Part shown: piece after piece, positions 1 through 64,000 of the stretch
Layout: every line of letters starts with the position of its first letter
How positions within the stretch are numbered: position 1 is the first letter of the stretch
DNA from: Gemmata sp.
GTDB taxonomy: Bacteria > Planctomycetota > Planctomycetia > Gemmatales > Gemmataceae
Assembly (NCBI GenBank): GCA_025055115.1
Contig: JANWYJ010000073.1
Coordinates: forward strand, 1-64,000
Length of the DNA stretch: 64,000 nucleotides
Reading direction: 5' to 3'
Made by a program: the position numbers and the translations under genes
Notes under the pieces: model-generated
What the model saw: only the letters and a program-made list of their open reading frames with translations
The model's database searches: none
What the model was told of the DNA's origin: nothing

Positions 1-420
1 CTGACGACGCCGCGCTGGCTACGCTCGCTGACCAGCCGGTTGCCAGGAACAACAGCCCTGACCAGCCGGTTGCCAGGACTCGACCGGATGAGTTCGCTGA
101 CCGTCATTATGACGAACACTGTGTCTTTGACCTGACCAGCCGGTTGCCAGGACTCGACCGGATCATCCCCGCCCGGGCTATAGCGTTTTTGGTTTTCCAA
201 AGCGAAGAATGCGACAGTCCGGGTGAATCAGAGTCCAGCATCGGCGGCCAGGCGATGGCTTCGCAGGGGTTCGGCCCCCGGAACATGCCGTTGGGCACCC
301 TCATGGGAGTGCGAATAGGCCGTGGCGATAGTGTCGCTTGGGGAGCTGCTGCCTTGCGCGATGGCCAGGAGCCGCTGCCTTGCGCGATGGCGAGGGGAAG
401 TCGTGTCGTAAGTCCTTGCC
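1..420. repeat. Gene-free left edge with direct repeats
   Basis: I see no convincing gene here. A unit beginning CTGACCAGCCGGTTGCCAGG occurs at 28-48, 58-89 and 132-163; the last two copies are identical over 32 bp and lie 74 bp apart. The spacer between them holds a perfect inverted repeat, CGTCAT (102-107) and ATGACG (109-114). A second pair, GCTGCCTTGCGCGATGGC, lies at 348-365 and 374-391. Short open frames on both strands cross these repeats and have no recognisable features. Confidence 0.8.
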
Positions 421-975
421 TTACGGCTTCTTGCGGCGTGATTTGTCGAGGAAAAGTTCCACGCGGTCTTTTACCATCCGCTCAAAGTTGTCGCGGAGTT
501 TAGTCAATTCCTCCTTCGTGGCCGCTATCTCGGCGCTGAGTAATTCCACTCGATATTCCAGAGATTGCGCCTCCAGTTCGAGCAATTCCCGCACTAGCCC
601 GCTGAGTTGTTCCTCCAGAGCGGGCCGGTCGTCCTCGCGGGCGGTGGTCCATTTGGCGACCAGAACGAGGGCTTTGTTTTCCGCCTTCCACGTTCGCAGT
701 TCGAGATCGTAGCGTTTGGGATCGTCTTGGAGTTCCGCCAGAAGCTCGGTGATTTGGAATAGCTCGCGAATTTTGTTTTCGTAGGCCGTGCGATTTCCCC
801 GTTTCAGTTCCTCCAACAGCGGGACAAGATCACTGCAGTGTTTGCGGACAAAAAACAGGGCGGCCGCCTCGCGTTCTTCGGTAAAACGCGGCAGCGGATC
901 CGCGGCTTGGGAAGGCGTCGGCGAAGTACCAACAAGAAGGCTGCACGCGAAGACTATCAGCACGATACGAGTCAT
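421..975 (-). CDS. Small secreted coiled-coil protein, unknown function
   Basis: This 184-residue protein is not one I recognise. It opens with MTRIVLIVFACSLLVG and an Ala-rich cleavage region near residue 24, which indicates Sec export. The mature part is almost entirely charged helix rich in Glu, Leu, Lys and Arg, probably a long coiled coil, and it ends in a basic KSRRKKP tail. The ATG at 975 was chosen because it begins the signal peptide; a longer in-frame reading back to 1104 has no signal-like start. It lies 153 bp downstream of the anti-sigma gene on the same strand and may be the last gene of that cluster. Confidence 0.7.
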   Translation of the reverse strand: MTRIVLIVFACSLLVGTSPTPSQAADPLPRFTEEREAAALFFVRKHCSDLVPLLEELKRGNRTAYENKIRELFQITELLAELQDDPKRYDLELRTWKAENKALVLVAKWTTAREDDRPALEEQLSGLVRELLELEAQSLEYRVELLSAEIAATKEELTKLRDNFERMVKDRVELFLDKSRRKKP

Positions 976-1128
976 AGCGCTCTCCAGAGCTGGTGCGCGA
1001 CGAATGCCAACGCATTTGAATGTTTGTGTATCTTGCAGGCCACGGCAACCGTGTTCGGGGCGAGGCGATCTGGCGCTGGTCGATGAATATGAATCCCGTT
1101 GCACCCGGAAGGCCGCGGCCGTGGAAGG

Positions 1129-1773
1129 TCAGGGTTGCGTGGTTTCGGTGGTTTCCGCATGGCGGGGCAGTTCGGATGACGACGTCGGCGTGTCGGTATC
1201 GCGCACCAACTGCCGCCAGCGCACAAGGTTCTGATGCGCTTTTTCGACCGTGGCCGAACTGCTCCATTCCGCCCACAGTTCGGCGATGGCCAATTGTTGG
1301 ACATCGCCACAATTCTCGGCTATCAATTGGTCGTCGGAAGCGGATGGATTGTGGTTCGCCAGGCCGTCGAGCGGGCCAACGTCAGCCTCGCGCGGTGGGG
1401 ACAACCCATCGGGGGAGCGATCCGCGGTCCATCGCTCAGCCGCAATCCCGGGCGGATCACGCTGCGGTTCAAGGAAGCTGATGGCGGCCCCCAGAGCCGC
1501 GGCCACCAGAATCGCCCCCAATCCCGACCACAGCAAGGGATGCCCCCGGTAGGCGGTGAAACTCAGCCGGGCACGTGTCCAGTGGCGGAAACAGGCATGG
1601 GGTTTGGGCGACGGTTGGCCGAGAGCCTGGGCCGACAAGCGGATCACCTCCGCCAAGACTTCGCGGGCTTGCTGGTCGCAGGCCAGTTGCAATTCGAAAG
1701 CGGCGGTTTCGTCCGGGGTCAGGTCCCCGGCGGCGTAGCGTAATGCCAGCGCCTGCAAGGTCGGATCAGGCAT
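1129..1773 (-). CDS. Probable anti-sigma factor, single-pass membrane protein
   Basis: This 214-residue protein begins LQALALRYAAGDLTPDETAA, a helical layout typical of anti-sigma N-terminal domains, but it lacks the HxxxCxxC zinc signature of ZAS proteins. One membrane helix lies at about residues 79-101. The extracytoplasmic part, about 110 residues, is polar. The gene starts 8 bp inside the end of the ECF sigma gene (1766-2323), so the two are translationally coupled. Position and topology imply that it holds that sigma factor at the membrane. The role is inferred from context; the membrane helix and overlap are visible directly. Confidence 0.7.
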   Translation of the reverse strand: MPDPTLQALALRYAAGDLTPDETAAFELQLACDQQAREVLAEVIRLSAQALGQPSPKPHACFRHWTRARLSFTAYRGHPLLWSGLGAILVAAALGAAISFLEPQRDPPGIAAERWTADRSPDGLSPPREADVGPLDGLANHNPSASDDQLIAENCGDVQQLAIAELWAEWSSSATVEKAHQNLVRWRQLVRDTDTPTSSSELPRHAETTETTQP

Positions 1774-2323
1774 AGCGGGCCTCCCACAGCTGCCGGAGCC
1801 GTTTCAGACCGTCGTGCATCCGGGCTAGTGCGGTGTTGAGGGGACAACCTTGCGCCGCGGCGACTTCGCGGAAGGTTTTCCCATCGAAAACCCGGGCGGT
1901 AATCACGGCCCGTTGCGCGTCGGGTAATAAATCCAGGAGTGCCCGAACGGATTGGGCGTCGTCGGCCCGGTGGGCGGGCAGGTCCGCCGGGCCATCGCCG
2001 ATCAATTCCAACAAGAGCAGTTCTTCGGCTTGACTGGGTAGACGCTTGGCCTTGCGTTTGAGTAACATCGCCTGACGGTAAGCGACGGTATAGAGCCAGC
2101 TGCGGAAATGGTGGCCGTCCACGCTATCGCTTTTGCGCAGGGCTTGCACAAAGGTTTCTTGGAGGGCGTCTTCGGCGGCGTGGTGGTCCCGCAAAACACC
2201 AATGAGGAACCGAAAGACCGGTTCTTCATATCGGTTGAAGAGAACTTCGAGAGCCGAGGAATCGCCGGAACGGAACCGGGTCAGCAGTTCCGCATCGGAT
2301 TCAGGTGGGGTTGGCGCGGTCAT
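1766..2323 (-). CDS. ECF-type RNA polymerase sigma factor
   Basis: The 185-residue protein has the standard two-domain ECF layout. Region 2 spans about residues 13-90, with the DALQETF core and an FRSWLYTVAYR stretch. Region 4 spans about 120-178 and includes the helix-turn-helix segment FREVAAAQGCPLNTALARMH. It redirects RNA polymerase to a specific regulon, presumably including its own operon. Its start overlaps the stop of the upstream zinc-ribbon gene as ATGA (2320-2323), and its end overlaps the anti-sigma start, so the three genes form one coupled unit. No promoter could be assigned. Confidence 0.92.
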   Translation of the reverse strand: MTAPTPPESDAELLTRFRSGDSSALEVLFNRYEEPVFRFLIGVLRDHHAAEDALQETFVQALRKSDSVDGHHFRSWLYTVAYRQAMLLKRKAKRLPSQAEELLLLELIGDGPADLPAHRADDAQSVRALLDLLPDAQRAVITARVFDGKTFREVAAAQGCPLNTALARMHDGLKRLRQLWEARYA

Positions 2324-3246
2324 TCGTCGTCCTCATCCTGTCGGCGGCGGTGGCGGGAGCGGCGCGGGGGGGTATCGTCGTCGTCCTCGTCGTCCTCGTC
2401 ATCGTCCTGCCGCCGTCGTTGGCGGGCGCGTCGGGCTGAGACGGTATCGTCGTCGTCGTCATCCTCGTCTTCAGCTTGTGAACGTTGTTGCGGCTCTTCG
2501 TCTTCGTCGTCGTCCGGGCCGCCTTCACTTTCGGCGAATCCGGCTTTCACCTTGGGGTTTTGGAGCATCACCAGACAGTAGACCCCGATCAACAGCAGCG
2601 GAATACCCATGATTGAGCCGATCATCGCCCACGGGTACGATGCCAGCTCCTGCATTTGACTGGCGCCGAAGCAGACCATAGCCCCCCAGAAGAACGTGCA
2701 GACGCCCAGCATCATGCCGACGATCGCTTCTTCGAGTTCTTCTTCCCCGGGGGGGGCGTCGTTGAATACGAGGGGCCACATGCCTTGGACAAAGACGAAC
2801 AATCCCCCGGCACAGGTCAGTAGTCCGGCCCCGGTTAGGAGGTTGGCGGGCATGACCAAAAGTGACATCGCCGGACCGCGGGCACTGCGTTTGAATTTAT
2901 CCTGAATTTCGGTGAAGGAGGGTTTGTTTTTCGCGGCTTCCGCTTGGTCTTGTTCGGTTTCTTTGATAACGCCGTAACCGCGGCGGATGGATTCATCGCT
3001 TTCGTCGTCATCATCGGCGAAGGGTTTTTTGACCGGCGGGGGAACGGACGACGAGTTGCCGGTGGCCGCGGCGGCCTTGGCGGGTTCCTCGGCTAGGCGG
3101 AGCGTGTCGCCGGGGGATTCAGCCGCTTCCGGCGTGAAGATTTTCCCGCATTTGGGGCATTTGACCGATTTTCCCGGAGCCACGCGGTTGGCTGTCCGGA
3201 GAGTAACCCCGCAGTCCGGGTTGGGGCAGGTGTACGCTACCGACAT
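2320..3246 (-). CDS. Zinc-ribbon multi-pass membrane protein with acidic/Arg tail
   Basis: This 308-residue protein begins with a zinc ribbon (Cys7, Cys12, Cys30, Cys33, with KCPKCGKIF). A polar linker follows, then three membrane segments at about residues 125-155, 174-198 and 203-227. The C-terminal 70 residues are a low-complexity tail of Asp/Glu runs alternating with Arg-rich blocks. N-terminal zinc ribbons of this MJ0042 type joined to membrane segments are frequent in planctomycetes, but no biochemical role is known to me. It is the first gene of the sigma/anti-sigma unit and overlaps the sigma start by 4 bp, so it may feed a signal to that pair. Confidence 0.8.
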   Translation of the reverse strand: MSVAYTCPNPDCGVTLRTANRVAPGKSVKCPKCGKIFTPEAAESPGDTLRLAEEPAKAAAATGNSSSVPPPVKKPFADDDDESDESIRRGYGVIKETEQDQAEAAKNKPSFTEIQDKFKRSARGPAMSLLVMPANLLTGAGLLTCAGGLFVFVQGMWPLVFNDAPPGEEELEEAIVGMMLGVCTFFWGAMVCFGASQMQELASYPWAMIGSIMGIPLLLIGVYCLVMLQNPKVKAGFAESEGGPDDDEDEEPQQRSQAEDEDDDDDDTVSARRARQRRRQDDDEDDEDDDDTPPRRSRHRRRQDEDDE

Positions 3247-3367
3247 CGCGACGTCTCACTGCGCAGCGGTGATACCTACGGTTTATCATACGGAGAGATG
3301 CACTTCACCGTATCCTACCTCACCGCGGGGGGAGAAACCAGAGGGGCTAGGGGCCAACGGCTTCACC

Positions 3368-4795
3368 TCACGCGAGAGCTTTTTCGATGACTTCGCCACC
3401 GACATCGGTGAGGCGTTCATCGCGGCCATTGTGGAGGTATGTGACCTGTTCGTGGTCTAAACCCAGCAGGTGCAGGATCGTGGCATGGAAATCATTGACG
3501 CTGATGGGGTCTTCGACGGCTTTAAGGCCGAATTCATCGGTAGCCCCAACCACCGTACCACCTTTGACGCCGCCACCGGCCAGCCACATGGTGTAGCCCA
3601 GGGGGTTGTGGTCGCGACCTTTGCCACCTTGGCTGTTGGGGGTTCGCCCAAATTCACTGCACCAGACCACCAGCGTGTCTTTCAGCAATCCGCGGTGTTT
3701 GAGGTCACGCAGGAGGGCGGCAATGGGTTGATCGACGTGGCCACACATTTTCTCGTGATTTTCGTTCACGTTATCATGGGCGTCCCACTGCATGACGATG
3801 GGGCCACCCCCGCTATAGACGCTGACGAACCGCACGCCGCGTTCGATCAGCCGCCGGGCCAGAAGCAAGCGCGTGCCGAAATCGGCGGTTTCTTTGCGGT
3901 CCAAGCCATAGGCGCGCTGGGTGGCTTGGGTTTCTTTCGACAGATCAACCGCTTCCGGGGCATGTTTTTGCATGCGGAAGGCCAATTCGTAGCTGGCCGT
4001 GCGGGCTTCGAGTTCGGCATCGCCCCCGGCTTGGGCGGCGTTGAGCTTTTGCACTAAGTGGAAGGACCGTTCGTTTTGCTCGGCTCCCGTATCCGGCGGC
4101 GGCTTCAGGTTGATGATCGGGTTGGGGCCGGGTCGGAAGAGCGTGCCTTGGTAGACAGGGGGCAGGAACCCCGCCGACCAACATGGTGCTCCCCCCTCCG
4201 GTACCCCTTCCGGTTGGGGCATCACACAATACGCAGGCAGGTTCTCACTTTCGCTGCCCAGAGCATAGGTGACCCAGCTACCCAGGCTCGGCCAACCCAT
4301 CAGGGTACGGCCGCTATGCAGTTCGTACATCGCCGGAGCATGTACGGTGCTGGTACACCAGCAGGAACGCAGGAAGCAGATGTCGTCCACGCAGGTGGCG
4401 AGATGGGGCAGCAGGTCCGAGATTTCGATACCACTTTGACCGTGCTTGCGGAACTTGCGGGTACTGGGAATGATCAGTTCTTTGCCCGTGGTGAATTGGC
4501 TTTTGGGTTGGCCGGTGGATTCGGGCAGCGGTTGGCCTTGCCACTTCTCCAGCGCCGGTTTGGGGTCGAAGAGGTCCATTTGGCTGGGACCACCGACCAT
4601 AAACAGAAAGATGACGCGCTTCGCTTTGGGTTCAAAGTGGGGCTTTTTCGGAGCCAGTGGGTTGGCCGGGCGTTTCGTGTTCTCGGCCCGTGCATCCTGG
4701 GCCAAAAGCCAATGGAGGGCGATGCCACCCAAGCCGCCGGCGGCGGCGTATAAAAATTCACGTCGGGATTGGGCCAGAGGGATGTGCGGGGTCAT
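3368..4795 (-). CDS. DUF1501 family protein with twin-arginine signal
   Basis: This 475-residue protein begins with a Tat-type signal ([17 protein letters not shown], residues 10-26). It carries hallmarks of the DUF1501 family, which is related to sulfatase/phosphatase folds: [18 protein letters not shown] near residue 65, [14 protein letters not shown] and [10 protein letters not shown]. It should be exported folded to the periplasm. DUF1501 genes are usually paired with a DUF1549/DUF1553 cytochrome-type partner in planctomycetes. None lies beside this one. The enzymatic activity of the family is unproven. A second DUF1501 gene lies at 17216-18640. Confidence 0.93.
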
Positions 4796-4935
4796 ATCGT
4801 TAGCGTACTCATTCGACCGACGAACTGCAAGAACTTGCTGCCATCGTGGTATTCTTCGGTGGTTCGGTATACGCTTGGCCGCGTCAGCGGCGCGCTGGCG
4901 TCAGCGGCAATGCGCTGGTTTCAGGAGAAAAGTGT

Positions 4936-5340
4936 ATGTTTTGGGCGGTTCTGATTGTGCGGGTGTTGGTGGGGCTACCGTTTTTGGTGTTTGGGTTGAA
5001 TCATTTTGTTCCCTTTCTCACCATGCCGTCGCCGCAATTTCCCGAAAACGCTCTGAAGTTCCTCGGAGCGATCGGTTCGACGCCGTATATGGATGTGGTG
5101 AAAATACTGGAAGTGGTGGGGGGAGCGTTGATCCTATCGGGCCGGTTTGTGCCACTGGGGTTGGTGATGGTGACGCCGGTGGCCGTGAATATCGCGCTAT
5201 TTGACCTGTTTTTGGTCGGTCAGCCGGGTTTGGGGGTGGCCTTAGCAATACTGTGTTTTGTTCTGGTGGTGGCTTATCGGTCGCATTTTGCCGGTGTTTT
5301 CGCCTTCAAACCGCAGTGCGGGTCGTCTCGTCTTAGTTAA
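4936..5340 (+). CDS. DoxX-like integral membrane protein
   Basis: The 134-residue protein has four hydrophobic segments and the DoxX-like opening IVRVLVGLPFLVFGLNHF. I chose the ATG at 4936 because AGGAGA lies 8 bp before it (4923-4928); an upstream in-frame start at 4846 would add a polar extension of 30 residues unlike this family. DoxX-family proteins are small quinone- or redox-associated membrane proteins of varied function, so the role is not assigned. The stop-codon region (5336-5349) is partly duplicated at 5355-5368. Confidence 0.85.
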   Translation: MFWAVLIVRVLVGLPFLVFGLNHFVPFLTMPSPQFPENALKFLGAIGSTPYMDVVKILEVVGGALILSGRFVPLGLVMVTPVAVNIALFDLFLVGQPGLGVALAILCFVLVVAYRSHFAGVFAFKPQCGSSRLS

Positions 5341-5403
5341 GATGATGCCTCTTCATTAGGATGATGCCGGTGGGGGCGCCGCGATCTTTACCCTGAGTGG
5401 GCT

Positions 5404-7476
5404 ATGCGGTGGTGGGTGGTTATTGTGGGCTGGGGGGTAGTCTCATGGCCAGCGTTGGCGGCCGAGATACCGCTGGCGGCTTGTGCGTGGGTGCGGGCCG
5501 AGAACGACACGGCTGGTTCGGGTTTCCTCGTCGATGTTGACAATCGCTTGTTGGTGACCTGCCGGCATGTGGTGGCCGAACGCAAAAAAGTGGATGTGTA
5601 CTTCCCATGGGTTACTGATGGCCACCTGCAGACCGATCGTCGCGAGTACTTGCGGAACCGTGACTGGCTTCGCGAACAGAAGCTTCTCGTCACTGGGACG
5701 GTGCAAACCACAAGCGACGCCCTCGATGTGGCTGTCCTCCAATTGGACCACCTTCCGCCTCAGGCTCGGGCCATCACTTGGGCTACTCAACCAGCATACG
5801 TCGGGGAAACTCTTGCCGTCGTGGGTAATCGGCTGGATGTCGATACTCTTTGGAATCGGACCACTGGACCGCTTCGGGGTGCCGGGCGGTTGGCGGAGGG
5901 GTACTTCTGGCGTGGTCAGAAACTCGCGGTGGCAGCCCCAGTTCTGATTGCCCAGTTGCCGATTGAGGAAGGCGATTCGGGAGGGCCGGTCTTCAACGCC
6001 CGCGGGGAATTGGTGGGTATGGCCTGTGCGCTCCGCCGGCAATGCCCTCTGGCGGCTGTCGTCATTGCGGGGGAAGCGATCCGTCGTTGGATGCATCCAC
6101 CGGAGGCCACCCCACGCCATCATCCCCGACCGATTGTCGAAAGTCTCTGGCGAGCAACGGTTTGGGTGAAGCCCACAGCCACCAACCGGCACCTGGCCGG
6201 GGTACTGATCGACCGGGATTGGGTGCTCACCTGCGCTCAGGGCCTTCAAGCCGGGGATCGTGTCGGGATCGCCTTTCCCCAGCGTGACCGCGACCAATGG
6301 GTTGGTGAACGCGACGCCTATGGCGACCCCTTGACCCTGCATCTCCACGGATTCTGGCGGAGCGGAACGATCCTTGCCTGCGATTCCCAGCGTGACTTGG
6401 CTCTGATTCGCCTCGATTCCACCCCGGCGGCGATGAAACCGGTGAGCCTCGCCACCACACTGCCCCAACCGGGTGAGGAAATTCACCTGATGAACCACCC
6501 CGGTGGGTTGGAATTTGCCTGGGTTTATGCGAGCGGAACCGTACGGCAACGCGGCAAACTGGCCCTCCAACTCGGCGATCAGGCCAAACGAGTGGGCGTG
6601 TTGGTTTGCCAACTGCCCGTGCAGGCCAGTTCACCGGGTGGCCCTATTCTCAATACCCGCGGACAGTTGGTTGGTATTCTGGCGGCGCGCGAAGGGGCGC
6701 AGATGGTGGCGTATTGCGCCACCGTGGAGGAAATTCGGATTTTTCTTGATGTGGCGGGCCGCTATCAGCCCGCCCGCACGCTGGCTGGGTGGCGTGCCCG
6801 CGTCGCATCCTGGCTGGCTCAATACCCATCACGGCTGGCTCGGGCCATCGTCTACCGGGCTGAGGAACATCGCCAGGCGGGCCGGTTCGAGGAAGCCCAA
6901 CGCGATTGTGCCGCGGCCCTGGCCCTCGATGCGCGGTGTATTGCTGCCCGATTGTGCCGAGTGAAGATGCTACCCCCCGCGGACGCGATGGCCGAACTTG
7001 ATACCGCCATCGAGAAAGGGCCTTTCCATCGCGAGGTGTTGCTGGTGCGTGCCCGGGCTGCCGCGGCCGCGAAAGATTGGCGGAAAGCACGCGGCGATCT
7101 GGAACGAGTTCTCGATGTCGAGCCGGCCGATGCGGAAGCGCGGCAGTTATTGATCCGCGTACTACTGAACCTGGGTGACGATACGAAAGCCGCGGCCGCT
7201 GTACGCGATACGCTGCGTGCGGATGCGAAGCGCCTGGCTGCAGTCGCGGCGGATCTGCTCGCGCAGAGCGAATCACTGCAGAAACGCTTTCCGGATTCAC
7301 CAACGATTGCCGCCGATTGGCTCCACCGTGCACTGGAAGCCGCGGGTCAGGGCATATCCGCCCAGCCGGTTCGAATGCAGATCGCAACCCTTCTGCAAGC
7401 AGCCTCCGCAGCTAAGACCCCGGCCGACCGATTGCAGATTCTCCGCGAGGGTGTTCAAAAATTGGCCAGTGATTGA
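5404..7476 (+). CDS. Secreted tandem trypsin-like protease with degenerate second domain and TPR tail
   Basis: The 690-residue protein has a signal peptide (residues 1-20) and then two trypsin-like domains. The first (about 25-225) has a full triad: His55 in TCRHVV, Asp108 in LDVAVLQ and Ser192 in GDSGGP. The second (about 245-450) keeps the fold signatures, but the aligned residues are Gln279 in TCAQGL, Asp331 in RDLALIRL and Pro411 in SSPGGP, so His and Ser are lost. A helical repeat region resembling TPRs occupies about 475-690. The likely picture is one active DegP/S1-like unit with a pseudoprotease and a protein-binding tail. ATG 5404 starts the signal peptide. Confidence 0.88.
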   Translation: MRWWVVIVGWGVVSWPALAAEIPLAACAWVRAENDTAGSGFLVDVDNRLLVTCRHVVAERKKVDVYFPWVTDGHLQTDRREYLRNRDWLREQKLLVTGTVQTTSDALDVAVLQLDHLPPQARAITWATQPAYVGETLAVVGNRLDVDTLWNRTTGPLRGAGRLAEGYFWRGQKLAVAAPVLIAQLPIEEGDSGGPVFNARGELVGMACALRRQCPLAAVVIAGEAIRRWMHPPEATPRHHPRPIVESLWRATVWVKPTATNRHLAGVLIDRDWVLTCAQGLQAGDRVGIAFPQRDRDQWVGERDAYGDPLTLHLHGFWRSGTILACDSQRDLALIRLDSTPAAMKPVSLATTLPQPGEEIHLMNHPGGLEFAWVYASGTVRQRGKLALQLGDQAKRVGVLVCQLPVQASSPGGPILNTRGQLVGILAAREGAQMVAYCATVEEIRIFLDVAGRYQPARTLAGWRARVASWLAQYPSRLARAIVYRAEEHRQAGRFEEAQRDCAAALALDARCIAARLCRVKMLPPADAMAELDTAIEKGPFHREVLLVRARAAAAAKDWRKARGDLERVLDVEPADAEARQLLIRVLLNLGDDTKAAAAVRDTLRADAKRLAAVAADLLAQSESLQKRFPDSPTIAADWLHRALEAAGQGISAQPVRMQIATLLQAASAAKTPADRLQILREGVQKLASD

Positions 7477-8117
7477 TCAGAATCGCGGTGCCTGTTCAAA
7501 AAACAGCCACGCGCATGGGACGAAACCCTAACACCCACGCCGTACCCCAACACCCACACCGTCTTGCCTATCGGCGTGTCGATTCGCCGGACTCCATCGC
7601 ACGCAATATAGCAATCGCACGCAATCGCACGCCCATGGTACGAAACCCCAACACCCACGCCGCAGCGACTTTACGATGCTCTTCGCTGCGAACAGGCGCG
7701 ACGGTCCGTCACCAGCCCCACGATCCCTCAGCACAAGACCGTAAGCAGTTATCCGCCAACGGAGGCGGCGGAGGCGGTGAGACGCCAGCCCCGCGATCCT
7801 TCAGCACAAGATCGTAGGCCGAGTTCTTCGATCGTAGGCCGAGTTCTTCGAGGGTGTTGACGGTCGGGCACCGATCCGCGCCGGTTTACCGTTTCTGACG
7901 GCGTGACCCGATCGGCGTACCGGTGCAGATAAGCTGTCCGGACGCTGAGAGACAGTTTATCGTTTCTGACGGCGTGACCCGATCCTCCGCCCCAGCTTCG
8001 CTTGACGGAATTATCCGCGGTGTTGACAATGATGAGAGAGGCTCGTCGCTGGACCCCCCCGCCGGGAGCGTGGATGCCCCCGTCAGCCGCTCCGTGAACT
8101 GTCGAGATCGATCCAAC
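7477..8117. repeat. Gene-free spacer packed with direct repeats
   Basis: No gene is supported in these 640 bp. There are several repeat pairs. A roughly 30 bp unit with ATGGGACGAAACCC at 7512-7542 has a relative at 7630-7662. A 30 bp unit at 7714-7743 returns at 7787-7816 (step 73). A perfect 20 bp tandem, ATCGTAGGCCGAGTTCTTCG, lies at 7811-7830 and 7831-7850. A 30 bp unit containing GTTTCTGACGGCGTGACCC lies at 7884-7913 and 7955-7984 with one mismatch (step 71). The last spacer carries an inverted CTGTC/GACAG pair at 7934-7938 and 7951-7955. Confidence 0.85.
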
Positions 8118-8696
8118 ATGCGTTCATTACGATTGCACTCCCGGGTTCCGCTGATTCTGGCAGCGGCACTGGCTGTAGTACCGTTGGGCTGTGGCGGCGA
8201 CGGCATTACCAGTTACTCGGTACCCAAACCGAGCCGCCCCAGTGGCCCTTCCGGGGCCGGAGAATATCGCCTGCTGGGGCTGATGGTGCCGGCCGACAAT
8301 CCCACTTGGTTTTTCAAGTATAACGGGCCTGCGGAGGAGATTGCCCAATACGAGGCCGATTTCGACAAACTCGCGGCCAGCATCGCGTGGCGTGATGGAC
8401 CTCCCGAATTTACGGTTCCTGAAGGGTGGACACGTGGCCCCGGGCGCGATGGGTTTGTGAAGGTGTTCGCCACCGCCAAGCCGAATCATGGCCAGAACGA
8501 ACTGACCGTGACCCAATCCGGCGGCGGGGTGAAAACGAACCTGGACCGTTGGGTGGGGCAAATTGGCCTCAAACCCAGCGACGACGACCTCGCCAAGTAC
8601 ACCAAAGTCGTTGATGGGAAAAATGTTAAGGTGCTCCGCGTCGATTTACGCGGACCCAAAGACCCAACTACCAAACGCGGCCCGATGATGCCCTAG
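8118..8696 (+). CDS. Hypothetical lipoprotein
   Basis: This 192-residue protein has a signal peptide with a lipobox ending at Cys25 (VVPLGC), so it is predicted to be a membrane-anchored lipoprotein. A Ser/Pro-rich linker follows, then a compact domain of about 140 residues with NPTWFFKYNGP near its start and KVLRVDLRGP near its end. The overall look resembles small planctomycete lipoproteins in which a transported or bound ligand domain follows an 'LLGLMVPADNPTWFFK' type segment, but I cannot name a function. ATG 8118 was chosen because it begins the signal sequence; the frame is open back to 7923 across repeats. The neighbour downstream is the cytochrome c maturation gene. Confidence 0.82.
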   Translation: MRSLRLHSRVPLILAAALAVVPLGCGGDGITSYSVPKPSRPSGPSGAGEYRLLGLMVPADNPTWFFKYNGPAEEIAQYEADFDKLAASIAWRDGPPEFTVPEGWTRGPGRDGFVKVFATAKPNHGQNELTVTQSGGGVKTNLDRWVGQIGLKPSDDDLAKYTKVVDGKNVKVLRVDLRGPKDPTTKRGPMMP

Positions 8697-8788
8697 CGGC
8701 GACCCGGGAACTTGGCCGCGTTCTCCGCCCGGCCAGCCAACGAATCCCCCCGCTAACCTGCGCCGTCACTCGGCGTAGCTCATGAGGA

Positions 8789-11700
8789 ATGGCGATGAGT
8801 GTGCATCCGACTCAACCGCAAGCCCCAGGCGTCGTCAGCGATCCCCGCGCGCGGACGTCGGCCCCTGGGATCGGCCATTACATTCATAAAGTCCTCAAAC
8901 CGCTCGCGTCGCTGCAATTGACGGTTGTGTTGTTCGCCCTCGGCATGCTGTTGGTCTTTTTCGGCACCCTCGCCCAGATGGACTACGGTATCTGGACCGT
9001 GGTCGACAAGTATTTCTGGTCCTGGTTTGTGATGGTGCCGTTCGAATTGTTCCACAAGTTCCTGGGTGTGTTCTGGAAAGAACAATTTCCCCCCGATAGC
9101 TCCCCTTGGAGCGGAGCGTTCCCCTTTCCAGCCGGCAAGCTCCTGGGCGGATTGATGCTCATCAATCTCCTGGCCGCCCATGCCATCCGCTTCCGGCTGA
9201 CGTGGAAACGGGCCGGCATCTTTCTCATCCACAGTGGCCTGATTCTGTTGTTTGTCGGGGAATTCATTACACGCGAATTCGCCATTGAACAGCAGATGAC
9301 GATTGATGAAGGATCATCAACCAATTTCACCATCGATACACGCAACGTCGAACTGGCGTTTGTCGATCGTTCCAGCCCCACGGAAGACAAATACACCGTC
9401 ATCTCCCAGCGGCGCCTGCGTGCTGCAGCCCAATCCGGCGAGCGTATTCGCCACCCCGATTTGCCGGTGGATGTCGAGGTGGTGAAATACATGAAAAACT
9501 CGGACCTGCGCGACGTCGGCCCGGGGTTGGAAAACCCGGCCACGGCGGGCTTTGGCAAAATGGTGGTAGCTGTTGAAGCCAAGGAGGAAGCCGGTGTCGA
9601 AACCAAGCAACGCGGCGATGTCGCGTCGGCCTATGTCCGCTTCTATCACAAAGAGACGGGGGAAGACCTCGGCTGCTATCTGGTGTCGTTGTACATTTCG
9701 GCCCAAGGGCATGCCGACAAAATCCGCGTCGGTGAAAAGGAGTACGAAGTTCTCCTGCGCCAGGCGCGCTATTACAAACCGTATCGTGTTCACCTCGATG
9801 AATTCCGCTTTGATCGCTACATCGGGACCAACAAACCGAAGAATTACTCCAGCGATGTCCGGGTTTACGATGCGGAAGGGAATTTGGTCCGCGAAACGCG
9901 CATCGCGATGAACGAACCGATGCGCTATGCCGGCGAGACGTTCTATCAGGCCGACTTCGATAAAGAAACCGAAAAGACCACCATTCTGCAAGTGGTGAAG
10001 AACCCTGGCTGGATCGACCTGTGGTTTTTCCAAGCCTCGGTCGATTACATCGCCTGTGCGTTGGTGGGGATCGGCTTGGTGTTGCACTTTAGCATCTACC
10101 TGATTCAATTTCTGCTGCGTCAACCCACCAGTCGATCGGCGCGGGTGGAAGCGACGGTGTCCACCGCAGCACCTCCGGAGACGAATCCGACGCCGCACTC
10201 ACCGGTCACGTTATCACGCATCTTCCCGTGGGTGATGTTGGCCGTTGCAGGTTTCTTCCTGCTCTCTGTTTATGGCCGGATGACCCCCCGTTCCCACAAA
10301 GAACCGTATGATGTGGATTCTTTCGCTCGTATCCCGGTCATTGAAGGGGGCCGTGTCAAACCCCTGGAAACGGTGGCCCGCGTCTACATGCGGCTGATCT
10401 CGCACCGCGAAACGTTCGTAGATGAAAACGGCACAACGCAGCCGGCGATTCGCTGGTATCTCGACGTGATTGCCGCTCCGTCGATGGACGACAACTCCCC
10501 GGCCTGGCATCATCGCGTTTTCCGCATTGAAAACGATCAGATTCGCCGTGATTGGAAGCTCGAACAACGCGAAGGTCTGCGCTATTCATATGCGGAGCTG
10601 CGGCCCCACCTCGCGGACCTCGAACGGCGCGTCTTTACCGCGCGTTCCAAGGCCCGGGCCAAAAAACCGCTCGATCTGGCGGAGTCCAAATTGATCGAAT
10701 TGGAAGAGCGGATCGAGATGGTGCGCAGTCTTCATCAGCTCAAGGGCCTGAACTCGCAGGGGAAAGACACACTGCGGCTGATTCCGCCCCACGACGACCA
10801 AAGCTGGGCCTCGCTGGGGGCGATCCGCGATGCCGCCGACCTGGCCGGACTGCGGGCCGCTCAAGAAGCTCTCCAGAAACACAAACAGCGGCTCTTCCAA
10901 CTCCCCGATGAGGTCAACCGGCGGATCGTCAAACTCGTCGCTCGACTGGATTTGGATCAGGTCGATGAACGCAATCAGGTTGAGCTGCTGGTGCGCGTTG
11001 TGCGGCTGATGCAAACCCCGGTGGATGAGATTCCCGCCGATTTCCTGGCCAGCATCTTGCCGAATCTGCTGGAAGCGACCCTTCTGGCCCTGCCGGCGGA
11101 CGAAGCCGCTCGCCTGCGCGCCGCCATCGATAACGACTACCACCATCGCATCGCGGCCTCCCCGGCCGCCAGCCTATGGCTGCGGATGATCCACGCCTAC
11201 CGCGACAACAAGCCGATTGAATTCAACAAAGCCGTGGCCGAGTATCACGATACACAATTGGACGGCATCAGCACGGCTGACCTTTTGCGGACTCGGGTCG
11301 AAGTGGTTTACAACCGCTTTGCCCCCTTCTATCAATGCACCGGGTTGTATGTTCTGGGCTTTGTGCTGGCGATCGTGGGCTTTGTCCTGTACGCCGCGGA
11401 ATCGCCACCGTGGGCCGTGGCCCTGCGCCGATCGGCCACGTTGGTTTTACTGCTGACGCTGCTTGTTCACACCGCGGCCCTGATTGCGCGGATGTACATC
11501 ATGGAGCGGTGGGGCGTGTTTGTGACCAATCTGTACTCCTCGGCGATTTTCATTGGTTGGGGTTGCGTGGCGTTGTGTTTGATTCTCGAACGGATCTTCC
11601 CGATTGGTGTGGGCAATGTGGTAGCGGCCATTTTGGGCCTGGCGACCAGCATTGTGGCCCACAACCTTGGTACGCAAGACACGCTCGAAATGATGGAAGC

Positions 11701-12691
11701 CGTTCTCGACACCAACTTCTGGCTGGCCACGCACGTCACGACGGTGACACTGGGCTACACGGCGACGTTCGTGGCGGGGTTCCTCGGCGCGGTGTACGTG
11801 CTGATGATGCTGGGGGCCGTGATTCGCGATTCCTTCCGCAACACGCGTGAACCCACAAGCGGGGAGCTGGTGGCCTTTGGTGCTGCCGCCGTGGGGGTTG
11901 TGGGCTTGCCGCTGGCGCTGGTGTGGTTCATCACCGGGGCTTTGGAAAAATTTGAAGTGCTACCGAGTACGGTGCTCCAGGGGATTTACTATCTGGCGTT
12001 GGCTACGGGCATTATCTATGCCTTCACCCTGATGCTCTTACGCATCACCCACACAACAGGACCGGCTTCGGGCCAGTCGCCGGCCGGAGCCTTGCCCGGG
12101 TTGGTGCAACCGATCGCGGCGTTGGGCCTCACCCCCGAAAGCAGCAAAATTCTCGGCCAGATGATTTACGGCGTGGTATGTTTTGCCACCCTGCTGAGCT
12201 TTGTGGGCACGGTGTTGGGGGGCATTTGGGCTGATCAGTCGTGGGGGCGCTTCTGGGGCTGGGACCCGAAAGAGAACGGCGCGGTGCTCATTGTTTTGTG
12301 GAACGCCCTGATCTTGCATGCCCGTTGGGCGGGTTTGGTCAAGGAGCGTGGTGTCGCGGTGCTGGCCATTTTCGGCAACATCGTGACAGCGTGGAGCTGG
12401 TTTGGCACCAACCAACTGGGCATCGGTTTGCATGCCTACGGTTTCGATAGCCGGCTGGCGGATGGTTGCTTCAACTTCTGGGCCAGTCAGCTTTTCATCC
12501 TCGGCTTAGGGTTCATTCCGCGGCAGTTTTGGTCGCAGTCACTGACCATCACACGCCTGCCGGCGGCAGCGTCGCTGCCGGGTGGGGTCGCCGCCAGCGG
12601 CTCCGGTGGGCCAGCCGGTGGTGTATCGGAACATAGCGGCAACGGCCCCGCCCGCCGCGACCACGAGAAACGCGCCGGGAAACGCCGTTAG
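8789..12691 (+). CDS. Fused ResB-ResC (Ccs1-CcsA) cytochrome c synthase
   Basis: The 1300-residue protein joins both subunits of the system II cytochrome c heme lyase. The N-terminal half (about 35-450) is ResB/Ccs1-like, with membrane helices and a large periplasmic domain. A periplasmic helical insert of about 350 residues (510-850) follows. The C-terminal half is ResC/CcsA-like, with many helices and the heme-handling tryptophan-rich motif WGRFWGWDPKENGA near residue 1150. It exports heme and attaches it to CxxCH motifs of apocytochromes. GAGG precedes the start; ATG 8795 is a possible alternative. The last 35 residues are a Gly/Ser/Arg tail. A strong terminator follows at 12758. Confidence 0.93.
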   Translation: MAMSVHPTQPQAPGVVSDPRARTSAPGIGHYIHKVLKPLASLQLTVVLFALGMLLVFFGTLAQMDYGIWTVVDKYFWSWFVMVPFELFHKFLGVFWKEQFPPDSSPWSGAFPFPAGKLLGGLMLINLLAAHAIRFRLTWKRAGIFLIHSGLILLFVGEFITREFAIEQQMTIDEGSSTNFTIDTRNVELAFVDRSSPTEDKYTVISQRRLRAAAQSGERIRHPDLPVDVEVVKYMKNSDLRDVGPGLENPATAGFGKMVVAVEAKEEAGVETKQRGDVASAYVRFYHKETGEDLGCYLVSLYISAQGHADKIRVGEKEYEVLLRQARYYKPYRVHLDEFRFDRYIGTNKPKNYSSDVRVYDAEGNLVRETRIAMNEPMRYAGETFYQADFDKETEKTTILQVVKNPGWIDLWFFQASVDYIACALVGIGLVLHFSIYLIQFLLRQPTSRSARVEATVSTAAPPETNPTPHSPVTLSRIFPWVMLAVAGFFLLSVYGRMTPRSHKEPYDVDSFARIPVIEGGRVKPLETVARVYMRLISHRETFVDENGTTQPAIRWYLDVIAAPSMDDNSPAWHHRVFRIENDQIRRDWKLEQREGLRYSYAELRPHLADLERRVFTARSKARAKKPLDLAESKLIELEERIEMVRSLHQLKGLNSQGKDTLRLIPPHDDQSWASLGAIRDAADLAGLRAAQEALQKHKQRLFQLPDEVNRRIVKLVARLDLDQVDERNQVELLVRVVRLMQTPVDEIPADFLASILPNLLEATLLALPADEAARLRAAIDNDYHHRIAASPAASLWLRMIHAYRDNKPIEFNKAVAEYHDTQLDGISTADLLRTRVEVVYNRFAPFYQCTGLYVLGFVLAIVGFVLYAAESPPWAVALRRSATLVLLLTLLVHTAALIARMYIMERWGVFVTNLYSSAIFIGWGCVALCLILERIFPIGVGNVVAAILGLATSIVAHNLGTQDTLEMMEAVLDTNFWLATHVTTVTLGYTATFVAGFLGAVYVLMMLGAVIRDSFRNTREPTSGELVAFGAAAVGVVGLPLALVWFITGALEKFEVLPSTVLQGIYYLALATGIIYAFTLMLLRITHTTGPASGQSPAGALPGLVQPIAALGLTPESSKILGQMIYGVVCFATLLSFVGTVLGGIWADQSWGRFWGWDPKENGAVLIVLWNALILHARWAGLVKERGVAVLAIFGNIVTAWSWFGTNQLGIGLHAYGFDSRLADGCFNFWASQLFILGLGFIPRQFWSQSLTITRLPAAASLPGGVAASGSGGPAGGVSEHSGNGPARRDHEKRAGKRR

Positions 12692-12757
12692 TGGAGCGGT
12701 TGTAACAACGTTACCGCCCTACCGACCAGTCCCTTCCAACGACGATTGTACTCCTCG

Positions 12758-12793
12758 CCTTTGACATCGCTGCAGCGGTGTCAAAGGTTTTTT
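12758..12793 (+). terminator. Rho-independent terminator after the ResBC gene
   Basis: A palindrome at 12758-12787 (arms CCTTTGACA and TGTCAAAGG, pairing continuing inward with one G-U wobble) is followed directly by six T (12788-12793). It ends transcription from the ResB-ResC gene and insulates the SulP gene. The T-run is on the + strand, matching the orientation of both genes. Confidence 0.9.
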
Positions 12794-12910
12794 ATTATCG
12801 TGGAAGGAACATGCCGCGCGGGGTATCGTCCGCCCGGGATCAAGACAATATCACCGTGATGAGAATGGCAAGGTCTTGTCGTCCGCATTGGGAATTGCGC
12901 GCATGATCAT

Positions 12911-14653
12911 TTGTTCGAGGTGTTCATGACTGCTGCTGCGACGAAGCCTCGGCACACTGGTTCGGCGGGATGGGGTTCCCACCTGCTGGCCGACCTCTTC
13001 GCTTCGTGGGTCGTGTTCATGGTGGCGTTGCCGCTGTGTTTGGGCATCGCGCAGGCTTGTGGTCTTCCGCCCGAAGCAGGGATTATCACCGGCGTGGTTG
13101 GGGGTATCGTGGTGGGTCTGTTGGCGGGCAGTCCACTTCAAGTTTCCGGTCCGGCGGCGGGTTTGATTGTTCTGGTCACCGGCTTTCTCGACGATGCCGC
13201 TGCCGCTGGCTACCAGGGAACCGAGGCCGTGATGTTGCTGGGGGTAGCGGTCGTGCTGGCCGGTGGCTTCCAGATCATCGCGGGTCTGGGCCGTTGGGGG
13301 CAGTGGTTTCGTGCGGTTTCCCCCGCGGTGGTGGAGGGCATGCTGGCCGGGATCGGTTTGACGATCTTGGCCAAGCAATTTCATGTCATGGTAGATGATG
13401 AACCGCCCAAACGGGTGGTGGATTGTCTGGTGACGATTCCGTTGGCGGTTTGGAAAGCCTTTGATCCACCGCCGGAGGCTCGGGCCAATCACACGGAAGC
13501 GGCACTGGTCGGGTTGTTGGCCATTGTGATTCTCGCCACGTGGAAAATGTTGGCTCCCCGCCGACTGAAGCTCATTCCCGCGGCGGTGGTGGCGGTGGCG
13601 GCCGCGGTCTTGGTCAATGAATTGGGTCGTCCGCTCTTGGAAGCTTGGGGACTGCGGCTCGGCCCAGCCGTTGACGATCATGGCGGTCTGGGTGTGGAAC
13701 GTGTCCACATTTCCGACAGTCTGTTGGCGGTCCTTCAACCGATTCGTTGGCCGGGGGGCGACATTCTCACGTTGGGCATCCTCTGGAAAGGGGCTTTGAC
13801 CTTCGCGTTGATTGCCAGTGCGGAAACGCTGTTGTGTGCGGTGGCCATTGACACCAAACATACCGGCCCACGGACGAATTTCGACCGCGAATTGGTCGCT
13901 CAAGGAGTGGGGAATATGCTCTGTGGGGCGGTTGCGGCTCTGCCATTAACGGGGGTGATTGTCCGCAGTGCCGCTAATGTCGAAGCGGGGGCCAAAACCC
14001 GGCTTTCGACCATTCTTCACGGCTTGTGGTTGTTGTTGGCCGTGGCGCTGGTGCCCGCGTGGCTGGGGCGGATTCCCACCGCGGCGCTGGCGGCGATTCT
14101 CGTTTATACCGGTTGGCGGCTGCTCAATGGGCCGGGGCTTTACCGGTTGTGGAAGGAAAGCCGCAGTGAAGCCCTGATTTTTGTCGCGACAGCCAGTGCG
14201 ATTATCTCGACGGATTTATTGGTGGGTGTGGGAATCGGCGTGGTACTTTCGGCTTTGAAGCTTCTTATCCGTTTTTCTTGGTTGCGCATCGAACGGGTCG
14301 ATGAACCGGAGCATCGCCGTGTGCATCTGTATTTGGAAGGGGCCGCGACGTTCTTACGCCTGCCCGTGTTGGCCCAGGCGCTCGAGGGGGTGCCCGCAGG
14401 CCAACAACTGCACATTCACCTGGAACGATTACAATTCGTCGATCATGCGGTTCTGCATTTGTTGATGGCTTTCCAGAAGCAATATGAACGGACCGGTGGC
14501 ACCCTCTATCTGGATTGGGACCAACTCCACGCGCATTTCCGCGGCCAGCGGTCGTATCCGCAGATACCCACCAGTGGCAATCATGTTCCGACTCGCCCGC
14601 CTTCGGCGGAGCCGGTTCAGCCCTCGCCGCCCTCTGTCGCTCCCGGGAGCTAG
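12911..14653 (+). CDS. SulP family anion transporter with STAS domain
   Basis: This 580-residue protein is an inner-membrane SulP/SLC26-type transporter, with sulfate or bicarbonate as candidate substrates. It has the family N-terminus (LLADLFASWVVFMVALPLCLGIA), repeated hydrophobic helices up to about residue 455, and a C-terminal STAS domain (about 460-550) containing LHIHLERLQFVDHAVLH. The RTNFDRELVAQGVGNMLCG segment is typical of SulP, more of the SulP/carbonic-anhydrase-associated bicarbonate branch than of the sulfate permeases, but no carbonic anhydrase gene is adjacent. It appears monocistronic, with the terminator at 12758 upstream. The substrate is not determined. Confidence 0.92.
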   Translation: MFEVFMTAAATKPRHTGSAGWGSHLLADLFASWVVFMVALPLCLGIAQACGLPPEAGIITGVVGGIVVGLLAGSPLQVSGPAAGLIVLVTGFLDDAAAAGYQGTEAVMLLGVAVVLAGGFQIIAGLGRWGQWFRAVSPAVVEGMLAGIGLTILAKQFHVMVDDEPPKRVVDCLVTIPLAVWKAFDPPPEARANHTEAALVGLLAIVILATWKMLAPRRLKLIPAAVVAVAAAVLVNELGRPLLEAWGLRLGPAVDDHGGLGVERVHISDSLLAVLQPIRWPGGDILTLGILWKGALTFALIASAETLLCAVAIDTKHTGPRTNFDRELVAQGVGNMLCGAVAALPLTGVIVRSAANVEAGAKTRLSTILHGLWLLLAVALVPAWLGRIPTAALAAILVYTGWRLLNGPGLYRLWKESRSEALIFVATASAIISTDLLVGVGIGVVLSALKLLIRFSWLRIERVDEPEHRRVHLYLEGAATFLRLPVLAQALEGVPAGQQLHIHLERLQFVDHAVLHLLMAFQKQYERTGGTLYLDWDQLHAHFRGQRSYPQIPTSGNHVPTRPPSAEPVQPSPPSVAPGS

Positions 14654-14654
14654 C

Positions 14655-14686
14655 CGCGGTCATACTGGAAAACGCGGTCATACTGG
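14655..14686. repeat. Short direct repeat after the SulP gene
   Basis: CGCGGTCATACTGG occurs at 14655-14668 and 14673-14686, a step of 18 bp, starting two bases after the SulP stop codon. The rest of the 210 bp spacer shows no gene or other structure that I can support. Confidence 0.8.
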
Positions 14687-14863
14687 CAAAGATCGGCGTC
14701 CGCGCAACAGATTCGCAACGAAACAAGACGCACGGCTGACTGGTCCAGAACCAGACGCTCGCTGGAACCCGCCAGCTTGTACGGGGATGACCCACGACAG
14801 GCCAAAACATCGATTCGTTGGATCCAGAGAGCGGTTGGGTACTTTGTGAAAAAACCGGCGCAG

Positions 14864-15820
14864 TCAGTCGTTGCTGATCACTTCGCCGCCGGCTCGCGTG
14901 GTCAGGGCGGCGAGTGTGCGGATGCTCATGCCTTCGCGGAGAAACCGGACGCTGCCATCGGCCATGGCCACGTTCGCCCCGCCGGCATGAAACGAGTAGA
15001 TTTCGAAGGAATTGTTGCAGTTGATCGCACATTCGCCCACGACGGTGAAACCGTCGGGGGAGGTGCCTTCGATGCCAAAGCCTTTCTGATGGTCGGCCCA
15101 CAAGCCCCCCACGACCTGCCCGGGATCGTCGCCCCCCGGAACGATCGGTATTCGATCGGTGATGCGCTGCCCCTTGACCCAATATTCGGGCCGTCCAGCA
15201 TCTTCCGCGACCAACAGCGTGTTCGACAAACCATCGCTAATCTGTTGCACCGTCGATCCTTGCGAACTCATCACCCCGCGCCAATAGAGGAGGTAGTCGT
15301 TGGTGTGAGCATTGGGATAACCAAGATAGATCAGGAGTGCCTGCGCGACGACCGAGACGTTGGTGTAATCCCACGCTGCGCCAACGAAGGGGGAGCCGGG
15401 CACACCCGGCACGGCGGATTGACCCTGGCGGTCGTTATTGGTAGTCGGGCACAGAAAGGTTTTGACCCGTGCGGTCCGCGCCGCGGCATTGATCGGATCG
15501 TACCAATTCACGGTGAGGTTGTAGATGTTGCGGACATTTTCGTGTTCCAATTGGGGCAGGATCAGGGCCGCCCAGCCGTGGAAGGGTGGGCTGAGTGTAT
15601 GGGAAGGTGGATAGCGACCGTGAGTCACTTCATAATTCGTACAAGCCAAGGCGATCTGTTTCAGATTGTTCTGACAACTCAGGCGGGCAGCTGCGGCGCG
15701 CACTTTCTGAACCGCGGGCAGCAACAAGCCAATCAGCACGGAAATGATCGCTATCACCACTAACAGTTCGATCAACGTCAGCGCCCGGCGCACGGTCGGT
15801 ACCACCACGAAAAGCCACAT
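14864..15820 (-). CDS. DUF1559 protein with prepilin-type N-terminus (copy 1 of 5)
   Basis: The 318-residue protein is a DUF1559 (SBP_bac_10) family member. It has a type IV prepilin/pseudopilin-like N-terminus, [13 protein letters not shown], followed by [23 protein letters not shown], and the family C-terminal signature [17 protein letters not shown]. It should be processed by prepilin peptidase and displayed in or beyond the membrane; the role is unknown despite its abundance in planctomycetes. The residue before the cleavage point is Ala, not the usual Gly. The ATG at 15820 is preferred; a GTG at 15856 in the same frame is an alternative. Confidence 0.92.
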
Positions 15821-16192
15821 CGTTCGAAATCGTTGGGTCACCACAGCGGTCCACACAACACTTCCAATTTAGGGAGCAGCCGCAGAGTGTCCATGCCAAC
15901 GCCACAGAGCGGTTGCCATCGCGTGGCACCGGATGCATGGATTCCCCAACCTCCTGACCCTCTCGTCGTTTTCTTGGTCGAGAGGTCTAATCGCGTGGCA
16001 CCAGATGCATGGTTTCCTAACCTTGGGGGCGGCACACGGTGGTCGCCGCTGCCGTTGCCAGGCCTCCGGCCGGTCCGAGCCGTGTGGCGATGTGACAAAG
16101 ACGACAGGTGTTCGGGATCAATAAATCCACAGCTGAAAGGCGGGCCATCCCTCGCCGTGGCTTGCGCCAAACGACGAGCCTTTGGGGATCAA
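15821..16192. repeat. Repeat-bearing spacer
   Basis: No gene is supported. ATCGCGTGGCACC.GATGCATGG occurs at 15918-15940 and 15990-16012 (step 72). Its spacer carries a perfect 7 bp inverted repeat, CCTCTCG (15959-15965) and CGAGAGG (15979-15985). A copy of the last 33 bp of the neighbouring Asn/Pro-rich gene, stop codon included, lies at 16118-16150; the gene's own end is 16193-16225 (step 75). Confidence 0.85.
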
Positions 16193-16951
16193 TCAATAAA
16201 TCCACGGCTGAAAGGCGGGCCATCCGGGGGTTCGCCCAATCACGCCCAACGGCGCCACCAGCGGTGGAGTGATCCCGCCGCCGATCACAAACCCCGAGCT
16301 GAACCATCTGTTGACAGTGAAATTGAAGTTGAACGGATTGGTGATGAAGGGGTTGTTAAACGGGTTGTTGAGGACCCATGGGTTATTCAAAATCATGGGA
16401 TTGTTGATGAAAAAGGGATTAGTCCATGCCACCGGATTGTTCCAGAGGTTGTTGAAGGCGAAGGGATTGGTCCAGGGGGTATTAAAGGCCCACGGGTTGT
16501 TGAACGCGAAGGGGTTCACCACCCCAGGGTTATTGAGGGGATTGTTCCAATTCCAGGGATTCACCAGCGGATGGGGTGTGAAAGGGTTATTGAAGGGAAT
16601 GCTGGTGAAGGGATTCTGGATGAAGGGATTGGGTTGGAAGGGATTCGCCAGTGGGTTCAGATACGGGTTATTGAGGGGACTGCTCAAGATCACCGCCGGA
16701 TGGACAAAACCTTTCGCATATGGGGAACCGCTGATTTGGGGGTACACACTGATCGAGGGGGCCTTCAGTTGCGGCTGCGGCTGGGCTTTGGGTTGGATGC
16801 CACCGCCGATGGCAGGGAACGGCTGCGGCTGGGCTTTGGGGATTACTCCTCCCCCGATTGACGGAAACGGTTGTTGGGCATCTCCCGGACCGGGCCGTAG
16901 CAACACAGTTAGTAAGGCGGAGATACCAGCGATTCCTACAGTGCGGATCAT
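16193..16951 (-). CDS. Secreted Asn/Pro repeat protein
   Basis: This 252-residue protein is unknown to me. A signal peptide (about residues 1-25) is followed by repeated modules PFPSIGGG.IPKAQPQ and PFPAIGGG.QPKAQPQ (about 28-60). The body is built from dozens of short NPF, NPW, NNP and NPL units (about 80-215). Composition is extremely Asn-, Pro- and Phe-rich with few charges, which suggests an extended structural or adhesive surface protein. The DNA is correspondingly repetitive, so length may vary between strains. The first codons and signal peptide are clear. The last 33 bp are echoed downstream at 16118-16150. Confidence 0.75.
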   Translation of the reverse strand: MIRTVGIAGISALLTVLLRPGPGDAQQPFPSIGGGVIPKAQPQPFPAIGGGIQPKAQPQPQLKAPSISVYPQISGSPYAKGFVHPAVILSSPLNNPYLNPLANPFQPNPFIQNPFTSIPFNNPFTPHPLVNPWNWNNPLNNPGVVNPFAFNNPWAFNTPWTNPFAFNNLWNNPVAWTNPFFINNPMILNNPWVLNNPFNNPFITNPFNFNFTVNRWFSSGFVIGGGITPPLVAPLGVIGRTPGWPAFQPWIY

Positions 16952-17108
16952 GGCAACCCTTTCTCTCGGAGTTCCACTTCCATCTATTAGAACGCACCGG
17001 CTTGCAATACGTTAGTTCAAAGGCCGTTGTCGTCCAATTTTTGCGTCGTTGGCGCTGGGGCTTCGTCTCACACCGTCGAACGCGGAATTGGTCGTGGGTG
17101 GCATCGGC

Positions 17109-17150
17109 CAAGTTGCGAAATTGTCGGAACAAGTTGCGAAATTGTCGGAA
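17109..17150. repeat. Tandem 21 bp repeat
   Basis: The unit beginning CAAGTTGCGAAATTGTCGGA is present twice back to back at 17109-17129 and 17130-17150, upstream of the DUF1501 gene. The spacer 16952-17215 shows nothing else that I can interpret. Confidence 0.85.
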
Positions 17151-17215
17151 AATGGTTACATTTGACGACTATATCCTACCTTGTGCCCACATCAGACCAT
17201 TATCTGACCGAAGTT

Positions 17216-18640
17216 ATGTTGCACGTTCATCACCACGCGTTCACTTTTCTCAACCCCCAGCGGCGTGAGGGTTTGCTGCTGTCGCGGCGCAATCTCCTGA
17301 AGGCGAGCGTGGCCGGTTTCGGCGGGCTGAGCCTGCCAGCGTGGCTGCAGGCCCGCGAACAACATCGCTTGGCCCCCAAAAGTGTCATTCTTCTGTGGAT
17401 GACCGGGGGGCCGAGCCACATTGACACACTCGACCCTAAACCCGAGCGCCCGGTCGAGAATCGCGGGCCTTTTGGTGTGACCAAAACCCGCCTGCCCGGC
17501 GTTCTCATTTGTGAGCATCTGCCCAAACTGGCGGCCATGCTCGACCGCTTCACGGTGATTCGGTCCGTCGATCCACGCGGCAGCAATCACGAACCCAATA
17601 CGGTTATGCAGACCGGGAATCTGCTGGCCGAACCCCGAACCAATCCCGAAGCGTCCCATTACCCTGCGATCGCCTCGCTAGTCGCGAAGTTCCGGGGGGC
17701 CAATCATCCCCAAGTGCCGCCCTACGTTGCCTTTATGCGATCGCGGAGCCATATCGCCTTCGCCGGCGTGCTGGGCAAGCAGTACGACCCCTTCCTGGCC
17801 AACGAGGCCGCCCGGTTGCCCGTGTACGATCTGGTCGGCAACGACACCGGCACCATTTCCGGCGGAAAAATGTTCGAATTGCCCATCGATGTTTCGCCAC
17901 ACCGGATGGCCGATCGACAACAGTTGTTGTGGAACTTGGACCGCTTGCGGGCGGATATTGACAAATCAGGGGTGATGGCCGGATTAGAAAAGTATGAACA
18001 ACAAGCCGTGGGCATGCTCACCGGCGGTCGGGTGCGTGACGCCCTCGATCTGGCTCGCGAACCCCAACGCAGCCGCGACCGCTACGGTCGCCATCTGTGG
18101 TGCCAGCAAGCGCTACTGGCCCGACGATTGGTAGAAGCGGGCACCGCCTTCGTCGTTTTGGATCTCAGCTACCACACCGCCAGCGGAACCTGGGATACTC
18201 ACGGCGACAACATTCCCCCCTATGGGGGTATCAAAAAAGGACTCGGCCCACTGCTGCCCCTGTTCGATCATCTGATCACGACACTCGTTGATGACCTCGA
18301 CCAACGCGGCTTGTTGAAACAAACGCTGGTCATCGCGATGGGCGAATTCGGGCGTACTCCCCAACTCGGGACTCAGGGCAGCACCGATGGCCGCAACCAC
18401 TGGCCGTACGTGATGTCGATGCTGTTGGCCGGCGGAGGGCTAAAGCACGCCCAAGTCATTGGTAGCTCCACCAAAGACGGCGGCGCCATTCAGGAACGCC
18501 CGGTCACCCCGGGCGATTTGGCCGCAACCATCTATCGCTACTTCGGCATCCCCTTGGATGCGACTTACACCGATGCGACGGGCCGCGTGTTGAACCTCCT
18601 GCCGCACGGCGGTGAGCCTCTCAAGGAACTGTTCTCATGA
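17216..18640 (+). CDS. DUF1501 family protein (second copy)
   Basis: The 474-residue protein has the family features SVILLWMTGGPSHIDTLDPKP, VIAMGEFGRTPQLG and DGRNHWPYVMS. The N-terminus MLHVHHHAFTFLNPQ precedes SRRNLLKASVAGFGGLSLPA (about residues 25-44), a twin-arginine signal, so it is exported folded. The ATG at 17216 fits the usual short His-rich leader before the Tat motif; the frame is open further upstream through the 21 bp tandem repeat, but that part looks non-coding. As with the other DUF1501 gene, no DUF1549/1553 partner is adjacent. Activity is unproven. Confidence 0.93.
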   Translation: MLHVHHHAFTFLNPQRREGLLLSRRNLLKASVAGFGGLSLPAWLQAREQHRLAPKSVILLWMTGGPSHIDTLDPKPERPVENRGPFGVTKTRLPGVLICEHLPKLAAMLDRFTVIRSVDPRGSNHEPNTVMQTGNLLAEPRTNPEASHYPAIASLVAKFRGANHPQVPPYVAFMRSRSHIAFAGVLGKQYDPFLANEAARLPVYDLVGNDTGTISGGKMFELPIDVSPHRMADRQQLLWNLDRLRADIDKSGVMAGLEKYEQQAVGMLTGGRVRDALDLAREPQRSRDRYGRHLWCQQALLARRLVEAGTAFVVLDLSYHTASGTWDTHGDNIPPYGGIKKGLGPLLPLFDHLITTLVDDLDQRGLLKQTLVIAMGEFGRTPQLGTQGSTDGRNHWPYVMSMLLAGGGLKHAQVIGSSTKDGGAIQERPVTPGDLAATIYRYFGIPLDATYTDATGRVLNLLPHGGEPLKELFS

Positions 18641-19277
18641 TCAGTATCCAGCAAGTAGCGCGCCAAATATTCCGGTATGTGGCGAAATAATCCAAATTTG
18701 GGCGATTGGGACACTCCCCGCCACCCCGAAAAGCCTGCTTGGATCGCGAACACTTCGCGATACGGACCGACCGTTGGACATTGAATTTCTACGCCGCCAC
18801 CCCGAAAAGCCTGCTTGGATCGCGAACACAGCGGATGGCTTCGGCGGTATTCGGCAATAGGTACATCCCAGCCGCCCAGAAAAAACCTGCTGGGGCACAC
18901 CTCCCAGCCGCCCGGAAAAAGCTGCGAAAACCTGGGCGTGCTTCACGCCAGCCGCGGTATGCCCGCATCGGACAGGACCCATTGTCAGACCACGGCCAGA
19001 GCCTTTTCCGAAACCTGGTCGCGCCATCATGAGCCGCCAGGGCCACTGATAGCGCTTTATGAGCCGCCAGGGCCATTGATAGCGCTTTTCGTTCACCTGG
19101 CGGCCCAATCGCGGCAAACGCCATAACACTGGGGGAGTGGTCGCGTCCGCATGGGCGCACCACTCCCGGTGAGACTACGGCCGCTGTTAGGGCTGCTGTT
19201 GCTGAATCAGCTTTTCTGGATGCCAACGGTTTCGTGGCGACGGTATACGAATACACGAAAACGGAGCTGTTGCTGAA
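18641..19277. repeat. Gene-free spacer with four repeat families
   Basis: No gene is supported in 637 bp. A 35 bp unit containing CCACCCCGAAAAGCCTGC is perfectly repeated at 18719-18753 and 18795-18829 (step 76). A CCCAGCCGCCC-headed unit occurs near 18868 and 18903 (step 35). A 30 bp unit beginning ATGAGCCGCCAGGGCCA is tandem at 19029-19058 and 19059-19088 with one mismatch. A 36 bp copy of the phoD gene end lies at 19195-19230; the original is 19266-19301 (step 71). Its spacer has inverted TTCGTG/CACGAA at 19231-19236 and 19254-19259. Confidence 0.85.
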
Positions 19278-20891
19278 TCAGCCTTTCTTGATGCCAGCGG
19301 TGCCGGCTTCGACGATGAACTTCGCGTCCACCACTGCCGGCCCGCCGGGCTTGAGCACCTCAGGAACGACCACATAGTCACTTTCCCACTGCTTGGGAGT
19401 GACGGTACAGCGCACATAACCCCGTTGCCGGTTGTGATATTTCACACAGGGGTTTTCCGCGAGCAGGGTTTCCAACCCGCGTGGGTTCTTGACACCATTA
19501 CCACCGCTGGAAATCGACGTTCCCACAAACTCCGCAGCCACAATCGGTTCTTCGGGTTTGCGATCGTCCACACGGAGTTCGTTGACCCAGTGGGAATGAA
19601 TATCGCCGGTGAGTACCACGGGATTGGGAATTTTCCGATCGGCGATCCACTTCATCAGGCGCATTCGCTCGTAGGCGTATCCGGGCCATTGGTCCATGGA
19701 GTAGAGTTTGGCCTCACCGGGGGCGAAATCGACCATGCCCATCATGACTTGTTGGGCTAGCACATTCCAAATGGCGGTCGATTTCAACAATGCCGACTTC
19801 AGCCAATTCGCCTGTTCGGCCCCAAGAAGGGTGGCTTTGGGGTTGAGAGCGGCATCGTTGATGTCGGAAGGTCGGTCGCCGTTGGGTTGGTCCGTGCGGT
19901 ATTGCCGGGTATCGAGAACCTGGAAGCTGGCCAGCCGGCCGAACGACGCGGTGCGATACAGCTTCAGATGCGGGCCGCGCGGCAGGCTACCGGGTCGCAA
20001 CGGCATGTGCTCATAATAGGCCTGGTAAGCACTGGCCCGCTGTTGGAGAAACTCAATAGGATCGACGGCGGTTTTGGGGTTGTCGTTCTTCTCGGAGATG
20101 TCGTTGGCGTAGTTGTTGTCGAATTCGTGGTCGTCCCAGGTTACCAGCCAGGGGCAGCGTGCGTGCATGGTTTGCAGGTGCTGATCGGAGCGATATTGGG
20201 CGTAGCGATTGCGATAGTCCTCCAGGGAAAGCAGTTTGGTCTTGGCGGGGCCGGCGTGTCGGCGAACGCCTTTGGTCGAGGCCGGGTATTCGTAGATGTA
20301 ATCGCCCAAGTGAATCATCAGATCGAGGTCGTCTTTGGCCATGTGTTCGTAGGCGGTATAGAGACCTTGTTCGTAGTGTTGGCAGGAGGCGAAGGCGAAG
20401 CGGAGCTGATGGGGTAGTGTAGTGGGTTCGGGCAGGGTCCGTGTTTGCCCAACAGGGCTGGTGGCATCGCCACAATGGAAGCGGTAGAAGTACCAGCGAT
20501 CCGGTTTCAACCCCTCGGCGACGACGTGAACCGAGTGGCCGAGTTGGGGCGTCGCGATGGTGGTTCCGCGGTGGAGGATGTTCTTCATGGCCGGATCATC
20601 GGCGATTTCCCAGCGGACTTCGACGAATTCCGGTTTCATCCCGCCGGCGTCCTCGAGCGGTTGTGGGGCCAGGCGCGTCCACAGAACGACACTGTGATGA
20701 TCGGGATCACCGCTGGCCACACCTAAGGTGAAGGGGTTGTTTGCGAACTTGGCTTGTTTCTTCACGCGCCCTTCGACACGCCGACCCCATAGTGGCAACG
20801 TGGCCAGGGTGGCGCTGTAGGCGAAAAACAACCGGCGGCTGAAACCGCCTTCGGCACGCACCGCTGCGCGGAGATCGTTCAAATCGAGCAT
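19278..20891 (-). CDS. phoD: PhoD-type alkaline phosphatase D
   Basis: This 537-residue secreted phosphodiesterase/phosphatase should release phosphate from organic esters and uses metal ions (Fe3+ and Ca2+ in characterised PhoD). Visible motifs are MIHLGDYIYEY, VTWDDHEFDNNY and LTGDIHSHWVNEL, which supply metal-binding Asp, Asn and His residues. An FSRRLFF twin-arginine-like signal lies near residues 19-25. The ATG at 20891 is preceded by GGCGAGG at good spacing; a longer frame to 20927 has no advantage. A perfect 13 bp hairpin lies about 30 bp upstream. The gene's last codons and stop are echoed at 19195-19230. Confidence 0.93.
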   Translation of the reverse strand: MLDLNDLRAAVRAEGGFSRRLFFAYSATLATLPLWGRRVEGRVKKQAKFANNPFTLGVASGDPDHHSVVLWTRLAPQPLEDAGGMKPEFVEVRWEIADDPAMKNILHRGTTIATPQLGHSVHVVAEGLKPDRWYFYRFHCGDATSPVGQTRTLPEPTTLPHQLRFAFASCQHYEQGLYTAYEHMAKDDLDLMIHLGDYIYEYPASTKGVRRHAGPAKTKLLSLEDYRNRYAQYRSDQHLQTMHARCPWLVTWDDHEFDNNYANDISEKNDNPKTAVDPIEFLQQRASAYQAYYEHMPLRPGSLPRGPHLKLYRTASFGRLASFQVLDTRQYRTDQPNGDRPSDINDAALNPKATLLGAEQANWLKSALLKSTAIWNVLAQQVMMGMVDFAPGEAKLYSMDQWPGYAYERMRLMKWIADRKIPNPVVLTGDIHSHWVNELRVDDRKPEEPIVAAEFVGTSISSGGNGVKNPRGLETLLAENPCVKYHNRQRGYVRCTVTPKQWESDYVVVPEVLKPGGPAVVDAKFIVEAGTAGIKKG

Positions 20892-20922
20892 AAAAACCTC
20901 GCCAAGAAATTGGGAAAAGCAG

Positions 20923-20952
20923 GACACCCATCGGTGAGAACCGATGGGTGTC
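20923..20952. terminator. Perfect 13 bp stem-loop between DUF1559 and phoD
   Basis: Arms GACACCCATCGGT (20923-20935) and ACCGATGGGTGTC (20940-20952) enclose a GAGA loop. On the minus strand it follows the DUF1559 gene by about 120 bp and precedes phoD by about 30 bp; a short CTTTT comes after the stem. It may be a weak terminator of the DUF1559 gene or a leader structure affecting phoD. Confidence 0.6.
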
Positions 20953-21071
20953 AGAGTAGTCCGGCGGTTGTGGGCTGGGTGTGAAAAGGTGACGAAATTT
21001 TGGTAAGGCCCAGGGGATTATCGGCCGCGGACGTGGCGTACCGCGGGGGGGGAGTTCGAATGGTCGGAGGG

Positions 21072-22091
21072 TTAGTCATTGCCGGGTTGATCACCGCGTG
21101 CGCGGCTGCCCAGAGCCATGAAGGTGCGGTGGGCGATGGTTTCACGCAGAAAGCGTACCGAACCATCACAAAAGACAAAGTTGACACCGCCAGTATGAGG
21201 GCTGCGGAAACCGAAGCAACCGTTGTTGATCCAATTCCGGGGGTCGTCCAGGGGTACCACCGTCCGCATCGGGCCGGAACCGATGTTGGGATTGCAGCCA
21301 GCGGGAGAGCGTTTGGTATTCAAACGAACATTTGTGGAGACGTGCGATCGTGGATAGTGGGCGGCACCCCATTGGGTGAGTCCGTTCGCCGTCCAACCTT
21401 CGAGCACCCAGGCACTTTCGCCGGCCAAGAGGGTGTTGCTGGTGCCGTCGGTGATGTGCAACCAGGTGATGTTGCCTTCGCGCGAATTGATGATGGCCCC
21501 ATCGTGGTAGCCGCCTTCCCAATTCTTCGTCGGCACATAGGTATTTCGACCCGTGTTCCCTTCAATCGGGTAACCGAAGTATTCCGAGGTCGGGTCGGGG
21601 TAGCTATCGGAGCCGTTGTTGCCCCCACTCCAGGAGTAGCTTCCCCAACCAGCAACCGTGCCTTTGTCTCGAGTATCGGCGGGGCAGGAGTACACTTTCA
21701 GGGGCATGTTGATCACTTGGGCATTGGATAGCCCAAGGGCATTGGGCGTGGTGTCGGTGTAGCTTTTCGTAGGGTCGTAGAGTTTGCCGATATTATCTTG
21801 CTCGATGTACGGCAAAATTTCGAGGAAACTACCGTAAAACTGGTTGATACCGTTGGTCGATTGACCACTATCGGCGTGACCATGCCGGGTTCCCCACGGT
21901 AGCCGCCCTTGGGCGTTCTCGAAGTTGTGCGTGGCCAGACCGATTTGCTTGAGATTGTTTTGGCAACTCATCCGTGCGGCGGCTTCACGCACTTTCTGCA
22001 CCGCGGGCAATAGTAGCCCGATGAGAATGGCGATGATGGCGATGACCACCAGCAATTCAATCAAAGTCCAGGCCCGATACGGACGCATCAA
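21072..22091 (-). CDS. DUF1559 protein with prepilin-type N-terminus (copy 2 of 5)
   Basis: The 339-residue DUF1559 protein has the prepilin-like N-terminus [20 protein letters not shown] and the [20 protein letters not shown] segment that follows it in this family. The C-terminal signature is [17 protein letters not shown]. Ala, not Gly, precedes the predicted cleavage point. Start is the first Met of MMRPYRAW (22091), with the second Met possible. It stands alone: the PepSY gene upstream ends 226 bp away with its own stem-loop. Confidence 0.92.
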
Positions 22092-22263
22092 TAGCTCCTT
22101 TCTCGTGAAATTGTGTGCTGTGATGTGGTGGGGCGTACGGCAGCGGGCAAAAACCCGCGACGGAAGCGAACCGACATCAACGCCGGGCTACGTTAGCAAT
22201 CACCATGCCGCGGCGAAAAACAGGGGAAAATGCTTCAATGGAGGGAGTCGGCGGTTGAAGTCC

Positions 22264-22301
22264 TGGTCACCCCATGCCTTCGTGGGGTCATTGGGTGACC
22301 A
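22264..22301 (-). terminator. Stem-loop after the PepSY gene
   Basis: Nested inverted repeats lie 17-54 bp beyond the PepSY stop: an outer pair TGGTCACCC (22264-22272) and GGGTGACCA (22293-22301), and an alternative inner 7 bp stem, CCCCATG (22270-22276) with CGTGGGG (22281-22287). The T-run is poor. Position suggests a terminator or mRNA 3' end for the iron-linked operon. Confidence 0.55.
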
Positions 22302-22317
22302 CGGGCATTGGTGATAG

Positions 22318-23154
22318 TCAATTCGCGACAGTGCTGGCTTTGGCGGCTGCCGCGGCCCGCTGCTGGGCGGAGCGGCGTTTCCGCAGCGCGGGAATGATCC
22401 ACAAGTACAAACCGCTGATGGTTAGACCGATCAGCCCGACCGCCACCAGATCGACCAGCAGTTTTCCGGCATCGCCCGCGATCTTGCCGGTATGCAAATC
22501 CTTGATCGCTTTGCCCCAATCCATGGGTTTGGGCTTGGGGGGTTCGGCCGAACGGCTCTCGGCGGCCAGAGAATCCGGTTGCAGCACAGCCTCCTCGCCT
22601 CTCCAGGCCTTCTCACGTTGTTCACCTGGGGGCTTGGGTGGTTTCTCGCCGGGGGCGTGTTGGGCGGCTTTGTCGTTGTGGGCTTTGGGTTCTTTCTTGT
22701 CGCCTTTGAGTTCCCAATGGCCGGTGTGGGCATCGACCAGCACTTCGGGGCCACCGGTTGTTCGAATTTTGTACACCACTCGCCCATGCTCGGGTTTCAG
22801 TTCCACCCGCTCGATAGGGGGATTGTTGAGTTGTGCCGCCGCTGTTTCCAAAGCGGCAGCCAGGCTAATTGGTAAGGTGGCGAGTTCGCGGGCCAACGCA
22901 CTGGGCTTGCCCTTCGGCTCCTTTGAGCTGTGTTCATTCCTCTTTTCGGCATCCTTATCTCCGTCCTTGCGCGGCGCACCGAGCAGCTCCAACGCGGGGC
23001 GGAAGGTGTCTTTGTGGTTCAAGTAGATGCCTGTTGTGGCGATGAGAATGATGAAGACCGAGGCCAACAGCCCCAACCAAGTGTGCAACATGCGGAATTG
23101 CAACAGCCGCGCGTTGGGGTTGGGCTTCGGTCCGGTGGTTGGTGTGTTCGACAT
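22318..23154 (-). CDS. PepSY-associated transmembrane protein
   Basis: This 278-residue protein has an N-terminal helix, LHTWLGLLASVFIILIATTGIYLNH (about 24-48), the opening of PepSY-TM proteins. A periplasmic PepSY-like segment follows (VERVELKPEHGRVVYKIRTTGGPEVLVDAHTG), and a C-terminal membrane helix sits near 240-262 (VAVGLIGLTISGLYLWIIPA). Two Lys/Glu/Pro-rich linkers are inserted. Proteins of this type often accompany siderophore or ferric reductase systems. It is the last gene of a four-gene run, 22 bp after the DUF1559 stop, with AGGA before its ATG. The iron link is strengthened by the divergent hemP gene. Confidence 0.85.
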   Translation of the reverse strand: MSNTPTTGPKPNPNARLLQFRMLHTWLGLLASVFIILIATTGIYLNHKDTFRPALELLGAPRKDGDKDAEKRNEHSSKEPKGKPSALARELATLPISLAAALETAAAQLNNPPIERVELKPEHGRVVYKIRTTGGPEVLVDAHTGHWELKGDKKEPKAHNDKAAQHAPGEKPPKPPGEQREKAWRGEEAVLQPDSLAAESRSAEPPKPKPMDWGKAIKDLHTGKIAGDAGKLLVDLVAVGLIGLTISGLYLWIIPALRKRRSAQQRAAAAAKASTVAN

Positions 23155-23176
23155 GGTGATGTTCCTGGGTGGGGCG

Positions 23177-24214
23177 TTAGTCGTTATTCAACACTTCGCC
23201 GCCGGCGCGAGTCACCATCGCGGCCAACGACCGTATCGTGATCGACTGCGGAACGAAACGCACGCTGCCATCGGCGAATGCGACATTGGCGCCGTTTGTG
23301 TGAAAGCTATAGACGTTTTTCTCATTGGTGCAGTTGATGGCACAAGGGCCGCCTTTGAGTTTCTCATCTTCCCACTTTTTCTTCTCTTCATTCCAGATAC
23401 GCACTTTCTGCTCGGTCTCGACAGTCCCATCGGGTTGTGAACCATGGATGTCGATGGCGTTGTCTTTATCGCCCCAGCCACCCCCTTTGTTGGGTTCGAT
23501 CCTTCCGTCCTTGACTCGTTCCCACATCTTGTGCCCCGCACGGTAGAAGCGCGGGCGACCGGCGACTTCGGAAATCATCGCGGTGTTGGCAGTGCCATCG
23601 GTAATGTCCACCATGCGGACCGGACCGCGTTGGGGTTTATTTTTCTCATCGTCGTCACCCACTTTTTGCAGAACACCACCTAGCGCTGATTCCGGCAGTG
23701 GGTCGATGAACCCGAACTGGACGAGATGCTTTTTCACTTCGCGGAGAGCGGCATAGTCACTGCATGCGGCCCGGTAGCTTTTCTTGATGGCCCCGGTTTT
23801 GCTGTCGATTTCCACATACTCATCGATCCGGGGATTCTGGGGCACACTGGGGCATTCGAACACGATCAGTCGAGTCGCGATGACCGCAGCGTTGCCCGGT
23901 TCATCCCATTTCGCGTTCCAATTGTACTGCGAAAATAAGGCCTGTTGTTCCAGAAATGGCAACAGGGGGATCACCCAACTGGCTTCTTTGGGTTGTTTGA
24001 TCTCGCCGGTAGGGAAAAAACCGTTGACATTCTCGTAGTTGTGGCAGGCCAGAGCGATCTGTTTGAGGTTGTTTTGGCATTTGAGGCGGGCGGCCGCTTC
24101 GCGGACCTTCTGCACCGCCGGCAACAGCAAGCCGATCAAAACGGCGATGATCGCAATCACGACCAAAAGTTCAATGAGGGTAAATCCTAGCTGTAGCAAT
24201 AGTGTTCGTTTCAT
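23177..24214 (-). CDS. DUF1559 protein (copy 3 of 5), iron-linked operon
   Basis: The 345-residue protein has the prepilin-like N-terminus [20 protein letters not shown] with Gly before the cleavage point, [19 protein letters not shown], and the C-terminal [17 protein letters not shown] signature. A charged insertion (about residues 180-290, rich in Lys, Glu and Asp) distinguishes it from the other copies. A 122 bp tract covering its prepilin region (24057-24178) is identical to that of copy 4 (26195-26316). It sits between the kelch gene and the PepSY gene, with AGGA before the ATG. Confidence 0.9.
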
Positions 24215-24326
24215 GGTGGTAGTCCTGCGGATGGAAATATTACCAAAGAGATGGATTTAGTAATTTTTCCTGCCCCATCGGCTCATCACATCGTTGGGGC
24301 ATGTCGTTGTGGTTGACTCGACCAAG

Positions 24327-24353
24327 GCCACGGCGATGATGGAGCCGTGGCCA
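24327..24353. other. Intercistronic stem-loop between kelch and DUF1559 genes
   Basis: A perfect 9 bp inverted repeat, GGCCACGGC (24327-24335) and GCCGTGGCC (24345-24353), lies 22 bp beyond the kelch stop in the 161 bp gap before the next operon gene. No T-run follows on either strand, so a processing or stabilising hairpin is more likely than a full terminator. Confidence 0.5.
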
Positions 24354-24375
24354 CGCGATGGTCAGGCCGGTGGGA

Positions 24376-25398
24376 TCATCGTTTGGGCGATCGGTCGTTC
24401 GACGGAGGTTGAGGTAGTGTGAGAGTAATAACTTCCAACGTATCGCTGTTGGAACCACCGCTTGCGCCGCCGAGGAGGATGACCCGGTCACGGCCGGCCG
24501 GTACTAGGCGCGCGACCATCCGTTTTTGCTTAGATTGAGCGACTTTTTCCCACTGGGTGCTTCGCGGCGTCAGTTGGTACACTGTGCCATCGGAAGTGTT
24601 CAGAACCAACCGTCCCTCAACGGTACATGCCGCGGGTGAGAATGCGACCCGTTCTTTTCCGGGAATCGGTGGCCCCTCGCTCCACTGGCCGGTGGTCAGG
24701 TCCAAGATATCCACGCGCGGATCCGGCCCGTCGGCCGTTAGCCCACCCAGGACGTAGACTTTTGAATCGAGGGCGGCCGCGGTCAACGCCCGGCGTTGGA
24801 AGGGCTGTTTCAGCGTCTTCCATTGGAGTTTTGTTGCTGTCAAATCCAGGACTAACGTGGTATCGTGCCAACGTGGCGATTCGCCGCGGCCGCGGAGTTG
24901 CCATCCCCCGACGACCACGAGCTGATCGCCCACCACCACGACATCATGGGAGGAACGCGGGGCCGGCAAGGGCGGAAGTTCTTCCCATTGGTTGGTTTGA
25001 GGATTGAAACGGGCACAGTCGGCCAGCGAATGATTATCCGCCGGTTGGCCGGGGGCATTGCGTGGTTGCATGCCCCCAATCCGATAGATTTTCCCGTTGT
25101 GGGCGACGAGATTCAGACCTTGGGCGATCGGTCCACGGGGTAGTTCTTCCCATTGCTTGCCGCCGTGGAGCTTCAAGCGATAAAAGCTGCCAAGAACCGA
25201 CTGCGTGTCGTACTGATGGGTTTTCCCGGCATGTCCGCCGTAGATGTATAAGTAACCGCCGTCAACCACCGCGCCGAAGCTCGAAACGGCCTGGGGCATC
25301 GGTGGCCAGTCTGCCGAGGTGGGTTCATTAGCCACAGCCGTTGTGAAATGGACGAGTACACCCAGCCCAATGACACAAGAGAAGCGCGTTCTCAACAT
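24376..25398 (-). CDS. Secreted kelch-repeat beta-propeller protein
   Basis: This 340-residue protein has a signal peptide (about 1-23) and at least five kelch units marked by di-glycines after hydrophobic strands: YLYIYGGH, KIYRIGGM, QLVVVGGW, KVYVLGGL and RVILLGG. It should fold as a six-bladed propeller outside the cytoplasm. The binding partner is unknown. AGGAG precedes the ATG at 25398, and it follows the DUF1559 copy 4 gene by 21 bp, so the two are co-transcribed. Placement in a hemP-linked operon suggests a part in iron or heme handling, which is inference only. Confidence 0.88.
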   Translation of the reverse strand: MLRTRFSCVIGLGVLVHFTTAVANEPTSADWPPMPQAVSSFGAVVDGGYLYIYGGHAGKTHQYDTQSVLGSFYRLKLHGGKQWEELPRGPIAQGLNLVAHNGKIYRIGGMQPRNAPGQPADNHSLADCARFNPQTNQWEELPPLPAPRSSHDVVVVGDQLVVVGGWQLRGRGESPRWHDTTLVLDLTATKLQWKTLKQPFQRRALTAAALDSKVYVLGGLTADGPDPRVDILDLTTGQWSEGPPIPGKERVAFSPAACTVEGRLVLNTSDGTVYQLTPRSTQWEKVAQSKQKRMVARLVPAGRDRVILLGGASGGSNSDTLEVITLTLPQPPSNDRSPKR

Positions 25399-25419
25399 TT
25401 TGGCGTCTCCTAGGCGCAG

Positions 25420-26343
25420 TTAGAATCCGTTGAGGACTTCGCCACCATCGCGAGTCCCCAGGGCTTGATAAATGGCCAGTGTGATGCTGCCGTTAGTGAG
25501 GAAACGGACGCTGCCGTCGGTAAACAGGAAGTTCGCGCCGTTGCTGTGGTCGCTCCGGAAGGCCCCTAATCGCGCCGTCAGGTTGGCGGAAGTACCGACC
25601 GTGGTATTGAACATCACACCGGTACTGCCGAAGGAGTAAGAGGCATAGCCCCAGACCCACTGCGTGTTCCCGCCGCGACGTTGACCAGCAAACGGCCCCG
25701 AGGAGAAGTTGTAGTCCTGAAGCTGGAAACCCATCTCACCGGCGAGGATCGTATTCGATGTTCCATCGGTAATCGCCGAAATGGATATGCCGACCTGATT
25801 GGTCACTGTTCCCGAGCCACCCCCTGTGAGCCGCACAATCACGCCGTTGTCGTAAGAGGGATTGCCGCCCGAGCCGGGACCAAAAAATGGGTTCGCCTGG
25901 TTCCCAATGCAGACCGCATAACTTGACCAACCAGGAAATGCCGCTGGCACTGGAGGCGGCACCATACTCGGGCAGGTGTAAGTCAACAGTTGTAACGATC
26001 CCAAGGATTGATTGCTGAAACCGTCTCCGTCGGGATCGCTGGCATCGTTGGGCGGCAATGCCGTGTTGTAGCGACGCCCGATGTTTTCTTGCTCCAAATA
26101 AGGCAGAATTTGCGTGAATGCCGAGTTGAACGTGGGCGTATTGGCGACGGGAAACCGCGAAGTCGCATCGTGGAAGCTGTGACAGGCAATCCCAATCTGT
26201 TTGAGGTTGTTTTGGCATTTGAGGCGGGCGGCCGCTTCGCGGACCTTCTGCACCGCCGGCAACAGCAAGCCGATCAAAACGGCGATGATCGCAATCACGA
26301 CCAAAAGTTCAATGAGAGTGAAAGCACTTCGGGAAGTGCGCAT
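25420..26343 (-). CDS. DUF1559 protein (copy 4 of 5), first gene of iron-linked operon
   Basis: The 307-residue protein begins [16 protein letters not shown], a prepilin-like leader with Ala at the position before cleavage, and ends with the [17 protein letters not shown] signature and EVLNGF. It is the promoter-proximal gene of the run 26343-22318. GAGGAG stands 6-11 bp before the ATG. Upstream at about 180-240 bp lies a palindrome resembling a Fur box with a plausible sigma-70 promoter. Its prepilin region shares 122 identical bases with copy 3. Confidence 0.92.
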
Positions 26344-26524
26344 AGCGACTCCTCTTCAGGGGCATGTCAAGAAGAACAAGAGCCGCGTTGCGACGGTGGG
26401 TGAGCAATAGACGACCGCAGGGAGTGTGTCCGCAGTCCGCGGGCAGCTATTGCGCTTCCGAATCGGTGGCGGAGCAGGCTCGCACGTGGCGGGTGACAGT
26501 GACGGTCCCCGTCGCCCAGCCAGT

Positions 26525-26549
26525 CTTATTGAGACAAATTCTCAATAAG
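26525..26549. promoter_or_regulatory. Fur-box-like palindrome between hemP and the DUF1559 operon
   Basis: Perfect 10 bp arms CTTATTGAGA (26525-26534) and TCTCAATAAG (26540-26549) surround a 5 bp centre. The core TGAGACA-A-ATTCTCA fits the 7-1-7 layout of Fur sites (TGATAAT-N-ATTATCA) and is closer still to the GAGAAT/ATTCTC variants known in several Gram-negative groups. It sits between divergent hemP and the DUF1559-kelch-DUF1559-PepSY operon, right where the predicted leftward transcript begins. Assignment to Fur is inference; the palindrome is exact. Confidence 0.65.
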
Positions 26550-26557
26550 ATGCCTTT

Positions 26558-26585
26558 ACATTACGCGCCCTTCGGATAATGTCAA
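26558..26585 (-). promoter_or_regulatory. Candidate sigma-70 promoter for the DUF1559-kelch operon
   Basis: Reading the minus strand, TTGACA (26585-26580) is followed after 16 bp by TAATGT (26563-26558), a reasonable -35/-10 pair. Transcription would start close to 26551, at the edge of the palindrome 26525-26549, so a bound repressor would block it. On the plus strand GATAAT (26575-26580) could serve as the -10 for hemP, but its -35 is weak. Confidence 0.5.
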
Positions 26586-26733
26586 CTATCGAAGTGGAAA
26601 AAAAACATACCAGGCCGTTGCGGCTAACCCGGCTGACCACCCAGGGAACGCGGCGATGGGCGGTCGTTGTGAAACTGCGTCTCAGTGACACGGCGAGAAT
26701 CGAGTCAGTGGCATGGCAAGAATCGAGGCCCCC

Positions 26734-26922
26734 ATGAGCGAAATCCCGCACCCCCATCAACACGAACAACACTCCCACCGTCCTGATCCGACCGGATCAC
26801 GCCCGCGCGTCGTCAATGCTGAAGAACTTTTTGCTGGTGAACGCGAAGTGTGGATTGAATGGGCCGGAGTGCGCTACCGTTTACGCATCACCCGTCGCGG
26901 GAAACTCATCTTGCAGAAGTGA
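26734..26922 (+). CDS. hemP: HemP-family hemin uptake protein
   Basis: The 62-residue cytoplasmic protein has a polar His-rich N-terminus and then the HemP/HmuP core: RVVNAEELFAGEREVWIEW, with G.RYRLRITRRGKLILQK at the C-terminus. HemP proteins are tied to heme or iron uptake and are Fur-regulated; in Burkholderiales HmuP activates the heme receptor operon. GAGG six bases before the ATG at 26734 favours this start over an ATG at 26713. It diverges from the DUF1559-kelch-PepSY operon across a Fur-box-like palindrome. The last codons and stop are copied twice more immediately downstream. Confidence 0.85.
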   Translation: MSEIPHPHQHEQHSHRPDPTGSRPRVVNAEELFAGEREVWIEWAGVRYRLRITRRGKLILQK

Positions 26923-27012
26923 TGCGGTCCCGATCGCGGAAACTCACCTTGCAGAAGTGATGCGGTCCCGATCGCGGAAACTCATCTTGCGGAAGTGATG
27001 CAGTTGCGATCG
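26896..27012. repeat. Three tandem copies of the hemP 3' end
   Basis: A unit of about 38-39 bp containing GGAAACTCATCTTGC, the codons before the stop, the stop and CCCGATC begins near 26896, 26936 and 26974. The first copy is the real gene end; the others differ by a few bases. This is the clearest tandem form of the gene-end duplication seen across the window. Confidence 0.9.
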
Positions 27013-27590
27013 GCTGGAACCGTGGCGGCATGAGGAGCCGCGACATCGGTGTTCGCATCTTGGGAAAGTGATAGGGCCACAAGGGGCTGAAACGGCCAGA
27101 TAGACCCGATGTTTCCCCAGGATTTGCGCCTCGCCACGAGCACCGTCACCGTCGAGGGGCTGAAACGGCCAGTATAGACCGGATGTTTCCCCAGGTCGGG
27201 ATGGACCGGACCGCAACGACGCCGCTGTGAATGCACGCCAAGGCAGCCGTATGATCATGCGGCAACGATGAGGTCACGACATGACCAACGCCGCCGCCGC
27301 GAATGCACAGGAACGCGGCTTCAGTCACGCAGAAACGAATTCTGGACCGGGAAATTCCGTGGTTCAGCCTCCGGAAGAGTTGCTCGACGGACAACGGCAT
27401 TCGTTATCTGACGGACAGCGGCATTCGCATTCGCATTCGTAGTTGGGGGGGCGTGGAGATGCCGTGGTCCAGCCTGGGGAAGAGTTTCTCAGGCTGGTTT
27501 CATGATGCGGGGTATGGTGTTGCATCCACATTCGTTTAAGGCAGTTGTGGTGGGGTTTGGTTAGGGCAGTTGTGGTGGGGTTAGGAACCG
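27013..27590. repeat. Gene-free spacer with successive repeat pairs
   Basis: No gene is supported. A 40 bp unit with GGGGCTGAAACGGCC at 27082-27121 returns at 27155-27195 (step 73). AACGACGCCGCTGTGAATGC at 27215 returns, diverged, at 27287 (step 72). The second spacer holds an 18 bp near-palindrome, GCCGTATGATCATGCGGC (27246-27263). CCGTGGTTCAGCCT at 27358 returns at 27462. GGCAGTTGTGGTGGGGTT is tandem at 27540 and 27565. Confidence 0.85.
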
Positions 27591-28493
27591 TTATGATGCA
27601 TTTGCCGCAGTGGGTTTTTTCTGCGCCGTAACGACGCGGGGATGCCCGCCCATATCCTTCAATGTTGGCCCCACTTCCAATTCCGGTATCGCTGCCAGCA
27701 ACGCCCGCACCGCGGTTTCTTGGGTGGAGCCGATCTCGAGCAATACCGAGCCGCCGGGCTTCAGAAACCGCGCTACGTCCTGAGCGATTCGTCGGTAGAA
27801 TGCCAGGCCGTCGGGGCCGCCATCGAGGGCCAAACGCGGTTCATGGTCCCGGATTTCCGGAGCTAAACTGGCCCATTCCGACCCTGCAACGTATGGAGGG
27901 TTACTGACAATCAGATCAAAGCGGCTTTCAGGAGCCAGCGGAGCCAACAAGTCGCCTTGTAGGAACGTGATTCGCTCGGCTACCTGATGCTTGGCCGCGT
28001 TGTGCTGGGCGACTTCCAAAGCATCGGGTGAAAGGTCCGTTGCTGTCACGCGGGCATCTTTTTTTTGATGAGCGATACTGATGGCAATACACCCCGAACC
28101 GGTCCCCAGGTCCAGAACTTCGGGGGCGGTCAGCGGTTTTAAGCGATTGAGGGCTTCAAGCACCAATGTTTCGGTATCGGGGCGGGGGATCAGTACCCGG
28201 GGGTCTACATCAAACGACAACAAGTAGAATTCCCGCGAACCAATCAGGTACGCCACCGGCCAACCGGCCACTCGCCGTTGAATCAGTTCTCGATAGTGGG
28301 CGCGTTCGGCCTCGGTGGGCTGTTCCTGAAAACGTGCGATCAGTTCAATCCGCTTGCACTTCAGAACGTGAGCCAGCAGCAGTTCCGCTTCGCGTTTGGC
28401 GGATTCAATGCCTTTGGATTGGAAGAATTCGCTCGTCCACTTGAGCAGCGCCGCGATCGTCCACGTCGTCGGCGGCTGCGGTGTTGTGTTCAT
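27591..28493 (-). CDS. prmC: Peptide chain release factor N5-glutamine methyltransferase
   Basis: This 300-residue cytoplasmic enzyme should methylate the Gln of the GGQ motif in release factors RF1 and RF2, using S-adenosylmethionine. It has the PrmC N-terminal helical domain (about 1-90), the SAM-binding motif VLDLGTGSGCIAISIA (about 126-141), and the NPPY substrate-amide motif in LIVSNPPYVAG (about 197-200) that defines Gln/Asn N-methyltransferases. RPDTETLVLEAL precedes the SAM motif as in PrmC. Length matches the family (about 280-300). The usual neighbour prfA is not next to it. Confidence 0.96.
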   Translation of the reverse strand: MNTTPQPPTTWTIAALLKWTSEFFQSKGIESAKREAELLLAHVLKCKRIELIARFQEQPTEAERAHYRELIQRRVAGWPVAYLIGSREFYLLSFDVDPRVLIPRPDTETLVLEALNRLKPLTAPEVLDLGTGSGCIAISIAHQKKDARVTATDLSPDALEVAQHNAAKHQVAERITFLQGDLLAPLAPESRFDLIVSNPPYVAGSEWASLAPEIRDHEPRLALDGGPDGLAFYRRIAQDVARFLKPGGSVLLEIGSTQETAVRALLAAIPELEVGPTLKDMGGHPRVVTAQKKPTAANAS

Positions 28494-28548
28494 ACGATCG
28501 AGAGTCCCGGTTCAGTCTGTCAACGTTACCCGGTGGGTGTTCGTGCCG

Positions 28549-28729
28549 GCGCCAGTACCTCTTTGGGCGCCAGTACCTCTTTGGGAAGTACCTCTGAGTG
28601 TAGTATGACTGCGACTGGCGTTCGTCGAAAGGGCGGAATGAAAGACCATTGCGATTCTCGTTTTCACCCGCTACTGTAAGCGACCAGTTAGTCCCCTGGG
28701 TCTGTGCCAGTTAGTCCCCTGGGTCTGTG
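28549..28729. repeat. Two tandem repeats upstream of the AspH-like gene
   Basis: GGCGCCAGTACCTCTTT is tandem at 28549 and 28566, with a partial third copy. A perfect 23 bp tandem beginning CCAGTTAGTCCCCTGGG lies at 28684-28706 and 28707-28729, ending 12 bases before the downstream start codon, so the ribosome-binding region was formed at the edge of a duplication. Confidence 0.85.
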
Positions 28730-28741
28730 GGAGAACAGTGG

Positions 28742-29620
28742 ATGACGGACGAGGAACGGCAGGAATCGGAACGCATTCTGCGAGTTTTGGAGGAGGCCTA
28801 CCAGCGCTACGGGGCCAGCGAATTGCGCCGTATCGCCGGACCCATCCGTGCTGCTGCCGGCGTCGAACCGATGGCCGCTACTGGCGACCCGCTCCGCTAT
28901 CCGGATGGCTTATTCATCCCGGGGTTGAAGTCGTCGGCGTGGCACCGGCGCGATTGGATGCCCGACACAGCCCTCCTGGAGGCCGCGGCCCCCGTGATGC
29001 GGGCGGAACTCGAAGCGCTTCTGCAAACGCGCAGTGGCTTCCAGCCCTTCGATGAAGGAGAATACGGCTTCAACCCCAACAACACCGAGGGGCAATGGAA
29101 TGTCTTTTACATAATTTTGGGAGGAACGGAGGTGCCCGCGGCTGTCGCTGCCTGCCCGCAAACGGCGGCCGCACTCCGTAACCTGCCCAATCTGGCCCTC
29201 TCGGCGATGTTCTCCGCCCTGACACCCGGAACCCATCTCTGGGCGCATTGCGGCCCTACCAATGCGTTCATTTCCCAAAGTCTGGGGTTGATTATCCCCC
29301 CCGGATGCCGCATTCGCCTCGGCACCGAGGAACGAACGTGGCAGGAAGGCGTATGTCTTGTCTTCGACGATACTTACGAACACGAAGTCTGGAATTGTGG
29401 CAGCAGCACCCGCTTCATCATGCTCTGCGACACCTGGCATCCCGAACTGACCCCCGTCGAACGCGACGTTCTGGCCCGGGTGTTGTGGGCCCCCGGGGAG
29501 GCCGAAGCCCGCTTACAACACGGTCAGCAACTCCTCCACGGTCAAGAGTGGTGGAAACCAACCAACAACCCGACAACCAGCGGCTCCGTCGCTTCTGACC
29601 CTGAAGACCACCGACAATGA
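28742..29620 (+). CDS. Aspartyl/asparaginyl beta-hydroxylase-like protein lacking 2OG-binding residues
   Basis: The 292-residue protein matches the AspH catalytic domain: HCGPTN (His169), TWQEGVCLVFDDTYEHEVWN (His214) and CDTWHPELTPVERD. The two His correspond to the iron ligands of AspH, and an Arg equivalent to human Arg735 is present (STRFIML). However, the segment that in animal AspH reads RMHLGL is SQSLGL here (Ser178, Ser180), removing the Arg and His that help hold 2-oxoglutarate. It may use a changed cosubstrate geometry or be a non-canonical member. ATG 28742 has GGAGA 7 bp upstream; a GTG at 28727 is possible. The next gene encodes a CobW-type GTPase. Confidence 0.85.
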   Translation: MTDEERQESERILRVLEEAYQRYGASELRRIAGPIRAAAGVEPMAATGDPLRYPDGLFIPGLKSSAWHRRDWMPDTALLEAAAPVMRAELEALLQTRSGFQPFDEGEYGFNPNNTEGQWNVFYIILGGTEVPAAVAACPQTAAALRNLPNLALSAMFSALTPGTHLWAHCGPTNAFISQSLGLIIPPGCRIRLGTEERTWQEGVCLVFDDTYEHEVWNCGSSTRFIMLCDTWHPELTPVERDVLARVLWAPGEAEARLQHGQQLLHGQEWWKPTNNPTTSGSVASDPEDHRQ

Positions 29621-29696
29621 AGCACCTGGGTGGTTCTTACCCCTCGTCTTTCTACTCGGGTTGCTTTCACCCTGAAGACCACCGACAATGAAGCAC
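29598..29696. repeat. Echo of the AspH-like gene end (step 71)
   Basis: 28 identical bases beginning ACCCTGAAGACCACCGAC, covering the last codons, stop and 5 bp beyond (29598-29625), recur at 29669-29696. Confidence 0.92.
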
Positions 29697-29743
29697 TGCC
29701 ACCCTGACGGCTCCCGACCCAGACAAACACCTCCAAGGGTGCT

Positions 29744-30703
29744 ATGAAGAGCATTCCCACCAATCTCATCACTGGCTTTCTCGGAGTTGGAAAGACAACT
29801 ACAGTTATCAACTTACTCAAGAATAAACCCCCGCAAGCACGCTGGGCGGTTCTGGTCAACGAATATGGTCAAGTCGGTATCGACGGAGCCTGGATTGACA
29901 GCGCGGGTGTCGCTGGTGTGACCGTCCAGGAGGTTGCGGGTGGCTGTGTCTGCTGTGCTGCTGCGCCGTTTTTGCCTGTAGCTATTCACCTCTTGCTGCT
30001 CGAAGCACGCCCCGAGCGGCTGCTGATTGAAACCACCGGCTTGGGCCATCCGGCCCGGCTGATCGATTCTTTGCGGCACAACTATCACGGCCGTCTCGAA
30101 GTCCGCGCCACCCTCGGCCTCGTCGCCCCTGCCGACTTCGCCCAAGCTACGATGCGCGAGAACCCCATTTTTGTCGAGCAGATTCAACTGGCGGATGTCC
30201 TGATTTTGAACAAACTCGATACCGCGACACCCGCACTGGTTCAAGAATTCCAAACCTGGGCCGAAAGTCTGTATCCGCCGAAATTGCTCGTCGCCGGGAC
30301 CACCTACGGCCAACTCGATGCGGCTTGGCTGGACCTCAGATGCGATGACGAACGTCAGTTCACACTCGGCGGTCACGTCCAGCCCACGGGGGCGCATGAG
30401 GCAGCCACGAAGACGCACCAGGGATGGCGCTTCGAGCCGACAGTGGTTTTCGACGCGGCCAAATTGCTGGACCTGTTGGCGAATACACCCGCTATCACCC
30501 GTCTGAAAGGTGTTTTCCGCGTGGCCGACGAGTGGATCGCGGTCAACCGCGTGGGATCGGCGTTGACTGTCAACCCCACCGCCTACCGGCGCGATAGCCG
30601 TTTGGAGGTCTTCGCTAGCCACCTGAATTGGGAGAGGTTTGAAAAACAGTTGTACGCCTGCCAATCCTCCGAACTCGGCCCCCCGATGCACGACGATGCG
30701 TGA
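29744..30703 (+). CDS. CobW/G3E-family GTP-binding metallochaperone
   Basis: This 319-residue cytoplasmic P-loop GTPase has Walker A GFLGVGKTT (11-19), the metal-binding CxCC motif GGCVCC (Cys68, Cys70, Cys71), a Walker B-like LLIETTGLGHP and the G4 motif NKLD. The C-terminal CobW_C domain (about 225-310) contains LKGVFRVADEWIAVNRVG. Members insert or deliver Zn, Co or Ni to client enzymes. The client is not evident, but an iron-oxygenase-like gene lies just upstream, and CobW proteins are often beside their client or in zinc-starvation regulons. No Zur-like site was recognised. Confidence 0.93.
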   Translation: MKSIPTNLITGFLGVGKTTTVINLLKNKPPQARWAVLVNEYGQVGIDGAWIDSAGVAGVTVQEVAGGCVCCAAAPFLPVAIHLLLLEARPERLLIETTGLGHPARLIDSLRHNYHGRLEVRATLGLVAPADFAQATMRENPIFVEQIQLADVLILNKLDTATPALVQEFQTWAESLYPPKLLVAGTTYGQLDAAWLDLRCDDERQFTLGGHVQPTGAHEAATKTHQGWRFEPTVVFDAAKLLDLLANTPAITRLKGVFRVADEWIAVNRVGSALTVNPTAYRRDSRLEVFASHLNWERFEKQLYACQSSELGPPMHDDA

Positions 30704-31169
30704 CCGTTGCAGACCCACACCTTCGCTCCGATCGTCACCGGCGCACGCTTGGCCCTTCAATCCAACAGAAGGGGTGAGCGTATACTTCAATCCAACAGAA
30801 GGGGTGAGCGTATAAGGGGGGTGAGCGTACAAGCGGTATTCGAAGAGGCGGGGAAGCTGGAACCGTCGGGAAGCCTTTCGTCTACGAACCGTCGGGACGC
30901 CTTTCGTCGACAACTTGGGGGCCTCCGAGCGCTTTAGCGGCAGAAGAAGAGGCGAGGAAGGAGCAGTGGGGGATTGTTTGGAGGCCCGGTGGGCGCTATG
31001 GTCTCACGTGTTTTCCCGTGTGTTTCACCGGCTATCTGACCTGGCGTCGGACCTACCGCCGCGCGCTAGCCGCGGCGCTAGGGTCCCACACGTTTTCCCG
31101 TGTGTTTCGCGGCTGGTCCGACTACAATAAGCTCATGATTTTGGCTCGCCTGGTCCGCGGAGAATTCCT
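30704..31169. repeat. Gene-free spacer with tandem and spaced repeats
   Basis: No gene is supported. A perfect 30 bp tandem beginning CTTCAATCCAACAGAAGGGG lies at 30755-30784 and 30785-30814. GAACCGTCGGGAAGCCTTTC at 30860-30882 recurs with one change at 30886-30908. A unit with TTTTCCCGTGTGTTTC occurs near 31005 and again about 82 bp on, near 31087. The two-copy tandem is not a CRISPR: it has no spacers and no cas genes. Confidence 0.85.
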
Positions 31170-34100
31170 ATGCCCGGTGGTCGTTGGAATTACAGCCTGA
31201 TGAGTGTCTTGGCTTTGATCGTTCTGCTGGCTGGGTTATTAGGCCTTGGCCCCGTGGCCAGCCGCGGTACGACGGGGGGTTCGCTGCAGGCGGCCGAGCC
31301 GGTCGCGGCGGCGGAGTTGCCCCCATTCGAGTTTCAGAAAAATGATCATCTTTGTATTATTGGCAACACCCTGGCCGAACGTTTGCAGCATGACGGCTGG
31401 CTGGAAACTTTCCTGTATGCTCGCCTGCCCGATCACCATCTGACCATTCGTAACCTTGGTTACTCCGGTGATGAGATCACCCTCCGGCTTCGCTCGGCCG
31501 ACTTTGGGACGCCGGATCAGTGGCTTAGTGCCCAAGCGCCGATTCCCAAACCCAATGAGATTCTCGACAAAAGCGTCGTGAACCCCAACCGTTTCGAGAA
31601 GGTGGGGACGAAGGCCGACGTGATCTTCGCGTTCTTCGGTTACAACGAATCGTGGGCGGGCGAGGCTGGTTTGCCCAAGTTCAAAAGCGATCTGGCGGCA
31701 TGGATCAAACACACCTTAGCCCAGAAATACAACGGGAAATCGGCTCCGCGGCTGGTGTTGTTCTCGCCCAATGCCTTTGAAGATCACCAATCGCCCCATC
31801 TGCCAACCGGGGCCGAGGCTGAGCGGATCAATCGGAACCTGGCACTTTATACCCAAGCCATGCGGGAGGTCGCGGCGGCCCAGCGTGTCCACTTCGTCGA
31901 TATTTTTACTCCGACTAAAGCCGCGTATGCCAAGGCCCCCCAACGCCTGACGATCAACGGCATTCACCTGACCGAAGCCGGCAACCGTCAACTGGCCGAG
32001 ATCATCGACGCCCAATTGTTCCCCGCTGCGGGCAAATACAGCCCGCCGGAGGAAAAGCAGCTCGCCCGGATTCGCCCCGCGGTGCAAGACAAAGCCTTCC
32101 ATTGGTTCCAGCGCTATCGCGTCACGGATGGCTACTCGATCTACGGTGGGCGGGCCTGGTTGCGCTTTCCCGCCAAGGTGGGGCAGAGCAATTATGAGGT
32201 GATGCAGCGTGAACTGGAAGTTCTCGACATCATGACCCTCAATCGCGACCAGGTGATCTGGGCGGTGGCCCAAGGCCGCGATGCCAAACCGGACGATTCC
32301 AACCTGCCGCCGTTTGTGCCAGTCCAAACCAATAAACCCGGCGATGGACCCAACGGTAGCCATCTCTTCCTGTCCGGTGAAGCGGCCATCAAGAAGATGA
32401 CTGTGGGCAAAGGGTTGAAGGTCAATCTCTTCGCCGATGAGGCGATGTTCCCCAACTTGGTCAACCCGGTGCAGATGGCCTGGGACACCAAGGGCCGCCT
32501 GTGGGTTGCGGTCTGGCCCACGTACCCCCACTGGAAACCCACAGAACCCTACAACGACAAAATCCTGATCCTGGAAGACACCAACGGCGACGGTCAAGCG
32601 GACAAATGCATCACGTTTGCCGATGGCCTGCAGAACCCCACCGGGTTCGAATTCTACAACGGCGGCGTGATTGTCGCGCAAGCGCCCGATCTGATGTTCT
32701 TGAAAGATACCACCGGGGATGACCGTGCCGATGTTCGCGAACGCATCCTCCATGGTCTCGACACCGCCGACACCCACCATACCGCCAACAGCTTTGTCTT
32801 CGATCCTGGCGGGGCGTTGTATTTCCAAGAAGGCACCTTCCACCATTCGCAGATCGAAGACCCCTACGGGCCGCCCAAGCGCGTCGCCAACGGGGCCGTG
32901 TTCCGCTATGAGCCGCGCACGCACAAACTCGAAGTGTATATCAGCTCACCATTTGCGAATCCGCACGGCCACGTTTTCGATCGTTGGGGGCAAGATATCG
33001 TCATCGACGGCACGGGAGCGCAGCCGTACCATGCCCCGCTTTTCAGCGGCTATTTGCCCTATCCCCACAAACACCCCAAGCCGCCGCAAGTCTATCAACA
33101 ACGGACACGACCCAGTGGCGGTATGGAACTGCTTTCCAGTCAACATTTCCCTCCCGAATGGCAGGGGAACCTGTTGGTGACCAACTGCATCGGTTTCCAA
33201 GGACTTCTGCGCTACAAACTCACCGATGCCGGCTCCAGTTTCACCGGGCAGGAACAGGAACCGGTCATCAGCAGTAGCGATCCGAACTTCCGCCCCGTCG
33301 ATGCCAAAATCGGGCCGGATGGTGCCATCTACATCCTCGATTGGCACAACCCGATTATCGGCCACATGCAGCACAACCTCCGCGACCCCAGCCGCGACCG
33401 CAGCCACGGCCGCATCTACCGGATCACCTACGAAGGCCGGCCATTGTCGCAAGCACCACCCATCGCGGGGGAATCGATCGAGAAGCTGGTGAAGCTGCTA
33501 GGACACCCGGAAGATCGAGTCCGTTACCGGGCCAAGATCGAATTGGGCGCTCGCCCCAGTGACGACGTTCTGGCCGCCGCCAAGAAATGGCTGGAATCAC
33601 AGCCGGTGCCAGATGTCAAGAATGATCCGGCTTATGAACACGCCCGGCTGGAGGTGCTGTGGTTGCACCAATACCACAATGTCGTCCATGCCGAGCTATT
33701 GCGCGCGGTTCTGCAATCGCCCGACTTCCGGGCTCGCGCCGCGGCGGTGCGCGTGCTGACCTCGTGGCGTGAACGCGTTCCTGGCGCGCTGGGGCTGATG
33801 CGGGCCGCTATCAACGATCCGCACCCGCGCGTTCGGCTCATGGCCGTTTGTGGTCTGAGCTTCTTTCCCGCCTCCGACGCTTTGCCAGTACTTTTGGAAG
33901 CGCTGAGCCATCCCACCGACCAGTACATCGACTTCGTCTTCAAAGAAACCCTGCGGGCCATCGAAGGTCAACTCGGTGTCAGTAGCCAAGGCGGGGCCGC
34001 GACGATGCTCGTCCAACTGCTGACCAGCGGCAAAGTCCCCCCCGAACGGCAACCCAGCTACATCGAAACCATTTGCCGACAAGGCAATGCCCAGAACCTT

Positions 34101-35675
34101 AAGACGGTGTGGGACTCCGTGGTGAAGGTGGAGACCTTGCCTGTGCCGCTGCGACGACTGGCCGCGGAAGGCCTAGTGGATGCCGCCATCACCCGCAAGG
34201 TAAAACCGACTGGCCCCCTCGATGTGGCCTCCCTTCTGGCGTCGGCACAAGCCGATCTCCGCGAAGTGGGCGTGAAACTCGCCGGCGCATGGCAGCTTGC
34301 CGACGCAGCCGCCCAACTCCGCGACTTCGCCACGCGCGACAACGAATCCCTGGCCATTCGGGTGGCCGCGGTGGAAGCCCTCGGAGCATTCACCGATGCC
34401 GATTCCCAAGCCACCCTCGCAAAACTCGGTGGAGCCAACGTCCCAACCCCGGTTCGCTTCACGGCCATTGCCACCATCGCGAAACGCAACCCCCAACAGG
34501 CCGCCCCACTGGCCGCCGCCGCGCTGGCCCAGGCGCAACCGGACGACAAAATCGGTCTGGTCATTGATGCCTTCTTGACCCGCAAAGGCGGGCCAGAAGA
34601 ACTGACGGCAGCGCTGGCCAAGACCCCACTCGGAGCCGATGCGGCCAAACTCGCCCTGCGCTACATGTACACCGCTGGCCGTTCCGACGCGGGGCTGTCG
34701 GAAGTGCTGACAAAAGCCGCTGGATTGAATGTGACCCCCAAACCGCCCACCGCGGCAGAGATCCAAGAATTGGTGGCGTTGGTGATGAAAAAAGGCGACC
34801 CGGCACGCGGTGAGGCCATTTTCCGCCGCGCCGATTTGGGTTGCTTCAAGTGCCACGCCATCAGCAAAGCGGGCGGTAACGTCGGCCCCGAACTGTCCGC
34901 GCTGGGCGGTTCATCCCCGGTGGAGTATGTGGTGTCGTCGATCCTCGATCCGAACGCCGCCATCAAAGAACTGTACACCACCCGGGTCATCACCACCATC
35001 AACGACCAAGTCTTCACCGGGATTGTCGTTTCCCGCGACGATCAACGCGTGATCCTGCGCGATGCCACCGGCAAACTTATCACCATTCCGGTCAAAGACA
35101 TCGACACGGAACGCGAAGGCAAATCCCTGATGCCCGACGGCCTGACGAAATTCCTCACACAACAAGAACTGATTGACCTGAGCCGCTTTTTGGCCGAACT
35201 GGGCAAACCCGGAGCCTATGCGGTTCAAAACAAGCCGACCATCCAACGCTGGCGAGTTTTCCAACCGACCGATCCTGCGTTGGCCAAGACGCTGCCAGAG
35301 AACGATACTTTCCGCCGCTTGGTGCTCGGAGCCAAACCCGATGCCTGGCTGAAAGCCTACGGCACCGTGGCGGGCTTCCTCCCCTTCGCGGAACTGCGGC
35401 ATCCGGAAAAACCCGGCCTGGTCTATGCCCAAGGCGAAGTGGAACTCGCCAACGACGGCGTTTTGTATTTCGACATTCAAGGCCCGGTCCGCCGCATCTG
35501 GATCGATGATCAGGCCATGGGCGACAACTGGAACAAGCAATGGCGGCTGACAGCCGGTCGGCACACCATCACGTTCGCCCTTGATACCGCGGCTCATCCG
35601 GAGGGCCAACTCCGCGTCGAAATCAACGCCGGGGTGGGCAGTACGGTGCGCTACCAGATTATCAACGGCGAATAA
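31170..35675 (+). CDS. Giant secreted SGNH / membrane-bound dehydrogenase-like / HEAT / cytochrome c fusion
   Basis: The 1501-residue protein has a signal peptide, then an SGNH/GDSL hydrolase-like domain (about 50-290; IIGNTLAERLQHDGW, GYNESW, GIHLTEAG). A beta-propeller of the planctomycete 'putative membrane-bound dehydrogenase' type follows (about 405-760; MAWDTKGRLWVAVWPTYP, DTNGDGQADK). HEAT-like helical repeats come next (about 770-1170). A cytochrome c domain contains CFKCH near residue 1225 and the VGPELSALG/PNAAIKELYTT pattern. The last 130 residues are beta-rich. It probably oxidises a carbohydrate-type substrate and passes electrons to its heme. GGAG lies 8 bp before ATG 31170; ATG 31200 is an alternative. 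Confidence 0.88.
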   Translation: MPGGRWNYSLMSVLALIVLLAGLLGLGPVASRGTTGGSLQAAEPVAAAELPPFEFQKNDHLCIIGNTLAERLQHDGWLETFLYARLPDHHLTIRNLGYSGDEITLRLRSADFGTPDQWLSAQAPIPKPNEILDKSVVNPNRFEKVGTKADVIFAFFGYNESWAGEAGLPKFKSDLAAWIKHTLAQKYNGKSAPRLVLFSPNAFEDHQSPHLPTGAEAERINRNLALYTQAMREVAAAQRVHFVDIFTPTKAAYAKAPQRLTINGIHLTEAGNRQLAEIIDAQLFPAAGKYSPPEEKQLARIRPAVQDKAFHWFQRYRVTDGYSIYGGRAWLRFPAKVGQSNYEVMQRELEVLDIMTLNRDQVIWAVAQGRDAKPDDSNLPPFVPVQTNKPGDGPNGSHLFLSGEAAIKKMTVGKGLKVNLFADEAMFPNLVNPVQMAWDTKGRLWVAVWPTYPHWKPTEPYNDKILILEDTNGDGQADKCITFADGLQNPTGFEFYNGGVIVAQAPDLMFLKDTTGDDRADVRERILHGLDTADTHHTANSFVFDPGGALYFQEGTFHHSQIEDPYGPPKRVANGAVFRYEPRTHKLEVYISSPFANPHGHVFDRWGQDIVIDGTGAQPYHAPLFSGYLPYPHKHPKPPQVYQQRTRPSGGMELLSSQHFPPEWQGNLLVTNCIGFQGLLRYKLTDAGSSFTGQEQEPVISSSDPNFRPVDAKIGPDGAIYILDWHNPIIGHMQHNLRDPSRDRSHGRIYRITYEGRPLSQAPPIAGESIEKLVKLLGHPEDRVRYRAKIELGARPSDDVLAAAKKWLESQPVPDVKNDPAYEHARLEVLWLHQYHNVVHAELLRAVLQSPDFRARAAAVRVLTSWRERVPGALGLMRAAINDPHPRVRLMAVCGLSFFPASDALPVLLEALSHPTDQYIDFVFKETLRAIEGQLGVSSQGGAATMLVQLLTSGKVPPERQPSYIETICRQGNAQNLKTVWDSVVKVETLPVPLRRLAAEGLVDAAITRKVKPTGPLDVASLLASAQADLREVGVKLAGAWQLADAAAQLRDFATRDNESLAIRVAAVEALGAFTDADSQATLAKLGGANVPTPVRFTAIATIAKRNPQQAAPLAAAALAQAQPDDKIGLVIDAFLTRKGGPEELTAALAKTPLGADAAKLALRYMYTAGRSDAGLSEVLTKAAGLNVTPKPPTAAEIQELVALVMKKGDPARGEAIFRRADLGCFKCHAISKAGGNVGPELSALGGSSPVEYVVSSILDPNAAIKELYTTRVITTINDQVFTGIVVSRDDQRVILRDATGKLITIPVKDIDTEREGKSLMPDGLTKFLTQQELIDLSRFLAELGKPGAYAVQNKPTIQRWRVFQPTDPALAKTLPENDTFRRLVLGAKPDAWLKAYGTVAGFLPFAELRHPEKPGLVYAQGEVELANDGVLYFDIQGPVRRIWIDDQAMGDNWNKQWRLTAGRHTITFALDTAAHPEGQLRVEINAGVGSTVRYQIINGE

Positions 35676-35720
35676 CGAACCTTCGGGCACGCCGTATCCG
35701 GCCACCGCAGCCACCCACCC

Positions 35721-35840
35721 GGGCGACTGCGGTAGGCGGCTTCCCGGAGCTTCGGGTCCAACAGGGAATCGGGCATGGCGGCGCAGTTGCTGCGGGCGCC
35801 TGCGGTAAGTTGCTTCCCTGAGTTTGGGAGTCGCTCCAAC
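35721..35840. repeat. Diverged spaced repeat (step 73) in 246 bp spacer
   Basis: GGGCGACTGCGGTAGGCGGC and following bases (35721-35762) are repeated with several changes at 35794-35840. The higher divergence compared with other pairs suggests an older event. The rest of 35676-35921 shows no gene. Confidence 0.75.
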
Positions 35841-35921
35841 GTTGTGGCCGACACCCGATGATGGTGCCGCAGAGGACTACCCAACAACGAGGCTTCTCAA
35901 GGCGTTGCTGGCAGATACCAA

Positions 35922-36656
35922 GTGGTTTCCACCCCAGGGTGTCGTGTGCTGTGGCCCCCCCTGCGATCCCGCCGGCGTATTGCGGAGTTGATGGACGACC
36001 CCGCGCTAGACCCGGTCGAACACCGCCGAGCGTTGGCCGGCCTCGCCCGGCTCAATCGCTTCAGTAACAGCGCCGGTGTGCTTTGGCCGGAAATCGCCAA
36101 ACTGGCGCGCTGTCTCCAACGACCCCTGCGCGTGTTGGATGTCGCCACTGGTCGTGGCGATATCCCTCGCCAACTGCTGACCCGGGCCAGCCGGGCTGGA
36201 TTGTCGTTGGAAGTGGCTGCCTGTGACCTCAGCCCCACCGCCATTGCAGAAGCCACTCGCGAACCCAGCCCCATCCGCTTCTTTGTTCACGATGCCGTGC
36301 GCCAGCCGCTACCCGGGGGCTTTGATGTGGTGATGTGTTCACTTTTTGTTCACCATCTCGAAGAAATGGACGCGGTACGGCTTCTTCGGAACATGGCCGC
36401 GGCGGGCCAGTGGATTCTCGTGAACGATTTGGTCCGCTCGCGGTTCAGTTACTGCGCGGTCTGGCTGGCCTGCCGATTGCTGACACGCTCGCCGGTCGTC
36501 CGTTACGATGGCCCGGCCTCGGTATGCTCCGCGTTCACCCCCCCCGAAATGCGAACGTTGGCCCAGCAAGCCGGGCTAACCCAGATTCAGATGCGCAGGC
36601 GCTTCCCCTGCCGGCTGCTGTTAATCGGGAGTAACCCAAGCGGGAGCAACCCATGA
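35922..36656 (+). CDS. SAM-dependent methyltransferase of type III PKS operon
   Basis: This 244-residue class I methyltransferase has motif I VLDVATGRGDIPRQLL (about 71-86), an acidic CDLSPTAIAEA after strand 2 and VMCSLFVHHLEE. A UbiE-like small-molecule acceptor is likely, presumably the polyketide made by the downstream synthase. The gene ends in ATGA, shared with the start of the FAD gene. The start is uncertain: GTG 35922 is used, while ATG 35991 (MDDPALDPVEHRRAL) has a close GGAG. The last codons are an in-frame repeat (GSNPSGSNP) from a 15 bp tandem at 36625-36653. Confidence 0.87.
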   Translation: MVSTPGCRVLWPPLRSRRRIAELMDDPALDPVEHRRALAGLARLNRFSNSAGVLWPEIAKLARCLQRPLRVLDVATGRGDIPRQLLTRASRAGLSLEVAACDLSPTAIAEATREPSPIRFFVHDAVRQPLPGGFDVVMCSLFVHHLEEMDAVRLLRNMAAAGQWILVNDLVRSRFSYCAVWLACRLLTRSPVVRYDGPASVCSAFTPPEMRTLAQQAGLTQIQMRRRFPCRLLLIGSNPSGSNP

Positions 36657-37717
36657 ACTTCGACGCGGCCATCATCGGAGCTGGCCCCGCCGGCGCGGTG
36701 ACGGCCTACGAGCTGGCCCGGCGCGGGCACCCCGTTTTCCTCGTCGATAAAGCCAAGTTTCCCCGACCCAAAGTCTGCGGCTGTTGCCTCAATCGCTCGG
36801 CAGTTCAAACGTTGCATAGGCTTGGCCTGGGAGCTGTCCTGGCCTCCGCTGTTCCGCTGACCGCGGTATGCCTGGCTGCGGCCCGACACCAAGCCACGAT
36901 CTCTCTTTCCGGTGGCGTCGCCCTCTCCCGAGAGCGGCTGGATGCCGCCTTGGTGGAAGCCGCGGTCCGGGCTGGAGCCATTTTTCAGGAGGGTGAAGCC
37001 CGGCAGGTCGCCGACTGCCAAACAATAGCCCGGGTTGTCGTGGTGGCCTCGGGGTTGCTCGGTAACGCCGCGACACCGTGCGTCGATTCGCGGATCGGCG
37101 CCGGTGTGGTTGTAGCGGCCGACATGGTTCCGGCGTTTTTCCGCAGGGGTATCATCTATATGGCGACGGCGGGCGGCGGTTATGTCGGCCTGGTGCGTTT
37201 GGAAGACGACCGGCTCGATGTCGCCGCCGCTTTCGATGCCCCCTTTGTGCGTCAGATGGGAGGACTGGGACTGGCGGCCGAAGCCATCTTGGCTGAAACC
37301 CGCTGGCCTGCGATTCCTCAGCTGGCCCGGCTGCCCTGGAAAGGCACGCCTGCGCTGACCCGCCGCGCCACACGCCGCGCAGGGCCACGCTGGTTTGCCG
37401 TGGGTGATGCCGCGGGGTATGTCGAACCCTTTACTGGCGAAGGGATTGCCTGGGCGATTCGCTCCGCCACAGCGCTAGCCCCTCTGGTGACGAAAGCGGC
37501 GGAACGTTGGTCGGATTCTCTGGTTCGGCAATGGGAAGTCACCCACCGTCGCCGGATTCAATCGCGACAGCGTGTCTGTCGGATAGTGACACGGGCATTG
37601 CGGTGGCCATTGCTGACGGCTTGGGCGGTGCGGACCCTCGCCATCTGCCCAGCTTTAGCACGTCCTCTAGTGGCATCGTTGAATCGCTGCCCCCAACTCC
37701 GCGGTGCCGAACAATGA
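36653..37717 (+). CDS. FAD-dependent oxidoreductase, geranylgeranyl-reductase-like
   Basis: The 354-residue flavoprotein has an N-terminal dinucleotide-binding GAGPAGAVTAYELARRG (about 9-25), the KFPRPKVCG motif typical of the geranylgeranyl reductase/hydroxylase group, and the second FAD motif RWFAVGDAAGYVEPFTGEGIAWA (about 245-267). It is likely to hydroxylate or reduce the polyketide product of the adjacent synthase. It overlaps the methyltransferase and the PKS gene by 4 bp at each end (ATGA), so all three are translationally coupled. Confidence 0.9.
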   Translation: MNFDAAIIGAGPAGAVTAYELARRGHPVFLVDKAKFPRPKVCGCCLNRSAVQTLHRLGLGAVLASAVPLTAVCLAAARHQATISLSGGVALSRERLDAALVEAAVRAGAIFQEGEARQVADCQTIARVVVVASGLLGNAATPCVDSRIGAGVVVAADMVPAFFRRGIIYMATAGGGYVGLVRLEDDRLDVAAAFDAPFVRQMGGLGLAAEAILAETRWPAIPQLARLPWKGTPALTRRATRRAGPRWFAVGDAAGYVEPFTGEGIAWAIRSATALAPLVTKAAERWSDSLVRQWEVTHRRRIQSRQRVCRIVTRALRWPLLTAWAVRTLAICPALARPLVASLNRCPQLRGAEQ

Positions 37718-38823
37718 GCTTTGTGATTGACGGTCTGGGCACAGCGCACCCGCCGGATGCGGTCACATCCGCCGAAGGCCTGGCATTGGCCCGGGTGCTG
37801 GCTGGTCCTGACGTGCGAACTTCCGCTTGGTTAGGCCCAATTTACGCCAATAGCGGCGTCCAGCAGCGGTTTCAAGTGGTGGGCGGCGCGGCCAAACAGG
37901 ACATCCTCGCCGGAACGACCTTCAGCGGCTCACCCTTTCTACCAACGCCGGCCAACGATGGGGTCGGTCCCACCACCGCGCAGCGGATGCGCTTGTATGA
38001 GCAACACGCGGCCCCCCTGGCGGTGCAGGCGGTCGCCGCGGCGCTGCGCGAAGCGCGGGTTTCGCCCGACGCGCTGACCCATTTGGTCACAGTATCGTGT
38101 ACCGGTTTTGCGGCACCGGGAATGGATTACGCGATCATCACCCAATTAGGGCTAAAACCGACGGTCGCCCGGACCCATGTGGGCTTCATGGGCTGCCACG
38201 GGGCACTCAACGGCTTGCGCGTGGCCCATGCGTTTGCGTCGGCCAATCCCCAAGCCCGTGTGGTGGTCTGCGCTGTGGAGCTGTGCAGCTTGCACTACTA
38301 CTACGGCAACGCCGCCGATAAGCTCATCGCCAACGCGCTTTTTGCCGATGGAGCCGCGGCCGTGGTTGGTCAGGCCGATCCATCGCCTTCCCCTGCGGCG
38401 ACCTGGCGGCTTCGGGCGTCGGGATCGTGTGTGATACCCGATTCCCATGCCGATATGGGTTGGACGATCGGCGATCATGGCTTTGAGATGACCTTGTCGC
38501 GGCGCGTCCCCGGGCTGATTGCCAAACACTTACGGCCGTGGTTAGACGAGTGGCTCAGGGACTTCGGGTTTTCCCTTCACGACGTCAAAAGTTGGTGCCT
38601 GCACCCGGGGGGGCCGAAGATTCTCGCAGCGGTGGAAGAAACCCTTGGTCTATCGCCCGACCAGGTGGCCCCATCGCGGGAGGTGTTTGCCGCGTATGGA
38701 AATATGTCCAGCCCGACGGTACTGTTCATCCTCCAGCGGTTGCGGGCCACCCAAGCTCCAAGACCCTGTGTGGCGTTGGGCTTCGGCCCTGGGCTGGTCG
38801 CCGAAGCGGCGCTGTTTGTATGA
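37714..38823 (+). CDS. Type III polyketide synthase (chalcone/stilbene synthase family)
   Basis: The 369-residue homodimeric enzyme condenses a starter acyl-CoA with malonyl-CoA units. The catalytic triad is visible: Cys129 in VSCTGFAAPGMDY, His297 in CLHPGGPK and Asn330 in YGNMSSPTV. GFMGCHGALNGLR and FADGAAAVV are also family motifs. The ATG at 37714 overlaps the FAD gene stop (ATGA). Bacterial type III PKSs of this branch make alkylpyrones, alkylresorcinols or quinone precursors; coupling to a methyltransferase and a flavoprotein suggests a methylated, oxidised aromatic or pyrone product. The gene end is echoed 72 bp on. Confidence 0.95.
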   Translation: MSFVIDGLGTAHPPDAVTSAEGLALARVLAGPDVRTSAWLGPIYANSGVQQRFQVVGGAAKQDILAGTTFSGSPFLPTPANDGVGPTTAQRMRLYEQHAAPLAVQAVAAALREARVSPDALTHLVTVSCTGFAAPGMDYAIITQLGLKPTVARTHVGFMGCHGALNGLRVAHAFASANPQARVVVCAVELCSLHYYYGNAADKLIANALFADGAAAVVGQADPSPSPAATWRLRASGSCVIPDSHADMGWTIGDHGFEMTLSRRVPGLIAKHLRPWLDEWLRDFGFSLHDVKSWCLHPGGPKILAAVEETLGLSPDQVAPSREVFAAYGNMSSPTVLFILQRLRATQAPRPCVALGFGPGLVAEAALFV

Positions 38824-38910
38824 ACGGAATCGTTCCAGTTAGAACTCGGGGTCGAGCTTGACCGCCGGGTTCTGGGAGCGGCGCTGTTTGTATGAACGGA
38901 ATCGTTTCAG
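38805..38910. repeat. Echo of the type III PKS gene end (step 72)
   Basis: 34 bp beginning AGCGGCGCTGTTTGTATG (38805-38838), which include the stop codon, recur at 38877-38910 with one mismatch. The spacer forms a near-perfect 9 bp hairpin, AGAACTCGG (38841-38849) with CCGGGTTCT (38865-38873). Confidence 0.92.
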
Positions 38911-38966
38911 ACACCCCATAGCGTCCGTGAGCGTGGCTGCGGCAAACCGCAGTTGAGGCCCGACTC

Positions 38967-39815
38967 TCACTTGTCGCGATCAATCGGGGTATCTGGGGAG
39001 TTGCCCCATTCGCTCCAACTGCGATAGTAATTGCGAACGTTTTTCGCCCCAGCCAGTTCCAAAGCCAAGGCCACGACCGCGGCACGGCCCCCGCTTTGGC
39101 AGTAGGTGATCTGCGGTTTGTTCAGGTCAATCCGACGGTCTTTCAGTAATTGCTGAATTTTCGGCTGTGGCAGGAATTTGTCGGTTTTGGGGTCGAGCAA
39201 TTCCGACCATTCCAGATGAATCGCTCCGGGGATGCGGCCGCCGTGTTGGGCCAGGGCCTTCTCGCCGCGGAATTCGCCCACCGAGCGGGCATCGACACAC
39301 ACACAGCCGTTTTTGTATTCCGCCAGAACGTGCTTTTTCTCGGCCAGCCGTGCGGTGTCCGGCTGCCAATCGTGCGGTGGGGCCGTGGCTGTGGTGGCCT
39401 CCTTTTGAATTGGGAGCTGGGCCTGTGTGTAGGCTTTCCAACCACCATTGAGTAGTCGTACATCGGGCACGCCGGCGAACTTCAGGAGCCACCAGGCCCG
39501 GGCTGCCTCGCGGACATCGTCGGAATAGACCACCACGGGCACGCGAGGCGAAACTCCCACTTGCGCCAGTTGGGCCTTCCAGAAGGCACGATCGGCTTGT
39601 CCGGCCACAACGGCCTTCGACCATGGTTCGACATTCGCATGCACCGCCCCGGGGATATGGCCGGCGTCGTATTTCGTCCGTGGTCGCACATCGAGAACGC
39701 GGTAGTCTTTCAGTTGGGCATCGTCGACTTCGACTAAGAGGTTGGTAGGAGGTTGAGGTGCAACCGGTTCGGCGGCCGCACACAGGTAGACAACGACGAC
39801 GATGGATGTCATCAT
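38967..39815 (-). CDS. Secreted thiosulfate sulfurtransferase (tandem rhodanese)
   Basis: The 282-residue protein has a short signal peptide (about 1-16) and two rhodanese domains (about 28-140 and 165-280). The N-terminal one has LDVRPRTKYDAGHIPGA but no active cysteine (YSDD in its place). The C-terminal one carries Cys239 in the loop CQSGGRAAV. That is the usual arrangement of tandem rhodaneses: one structural and one catalytic domain. It should transfer sulfane sulfur from thiosulfate or mercaptopyruvate to a thiophilic acceptor in the periplasm. It diverges from the TIM-barrel gene at 39877. Confidence 0.92.
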   Translation of the reverse strand: MMTSIVVVVYLCAAAEPVAPQPPTNLLVEVDDAQLKDYRVLDVRPRTKYDAGHIPGAVHANVEPWSKAVVAGQADRAFWKAQLAQVGVSPRVPVVVYSDDVREAARAWWLLKFAGVPDVRLLNGGWKAYTQAQLPIQKEATTATAPPHDWQPDTARLAEKKHVLAEYKNGCVCVDARSVGEFRGEKALAQHGGRIPGAIHLEWSELLDPKTDKFLPQPKIQQLLKDRRIDLNKPQITYCQSGGRAAVVALALELAGAKNVRNYYRSWSEWGNSPDTPIDRDK

Positions 39816-39876
39816 GGGTCACATCCTTCCTCGAAGTAAGGGCGATCGTCTTCACGCACAGGGAGTTTGAGAAACC

Positions 39877-40830
39877 ATGTCCACGGATATTTCCCGGCGC
39901 ACCCTCTTGGCCGGAGCTGCCAGCGGATTCACAATAACCCCCCTGACGGCCACGGAGAAACCGCAGACCGGTTTTCGCTTCTGCCTCAACACCAGTACGG
40001 TTCGCGACCAAGACGGCAAGCCCCGGCCGCTACCCGAACTCATCGCAATCGCTGCAAAGGCTGGCTACGATGCCATCGAGCCGTGGATTGCGGAAATCGA
40101 CGCTTACCTCAAGAGCGGGGGAACACTCAAGGAATTACGCCAACGGATCGACGATGCCGGTTTGAAAGTTCCCGATGTGATTGGCTTTGCCGAATGGATT
40201 GTCGACGATGCGCAGCGGCGGAAGAAAGGCTTGGAACAAGCTCAGCGTGACATGGATTGGGCGGCGCAGATTGGTTCGCAGCACATCGCTGCGCCCCCGG
40301 TAGGGGCTACGGGGGGCACCAGCCCCCGCGACGATCCGAAGTTCAGCCAACCCGTGGTCGATCTTCTCGCCGCGGCTGATCGGTATCGAGCGTTACTGGA
40401 ACTGGGGGAGAAAATGGGTGTCGTTCCCATTGTGGAGGTGTGGGGTTTTTCGAAAACGTTGCGGCGTTTGGGCGAGGCGTTGTTGGTGGCGATGGAATGC
40501 GGGCACGCCCGGGCGTGTGTGCTGCCCGATGTGTACCATCTGTACAAAGGTGGTTCGGATTTCACCGGTTTACCGCTACTCTCCGCGCAGGCCATTGGGA
40601 TTTTCCACGTCAACGATTACCCGCGGATCGACCGGGAGAAAATCACCGACGCCGACCGGGTCTTCCCAGGCGATGGCATAGCCCCGCTCCGCGAGTTGTT
40701 CCGCACCTTGCAGCGGATGAACTACACCGGTTATCTTTCGCTCGAACTATTCAATCGCCAGTATTGGAAACAGAACCCTCTGGAAATCGCCAAAACAGGT
40801 TTGGCGAAGTTACGAGCTTTGGTGACTTGA
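39877..40830 (+). CDS. Exported TIM-barrel xylose isomerase-like (sugar phosphate isomerase/epimerase) protein
   Basis: This 317-residue protein starts with a twin-arginine signal (SRRTLLAGAASGF, residues 6-18). The AP endonuclease 2/xylose-isomerase-like barrel follows: CLNTSTVRDQ, AAKAGYDAIEPWIAEIDAYL, PIVEVWGF (metal-ligand Glu), VLPDVYHLYKGG, IGIFHVNDYP and GYLSLELFNRQYW (Glu). Acidic and His residues in these strands are likely metal ligands for a divalent-cation-dependent sugar isomerase or epimerase. It is convergent with the GntR/LacI-type regulator (9 bp between stops), which may sense a related sugar. Confidence 0.88.
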   Translation: MSTDISRRTLLAGAASGFTITPLTATEKPQTGFRFCLNTSTVRDQDGKPRPLPELIAIAAKAGYDAIEPWIAEIDAYLKSGGTLKELRQRIDDAGLKVPDVIGFAEWIVDDAQRRKKGLEQAQRDMDWAAQIGSQHIAAPPVGATGGTSPRDDPKFSQPVVDLLAAADRYRALLELGEKMGVVPIVEVWGFSKTLRRLGEALLVAMECGHARACVLPDVYHLYKGGSDFTGLPLLSAQAIGIFHVNDYPRIDREKITDADRVFPGDGIAPLRELFRTLQRMNYTGYLSLELFNRQYWKQNPLEIAKTGLAKLRALVT

Positions 40831-40838
40831 ACTGAGTC

Positions 40839-42017
40839 TTACCCAACTGTGCTATCGCGGACGACCAGTTGGCCAGGATAGAGCAGTTTGGCGGGTAGAT
40901 CGTCGGGCCGGGCCATGCGGTGGAGCATCCGTTCAACGGCACCACGGGCGATGGCTTCCGACGGATAAGTATAGGTGGTCACACCCAGACCAAAGCTTTG
41001 GCCGATCGGCAGATCGTCACAACCCACCACGGCGACATCGCGTGGCACATTCCGGCCGCGGCGAAATAGCTCCAGAATCACCCCCACCGCGACATAATCT
41101 TGGTAACAGATGACGCCATCAGCTTCCCCACGGATGAGTTGCTCGGCAATCCAGGGGTAGGTTTCGCGCGCATCGAGATTCTCGGGCACGCGGATGACCC
41201 AGGGTTCCCGCCGCGGCTCAGAATGCTGCAGGGCGAACAAATAACCCGCCAAGCGGTTGGAATGCGTGCTGGTCGGCGACGCGACGATGCAAGCCACGCG
41301 TTGGCGGCCCCGGTCCAACAGATGTTCGGTACAACGTAACCCGCCCTCGAAGTGATCGGACGCTACCAGATCATACGCCAACGGTCGGCCCTCCCCACGC
41401 AGATTGCGATCGATCAACACCACCGGCAACCGGGCCTTGCGACAACCAGCAAGAAACCATTCATCCTGTCGGCACAACTCCTCGGACATACGAGAGGGGA
41501 GAAAAAAAACACCGTCCACCCCGTTGTGAGCGAGGGTCAGGGCGGCCCGTTCCAGGTCCGCAGCAGGAGTTCCGGTCGGGAATTCCAAAGGATAGAAGTG
41601 AAAAGTCCCGGCATTTGCGAGTCGCTCGAATCCCACCTTCACGACCGCTTCCGAAGCGCTCTGCCAGGGTCCGGGCGAGACATGGGTCACGACGGCCCAG
41701 GAGTGCGTCGATGTTCGGGGGGGGGGCCTATCTGCGGTGATGTAAGAACCGGAGCGATTACGAGTTACGACCAAGCCGCGGTCGCGGAGGGTCTGCAGCG
41801 CCCGGGACGCGGTGAACGACGAGACGTCGTATCGGGATGCAATGTCGCGGACCGTTGGTACTTTGCCGTGGTTCCACTCGCCCGCCCGAATGCGCGCAGC
41901 GAGGTCGTCCGCGACACTCAAATACTTGGGATAGTCCGCTTCCCCACGCTCGAATTGTGACACAGACTTCTCCGCGATTTCCAACTGTACCAAACAATGT
42001 TGGCGCATTGCGGGCAT
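40839..42017 (-). CDS. GntR-family regulator with LacI-type ligand-binding domain
   Basis: The protein is about 392 residues. A GntR winged helix (about 28-100) has YLSVADDLAARIRAGEW and VPTVRDIASRYDVSSFTASRALQTL. A periplasmic-binding/LacI-like sensor follows (about 115-385; GVDGVFFLP, VVLIDRNLRGEG, GVICYQDYVAVGV, VAVVGCDDLPIG). It is the AraR-like domain order, so a sugar-responsive repressor is likely. The start is uncertain: ATG 42017 is chosen, ATG 42008 is close by, and the frame is open to 42215. A run of 10 G (41717-41726) encodes a Pro stretch between the domains and could slip. Confidence 0.88.
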   Translation of the reverse strand: MPAMRQHCLVQLEIAEKSVSQFERGEADYPKYLSVADDLAARIRAGEWNHGKVPTVRDIASRYDVSSFTASRALQTLRDRGLVVTRNRSGSYITADRPPPRTSTHSWAVVTHVSPGPWQSASEAVVKVGFERLANAGTFHFYPLEFPTGTPAADLERAALTLAHNGVDGVFFLPSRMSEELCRQDEWFLAGCRKARLPVVLIDRNLRGEGRPLAYDLVASDHFEGGLRCTEHLLDRGRQRVACIVASPTSTHSNRLAGYLFALQHSEPRREPWVIRVPENLDARETYPWIAEQLIRGEADGVICYQDYVAVGVILELFRRGRNVPRDVAVVGCDDLPIGQSFGLGVTTYTYPSEAIARGAVERMLHRMARPDDLPAKLLYPGQLVVRDSTVG

Positions 42018-42111
42018 CGTAGGAGGTTTTCCGACCCACGATCCGACGCGAATTGAACCCAGTTTACTGGAAGGACGACAAGACTGACAAGGATCATTAC
42101 AAGAAATGAGA

Positions 42112-42126
42112 AGCAATTTGATTGCT
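42112..42126. promoter_or_regulatory. Palindrome upstream of the GntR/LacI-type gene, candidate operator
   Basis: AGCAATTTGATTGCT is a perfect 6-3-6 inverted repeat about 95 bp before the regulator start, in an unusually AT-rich stretch (42080-42190). GntR and LacI proteins bind such sites, so autoregulation is plausible. No second copy was seen near the convergent TIM-barrel gene. Confidence 0.4.
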
Positions 42127-42257
42127 ACAGATGTCCGAATAGTAATAACAATTTCTCGAAATATTAACACAGTTTGTCTTGTTGGCATCACTCTGTCTCG
42201 ATACGCTGCCCTCACCTAGTCTAGCTCCCGCTTGTCAACGCTCTGTTTCTCCCCACC

Positions 42258-43235
42258 ATGACCCGGAGTTATCGCATGGTCGCTACTGTACCGAACCGCG
42301 GTTCGCGTCTGTTGGGCTTTACACTGATCGAGTTGTTGGTGGTGATCGCGATTATCGCGATTCTCATCGGCTTGTTGTTGCCGGCGGTGCAGAAAGTTCG
42401 CGAAGCCGCCGCCCGTGCCCAAAGCCAGAACAATATGAAGCAATTCGGCCTGGCTTCGCACAACTACCACGACTCGATGGGCCATCTGCCGCCGGCATTC
42501 GTGGAGTTTGGGCTTTCGCGCGGGTATCGGGATGGGTCCTGGATTGTGCAAATTCTGCCGTTTATCGAACAGGATAACTTGCGACGCCAGGTGGATAATC
42601 GTTCGGGGGCCAGTGGTCACTACTACGCGATTACCTACAACCAAGCGCCGCCCAAGCCGTTCATCAGTCCGCTCGACCCATCCCAATCGGGGGGGGCTTA
42701 CAACGATAGCGGCTGGGGCGTTTATGCCGTCACCGGTTATGTGGCCAACTACGAAGCTCTGGGCGGCATTGTCAACCGCACAACCAGTCCCCAATTCATC
42801 CTGGATACGAAGAAGACGATCAACGCTATCGCCGATGGGACGTCGAACACGGTCTTCTACACCACCCGCTTGGCTGTTTGCGAGGCCAATCCCAGCCCCT
42901 ATCGGCCCAGCTATGTCGGGGCGTTCTACAATATCGCTCCTTATGCCAATGCCAGCTCGTGGTACGAGTGGATGCCAGTTATCAACTATTGGAAAGATGG
43001 TCCCAGCTCGACCGGGTTCATCACCGGGGCGGCGATGAAATTCCAAGTCAACCCGACGTGGCAAGGGCGGACGGCGACGTGTGACTTCCGCTTGCCGACG
43101 CAAACCGGTTCCGGCGGCATTCTAGTGGGTCTGGGGGATGGCAGCGTGCGGACAGTTCCCGCGTCGGTCAGTGGGTTGACGTGGTGGGCTGCGATGACGC
43201 CCGCCGGTGGCGAAATTCTCGGCAACGATTGGTAA
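42258..43235 (+). CDS. DUF1559 protein (copy 5 of 5)
   Basis: This 325-residue protein has the prepilin-like N-terminus [21 protein letters not shown] with Gly before the cleavage point, and [19 protein letters not shown] after it. The C-terminus ends [36 protein letters not shown], a variant of the family's DGSVR signature lacking the usual preceding His. A small lipoprotein gene follows, an arrangement common for DUF1559 genes. It is divergent from the GntR/LacI-type regulator. The gene end is duplicated 72 bp on (43271-43312), where the stop codon is changed. Confidence 0.92.
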
Positions 43236-43312
43236 ACCACTGTCCCAAGGCGCAAAAAGGGGTAGCCACGGCCCGCCGGTGGCGAAATTCTCGGCAACGA
43301 TTGGTCAACCAC
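43199..43312. repeat. Echo of the DUF1559 gene end (step 72)
   Basis: 42 bp beginning GCCCGCCGGTGGCGAAATTC at 43199-43240 recur at 43271-43312 with a single change, which turns the TAA stop of the first copy into TCA. Confidence 0.93.
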
Positions 43313-43372
43313 GGGGCATTCCCCATCCTGATGGGATTTGCTCGCCTTACGGGATGGGGCGGAGAACTTCTC

Positions 43373-43546
43373 ATGTACCGCTGGCGCTTGTGGGTTGTGA
43401 TTGTGGTTCTCTGGGGTGTTTGCTGGCCCCTGGGGTGTGGCGATTCGCCGCCCGCCGGCGGGGGCGGTGAACCCACCGAGAAACAGAAACAGAAAGAACA
43501 AATGAAAGACGGAAAGCCCGAGGGTTCTCGTGGCAAGAGTCAATGA
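43373..43546 (+). CDS. Small lipoprotein downstream of DUF1559
   Basis: The 57-residue protein has a signal peptide and lipobox (CWPLGC, lipidated Cys22) followed by a short Gly/Pro and Lys/Glu/Gln-rich tail without a folded domain. Small lipoproteins of this kind commonly follow DUF1559 genes in planctomycetes, so it may work with that pseudopilin-like protein. GGCGGAGAAC precedes the ATG at 43373. The frame is open upstream through the duplicated DUF1559 end, which is not thought to be translated. Confidence 0.72.
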   Translation: MYRWRLWVVIVVLWGVCWPLGCGDSPPAGGGGEPTEKQKQKEQMKDGKPEGSRGKSQ

Positions 43547-43586
43547 TTTCATGAACTTTCCTGAATTTGGTATGGATTGTCCGCTC

Positions 43587-44576
43587 ATGAACCCCACCGA
43601 CACCGATACTTTTTCCCGCCGGGCTGTACTGGCCGCTGGAGTGGCAACGGCCGCATGGCCAGGAACGGCCGCATGGCCAGGATGGATCTCCACGGCCCGC
43701 GCCGGCTTGCACAAACCCGTGCTGCGAGCGGCCCACATCACCGATGTTCACATCACCCCCGACCGGGAAGCCCCGCAGGGCGTCGCGGCCTTGTTCAAAC
43801 ACATGTTCAGCCAGAAGGACTTCCAGCCGCAGATTGTGTTGTCGACGGGTGATCAGGTGATGGCCGTTGATGGCAAGGTGACCGGTGCCAAGGCGGCTGA
43901 GCAAGTCGCCCTCTGGAAAGAGGCCGTCAAGGCCTGCCCCGTTCCGATCCGAGCGTGCTTAGGGAATCATGATGTCTGGGATGGTGTCGACCCCACCCCC
44001 GATGTGCCCGCAGAAAAGAAAGGCTTCCGCCTGATGACCGAAGCGTTAGGGATGCCCGCGCCGTATTACAGCTTCGATCAAAATGGGTGGCACTTTGTTG
44101 TTCTCAATAGCGTCTGCAATTGGCCCAAGTACGCCTATCTTTCCCCGGAGCATTTCGAGTGGCTGAAGGCCGATTTGGCCCAGACCAAACTGCCCACTGT
44201 GGTCCTCAGCCATGTGCCGATTCTGAGTGTCACCTCTCAAGTGTACGGCGACGACTGCCGCACCAAGGACAACAACAACCTGATCCCGGGCATTTGGCAT
44301 CATGCCGATTGTTGGGCGATCACAGAAGTCTTCCGCAAAAATCCGCATGTGAAACTCTGCCTCAGCGGGCACATGCACACCTGCGACCGTTGCGAATATC
44401 GCGGTGTGTGGTATATCTGCGGCGGAGCGGCGAGCGGGGCTTGGTGGCGAGGCAGTGAATATGGCTTCCCGCCCTGCTACGGCCGACTCGATCTCTATGC
44501 CGATGGCACGTTCACCTACGACTTCGTCGATTACGGCTGGAAAGCCCGGCAGTGGCGCGGTAAAGAACTGAAATGA
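43587..44576 (+). CDS. Exported metallophosphoesterase
   Basis: This protein of about 329 residues has a Tat-type signal (FSRRAVLAAGVATAAWPG) and the calcineurin-like metal motifs in order: AHITDVHI, STGDQVMA, LGNHDVWDG, LSHVPI and LSGHMHTCD. It hydrolyses phosphomono- or diesters with a dinuclear metal centre outside the cytoplasm; the substrate is unknown. ATG 43587 is preferred because it leaves a normal-length Tat leader; ATGs at 43551 and 43572 are alternatives. The leader contains an in-frame 15 bp duplication (TAAWPG repeated). The gene end is repeated at 44598-44613 and 44619-44634. Confidence 0.88.
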   Translation: MNPTDTDTFSRRAVLAAGVATAAWPGTAAWPGWISTARAGLHKPVLRAAHITDVHITPDREAPQGVAALFKHMFSQKDFQPQIVLSTGDQVMAVDGKVTGAKAAEQVALWKEAVKACPVPIRACLGNHDVWDGVDPTPDVPAEKKGFRLMTEALGMPAPYYSFDQNGWHFVVLNSVCNWPKYAYLSPEHFEWLKADLAQTKLPTVVLSHVPILSVTSQVYGDDCRTKDNNNLIPGIWHHADCWAITEVFRKNPHVKLCLSGHMHTCDRCEYRGVWYICGGAASGAWWRGSEYGFPPCYGRLDLYADGTFTYDFVDYGWKARQWRGKELK

Positions 44577-44634
44577 TCGCGGCGGTGGCCCGATAATGAA
44601 CTGAAATGATCGCATAATGAACTGAAATGATCGC
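44565..44634. repeat. Three copies of the metallophosphoesterase gene end
   Basis: GAACTGAAATGATCGC, which includes the TGA stop, is found at 44565-44580, 44598-44613 and 44619-44634. Confidence 0.9.
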
Positions 44635-44635
44635 A

Positions 44636-44662
44636 GGAGTTGTTCACCTTTTGAACAACTCC
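44636..44662 (+). terminator. Stem-loop after the metallophosphoesterase gene
   Basis: A perfect 11 bp stem, GGAGTTGTTCA (44636-44646) and TGAACAACTCC (44652-44662), with a CCTTT loop. No T-run follows, so it is a probable but atypical terminator, placed 60 bp after the stop. Confidence 0.6.
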
Positions 44663-44862
44663 TCCATTCGATGGTAGAACTCGAAGCCACTATTCCATTC
44701 GATGGTAGAACTCGGAGCCACCCTCGAGAATGCCGGGCACAGGGGGAGGCGGCTTCGGATCAGCACGCAGGCCCCCCCGCGAGCCACACGATCTCCGCGG
44801 CGCGCTGAGCGCTAGTTTCTCGTAAATCTCAGCTATTTCGCCATTTATAGCAACTGATAACC

Positions 44863-44885
44863 ATGGGTGCCAATTCGGCACCCAT
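44863..44885 (-). terminator. Stem-loop after the lactonase gene
   Basis: A perfect 9 bp stem, ATGGGTGCC (44863-44871) and GGCACCCAT (44877-44885), lies 10 bp beyond the lactonase stop on the minus strand. The T-content after it is low (GGTTATC). Confidence 0.6.
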
Positions 44886-44894
44886 CTATCGAGC

Positions 44895-46010
44895 TTATTT
44901 CTCCACCGGGACGAACTTCACACACACGCAACGGCTGATCGCCACCGTCTGACCGGTTTCTTTCGCTCCCCCCGTCTTCAGGTCGCGTTCCCACACCCCG
45001 ACTTTGCCGCCGTTTTGGCTGGCAATGAGCATCCATTTGCCGGTCAGGTCGATGTTGAAGTTCCGCGGAATGTTGATATCGCCGGTGATGTGGCCGGCCG
45101 GTTCGAGCTGGCGGTTATCTTTCACCCGAAATACGGCAATGCTGTTGTGCCCGCGATTGGAGACATACACGAACTGGCCGTCGGGCGAGGTGATGCACTC
45201 GGCGGTGGTATTTCCGGGGGTTTCCTTGGGTAGCGTGCTGAGGGTTTGAACCACTTTGCCCCCTTGGACCACATTGACGGTCGAATTCAGTTCCCCACAG
45301 ACATAAAAGCCACCTTGGCCGCTGGGCAGGAACGTCATGTGCCGCGGACCGGTGCCGGGCGGGAGCGTCACGTCTTCGTCTTCATCTTCTTCCAGACCAT
45401 TTTTGATGCTCACATGAAAGACTTTCACTTTGTCGATGCCCAGATCGACGGTGTAGAGGTGATCGCCGGCGGCGTTGAAAGCGCAGCAATGGGCGTGCGG
45501 TTGCTTTTGCCGGCTGGGATGGGCACTACTGCCTTTGTGCTGCACGAAGCCGATACGGCGACCCAGTTTGCCATCCGCTTCGATGGCGAAAACGCAAGTG
45601 CTTCCACCGCCGTAGTTGGCGATCGCGGCCATGTTGCCTTGGGGGCTGATGGCGATATGGCAGGGGCCGGGGCCGCCGCTTTTGTCTTCGTTGAGTTTGG
45701 TCAGTTGACCGGTTTTGGCATTGAGGGCAAAGGCCACCACCGGGCCGCCATCTCGGCCCGACCCTTCCCCCACGGCATAGAGGAATTTTTTGGTGGGGTG
45801 AATGGCCAGAAACGAGGGACTGGCCATTTCCGCAGCCAATTCGGGTTTTGAAAGTTGGCCGGTCGTATCATCGAATTTGCAGCGGTAGATGCCTTGGCTA
45901 CCGTCGGGGCTGGTATAAGTGCCCAGAAACACCCACTGTTCGCCGGCCGCGGCCACAGAAACAATGCCCCCCAGCGCTAACATCACGACTACCCAACGCA
46001 TGCTGGTCAT
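44895..46010 (-). CDS. Secreted lactonase-family beta-propeller (6-phosphogluconolactonase-like)
   Basis: This 371-residue protein has a signal peptide (about 1-22) and a seven-bladed propeller of the lactonase (YbhE) family. Motifs are FLGTYTSPDGSQGIYRCKFD, SFLAIHPTKKFLYAVGE, GPCHIAISPQGNMAAIANYGGG, AHCCAFNAAGDHLYTVDLGIDKV and TTAECITSPDGQFVYVSNRGHNSIAVF. Cytoplasmic YbhE hydrolyses 6-phosphogluconolactone; exported planctomycete members must act on other lactones or sugars. An Asp/Glu run (EEDEDEDV) sits near the middle. It is divergent from the DUF1080 gene. Confidence 0.92.
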   Translation of the reverse strand: MTSMRWVVVMLALGGIVSVAAAGEQWVFLGTYTSPDGSQGIYRCKFDDTTGQLSKPELAAEMASPSFLAIHPTKKFLYAVGEGSGRDGGPVVAFALNAKTGQLTKLNEDKSGGPGPCHIAISPQGNMAAIANYGGGSTCVFAIEADGKLGRRIGFVQHKGSSAHPSRQKQPHAHCCAFNAAGDHLYTVDLGIDKVKVFHVSIKNGLEEDEDEDVTLPPGTGPRHMTFLPSGQGGFYVCGELNSTVNVVQGGKVVQTLSTLPKETPGNTTAECITSPDGQFVYVSNRGHNSIAVFRVKDNRQLEPAGHITGDINIPRNFNIDLTGKWMLIASQNGGKVGVWERDLKTGGAKETGQTVAISRCVCVKFVPVEK

Positions 46011-46147
46011 GGCGATAGCCTCCCAGAAAAAGTCCCAAAACGGTTCTCCTCACAACCGCTGGCGTTGATCATAATAGGAGTCGTCGCCGGCATAGACGGA
46101 AAAACGATCCCACGGAACCGAGAAATTCCAAAGTCTCATTCCCAGGA

Positions 46148-46915
46148 ATGACCATGATGCGGACGCTGCTGATGCCCGGGGCACTGCTGCTGGCGCTGGG
46201 TCTGGTGGCTGGTGGTCAAGACCCTGCGCCTGCCCCCCTAGCCGCCGATGCCCACGGTTGGATCGACCTGATGCGCCCCGAGGTGTGGCGCAAAGTTGAT
46301 GAACGGTGGATTTTCACCGATGCGGTGAAATTAGCCCCCAACGCCAAGGGCAAAGCCGATGCTGCGCTCAAAGGCGAACGCCGAGCCAGCGGCCCGATTT
46401 GGCTCAACGGCGAAACCGGACGGCTCCCCAACCTCATCACCAAAGAGGCCTTTGGCGATTGCGAAATCCATGTCGAATTCCTCCTGGCCAAAGGCTCCAA
46501 TGGCGGGGTCAAATTCCATGAGGTTTATGAAATTCAGATACTCGATAGCTATGGCAAGAAAGAACTGACCGGCAGCGACAACGGCGGCATTTATCCCCGT
46601 GCCAATCTCGAAAAAGGCGGCTACCTCGACAAAGGTATTCCCCCCCAGGTGAACGCTTCCAAACCGCCCGGCGAATGGCAGACACTCACCGCCATTTGGC
46701 GCTCGCCCCGTTTTAATGAGAAAGGTGAGAAAATCGCCCACGCCATGATCGTGAAAGCAACCCTCAACGGCCAAGTGATTCATGAGAACGTCGAAGTGAA
46801 AACCCCCACCGGTGGCAATTGGATGAAGAAAGAAACCCCCACCGGCTCATTCATGCTCCAAAGTGATCACGGCCCCATTGCCTGGCGGAATGTGAAAATT
46901 CGCCCGTTGAAGTAA
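46148..46915 (+). CDS. DUF1080 (3-keto-disaccharide hydrolase family) secreted protein
   Basis: The 255-residue protein has a signal peptide (about 1-23) and one concanavalin-like DUF1080 domain: LITKEAFGDCEIHVEFLLAK, SNGGVKFHEVYEIQILDSYG, DNGGIYPRANLEKGG, WQTLTAIWRSPRF and SFMLQSDHGPIAWRNVKIRPL. Members bind or cleave oxidised glycans; a 3-keto-disaccharide hydrolase activity has been described in the family. Together with the lactonase and sulfatase beside it, this stretch looks like extracellular carbohydrate processing, though the genes are not in one operon. ATG 46148 begins MTMMRTLL; 46157 is an alternative. Confidence 0.93.
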   Translation: MTMMRTLLMPGALLLALGLVAGGQDPAPAPLAADAHGWIDLMRPEVWRKVDERWIFTDAVKLAPNAKGKADAALKGERRASGPIWLNGETGRLPNLITKEAFGDCEIHVEFLLAKGSNGGVKFHEVYEIQILDSYGKKELTGSDNGGIYPRANLEKGGYLDKGIPPQVNASKPPGEWQTLTAIWRSPRFNEKGEKIAHAMIVKATLNGQVIHENVEVKTPTGGNWMKKETPTGSFMLQSDHGPIAWRNVKIRPLK

Positions 46916-46998
46916 TGGCTCTCCCGAAGCCACAACCCCGGCGGGTGGGTTCCCGTCTGAACAACCTTTTCAGGACTTCGCCCACACTGCCGACTCCC

Positions 46999-47104
46999 GA
47001 TGCCGTGCGTGCTCCTGTTCACGTTGCAACTTTCGACTCGTATCGCTCGATGACGCAAATAGCCAAACTGATGCCGTGCGTGCTTCTGTTCGCAGCGTTA
47101 CAAC
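46999..47104. repeat. Spaced direct repeat (step 71)
   Basis: GATGCCGTGCGTGCTCCTGT at 46999-47030 recurs at 47070-47104 with a few changes. It lies in the 261 bp spacer before the sulfatase gene, which shows no gene. Confidence 0.85.
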
Positions 47105-47176
47105 CGCGGTATTCTCGGGTGTGGTCGTTGTGAACCGTGGAAATTCCTAGAAACACTTCACCGTTGAGGTTTTCCG

Positions 47177-48772
47177 ATGCGATGGCTCGTCACAACACTG
47201 CTGGTACTCGCGGCTAGCTTGCCCGGAGTGGCTGCTGAAAAACCGAATATCCTCTTCTGTTTTGCCGACGATTGGGGTCGCTACGCGTCGTGCTATGCCC
47301 CACTGGATGCCAAGCCGACCGCCAATAGCGTCATTCAAACCCCGCACATCGATACGGTGGCCCGTCGCGGCGTGATCTTCCGGAATGCCTTCGTCCCGGC
47401 ACCGTCGTGCACGCCCTGCCGCAGTTCGCTGCTGAGTGGGCGCTATTTCTTCAACACCGGTCGCGGTGCGATTCTCAGCGGGGCCGTGTGGGACGAAAAA
47501 ATCCCGTCCTCCCCGCTGCTGCTGCGCGACCGGGGCTACGACATTGGCAAAATCGGCAAAGTGTGGAGTCCCGGCGTCCCGGTCGATGCGCCCATCGGCG
47601 AACAGCGCTACGCCTACCAGAAATCGGGCATGGGCTTCAACAACTTCTCCCAACAAGCCACACAAGCGGTCCAACAAGGTAAAACCGTCGCTGCCGCCAA
47701 AGCGGACCTCATCGCCCAAGTCCAAGGCAATTTCGCCGCGTTCCTCAAGGCCCGCGATCCCCAAAAACCGTTCTTTTTCTGGTTTGGCCCCACGAATGTG
47801 CACCGCAAATGGGTGAAAGGCTCGGGGAAGGCCTTGTGGGGCATCGACCCCGACGCACTGAAAGGAAAGTTGCCGTCGTTTCTCCCCGATGTTCCCGAAG
47901 TGCGAGAAGATTTCGCGGATTATCTGGGCGAAGCCCAAGCCTTTGATGCCTGCGTCGGTATTTTGCTCCAGCAACTCAAAGAAGCCGGCGAACTGGAGAA
48001 GACGGTGGTGGTCATCAGCGGCGACCATGGCGCCCCGGGCTTCCCCGGGGGCAAGTGCAACCTCTACGACTTCGGCACCGCCGTGGCCCTGGTGATTGCC
48101 GGCCCGGGCATTCCCGGCCCCCGGGTGGTCGACGACTTTACCAATCTCATGGACCTGACCCCCACCTTCCTCGAAATCGGTGGGGTGAAATTCCCTGAAG
48201 GGTTGGATGGGAAGTCGCTCTGGCCAGTGTTGACCTCCAAGCAGCAAGGTCTGGTCGACCCGCAGCGCACATGGGTTGTCACGGGTCGTGAACGGCATGT
48301 CGGCGATGCCCGCGCCGGCAACAAACCCTATCCGCAACGGGCCTTACGCACCAAAGACTTCCTCTACATCCGCAATTTCGCCCCCGATCGCTACCCTATG
48401 GGCGATCCCCAAGCGGTCACGGTCGACTCCGCACCCACCGCCAACGAACTCGAAAACAACACGTTCGTAGCCTTCGCGGATATGGACGCTAGCCCCACCA
48501 AAGCGTGGTTGGTCGCTCACCGCAACGATCCACAATGGCAATGGCACTACAACTATGCCTTCGCCAAACGCCCCGCGGAGGAACTGTACGATCTCCGCAA
48601 CGACCCTGATCAGGTGAAAAATGTGGCCACCGACAAAAACTACGAAACGATACGCCAAGAGATGGCCAATCGCCTCATAAAGATTCTCACTCAGGCCGGC
48701 GATCCGCGCGTGGTGGAAAAAGATTGCCGTTTCGAGAAACCCCCGTTCACCGATTTTGTCCGCAAGAAGTGA
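47177..48772 (+). CDS. Secreted type I sulfatase
   Basis: This 531-residue protein has a signal peptide (about 1-20) and the sulfatase fold. Metal-binding Asp31 and Asp32 lie in FADDWG. The formylglycine signature C-x-P-x-R is present as Cys78-Thr-Pro80-Cys-Arg82 in [29 protein letters not shown] supplies further metal ligands, and the C-terminus has [14 protein letters not shown]. Cys78 must be converted to formylglycine by a maturase that is not in this window. It should remove sulfate esters from polysaccharides; the substrate is unknown. Confidence 0.95.
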
Positions 48773-48822
48773 CACTAACGGAATCGACCACATCGCGTAG
48801 GGAGGGAGGGACAGAGCGCCCC

Positions 48823-48933
48823 CGGCCTAGCAGGTGAACCCAGAGTCGTTCACTTCCTCGTGGCTTTCCATCGGAGTCTGGGACCCCGACGTGGCCGCGG
48901 CCTAGCAGGTGAACCCAAAGTCGTTCACTTCCT
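48823..48933. repeat. Spaced direct repeat (step 75)
   Basis: 36 bp beginning CGGCCTAGCAGGTGAACCCA at 48823-48858 recur at 48898-48933 with one mismatch, in the spacer after the sulfatase gene. Confidence 0.9.
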
Positions 48934-49008
48934 GAACGATCGCCCTGCGACGAGCCACGGATAAGCACCATGTGATCGGCAATCGTTCCCGGGAAGTAAC
49001 GCGAGACG

Positions 49009-49284
49009 ATGGCCGTGGCCACCCAGCGACGCATGCAAAATGGTGCTCCCAGCGCCGACATGGCCACGACACCGAAACCTCAGAGTACCGGAAAGTACTC
49101 CGACTTCACGGCCAGCAACCAGCTTCGTTACGAAGGATTGGCCGCCCGAAATCCCTTGCGATGTTCGCTGTGTGGCTGGCCCAAGGCGCAGGTGAAGACG
49201 CCGACGGTTGAGGCCAACGTGGCTTTCACCCGATGTGGCTTTCATCCGATGTGGCTTTCATCCGATGTGGCCTTCACCCGATGA
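49009..49284 (+). CDS. Small CxxC protein with repeat-expanded C-terminus
   Basis: This 91-residue hypothetical protein (ATG 49033 is an alternative start) contains CSLCGWPKAQVKTPTVEANV, which is reminiscent of the first half of the ClpX zinc-binding domain (C-S-F-C-G-K...V). Directly after it, a 16 bp unit is present four times (49219-49282); three extra units add 48 bp and so keep the frame. Without them the protein would end VEANVAFTR, and with them it still ends VAFTR. That frame-preserving duplication of a gene end supports a real gene. Both the partial zinc motif and the gene itself remain tentative. Confidence 0.45.
   Translation: MAVATQRRMQNGAPSADMATTPKPQSTGKYSDFTASNQLRYEGLAARNPLRCSLCGWPKAQVKTPTVEANVAFTRCGFHPMWLSSDVAFTR
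49219..49282. repeat. Four tandem 16 bp units
   Basis: GTGGCTTTCACCCGAT and close variants at 49219-49234, 49235-49250, 49251-49266 and 49267-49282, at the 3' end of the small CxxC gene. Confidence 0.93.
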
Positions 49285-49333
49285 TGAGGCAGCTGGGGCT
49301 GGCCTCAGCGGGGGTGGAGAGGCCGACAGGCCA

Positions 49334-49576
49334 TCACCACGATGACGGTTCAGAGGCTTCACGAGTACGCGGATGGGGCGCTGGAGCCACTTCCAGCACC
49401 GTTACCCCAGGCCGGGTGGGCGGAGCCAAAGGCGGAGGATCGTCGGCAGCCAGCGGGGGCGGTTCCAGGATCGCTTCCTGATGCTGATCGACCTGCACCG
49501 CGATGTTCGCGTCCTGAGCGGATTGGCAGCCGATCAAAAGGCTAGCCAGTACAAGGAGTGTGATCCGACGGACCAT
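49334..49576 (-). CDS. Small lipoprotein, unknown function
   Basis: The 80-residue protein has a signal sequence and lipobox LLIGC (lipidated Cys17), followed by a Pro-rich tail (EPPPLAADDPPPLAPPTRP) without recognisable domains. It lies downstream of the DUF2330 gene on the same strand, separated by 168 bp. The lipobox is strong and the frame is clean, but the protein is short and compositionally biased. Confidence 0.6.
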   Translation of the reverse strand: MVRRITLLVLASLLIGCQSAQDANIAVQVDQHQEAILEPPPLAADDPPPLAPPTRPGVTVLEVAPAPHPRTREASEPSSW

Positions 49577-49744
49577 CAGTAACTCCCGGCGTGGTAAGGA
49601 AGCTTCGCGGTTCGTGCTATGGTATTATACGTTTGCCGCGACATGATATTTCGGGTGAGGCCACAGAATCGCCTCACCGGCTCTGCGGCCGTGGCGAGAA
49701 ACACTGATGGGTGTTGTTGATGGTGTGTCTTCCGTTCCGTTCGG

Positions 49745-50956
49745 CTACGTTCGGCGGAGCCAACGCCATGTGATCCAACTGCCTGCGACGAGCAACACTG
49801 GCACACCCAGGTAAATCGCCAAATGCCACCACGGTGTGACGGAAACAATCTGCGTGCGGGTGATAATGAGCGGCGGGCGGGCCACTGGGGCCGGGTCCGG
49901 GGAAGGCTCGAAGTATACTTCGTCAACGGCTGGCCGCGGCGACGAACGATCTTCGAATTCCGTCAGCCACATTCCCGCCGCTTCGGGGGGGGTGAAGGCT
50001 GGTTTGCCATCTTGGCGTGGCGGATCGACCAATTTCGCGAGCTTGAAGACCTCAGGCCAGCGGGGCGATTGAACCGAACCCGCCCACACCGTTGCGCCGG
50101 GCCACACTTGCCCGCCCTGGCCCAGCCGGCCGGTATAACGGCTCGGTGCCGCCAGATAGACACGCAAAAGACGCTGGCTTTTCTCAGCGGTCAGCGGTTC
50201 TCCCGGCGGTTCGCGATAGGGGTAGAAGGGTTTGTCGGTCTGGAACGACATCCGGATGGGTCGCATCGTGTGATGGATGGAATCCACCGGAAGCTTGGGG
50301 CGGTTGTCGGGTGTCAACCGGGCAATCTTGAAGGCAGTAATACACCACTGATCCTGGACATATTTCCCCAGCCACGGTTCAATCCCGGGGGGGGCTTCAA
50401 AGCCGTTTTTGGCTAACCATTGGGCGAGTTGCTGTTGACCACGTTCAGGCCCATCGCCTGCGCCGGGGCGAAAGTAGAGTACGGCGACGTCGAAATCCCC
50501 CACCCGTTTTTGCTCCAACACCTCCACAGTGCCTTCCTTCGCTGGCTCGGGTCCCCAAGCCCCTCCCAGTGCTCGATCCTCCGGCAATGCGGATTGGCTG
50601 GGAATGGAACATCCTGAGAAAAAGGGCTTCATGACTTCCTTGGTTTGTTCGCGGTACTCCACAGGCGGCGCGGTGATCGTTTCCAATTCGTAGAAAAGGT
50701 CGTCAGTCACAACATCCAGATCCGGAGGTGTGGGCGTAGGGACCAGGAAACCGAAACTGTAGCTGCTACTGTGGAAGTTGGCACTGCGGATGAAGTGTTC
50801 CGTTTTCGTCTTCTCATCCCAAACGATGAATGCCTCTTCATAAGCAATCGCGACACGTTGATTCGGCGGGGGAACAACCGCACAGCCCCACACCGCATCC
50901 GGAAGCGATACGCAAACCGTGACAGCCACAAGAATAAGGCAGCCGAGGAGTTTCAT
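49745..50956 (-). CDS. DUF2330 domain protein with C-terminal membrane anchor
   Basis: This 403-residue protein has a signal peptide (MKLLGCLILVAVTVCVS) and then the DUF2330 opening: WGCAVVPPPNQRVAIAYEEA, FIVWDEKTKTEHFIRSANF, FGFLVPTPTPPDLDVV. A hydrophobic helix near the end (WWHLAIYLGVPVLLVAGSWI) followed by WRWLRRT anchors it with the bulk outside. The function of DUF2330 is not known. GGAG precedes the ATG at 50956, which overlaps the stop of the small membrane protein gene as ATGA, so the two are coupled. Confidence 0.88.
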   Translation of the reverse strand: MKLLGCLILVAVTVCVSLPDAVWGCAVVPPPNQRVAIAYEEAFIVWDEKTKTEHFIRSANFHSSSYSFGFLVPTPTPPDLDVVTDDLFYELETITAPPVEYREQTKEVMKPFFSGCSIPSQSALPEDRALGGAWGPEPAKEGTVEVLEQKRVGDFDVAVLYFRPGAGDGPERGQQQLAQWLAKNGFEAPPGIEPWLGKYVQDQWCITAFKIARLTPDNRPKLPVDSIHHTMRPIRMSFQTDKPFYPYREPPGEPLTAEKSQRLLRVYLAAPSRYTGRLGQGGQVWPGATVWAGSVQSPRWPEVFKLAKLVDPPRQDGKPAFTPPEAAGMWLTEFEDRSSPRPAVDEVYFEPSPDPAPVARPPLIITRTQIVSVTPWWHLAIYLGVPVLLVAGSWITWRWLRRT

Positions 50957-51156
50957 GGGTTCTCCGAATTGAGTCGCATCGGGAGAAACACGGGTTCGTG
51001 ATCGACATCGTCGCCGTGGCAACCGTGTGCGAACAGGGGAATGAGCAAAACCCCAATAGCGACCATCAGCCACACCGCGGAGAACCACCCACGGCCCGGC
51101 TTGGCGGCGGGGAGCTTGGTGGGCAGCCAGGGTGTTGGGAGGAGAGTGGCTTTCAC
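50953..51156 (-). CDS. Small single-pass membrane protein, DUF2330 operon
   Basis: The 67-residue protein has one strong membrane helix (about 25-45; FSAVWLMVAIGVLLIPLFA) followed by HGCHGDDVDHEP. It starts with GTG. Both ends overlap neighbouring genes by 4 bp (GTGA with the esterase stop, ATGA with the DUF2330 start), which is good evidence that it is translated despite its size. The function is unknown; it may be a partner of the DUF2330 protein. Confidence 0.72.
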   Translation of the reverse strand: MKATLLPTPWLPTKLPAAKPGRGWFSAVWLMVAIGVLLIPLFAHGCHGDDVDHEPVFLPMRLNSENP

Positions 51157-52100
51157 GGGGTTACTTTCAAATGAGTATCGAGGAATTTCAGGGAATCGTG
51201 GATTGTCCGGGTGAGGGTTTTCCCATTCCAGCCGTGGCCCGCGCCACGCAGGGGAATCAGTTGCGCAGTCGCTTGGACATGGTGAAGTTTTTTGAGCAAA
51301 TTCTCAGAATGCACAATAGGAACGATCAGATCGAAGGTGCCGTGGAAGATCAGCACGGGGGGGGCTTTGGCAGTTACATAGTTGAGCGGCGAGGCCGTTT
51401 GGTAAATTTTCGGGTCTTTTTTGCACTCAGGGCCGAACACGGGAACCATGTAACTGTCTTCCAAACCGGGGCTGTTGGCGTATAAACTCAAGTCGGTTGG
51501 GCCGAAGAAATCGACGACGCACTGCACCCGTGAGCTTTCCTGAAGGTTCTCGCCCACATCCCAACCATCCACGCGGTCGGCTAAGCCCAATAGCAGCGCC
51601 AAATGGCCACCGGCCGAGAATCCGACGGCAGCGAATTTCTCCCGGTCGATATTCCACTTCTGGGCATTGGCGCGCAGATAACGTACCGCGGCTCGGGCAT
51701 CCTGAATTTGAGCCGGGAAACGGTGTTTGGGAGCTAAACGGTAACTTACTGCTGCCGCGACATACCCTTGCTGCGCGAATTGTTCCATCACACTGGGGGT
51801 GGGTGTGCCTTGGCCATCGCGGCTGCCGATCGATAAGTCGCGGCGGTGACCGGTTTTCCACGCCCCTCCGTGCAAAAGCACCACGCACGGAAACGGACCA
51901 CCGGTCGTGGGTTTGGCAAGGTCGAGTTCGAGTTTGTCCGGGCCGTGGGTCGCGTAGAGAATGTCGCGGGTGATGGTGATAGCCCGCGGTTGTGCCCCGG
52001 AACCTTTCGGTTCATGCGGTGGCGGCGCTACCGGGGCAGACAGACCCAGCGCTGCGACCCCAACGGCTGCGCTAAGGCTGAGAAACAGTTTCGGCATCAT
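51153..52100 (-). CDS. Secreted alpha/beta hydrolase (BD-FAE/esterase-like)
   Basis: The protein has 315 residues. A signal peptide (about 1-25) is followed by an alpha/beta hydrolase with the oxyanion-hole motif LLHGGAWKTG, the nucleophile elbow GFSAGGHLAL (Ser), VCCV-like core strands VQCVVDFFGPTDL, and a late acid/His pair (VLIFHGTFDLIVP and GAGHGWNG). This matches carboxylesterases and deacetylases of the BD-FAE type that trim acetyl or feruloyl groups from polysaccharides. ATG 52100 follows GAGGGG; ATG 52097 is an alternative. It is the first gene of the coupled set esterase - small membrane protein - DUF2330. Confidence 0.92.
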   Translation of the reverse strand: MMPKLFLSLSAAVGVAALGLSAPVAPPPHEPKGSGAQPRAITITRDILYATHGPDKLELDLAKPTTGGPFPCVVLLHGGAWKTGHRRDLSIGSRDGQGTPTPSVMEQFAQQGYVAAAVSYRLAPKHRFPAQIQDARAAVRYLRANAQKWNIDREKFAAVGFSAGGHLALLLGLADRVDGWDVGENLQESSRVQCVVDFFGPTDLSLYANSPGLEDSYMVPVFGPECKKDPKIYQTASPLNYVTAKAPPVLIFHGTFDLIVPIVHSENLLKKLHHVQATAQLIPLRGAGHGWNGKTLTRTIHDSLKFLDTHLKVTP

Positions 52101-52114
52101 GCGCTCACCCCTCA

Positions 52115-52213
52115 AAAATTCTACTCGCAGCACAATTTTTGCCGAGTTCCTGGTCAGACCGTAGAGCTTCTACAAGCTAGGACCCTGAAAATTCTACTCG
52201 CAGCACAATTTTT
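52115..52213. repeat. Perfect spaced repeat (step 73) upstream of the esterase gene
   Basis: 26 identical bases beginning AAAATTCTACTCGCAGCAC at 52115-52140 recur at 52188-52213. The spacer contains the small hairpin GTAGAgctTCTAC (52161-52173). It lies between divergent genes. Confidence 0.93.
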
Positions 52214-52349
52214 CCTGAAGTCGGGCGTCGGTGGCTCTCGTTGATACCAACGGCCTATCCTGCTTATGAAAATTGGCGTTCTGCGAGAAGTAAGCTACAG
52301 TCGAGTAGGTTGTTGCCCATTGTTAACAGGGTTGCGTCAGGCTCGCAGA

Positions 52350-53138
52350 ATGAATCCTCTTGTCGTATGCCCGGGGTGCGGCTTTCGGGGTCGGTTGCCG
52401 GAAGGGTTGAACCGGTTGCAAACCATCGTTTGCCCTCAATGTCGCCAGGAAGTGGCCGTGCAGCAATTGCAGTCCATCGCCACACCGATTGATGATGCTT
52501 CGTACCCCATTTGGGTGGACGAGCAACCGCACCGGCCAAACCCTGCTCCTGATCCGGCCCTCCCTCCGCTGGAGCCGTACACCGGGGAATTCATGAAGGA
52601 AGAAGCCGAACGCTTCTCTCAATATGTTACCGCCCGGCTGACCGAGTTGCACCGGCGCCGGCTAGAAATGGCGGAAGCGGAAAATCGCTTCGAGCTGATG
52701 ACGATGGAGCGAAAACAAGAACTTGTCCGTCATCGGGAGGCGCTGTTGGCCGAACGCGAAGCCCTCCGCGATCGCCAACAGGCGCTTCAAGCGAAAGAAG
52801 AAATGCTCGCAGCCCGCGAGGCTGCGCTAGCGGCTCGCGAAGCCGAATTGGTGGCGCGCGAAGCCCGTGTGGCACGCTCCGAGGCCCGCGCCGCCGACAT
52901 CGACCGCCGCATGGCCGAATTACGGGCCACCATCGACACACTCGATGCCCGCCGCGCCGCCTTGGCCGAAGAACGGGCCGAACTCGATCGGCGTGCTGAA
53001 GCGTTGGACAAAGCCGAACTGGCTATGCATCGCCGCACCGCCGAACTCGACGAACTCGACGAACGGCTGCGCATGGAACAGGAGGAGTTCGAATTACTCA
53101 AAGAGCAATTCTTCGCAACCCACAATCCGTCGGAGTAG
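52350..53138 (+). CDS. Zinc-ribbon plus coiled-coil protein
   Basis: The 262-residue protein has an N-terminal zinc ribbon (VVCPGCGFRGRLPEGL and VCPQCRQEV, four Cys) and a Pro-rich linker. It then has a continuous heptad-type coiled coil (about 90-258) made of repeated AREAALAAREAELVAREARV-like units. No signal peptide is present, so it is cytoplasmic. Function is unknown; the domain order resembles planctomycete scaffold or nucleic-acid-associated proteins. ATG 52350 begins at the ribbon; an in-frame ATG at 52266 would add 28 residues. Confidence 0.78.
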   Translation: MNPLVVCPGCGFRGRLPEGLNRLQTIVCPQCRQEVAVQQLQSIATPIDDASYPIWVDEQPHRPNPAPDPALPPLEPYTGEFMKEEAERFSQYVTARLTELHRRRLEMAEAENRFELMTMERKQELVRHREALLAEREALRDRQQALQAKEEMLAAREAALAAREAELVAREARVARSEARAADIDRRMAELRATIDTLDARRAALAEERAELDRRAEALDKAELAMHRRTAELDELDERLRMEQEEFELLKEQFFATHNPSE

Positions 53139-53156
53139 CGCTACCGGCCGATTTCC

Positions 53157-53232
53157 AACCCATCACGCCCCATCCCTCGGGGAAGTAGCTCCACCGGTCT
53201 GCCGCAAACCCATCACGCCCCATCCCTCGGGG
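53157..53232. repeat. Spaced direct repeat (step 50)
   Basis: 26 identical bases beginning AACCCATCACGCCCCATCCC at 53157-53182 recur at 53207-53232. The spacer 53139-53426 has no gene that I can support. Confidence 0.92.
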
Positions 53233-53426
53233 CTAATCGCGACACAAGAAACCCATCCGCCATGCGCGGCGCAGTTGGGGCCGGCCACGACTCTCGGCAA
53301 CGGCGGCCGTTGGCACCCTGCGGCGATAGCGACGCCAAAAGGTCCACGCATGTGCCAAACGGTCAGGTCGCGGCCGGTGGTATCGGTGGTTCCACCGCTT
53401 GCGTCTCACAATCGCCACCGCTTTTC

Positions 53427-55562
53427 TCAGGCCACAAAGACCCCCAAGGGGTAACTTCGCTCGAAGGCATAGAACCCCAACAAGGGCGATCCGGTCACAC
53501 CGTGGAACACCCGGGTATCGGAGGTGCCGCCCAAGGCACTGACGAGAATATCCGCGACCCCATCGCCGTTGACATCGCGTGCTGCGACACTCACGCCCCC
53601 CCGATAGATCAGCGGGAAGGTTGTGAAGCTGTGAAGCACTTCCCCCGTAGCCCCGCTGTACACTTTCACATGGGACGCCCCGCGGGCCGTTCCGGTGATC
53701 AGGTCCGCGACCCCATCGCCGTTGACATCGCCGGTGGCGACGTTCAACCCTCCAGCATACGGGCGATGAACGATCGTGCTGTGCAGCACAGCGAGGTTCG
53801 CCCCACTGAAGGCTTTCAGGTGGGCCGGGCCGGTGGCTGTTCCGGTCACAATATCCACAACACCATCGCCGTTGACATCGCCCGTGGCCACCGTCACGCC
53901 GCCGGCAAAGCCACTGTAGGCGTAGAAGCTCAACAACTCAGCACCACTGGCCCCACTGAAGGCTTTGACGTGGGCTGCCCCGAATGCGGAGCCGACCACA
54001 ATATCCGCCGCACCATCGCGATCGAGATCACCCGCAGCCACGGTCACACCGCCCAGAAAGCTCGGGTCGAAGGCGTAAAAGCTTCGGATTTCCGTGCCTG
54101 TTCGGCCATCGAAGACCTTCACATGCGGGGCGCCCAATGCTGGGGCTGTGATGATGTCGGGATGACCATCGCCGTTGACATCGCCCACGGCGACCCGGAC
54201 GCCACCCAGCATCTGGTTGCCATACGGGTAGAAACTGAACCGCACGCTGCCATCGGCGTTCAGAACATGCACCCGGCCATCACCGAATCCGGAACCGAAC
54301 ACGTGACCCAGCGGTTGCGTTGGAACAACCGGTGGCGCATTGGGGGCCGAATCGAGAATCGTCAGTGTCGCCGTCGCTTGGGCGCCAATCACGCTCCCCA
54401 ACGATGGCTGCGACAACCGCAGCTGAACCGTTTTCGCGGCTTCGTTCGCCGGATCGGCGACCAGCGGGATGTGGAGGGTAGCGGTGGTTTGCCCGGGGGC
54501 GAAACTGACGGTGTGCGCTGAACCAATAAAGTCCGTGCCTTCTGTCGCCGTACCGCCCACGACATTGACGACTACTAACGCCGGATAACTGGCATTGCCA
54601 CCGCGAACGAGCGTGATCGCGGCGTGTCCGTCCCCTTCGGCTGCTGTGAATTCGGCACGGGCAAATTGTATGGTGCTGGCGGCCGTAGGGCTGATCGCCA
54701 AACCCTGAACCGGTTGCGGTAGCGTGCCGCGTAGCGTGGCAGCGCCGTTTTGTAAATCCACCTGGTAGAACTGGGGAATGCCATTCACTTGCAACGCCGC
54801 AAACCCGATACCCAGATTCGCGGTGGAGGGAATGGCGAATCCGTCGGCCCGATTGAAGTTCAACGGGATACTCTCCACGGTCAGAGGGGTTACCGCCATC
54901 GGCACACTGGCGTTGCTGGGCGATTGCAGCACGAGGGCATCACGCGTCGCATCCAACGTGTAGAGCACCGGCGTGGTTCCGGTGGTTGCATAAGCCATGG
55001 CTCCGACATACGGTGAAACCATGGCTGGTTGGTTGACAAGGCTATCCGGATTGATGCCGTTGACGTTCATCGGCATCCCCAAATTGCCATCGATCGGGGC
55101 GCCTGTGGTTGGCTGAACCCGGAAAGCCAGACCGCTTTCTGTCACGATGCGCAATTCACCATTCTGCGGATCGAAACGGATGCTGTAGCCGATCGAACCC
55201 GGATCCGGGAAATCGACCGCGCCGCCCATGGCATCCACAAAGGCGATCCGCCCCGGCACGCCCACCGGCGTCGCCACTCCGCTTTCTGGCGCCAGGCTGT
55301 AGAGTGTTGCCGTGTTGGCGGCTGCATTCACACCCAAACCCAGCAGTTGTTGTGTGGCCGGATGAAAGTCGATTCCGGCGAGCGTTTCGTTCGCGTTCAG
55401 CCCTGTGATCGGTATCGGTGTCGCCGCGCTGGGGTTAGCGACATCGAAGGCCAGTAGGGTATTGCCGCTGAGTGCGAAGCCTGTCGCTGGAACGGATCGA
55501 TCTTCCAAGGTTTCGCACTGGAAAGCCACACGCGACGATGGCGCAGGAACCGATGCCCTCAT
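53427..55562 (-). CDS. Surface protein with DUF4394, Calx-beta and FG-GAP repeats
   Basis: The protein has 711 residues. The N-terminus carries VAFQCETLEDRSVPA, the planctomycete LEDR..PA motif found at the start of many surface proteins. A DUF4394 propeller-like domain follows (about 20-300; LSGNTLLAFDVANP, GIDFHPATQQLLGLG), then a Calx-beta domain (about 310-410; RAEFTAAEGDGHAAITLVRGG, GTDF). At least five FG-GAP repeats complete it (about 430-700; GDVNGDGHPDIITAP and similar), whose Asp-rich loops bind calcium as in integrin propellers. It is likely cell-surface or secreted. ATG 55562 has GAGGGG 5 bp upstream. Confidence 0.87.
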   Translation of the reverse strand: MRASVPAPSSRVAFQCETLEDRSVPATGFALSGNTLLAFDVANPSAATPIPITGLNANETLAGIDFHPATQQLLGLGVNAAANTATLYSLAPESGVATPVGVPGRIAFVDAMGGAVDFPDPGSIGYSIRFDPQNGELRIVTESGLAFRVQPTTGAPIDGNLGMPMNVNGINPDSLVNQPAMVSPYVGAMAYATTGTTPVLYTLDATRDALVLQSPSNASVPMAVTPLTVESIPLNFNRADGFAIPSTANLGIGFAALQVNGIPQFYQVDLQNGAATLRGTLPQPVQGLAISPTAASTIQFARAEFTAAEGDGHAAITLVRGGNASYPALVVVNVVGGTATEGTDFIGSAHTVSFAPGQTTATLHIPLVADPANEAAKTVQLRLSQPSLGSVIGAQATATLTILDSAPNAPPVVPTQPLGHVFGSGFGDGRVHVLNADGSVRFSFYPYGNQMLGGVRVAVGDVNGDGHPDIITAPALGAPHVKVFDGRTGTEIRSFYAFDPSFLGGVTVAAGDLDRDGAADIVVGSAFGAAHVKAFSGASGAELLSFYAYSGFAGGVTVATGDVNGDGVVDIVTGTATGPAHLKAFSGANLAVLHSTIVHRPYAGGLNVATGDVNGDGVADLITGTARGASHVKVYSGATGEVLHSFTTFPLIYRGGVSVAARDVNGDGVADILVSALGGTSDTRVFHGVTGSPLLGFYAFERSYPLGVFVA

Positions 55563-55871
55563 GGCGACCCCTCGACAAAAAAGAGTTTCGCCATGCTTCA
55601 TCGGAAAAAACCTCGCCCTCCGCGAGAAAACTTTCCGAAAAAACACCAAAAACATGAAGTCAGCCCTCCCGACGGCCGAAGGAGGGCAATTTGGAGAGGA
55701 GGCGGCGCTGCGCAACTTCGCTGGCCTTTGTAGTTCGCCCCAGCATCCTCCCGTGGCGAGCCAGGTTCAGACATCAGGCGATGGCTCGGTCCGCGGGTTT
55801 CCTTGTTGGCCTTGAGGTGGTGCTGGCGGAAGCCAACTCAATGGGTCGGGGCGATGGCTCGGTCGGCGGGT
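55563..55871. repeat. Spacer with echo of the serine hydrolase gene end (step 73) and a hairpin
   Basis: No gene is present. GGCGATGGCTCGGTCCGCGG at about 55777 matches 55850 onward over roughly 35 bp with four changes; the 55850 copy runs into the end of the serine hydrolase gene (stop at 55872-55874). The spacer has an inverted TTGAG/CTCAA pair (55812-55816, 55837-55841). A hairpin, GCCCTCC (55663-55669) with GGAGGGC (55681-55687), followed on the minus strand by a T-rich stretch, may terminate the hydrolase transcript. Confidence 0.75.
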
Positions 55872-57443
55872 TTACTTCTTGGCCCGGCGGAAGTCTTGTT
55901 CGAGGAATTTCATCGTTTCCACTTCACCGTTGGAACCTAAGCGAAACAGCACCTCGAAGGTGGTCCGATCCAATGCGATAATCTCATCTTTGGGAGCGAT
56001 GGGTATGGCGGTGAAGGTATCGTAGTGGTAGTGTTCGAGGCGAAATTCGAGCTTACCCCAGCGAATCCGGAGATGGTCGTTCTCAAAAACCACCTCGGCA
56101 CGGTCGTAAGCGGGTTCGGTGTAGGTGCCGACGTAGGAGCGGAGCGGCAAACTCGGTTGTGTCTGGGGTTTGCGGTTGGCGTCGCGTTTTTTGCGTTCGG
56201 CTACAATGCTGAAGTCGAATACGGTCTGGTAATTTTTGTAGAAGCTGATCCAATCTTCCACCGACAGACCCAAGAACATATCCAGCAGACACTTGGCGAC
56301 GGCTTCGGGGACATACGAGGGCCGCAAATTGCACACCACGAACACGCCCAAATTCCGCTCGGGCACCAACATGCATTGGGAACGAAACCCGGTCAGGGTA
56401 CCCCCATGCGACACACAGTTGAACCCCCGGTAGTCATGGACAAACCAACCTAAGCCATAGTGGGTGAAGCGGGTTACGATCGGGGGAAAGAAGCCGATCA
56501 GCGGACCTTCCACCTTCACGAGCATCTGGGCGGTCCGCGTTTCCAGAAGAGAACGGGTGGTGACGAGTTGGCGACGGTCGTATTTTCCTCCGTTGAGCTG
56601 GAATTGGAGCCAGGCGGCCATGTCGCGGGCGGTGCTGTTGATGCTGCCAGCTCCGCCGGTGTGGTCGATTTCATCCCACTTCACCGGGGTGATGGTTTGG
56701 TCGAGGCCGTAATAATGCCCGCTGGCGTGGTTTTCCGCCGTGAAACCGTCTTTCCAGGTGCAGCTACTGCGTGACATGCCAAGCGGTTCGAAAATGCGCG
56801 TTTTCATCGCGTCGGCCCAGTCGCGGTTGTTCCATTTGCCCACAATCATCCCGGCGGCGGTGAACGGGACGTTGGCATATTCCCAGCGGGAACGGAACGA
56901 ACTGGAGGGCCGGCCGCGGCCCCAGCGGCGAATCAGTTCCTGCGTGTCGGTTGTCAGTGCGGACCATAGGTAATCGTGCCGCGGCATGCCGGTGCGGTGG
57001 CAAAGCAGATCGCGGATGGTCACGTCGCGATCGGCCAATTCATCGGCGAGGCGAAAAAAGTCGAGGTGATCGCGGACTTTATCGTCCCAGTTCAGTTTCC
57101 CATCATCCACCAGCATCGCTAACGCGGTGGCCGTGAAAGCCTTCGTGCACGACGCAATGGGGAAGATCGTGTCGGGCGTTACGGGGTCGCGCTGGCCTTT
57201 TTCACGCACGCCAAAGCCTTTGAGATAAATGACACGGCCATCCTTGACAATCGCGACCGCGGCCCCGGGGGTCGCGAAGGCCTCTAACGCCCTTTGAACG
57301 ATGAAATCCACCGGCCGAAAATCCCAGAAGCTAAAGGGCAGGGGGCGAAGGAAGGGAAAATCGACCGGTTGGACATCAAACGCTCTGGCCTTTGGCGGCA
57401 CAGCGGCGAACAGACACACCGCGACAAGTAGATAACGGATCAT
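55872..57443 (-). CDS. Secreted serine hydrolase, class C beta-lactamase-like
   Basis: This 523-residue protein has a signal peptide (about 1-21) and a beta-lactamase/DD-peptidase domain (about 45-390). It has the S-x-x-K nucleophile motif SCTK in FPIASCTKAFTATALAML, a Y-A-N motif in WEYANVPF and a final SHGGT motif. The C-terminal 110 residues (YVGTYTEPAYDRAEVVFE...) resemble the DUF3471 add-on domain of such esterases. It is likely an esterase or D-amino-acid peptidase on the cell surface, not an antibiotic resistance enzyme. It is divergent from the deoxysugar operon. Confidence 0.92.
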   Translation of the reverse strand: MIRYLLVAVCLFAAVPPKARAFDVQPVDFPFLRPLPFSFWDFRPVDFIVQRALEAFATPGAAVAIVKDGRVIYLKGFGVREKGQRDPVTPDTIFPIASCTKAFTATALAMLVDDGKLNWDDKVRDHLDFFRLADELADRDVTIRDLLCHRTGMPRHDYLWSALTTDTQELIRRWGRGRPSSSFRSRWEYANVPFTAAGMIVGKWNNRDWADAMKTRIFEPLGMSRSSCTWKDGFTAENHASGHYYGLDQTITPVKWDEIDHTGGAGSINSTARDMAAWLQFQLNGGKYDRRQLVTTRSLLETRTAQMLVKVEGPLIGFFPPIVTRFTHYGLGWFVHDYRGFNCVSHGGTLTGFRSQCMLVPERNLGVFVVCNLRPSYVPEAVAKCLLDMFLGLSVEDWISFYKNYQTVFDFSIVAERKKRDANRKPQTQPSLPLRSYVGTYTEPAYDRAEVVFENDHLRIRWGKLEFRLEHYHYDTFTAIPIAPKDEIIALDRTTFEVLFRLGSNGEVETMKFLEQDFRRAKK

Positions 57444-57596
57444 AACTCCCCCCTATTTCAACACTTCCGTCATCATATCACAATACGCCCCGCACCACGA
57501 TGGGTCTGGGTGAAGTCGGGCTTGCAGACGGGGTCCGTGCCGGGGTACAGTTGGGCCTCTTCGCGAAGCACTCATGCATCCGGGATGGCACCAATC

Positions 57597-58364
57597 ATGC
57601 GTGCGGTCATTCTTGCCGGTGGGCTAGGTACCCGGTTGGCCGAAGAAACCGAACTGCGACCCAAACCGATGGTGGAAATCGGTGGCCGGCCGATTCTGTG
57701 GCACATTATGAGCCATTACGCGGCCCATTGGGTCACGGAGTTTGTCATCGCCTTAGGCTACAAAAGCGAGGTGATCAAGCGGTTTTTTGTCGAATATACC
57801 CGTTACATTGGCAGTCTGTCGGTGAAATTGGCCGACGGTGCCATTCACCATCATGAACCGGTGGGCGTGGATTGGACGGTTCACCTCATCGACACTGGCT
57901 TGGAAACCAACACCGGGGGGCGGGTCCGCCGCGTGCGTGACTGGGTGAAGGATGGCACCTTCATGCTCACCTATGGTGACGGTGTCAGCGATGTCGATAT
58001 TCAAGCGCTTTTGCGCTTTCACCGGCAACAGGGGAAACTCGCCACGGTCACGGCCGTTCGGCCGCCGGCACGCTTTGGGGAGTTGCAGTTCGACGGTGCG
58101 CTGGTCGCAGCCTTTAATGAAAAACCGCAAACCGGAGAGGGATGGATCAACGGCGGCTTCTTCGTCCTGGAGCCGTCTGTCATCGACTATATCGCGGGCG
58201 ATAGCGACAGCTTCGAGAACGACGTTCTGCCGCGGCTGGTGGCCCAGCGGCAGTTGGCCGCCTATCGCCACGAGAAGTTCTGGCAATGTATGGACACACT
58301 CCGCGATAAGCGGCTGCTGGAGACACTCTGGCAAGAAGGCCGGGCACCTTGGAGGGCAGCATGA
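57597..58364 (+). CDS. rfbF: Glucose-1-phosphate cytidylyltransferase
   Basis: This 255-residue cytoplasmic enzyme makes CDP-glucose from CTP and glucose 1-phosphate, the entry step to CDP-deoxysugars. The nucleotidyltransferase signature [26 protein letters not shown] is at residues 3-29, with [10 protein letters not shown] and [11 protein letters not shown] as in RfbF. Length equals the family norm (about 257). ATG 57597 puts the signature at residue 3; ATG 57585 is possible. It is the first gene of a six-gene operon whose genes mostly overlap by 4 bp. Confidence 0.94.
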
Positions 58365-59350
58365 GCGAATTCTGGCGCGATCGACCCACACTGGTCACGG
58401 GGGGCACCGGCTTGGTGGGAACGTGGGTCCTGCGACGCCTGCTGCGTGCCCAAGCCGATGTGGTGTGCTTGGTTCGAGATTGGGTCCCGGAAAGTGAATT
58501 TGTTCGCGGTGGCCTGATCCAGAAAGTAAAAACTGTCCGCGGCGATGTGTGCGACCAAGCCTTGCTCGAACGCATTTGTGGCGAATACGAAATTGCCACA
58601 GTGATTCACTTGGCGGCCCAAACGCTCGTTCCAGTGGCCAACCGCAACCCGGTGGCGACGTTTCAGAGCAACATCGCCGGAACCTGGAGCTTGCTTGAAG
58701 CCTGTCGCCGTAGCCCCACCGTTCAGCAGATCGTGGTCGCCTCATCCGACAAAGCCTACGGAGAAGCTCAACAGTTGCCATACGACGAAACGACACCGCT
58801 GCGGGGGCGCTTTCCGTATGATGTAAGCAAATCCTGTGCCGATTTGATCGCTCAAAGTTACGCCGCCACCTACCACTTGCCCGTGGTCATCACCCGCTGC
58901 GGCAACTTCTACGGACCGGGCGACCTCAACTGGAACCGCATCGTCCCAGGAACCATTCGGTCGATTCTCCGTGGCCAACGCCCCGTGATCCGTTCCGATG
59001 GTACTCTTATCCGCGATTACTTCTACGTCGAAGATGGTGCCGCCGCCTACCTGCTGTTGGCCGAAAAACTGGCCGAAGACCCCACCTTGCGCGGCGAAGC
59101 CTTCAACTTCTCCCATGAAATGCCGCTGAGCGTCAGTGCGTTGGTGCAGAAAATCCTGACCTTGATGGGGTCGGATCTGCAACCGGACATTCGCCACCAG
59201 GCGACGCAGGAAATTCGGCACCAATACCTCAGTGCTGCTTACACCCGCCGCCGCCTCGGCTGGCGACCGATGTTTACGTTGGAAGAAGGTTTACGCCGAA
59301 CGATCGCCTGGTATGCGTCGTTTCTGGCGACCCCGAGGGCCGCCGCATGA
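58361..59350 (+). CDS. rfbG: CDP-glucose 4,6-dehydratase-like SDR enzyme
   Basis: The 329-residue extended short-chain dehydrogenase has [20 protein letters not shown] (TGxxGxxG NAD motif at about 15-22), the active-site SSDKAYG and YDVSK (Tyr and Lys). [19 protein letters not shown] is typical of NDP-sugar 4,6-dehydratases. Following rfbF, it should make CDP-4-keto-6-deoxyglucose. The start ATGAG overlaps the rfbF stop, and the end overlaps the methyltransferase start. It is somewhat shorter than classical RfbG (about 360), so the CDP specificity rests on the neighbour. Confidence 0.85.
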
Positions 59351-60582
59351 ATTCCGTCCCCACCTGCCGATCCTGTGGGCAAACACCCCTGACCACAGTG
59401 TTGTCGTTGGGCTGTACCCCCCTGGCCAACGCGTTGCGGGACGAAACCGCAGCGGATCTTCCGGAACCGACGTTTCCCTTGGAACTGGCTGTGTGCGGCC
59501 GTTGCTCTCTGGCCCAACTCACCACGGAAGTTCCCCCGGAAGTGCTCTTTCGCGAATACGTCTACTTCTCGTCCTTCTCCGAAACCATGCTCCAACACGC
59601 AGCCCACCTGGCCGCGGAGTTGATTCGCCAAGAACAATTAGGGCCGAGCCGTTTGGTGGTCGAAGCGGCCAGTAACGACGGGTATTTGCTGAAAAACTAC
59701 CGGGCCGCGGGGATACCGGTTTTGGGGATCGAACCGGCGCGCAACATCGCCCAAGTGGCGATCGAACACCACGCGATCCCCACACGCACGGAGTTCTTCA
59801 GCTTGGAATTGGCCAAACAACTGGTCCGCGAAGGGTTGCGTGCCGATGTCTTCCATGCGCACAATGTCTTGGCTCATGTTCCCGATTTGAACGGCTTTGT
59901 CGCGGGAATTCACACACTGCTGAAACCCACCGGTGTGGCGGTGATCGAAGTACCGTACGTCCGAGATATGCTCGAGCAGTGTGAATTCGACACCATTTAC
60001 CACGAGCATCTGTGCTATTTCTCGCTGACGGCGTTGGTGGAATGCTTCCAGCGGCAGGGTTTGGTGATTCGCGATGTGCAGCGTGTGCCGATCCACGGTG
60101 GCAGTTTACGGCTCTTCGCGGCCCCGGTGGAGGGGGGACCGGCGGTGTCATCCCGCGTGACGGCCTTGTTGGCGGAAGAAGCCCGCTGGGGGGTGGCCAC
60201 GCTCGAACCCTATCGTGCCTTCGCCCAGAAGGTCCGGACCATTCAGCACGAACTGCGCGCGTTCCTGACACACCTGAAGGCTCAGGGGAAACGGATCGCG
60301 GCTTATGGGGCCTCGGCCAAGGGCAGCACGTTGCTCAACTCCTGCGGGATCGGGGCCGAGGTGATCGATTTTGTGGTCGATCGCAGCCCGGTGAAGCAAG
60401 GAAAGTACACTCCGGGTACGCGGCTGAAAATATACTCCCCCGATCAGCTTCTTCACACCCAGCCGGATTACACGCTGTTGCTGACATGGAACTTTGCGGA
60501 GGAAATCTTGCGTCAGCAAGCCGAATACCGCCGACGGGGTGGGAAATTCATTGTCCCGGTGCCGCAACTGCGGGTGGCGTGA
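59347..60582 (+). CDS. NDP-sugar C-methyltransferase with N-terminal zinc domain
   Basis: The 411-residue protein has an N-terminal four-Cys zinc-binding domain (CRSCGQ and CGRCSLAQL, about 7-60), a SAM-binding core ([28 protein letters not shown], about 108-135), [11 protein letters not shown], and the C-terminal [20 protein letters not shown]. This is the layout of TylC3/NovU/EryBIII sugar 3-C-methyltransferases. It probably adds a methyl branch at C3 of the keto sugar. It overlaps rfbG by 4 bp, and rfbC follows after 7 bp. Confidence 0.93.
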
Positions 60583-60589
60583 GGGGATT

Positions 60590-61123
60590 ATGCGTTTCTG
60601 TCCGACGAAACTCCCCGGCGTCGTCGTGATTGATATCGAACCGCAGGGGGATGACCGCGGCTTCTTCGCCCGAACTTATTGCCACAACGAATTTGCTGCC
60701 CAGGGGCTGTGTACGCACTGGGTGCAGTGCAACGTTTCGTTCAACGCGCGTGCCGGAACGCTGCGTGGCCTGCACTGGCAGGCAGCGCCGCACGAAGAGA
60801 TCAAACTGGTGCGCTGCATCGCCGGAGCGGCCTACGATGTGGTTGTCGACCTGCGGCCAGATTCACCCACCTATCGCCAATGGGTGGCAATCGAACTCAC
60901 TGCGGCCAGTCGCCGCGCCGTCTACATTCCCGCAGGCTGTGCCCACGGTTTTCAGACACTGACCGACAATACCGAGCTGTTCTACCAAATGTCAGCCTTT
61001 TATGTGCCGCAGGCCGCCCGCGGTGTGCGCTGGAACGACCCGGCTTTCGCTATTGAATGGCCGGCTTGCGATCGACGCATCATCGCAGCGCGGGATAATT
61101 CCTTTCCCGATTGGCGGTTATGA
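60590..61123 (+). CDS. rfbC: dTDP-4-dehydrorhamnose 3,5-epimerase family enzyme
   Basis: This 177-residue cupin-fold epimerase is close to the usual length of about 180. Motifs are VVIDIEPQGDDRGFFARTYC, the catalytic His in LRGLHWQ, AAYDVVVDLRPDSPTYRQW, and VYIPAGCAHGFQTLTDNTEL. It epimerises C3 and/or C5 of a 4-keto-6-deoxyhexose nucleotide; given rfbF, the carrier may be CDP instead of dTDP. ATG 60590 follows GAGGGG. It overlaps the next gene by 4 bp. Confidence 0.93.
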   Translation: MRFCPTKLPGVVVIDIEPQGDDRGFFARTYCHNEFAAQGLCTHWVQCNVSFNARAGTLRGLHWQAAPHEEIKLVRCIAGAAYDVVVDLRPDSPTYRQWVAIELTAASRRAVYIPAGCAHGFQTLTDNTELFYQMSAFYVPQAARGVRWNDPAFAIEWPACDRRIIAARDNSFPDWRL

Positions 61124-62013
61124 AGCGACTTCTCATCACCGGCGGAACGGGGTTCATCGGCCAGCCTTGCGCCAGGGTCGCCCGTTCTCATTTTGACACG
61201 GTTGATGCCGTGGGTCGGGCGCTGGGGAATATCCTGGATCCAGCGACCGCTGTTCAACTCATGGAAACGCTGCGCCCGACCCATTGGTTGCACTTAGCGT
61301 GGATCGCGACCCCTGGTGTCTATTGGCATTCCCCCGAGAACCATCGCTGGGTCGAAGCGTCGCAGCGACTGTTGATGGCCTTTGCCCGTTGCGGTGGGCA
61401 GCGGGCGGTTTTGGCAGGTAGCTGTGCCGAATACGATTGGCGTTCCGCCACGATCTGCCACGAATCCCAAACGCCCACGCGGCCGCAGACCACCTACGGT
61501 CGCTGCAAGTGGCAGCTCGGCCAGTGGGCGTTGGCACTGGGGCAGGCTCGGGGGCTGTCCGTAGCGTGGGCACGGTTATTTTGGCTGTATGGCCCGCGCG
61601 AGCATCCGGCGCGGCTGGTGCCATCGGTGACGTGTGCCTTGTTAGCCGGGCAACCGGCAGCTTGTTCCCACGGTACCCAAGAGCGGGATTTCCTGCATGT
61701 TCACGATGCGGCCGAGGCCTTGGTCCGCCTTGTGGGTAGCGAATTGACCGGGGCGATCAATATCGGTTCAGGTCAAGCTGTGGCCATACGCACTGTGATT
61801 GACAAGCTGGCCCAAGCGGTGGGGCGCCCGGAATTGGTTCGCTTCGGCCAACGCGAAACGGCCACAACGGAACCGCCGTTGCTGGTGGCGGATGTTACAC
61901 GGCTGCGCGACGAACTCGGCTGGCAGCCACGAATCCATTTGGTCAGCGGGTTACAAGAAACCGTGGCGTGGTGGAAACACCAACTCAACCGAGGAGGGCG
62001 AAAATGCGCTTAA
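61120..62013 (+). CDS. NDP-sugar 4-ketoreductase/epimerase (extended SDR)
   Basis: The 297-residue protein has an N-terminal LLITGGTGFIGQPCARVA (TGxxGxxG, about 6-13), an AGSCAEYDW active-site serine region and the Tyr-x3-Lys pair in TTYGRCKW. QERDFLHVHDAAEALV, GAINIGSGQAVAIRTVID and a DVTRLRDELGWQPRI tail are typical of NDP-sugar reductases. It probably carries out the final C4 keto reduction. The start ATGA overlaps the rfbC stop; ATG 61111 is less likely. Confidence 0.9.
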   Translation: MKRLLITGGTGFIGQPCARVARSHFDTVDAVGRALGNILDPATAVQLMETLRPTHWLHLAWIATPGVYWHSPENHRWVEASQRLLMAFARCGGQRAVLAGSCAEYDWRSATICHESQTPTRPQTTYGRCKWQLGQWALALGQARGLSVAWARLFWLYGPREHPARLVPSVTCALLAGQPAACSHGTQERDFLHVHDAAEALVRLVGSELTGAINIGSGQAVAIRTVIDKLAQAVGRPELVRFGQRETATTEPPLLVADVTRLRDELGWQPRIHLVSGLQETVAWWKHQLNRGGRKCA

Positions 62014-62771
62014 CGATTGACACCGAGCGTCGGACCATCACGGTCGCTCAGGGCGCAACCACGGAGGAATACCCCCTCGATTCTCCAGAAGCCTTCCGCT
62101 TCATCACCGAACACTGGCTGACCGTGGGTTGGACTCAGAAGTACACCTACGGTTTCACATGGCTGGGCCGTCCGATCATTCAACTCCCTGAAGACCTGGT
62201 GCGGATTCAGGAACTGATCTATCGGGTTCAGCCCGACGTCATTTTGGAAACCGGGGTGGCGCATGGCGGTTCGCTCATCTTTTACGCCAGTTTGTGCAAG
62301 GCCCTCGATCGGGGCCGGGTCATTGGGATCGACATTGAAATTCGCCCCCACAACCGCCGGGCCATCACAGAACACCCCTTGGCCCGTTACATTACCTTGA
62401 TCGAAGGCAGTTCGATTGATCCGGTGACGGTCGCGGAAGCCCGCCGCCAGATTCGCCCAGGCGAGCGGGTACTGGTGATTCTCGATTCATGCCACACGAA
62501 AGCGCATGTCCGCGCCGAGCTGGAAGCTTACTCCCCCCTGGTCGGTCCGGGCAGTTACATTGTGGCGACCGATGGGATCATGGCCGCAGTGGCGGGCCGG
62601 CCGGGCTCCAAGCCAGGCTGGGAGTGGGACAATCCCGCGGAAGCCGCCCGCGAGTTTGCCGCTGCCCATCCGCAGTTTCGCATCGAGGAACCGGGGTTCC
62701 TGTTCAACGAAGGGAAAATCCAACACTATGTGACCCACTGGCCATCCGCTTATTTGCGGCGAACCGCGTAA
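62004..62771 (+). CDS. CmcI/rhamnosyl O-methyltransferase family protein
   Basis: This 255-residue protein belongs to the cephalosporin hydroxylase (CmcI) family of SAM-dependent O-methyltransferases. It has VILETGVAHGGSLIFYASL (SAM motif, about 88-106), VIGIDIEIRPHNR and LVILDSCHTKAHVRAELEAY, with a metal-binding Asp. Despite the name, members linked to sugar clusters methylate deoxysugars, as in rhamnosyl O-methylation. It is the last gene of the operon. GAGGAGGG precedes ATG 62004, which overlaps the previous gene by 10 bp. Confidence 0.9.
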   Translation: MRLTIDTERRTITVAQGATTEEYPLDSPEAFRFITEHWLTVGWTQKYTYGFTWLGRPIIQLPEDLVRIQELIYRVQPDVILETGVAHGGSLIFYASLCKALDRGRVIGIDIEIRPHNRRAITEHPLARYITLIEGSSIDPVTVAEARRQIRPGERVLVILDSCHTKAHVRAELEAYSPLVGPGSYIVATDGIMAAVAGRPGSKPGWEWDNPAEAAREFAAAHPQFRIEEPGFLFNEGKIQHYVTHWPSAYLRRTA

Positions 62772-62797
62772 TCGCGGCACGGCTTTTGCCCTTCAGC

Positions 62798-62864
62798 AAC
62801 GACACCAGCCAACGCGGAAAGGCAGGTCGGCTTTTGCCGTAACGACACCAGCCAACGCGGAAAG
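62798..62864. repeat. Spaced repeat (step 43) between convergent genes
   Basis: 24 bp beginning AACGACACCAGCCAACGCGG at 62798-62821 recur at 62841-62864. The preceding GGCTTTTGCC also recurs with an 8 bp length change. Confidence 0.88.
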
Positions 62865-62894
62865 ACGGCCCGGCTCGTCCCCTGTACGAACGAC

Positions 62895-64000
62895 TTAGGA
62901 ACGACGCACGCCGATGCGGCGGAGGAGCGGCTGGAGCACCCGGAGAGGCCACGGCACCGACCAACGACGCTGTGCGGATTCAAGCTGCTGGAGCAAATGA
63001 TGCACTTCTGCATCGTAGGCCTTCAGCCGCTGGTCCAGTTGGTGAATGATGGCCTCGCGTTCGTCGCAGACGCTTTTGAGTAATTGCACCTCCGCGAGTA
63101 ATTCGCTCGAAGCTCGGTGCAGTTGATGAATGGTGCGTTCTCGTTCATCGCAGATGGCCATCCATTGGGCGATTGTGCGAGCGGCGACACTTTCAGCCCC
63201 GCAGGTGTCGTAATGGATGGGTCGGTCGCGATAGTGGAGCAGTTGTTCGCAGAGTCGGGCGGCGGCAGCGACCTCCATAACACCCCACGCGGCTGTATCG
63301 AGGTGCAATTGGGTACCATCGAAGCCCAGTTGGCTGGGCCGCAATTCGACCGGCGGCGGCGGATGGTACGGCGCATGGGCCAACTCGCGGTCGAACCAGC
63401 GTTGTAACTCGATATCGTCGGCCAGCGATTCGCGCAGGCGTGCCAGCGTTGCGGGCCATTCGTCGGCGGTCACACGGGCACCGCGAATGCAGGCGCGGGT
63501 CAATTCCTGCCGGTCGAGGGTGACATCCAGTTCGGGAAATAACACGCGCTTGGCGAAGGCGAAGGCATCGGCCACCGGGACGTGGGGAAATACGGGCAAA
63601 TCCGGCACACACCGTTCGCTGTAGAGACCGCAACGGGCGTTGAGTTCGTGAAATTCTCGATCAATCGCCGAACGTCCGCGGTTAAAGAGGGTGGCGATAC
63701 CATTGCTGGCGTGCGATTGCCCCGAAATGGTCATCGGGGCAGTCGTATACCAAAAGCGTTGGCTGACATAAGCGACGGCAAAACCCGAATAAACATCCGG
63801 GATGGGGTGTGGGAAAATCCGCCCCACCCGTTGCCGCAATTCATCGAGAACATCCCGCCGCACCGCGGCGTTGTACAGCATCGGCAATTCGGTGTAAAAG
63901 GCCTCAAACCGCGCCACCTGACGAATCGTTTCGACGCCCTCACGTTCCTCCAGAACGGTACTCATTGGTAGCCGCAAGTAGTTGCCTTGCCCCGGCAGAG
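62895..64000 (-). CDS. Glycosyltransferase family 2-like protein, C-terminal part (5' end outside window)
   Basis: The frame is open to the right edge (reading ...LPGQGNYLRLPMSTV), so the start lies beyond the window and at least 368 residues are seen. IPDVYSGFAVAYVSQRFWY followed by PMTISGQSHASNG is the pattern at the end of the GT2 domain in planctomycete glycosyltransferases. The C-terminal 100 residues are a coiled coil with repeated CDERE.TIHQL units, then a basic end (PLLRRIGVRRS). It probably transfers a sugar made by the convergent deoxysugar operon. The catalytic GT2 core would be outside the window. Confidence 0.8.
   Translation of the reverse strand, partial: LPGQGNYLRLPMSTVLEEREGVETIRQVARFEAFYTELPMLYNAAVRRDVLDELRQRVGRIFPHPIPDVYSGFAVAYVSQRFWYTTAPMTISGQSHASNGIATLFNRGRSAIDREFHELNARCGLYSERCVPDLPVFPHVPVADAFAFAKRVLFPELDVTLDRQELTRACIRGARVTADEWPATLARLRESLADDIELQRWFDRELAHAPYHPPPPVELRPSQLGFDGTQLHLDTAAWGVMEVAAAARLCEQLLHYRDRPIHYDTCGAESVAARTIAQWMAICDERERTIHQLHRASSELLAEVQLLKSVCDEREAIIHQLDQRLKAYDAEVHHLLQQLESAQRRWSVPWPLRVLQPLLRRIGVRRS

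Follow-up and report, generated by a model that had tools for sequence, protein, structure and literature searches.

Among known tandem proteases, plant Deg7, with which the fungal Nma111/Ynm3 proteins are grouped, is one of the closest systems to the one presented here and the parallel with the best documentation. Deg7 combines an active and a degenerate trypsin-like domain in a single chain, an arrangement proposed to stem from gene duplication, and the available parts of two reports describe the degenerate domain as mediating trimerisation (PMC4754418, PMC3473262). In bacteria, the trypsin-like pseudoprotease MamO is paired with an active relative, MamE, that depends on it. According to the available sections of the MamO study, the protein is dead and yet needed for MamE proteolysis, its protease domain binds metal and has a di-His site (H148 and H263), and it cannot help MamE unless it has its TauE domain, the protease domain alone being insufficient (PMC4794232). 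This last requirement makes MamO a loose precedent for the present case. The same sections describe a Thr nucleophile and a blocked oxyanion loop in MamO which, together with the TauE domain, the di-His metal site, and the location of MamO and MamE in two separate genes, set that pair apart from the protein considered here. In this protein, from a species of Gemmata, a degenerate second protease domain lies in the same chain as a first domain whose activity is judged from its triad, as in a Deg7-type tandem. Deg7 is, however, a plant protein with four PDZ domains, whereas the bacterial protein has a TPR-like tail and a probable export signal, and no PDZ domain was found in its 690 amino acids in Pfam up to E 0.1.

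The gene lies in a 64,000-nucleotide stretch of Gemmata DNA, the whole of which was analysed and is referred to as the window. A profile of 17 orthologues was used to search 95 Gemmataceae genomes (E <= 1e-40, scoring up to 12 candidates in each), and the tandem gene was found in 33 of them: the genome to which the window belongs, 16 of the 18 relatives in the same genus (among them G014, whose copy is split over two contigs), and 16 others. With 62 genomes giving no match at 1e-40, the distribution at this depth of scoring is patchy. The same proteins occur in records named Gemmata, Gemmataceae, Fimbriiglobus, Singulisphaera, and Isosphaera, and in plain planctomycete bins. A contig scan with the single protein as query found no relative. 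An even sample of 392 genomes across the phylum gave five matches at E <= 1e-25, and those other than the window's own gene reach no further than roughly the first 224 positions of the profile, the equivalent of one domain; no tandem was found outside the family in this sample, with three candidates scored per genome, which falls short of proving absence. The features of the gene are listed below, with D1 and D2 denoting the first and second trypsin-like domains.

5404..7476, plus strand: tandem trypsin-like protease gene, 690 amino acids plus stop (ORF and translation, Pfam, whole-genome orthologues).
5404..5460, plus strand: probable signal peptide, residues 1-19, a hydrophobic leader ending ...WPALA (read by eye).
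5473..6099, plus strand: D1, residues 24-232, trypsin-like with its triad intact (Pfam PF13365 at residues 38-206; VIA match to DegQ).
5566..5568, plus strand: CAT codon of H55, catalytic His of D1 (His in 33/33 tandem homologues).
5725..5727, plus strand: codon of D108, catalytic Asp of D1 (Asp in 33/33 tandem homologues).
5977..5979, plus strand: TCG codon of S192, nucleophile of D1 within GDSGGP (Ser in 33/33 tandem homologues).
6139..6759, plus strand: D2, residues 246-452, predicted pseudoprotease (D1/D2 alignment; D2-only model; VIA match to DegP).
6238..6240, plus strand: CAG codon of Q279, His position of D2 (D1/D2 alignment; never His in 33/33).
6394..6396, plus strand: GAC codon of D331, Asp position of D2 (Asp in 25/33).
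6496..6498, plus strand: codon of H365, the most constant His of D2, in the HPGG loop (His in 31/33; Gln in L031, Asn in L088).
6634..6636, plus strand: CCG codon of P411, Ser position of D2 within SPGGP (Pro in 23/31 readable copies).
6781..7470, plus strand: all-helical TPR-like tail, residues 460-689 (TPR_19 at 554-617; helices from 460 to 689, pLDDT mostly >90).

This layout agrees with the original prediction of two trypsin-like domains, the first with an intact triad, and a TPR-like tail: in the translated ORF, Pfam identifies two Trypsin_2 stretches and TPR_19, and all 33 copies retain the D1 triad together with G190 of the oxyanion loop. D1 (PF13365, E 1.1e-34) thus has the His-Asp-Ser triad within a trypsin fold that marks a Trypsin_2 / PA-clan serine peptidase, and from that triad it is taken to be an active endopeptidase. 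The leader, which is probably a signal peptide, falls below pLDDT 50 in the whole-protein model; a hydrophobic leader is visible by eye in many of 30 listed homologues, not clearly in all, and the protease would be exported. The whole-protein AlphaFold2 model (mean pLDDT 85.0, pTM 0.80) has two beta-rich domains followed by the helices of residues 460-689, and its best VIA match is DegQ (3stj_A, Z 23.9, 188 aligned, 2.2 A, model range 14-300). Because this search covered mainly D1, D2 was folded and searched alone. The best of five D2-only models had a mean pLDDT of 78.2 (the others ranging from 73.4 to 59.0) and its best VIA match was DegP (1ky9_B, Z 19.3, 179 aligned, 2.4 A), so that D2 is predicted to keep the trypsin fold, as had been suggested from its motifs.

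MarP (Rv3671c) and HhoA/DegP are among the closest solved relatives of D1 and D2 by sequence or fold, and RsgI9, an S1C protein, is among the Foldseek matches listed. Membership of the corresponding named families was rejected, with NCBIfam scores of 59 bits for MarP (cut-off 250), 61.3 for HhoA/HhoB/HtrA (cut-off 450), and 18.9 bits for MamO (cut-off 800). For HtrA/Deg (Do) proteases, the degP_htrA_DO model scored 44.3 bits against a cut-off of 416.2; PDZ domains are missing and residues 460-689 are helical in the model. The PADLOC model RT-Protease_XI resembles the protein in its trypsin-like part, with the best stretch (32-209) falling on D1 and a second stretch also passing (E 5.6e-14), but the protein differs in having no reverse transcriptase by Pfam. 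A defence system was also rejected, since PADLOC matches no more than a trypsin part of generic kind and, weakly, a stretch of LmuA, and nothing else suggests defence. Two genes lie upstream of the protease gene.

4846-5340, plus strand, just upstream: DoxX-like membrane protein gene (Pfam score below the curated cut-off).
3368-4795, opposite strand, upstream: DUF1501 protein gene (77-92% identity in relatives).

Among 30 loci examined, the protease gene is preceded on its own strand by a DoxX-like gene in 9 of the 17 that come from the same genus, counting the window, and also in L068, which comes from a different genus; a few of the loci, such as L017, have little upstream sequence. The DUF1501 gene precedes the protease on the other strand in 8 of 13 named loci, L042 and some others having little upstream sequence. 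As neither gene is constant enough, no function was built on them. Elsewhere in the window, a 1300-residue ORF (8789-12691) matches ResB and cytochrome c assembly (PF01578), and is apparently a fused cytochrome c maturation protein.

The correspondence between the residues of the two domains is based on sequence alignment. BLASTP aligns D1 with D2 at 26% identity over 198 columns (E 3e-18), and a profile-profile alignment (probability 100, 202 columns) agrees; both place H55, D108, and S192 of D1 opposite Q279, D331, and P411 of D2. The proposal that the window protein has Gln and Pro at the His and Ser positions of D2, with the Asp kept, is therefore correct. As an enzyme, D2 lacks the Trypsin_2 / PA-clan triad, with both His and Ser replaced in the window protein and His missing in all 33 copies, and the earlier reading of this domain as catalytically dead is upheld by its sequence. 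The particular substitutions are conserved to different degrees in orthologues. Gln279 is not conserved, being found in the window protein and L008 only: the His position has Arg in 14 copies, Lys in 5, Ser in 4, Gln, Val, Ala, and Thr in 2 each, and Pro and Glu in 1 each. Pro411 is largely conserved, with Pro in 23, Ser in 6, Ala in 1, and Gly in 1 of the 31 readable copies (the position is cut off by contig ends in G014 and G024). Asp331, kept in the window protein, is not constant across the family, and L008, the nearest orthologue, has Glu. In L088 (genome G100), all three triad positions of D2 are altered (Glu, Asn, Gly) and D1 is intact. Positions specific to D2, found in at least 27 of 30 proteins where D1 differs, include P257, A265, D308, G368, E370, E430, and Y437, among others.

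The tail is less constant. In L027, the gene stops directly after D2 and D2 is present where the tail is absent, which points to D1-D2 as the core unit. Among 16 same-genus sequences, the tail is the fastest-changing part (mean pairwise identity 55.6%, compared with 71.0% for D1 and 67.5% for D2). The idea of a scaffolded protease therefore holds as far as the presence of a TPR-like tail is concerned, and is weakened as regards a scaffold role, since the tail diverges fastest and is missing in L027. Genome G002, of the same genus and present as one contig, gives as its best match in the family search a tail fragment of about 75 residues (L087 4579-4806), the only part of the gene within the stretch read; D1 and D2 thus seem to have been lost together there.

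The origin of the two domains was addressed with a tree of 16 D1 and 16 D2 sequences, together with 3 HtrA-like paralogues and 10 relatives that have a single domain. One branch separates all D1 sequences from the rest (support 97/95), and another does the same for D2 (100/100). The stem of D2 is about three times longer than that of D1 (1.0 vs 0.37), which would fit rapid change in D2 once catalysis had been lost. The grouping of D1 and D2 as sisters is weakly supported (91/44). A single old internal tandem duplication in Gemmataceae is thus the likely, though not proven, source of both domains; with sister support at this level, two separate domain gains are the other possibility. D1 also carries features of its own at 5824-5913 (residues 141-170), with R143 in 30/30, D145 in 29/30, and the GY pair at 166-167 in 30/30. 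None of these features is shared by D2, which differs or is gapped in these columns, or by the 10 single-domain relatives, which differ there; such changes within D1 suggest that it, too, specialised after duplication.

All 10 single-domain relatives carry His at the column of the missing D2 His, so that its lack in D2 is a derived state. The sequences are most simply explained by one loss at the root of the tandem family, although the variety of residues that replace His means that it may have been lost more than once. A tree of 30 tandem proteins, with some long outer branches and no star on its deepest forks, places the copies that keep Ser in D2 (L026, L076, L025, L029, L030, and L075) outside the main clade of Pro-bearing proteins. 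Pro is also found in L027 and in L050, with which L075 pairs. By parsimony, the change from Ser to Pro would have happened about three times, or a single time followed by a reversal. In D2, the loss of His thus probably preceded the divergence of the known members, and that of Ser came later.

Whether such a domain is still of use to the cell can be approached through the selection acting on it. It could be a decaying, functionless relic that is carried along by its fusion to D1, and its long stem branch, the variation at its triad positions, and a shift of the reading frame in L075 (genome G080), located at the extreme end of D2, all fit with decay. This frame shift, after which a tail-like stretch continues in another frame (L075 2772-2972), could stem from either mutation or faulty assembly. 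Against decay, D2 reads through to its end without a stop in the aligned copies apart from L075 and the contig-cut G014 and G024, its mean identity within the genus lies close to that of D1, and its modelled fold is kept. In addition, Nei-Gojobori dN/dS values in 10 close pairs were 0.12-0.40 for D1, 0.10-0.34 for D2, and 0.14-0.37 for the tail, with D2 lower than D1 in 7 pairs, tied in 1, and higher in 2; the pairs were chosen by hand, several share a sequence, and several dS values lie near or above 1 and are rough. In these pairs, D2 is under purifying selection much like that on D1. D2 does not look like a relic, and we regard decay as very unlikely. A domain that is maintained could also still be an enzyme, working through residues other than the original triad. 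From residue 246 onwards, D2 has His at 263, 313, 315, 361, and 365, of which H365 is the most constant and could be paired with S410, adjoining P411 and present as Ser in 21 of 31 readable copies; alternatively, the Lys found at the His position in 5 of 33 copies might serve. However, the other 10 copies have Ala, Cys, Glu, or Asp in place of S410, and the residue that most often replaces His, Arg, serves poorly as a base. H365 itself aligns with D1 residue 142, which is mostly His or Asn and is not a triad residue; its loop, which has the sequence GNPG in single-domain relatives (L003 and L035, for example), is poorly modelled, with residues 366-372 below pLDDT 50 in the D2-only model. No conserved pair of His and Ser that could rebuild an active site was found by sequence in the aligned family copies, which leaves the verdict of a dead domain in place and makes a surviving activity in D2 barely credible.

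Since D2 appears dead, has lost its His constantly, keeps its fold, and is maintained by selection, it most likely has a non-catalytic job. One such job would be the binding of a ligand in its own right, for example a metal or a molecule of the cell envelope, without action on D1. MamO offers a bacterial precedent in the available part of its description (PMC4794232), and D2 has conserved polar positions that could contribute (D327 in 30/30, R330 in 29/30, E370 in 28/30, and H365). Yet single-domain relatives often have D327 and R330 as well (8/10 and 6/10) and H365 matches D1 residue 142, so that these positions do not make a clean new motif; H365 is, moreover, missing in L031 and L088. The metal ligand H148 of MamO, which by its numbering precedes the triad Asp149, would correspond to R330, and this position is Arg in 29 of 30 proteins. 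A ligand role of this kind seems improbable. The reading we prefer, at a probability of roughly 0.6, is that of an exported trypsin-like endopeptidase with a live D1 and a pseudoprotease D2 that acts as its built-in non-catalytic partner, a role modelled on plant Deg7 and bacterial MamO. The two domains would have come to share one chain through an ancient tandem duplication in Gemmataceae, after which D2 would have lost His before the members split, and then Ser, while selection kept it for a non-catalytic job. D1 would do the cutting, and D2, packed against D1 or against the D2 of neighbouring copies, would set either the oligomeric state or how accessible and active D1 is; in copies that have it, the helical tail may dock partners or substrates. 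Of the earlier reading, in which the second domain binds substrate or regulates the first, the non-catalytic job is thus supported, with the specific role still a proposal. By analogy, oligomerisation or control of D1 comes close to even odds as the job of D2, while docking of substrates in the old cleft seems unlikely, if somewhat less so than the ligand role.

Pairs of active and dead domains are a known route to enzyme regulation, and pseudoprotease pairs have been described before; what is new here is the bacterial single-chain form with a TPR-like tail, together with intermediate states of loss. In the open-licence literature, we found no account of this tandem family or of a planctomycete tandem protease with TPR. 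A broader reading, which we hold tentatively and lean against, is that a bacterial lineage invented a single-chain protease with its dead twin as an allosteric or oligomerising partner, an independent counterpart of Deg7 with TPR in place of PDZ. If this is true, members of the family preserve intermediate stages, with His lost and Ser kept and then both lost, and the way in which a pseudoenzyme arose could be replayed step by step. The homologues, with 33 copies in a bacterial setting and under measured purifying selection, point to an order of loss with His before Ser. If D2 does control D1, these proteins would offer a compact system in which to test how a pseudoprotease takes over regulation.
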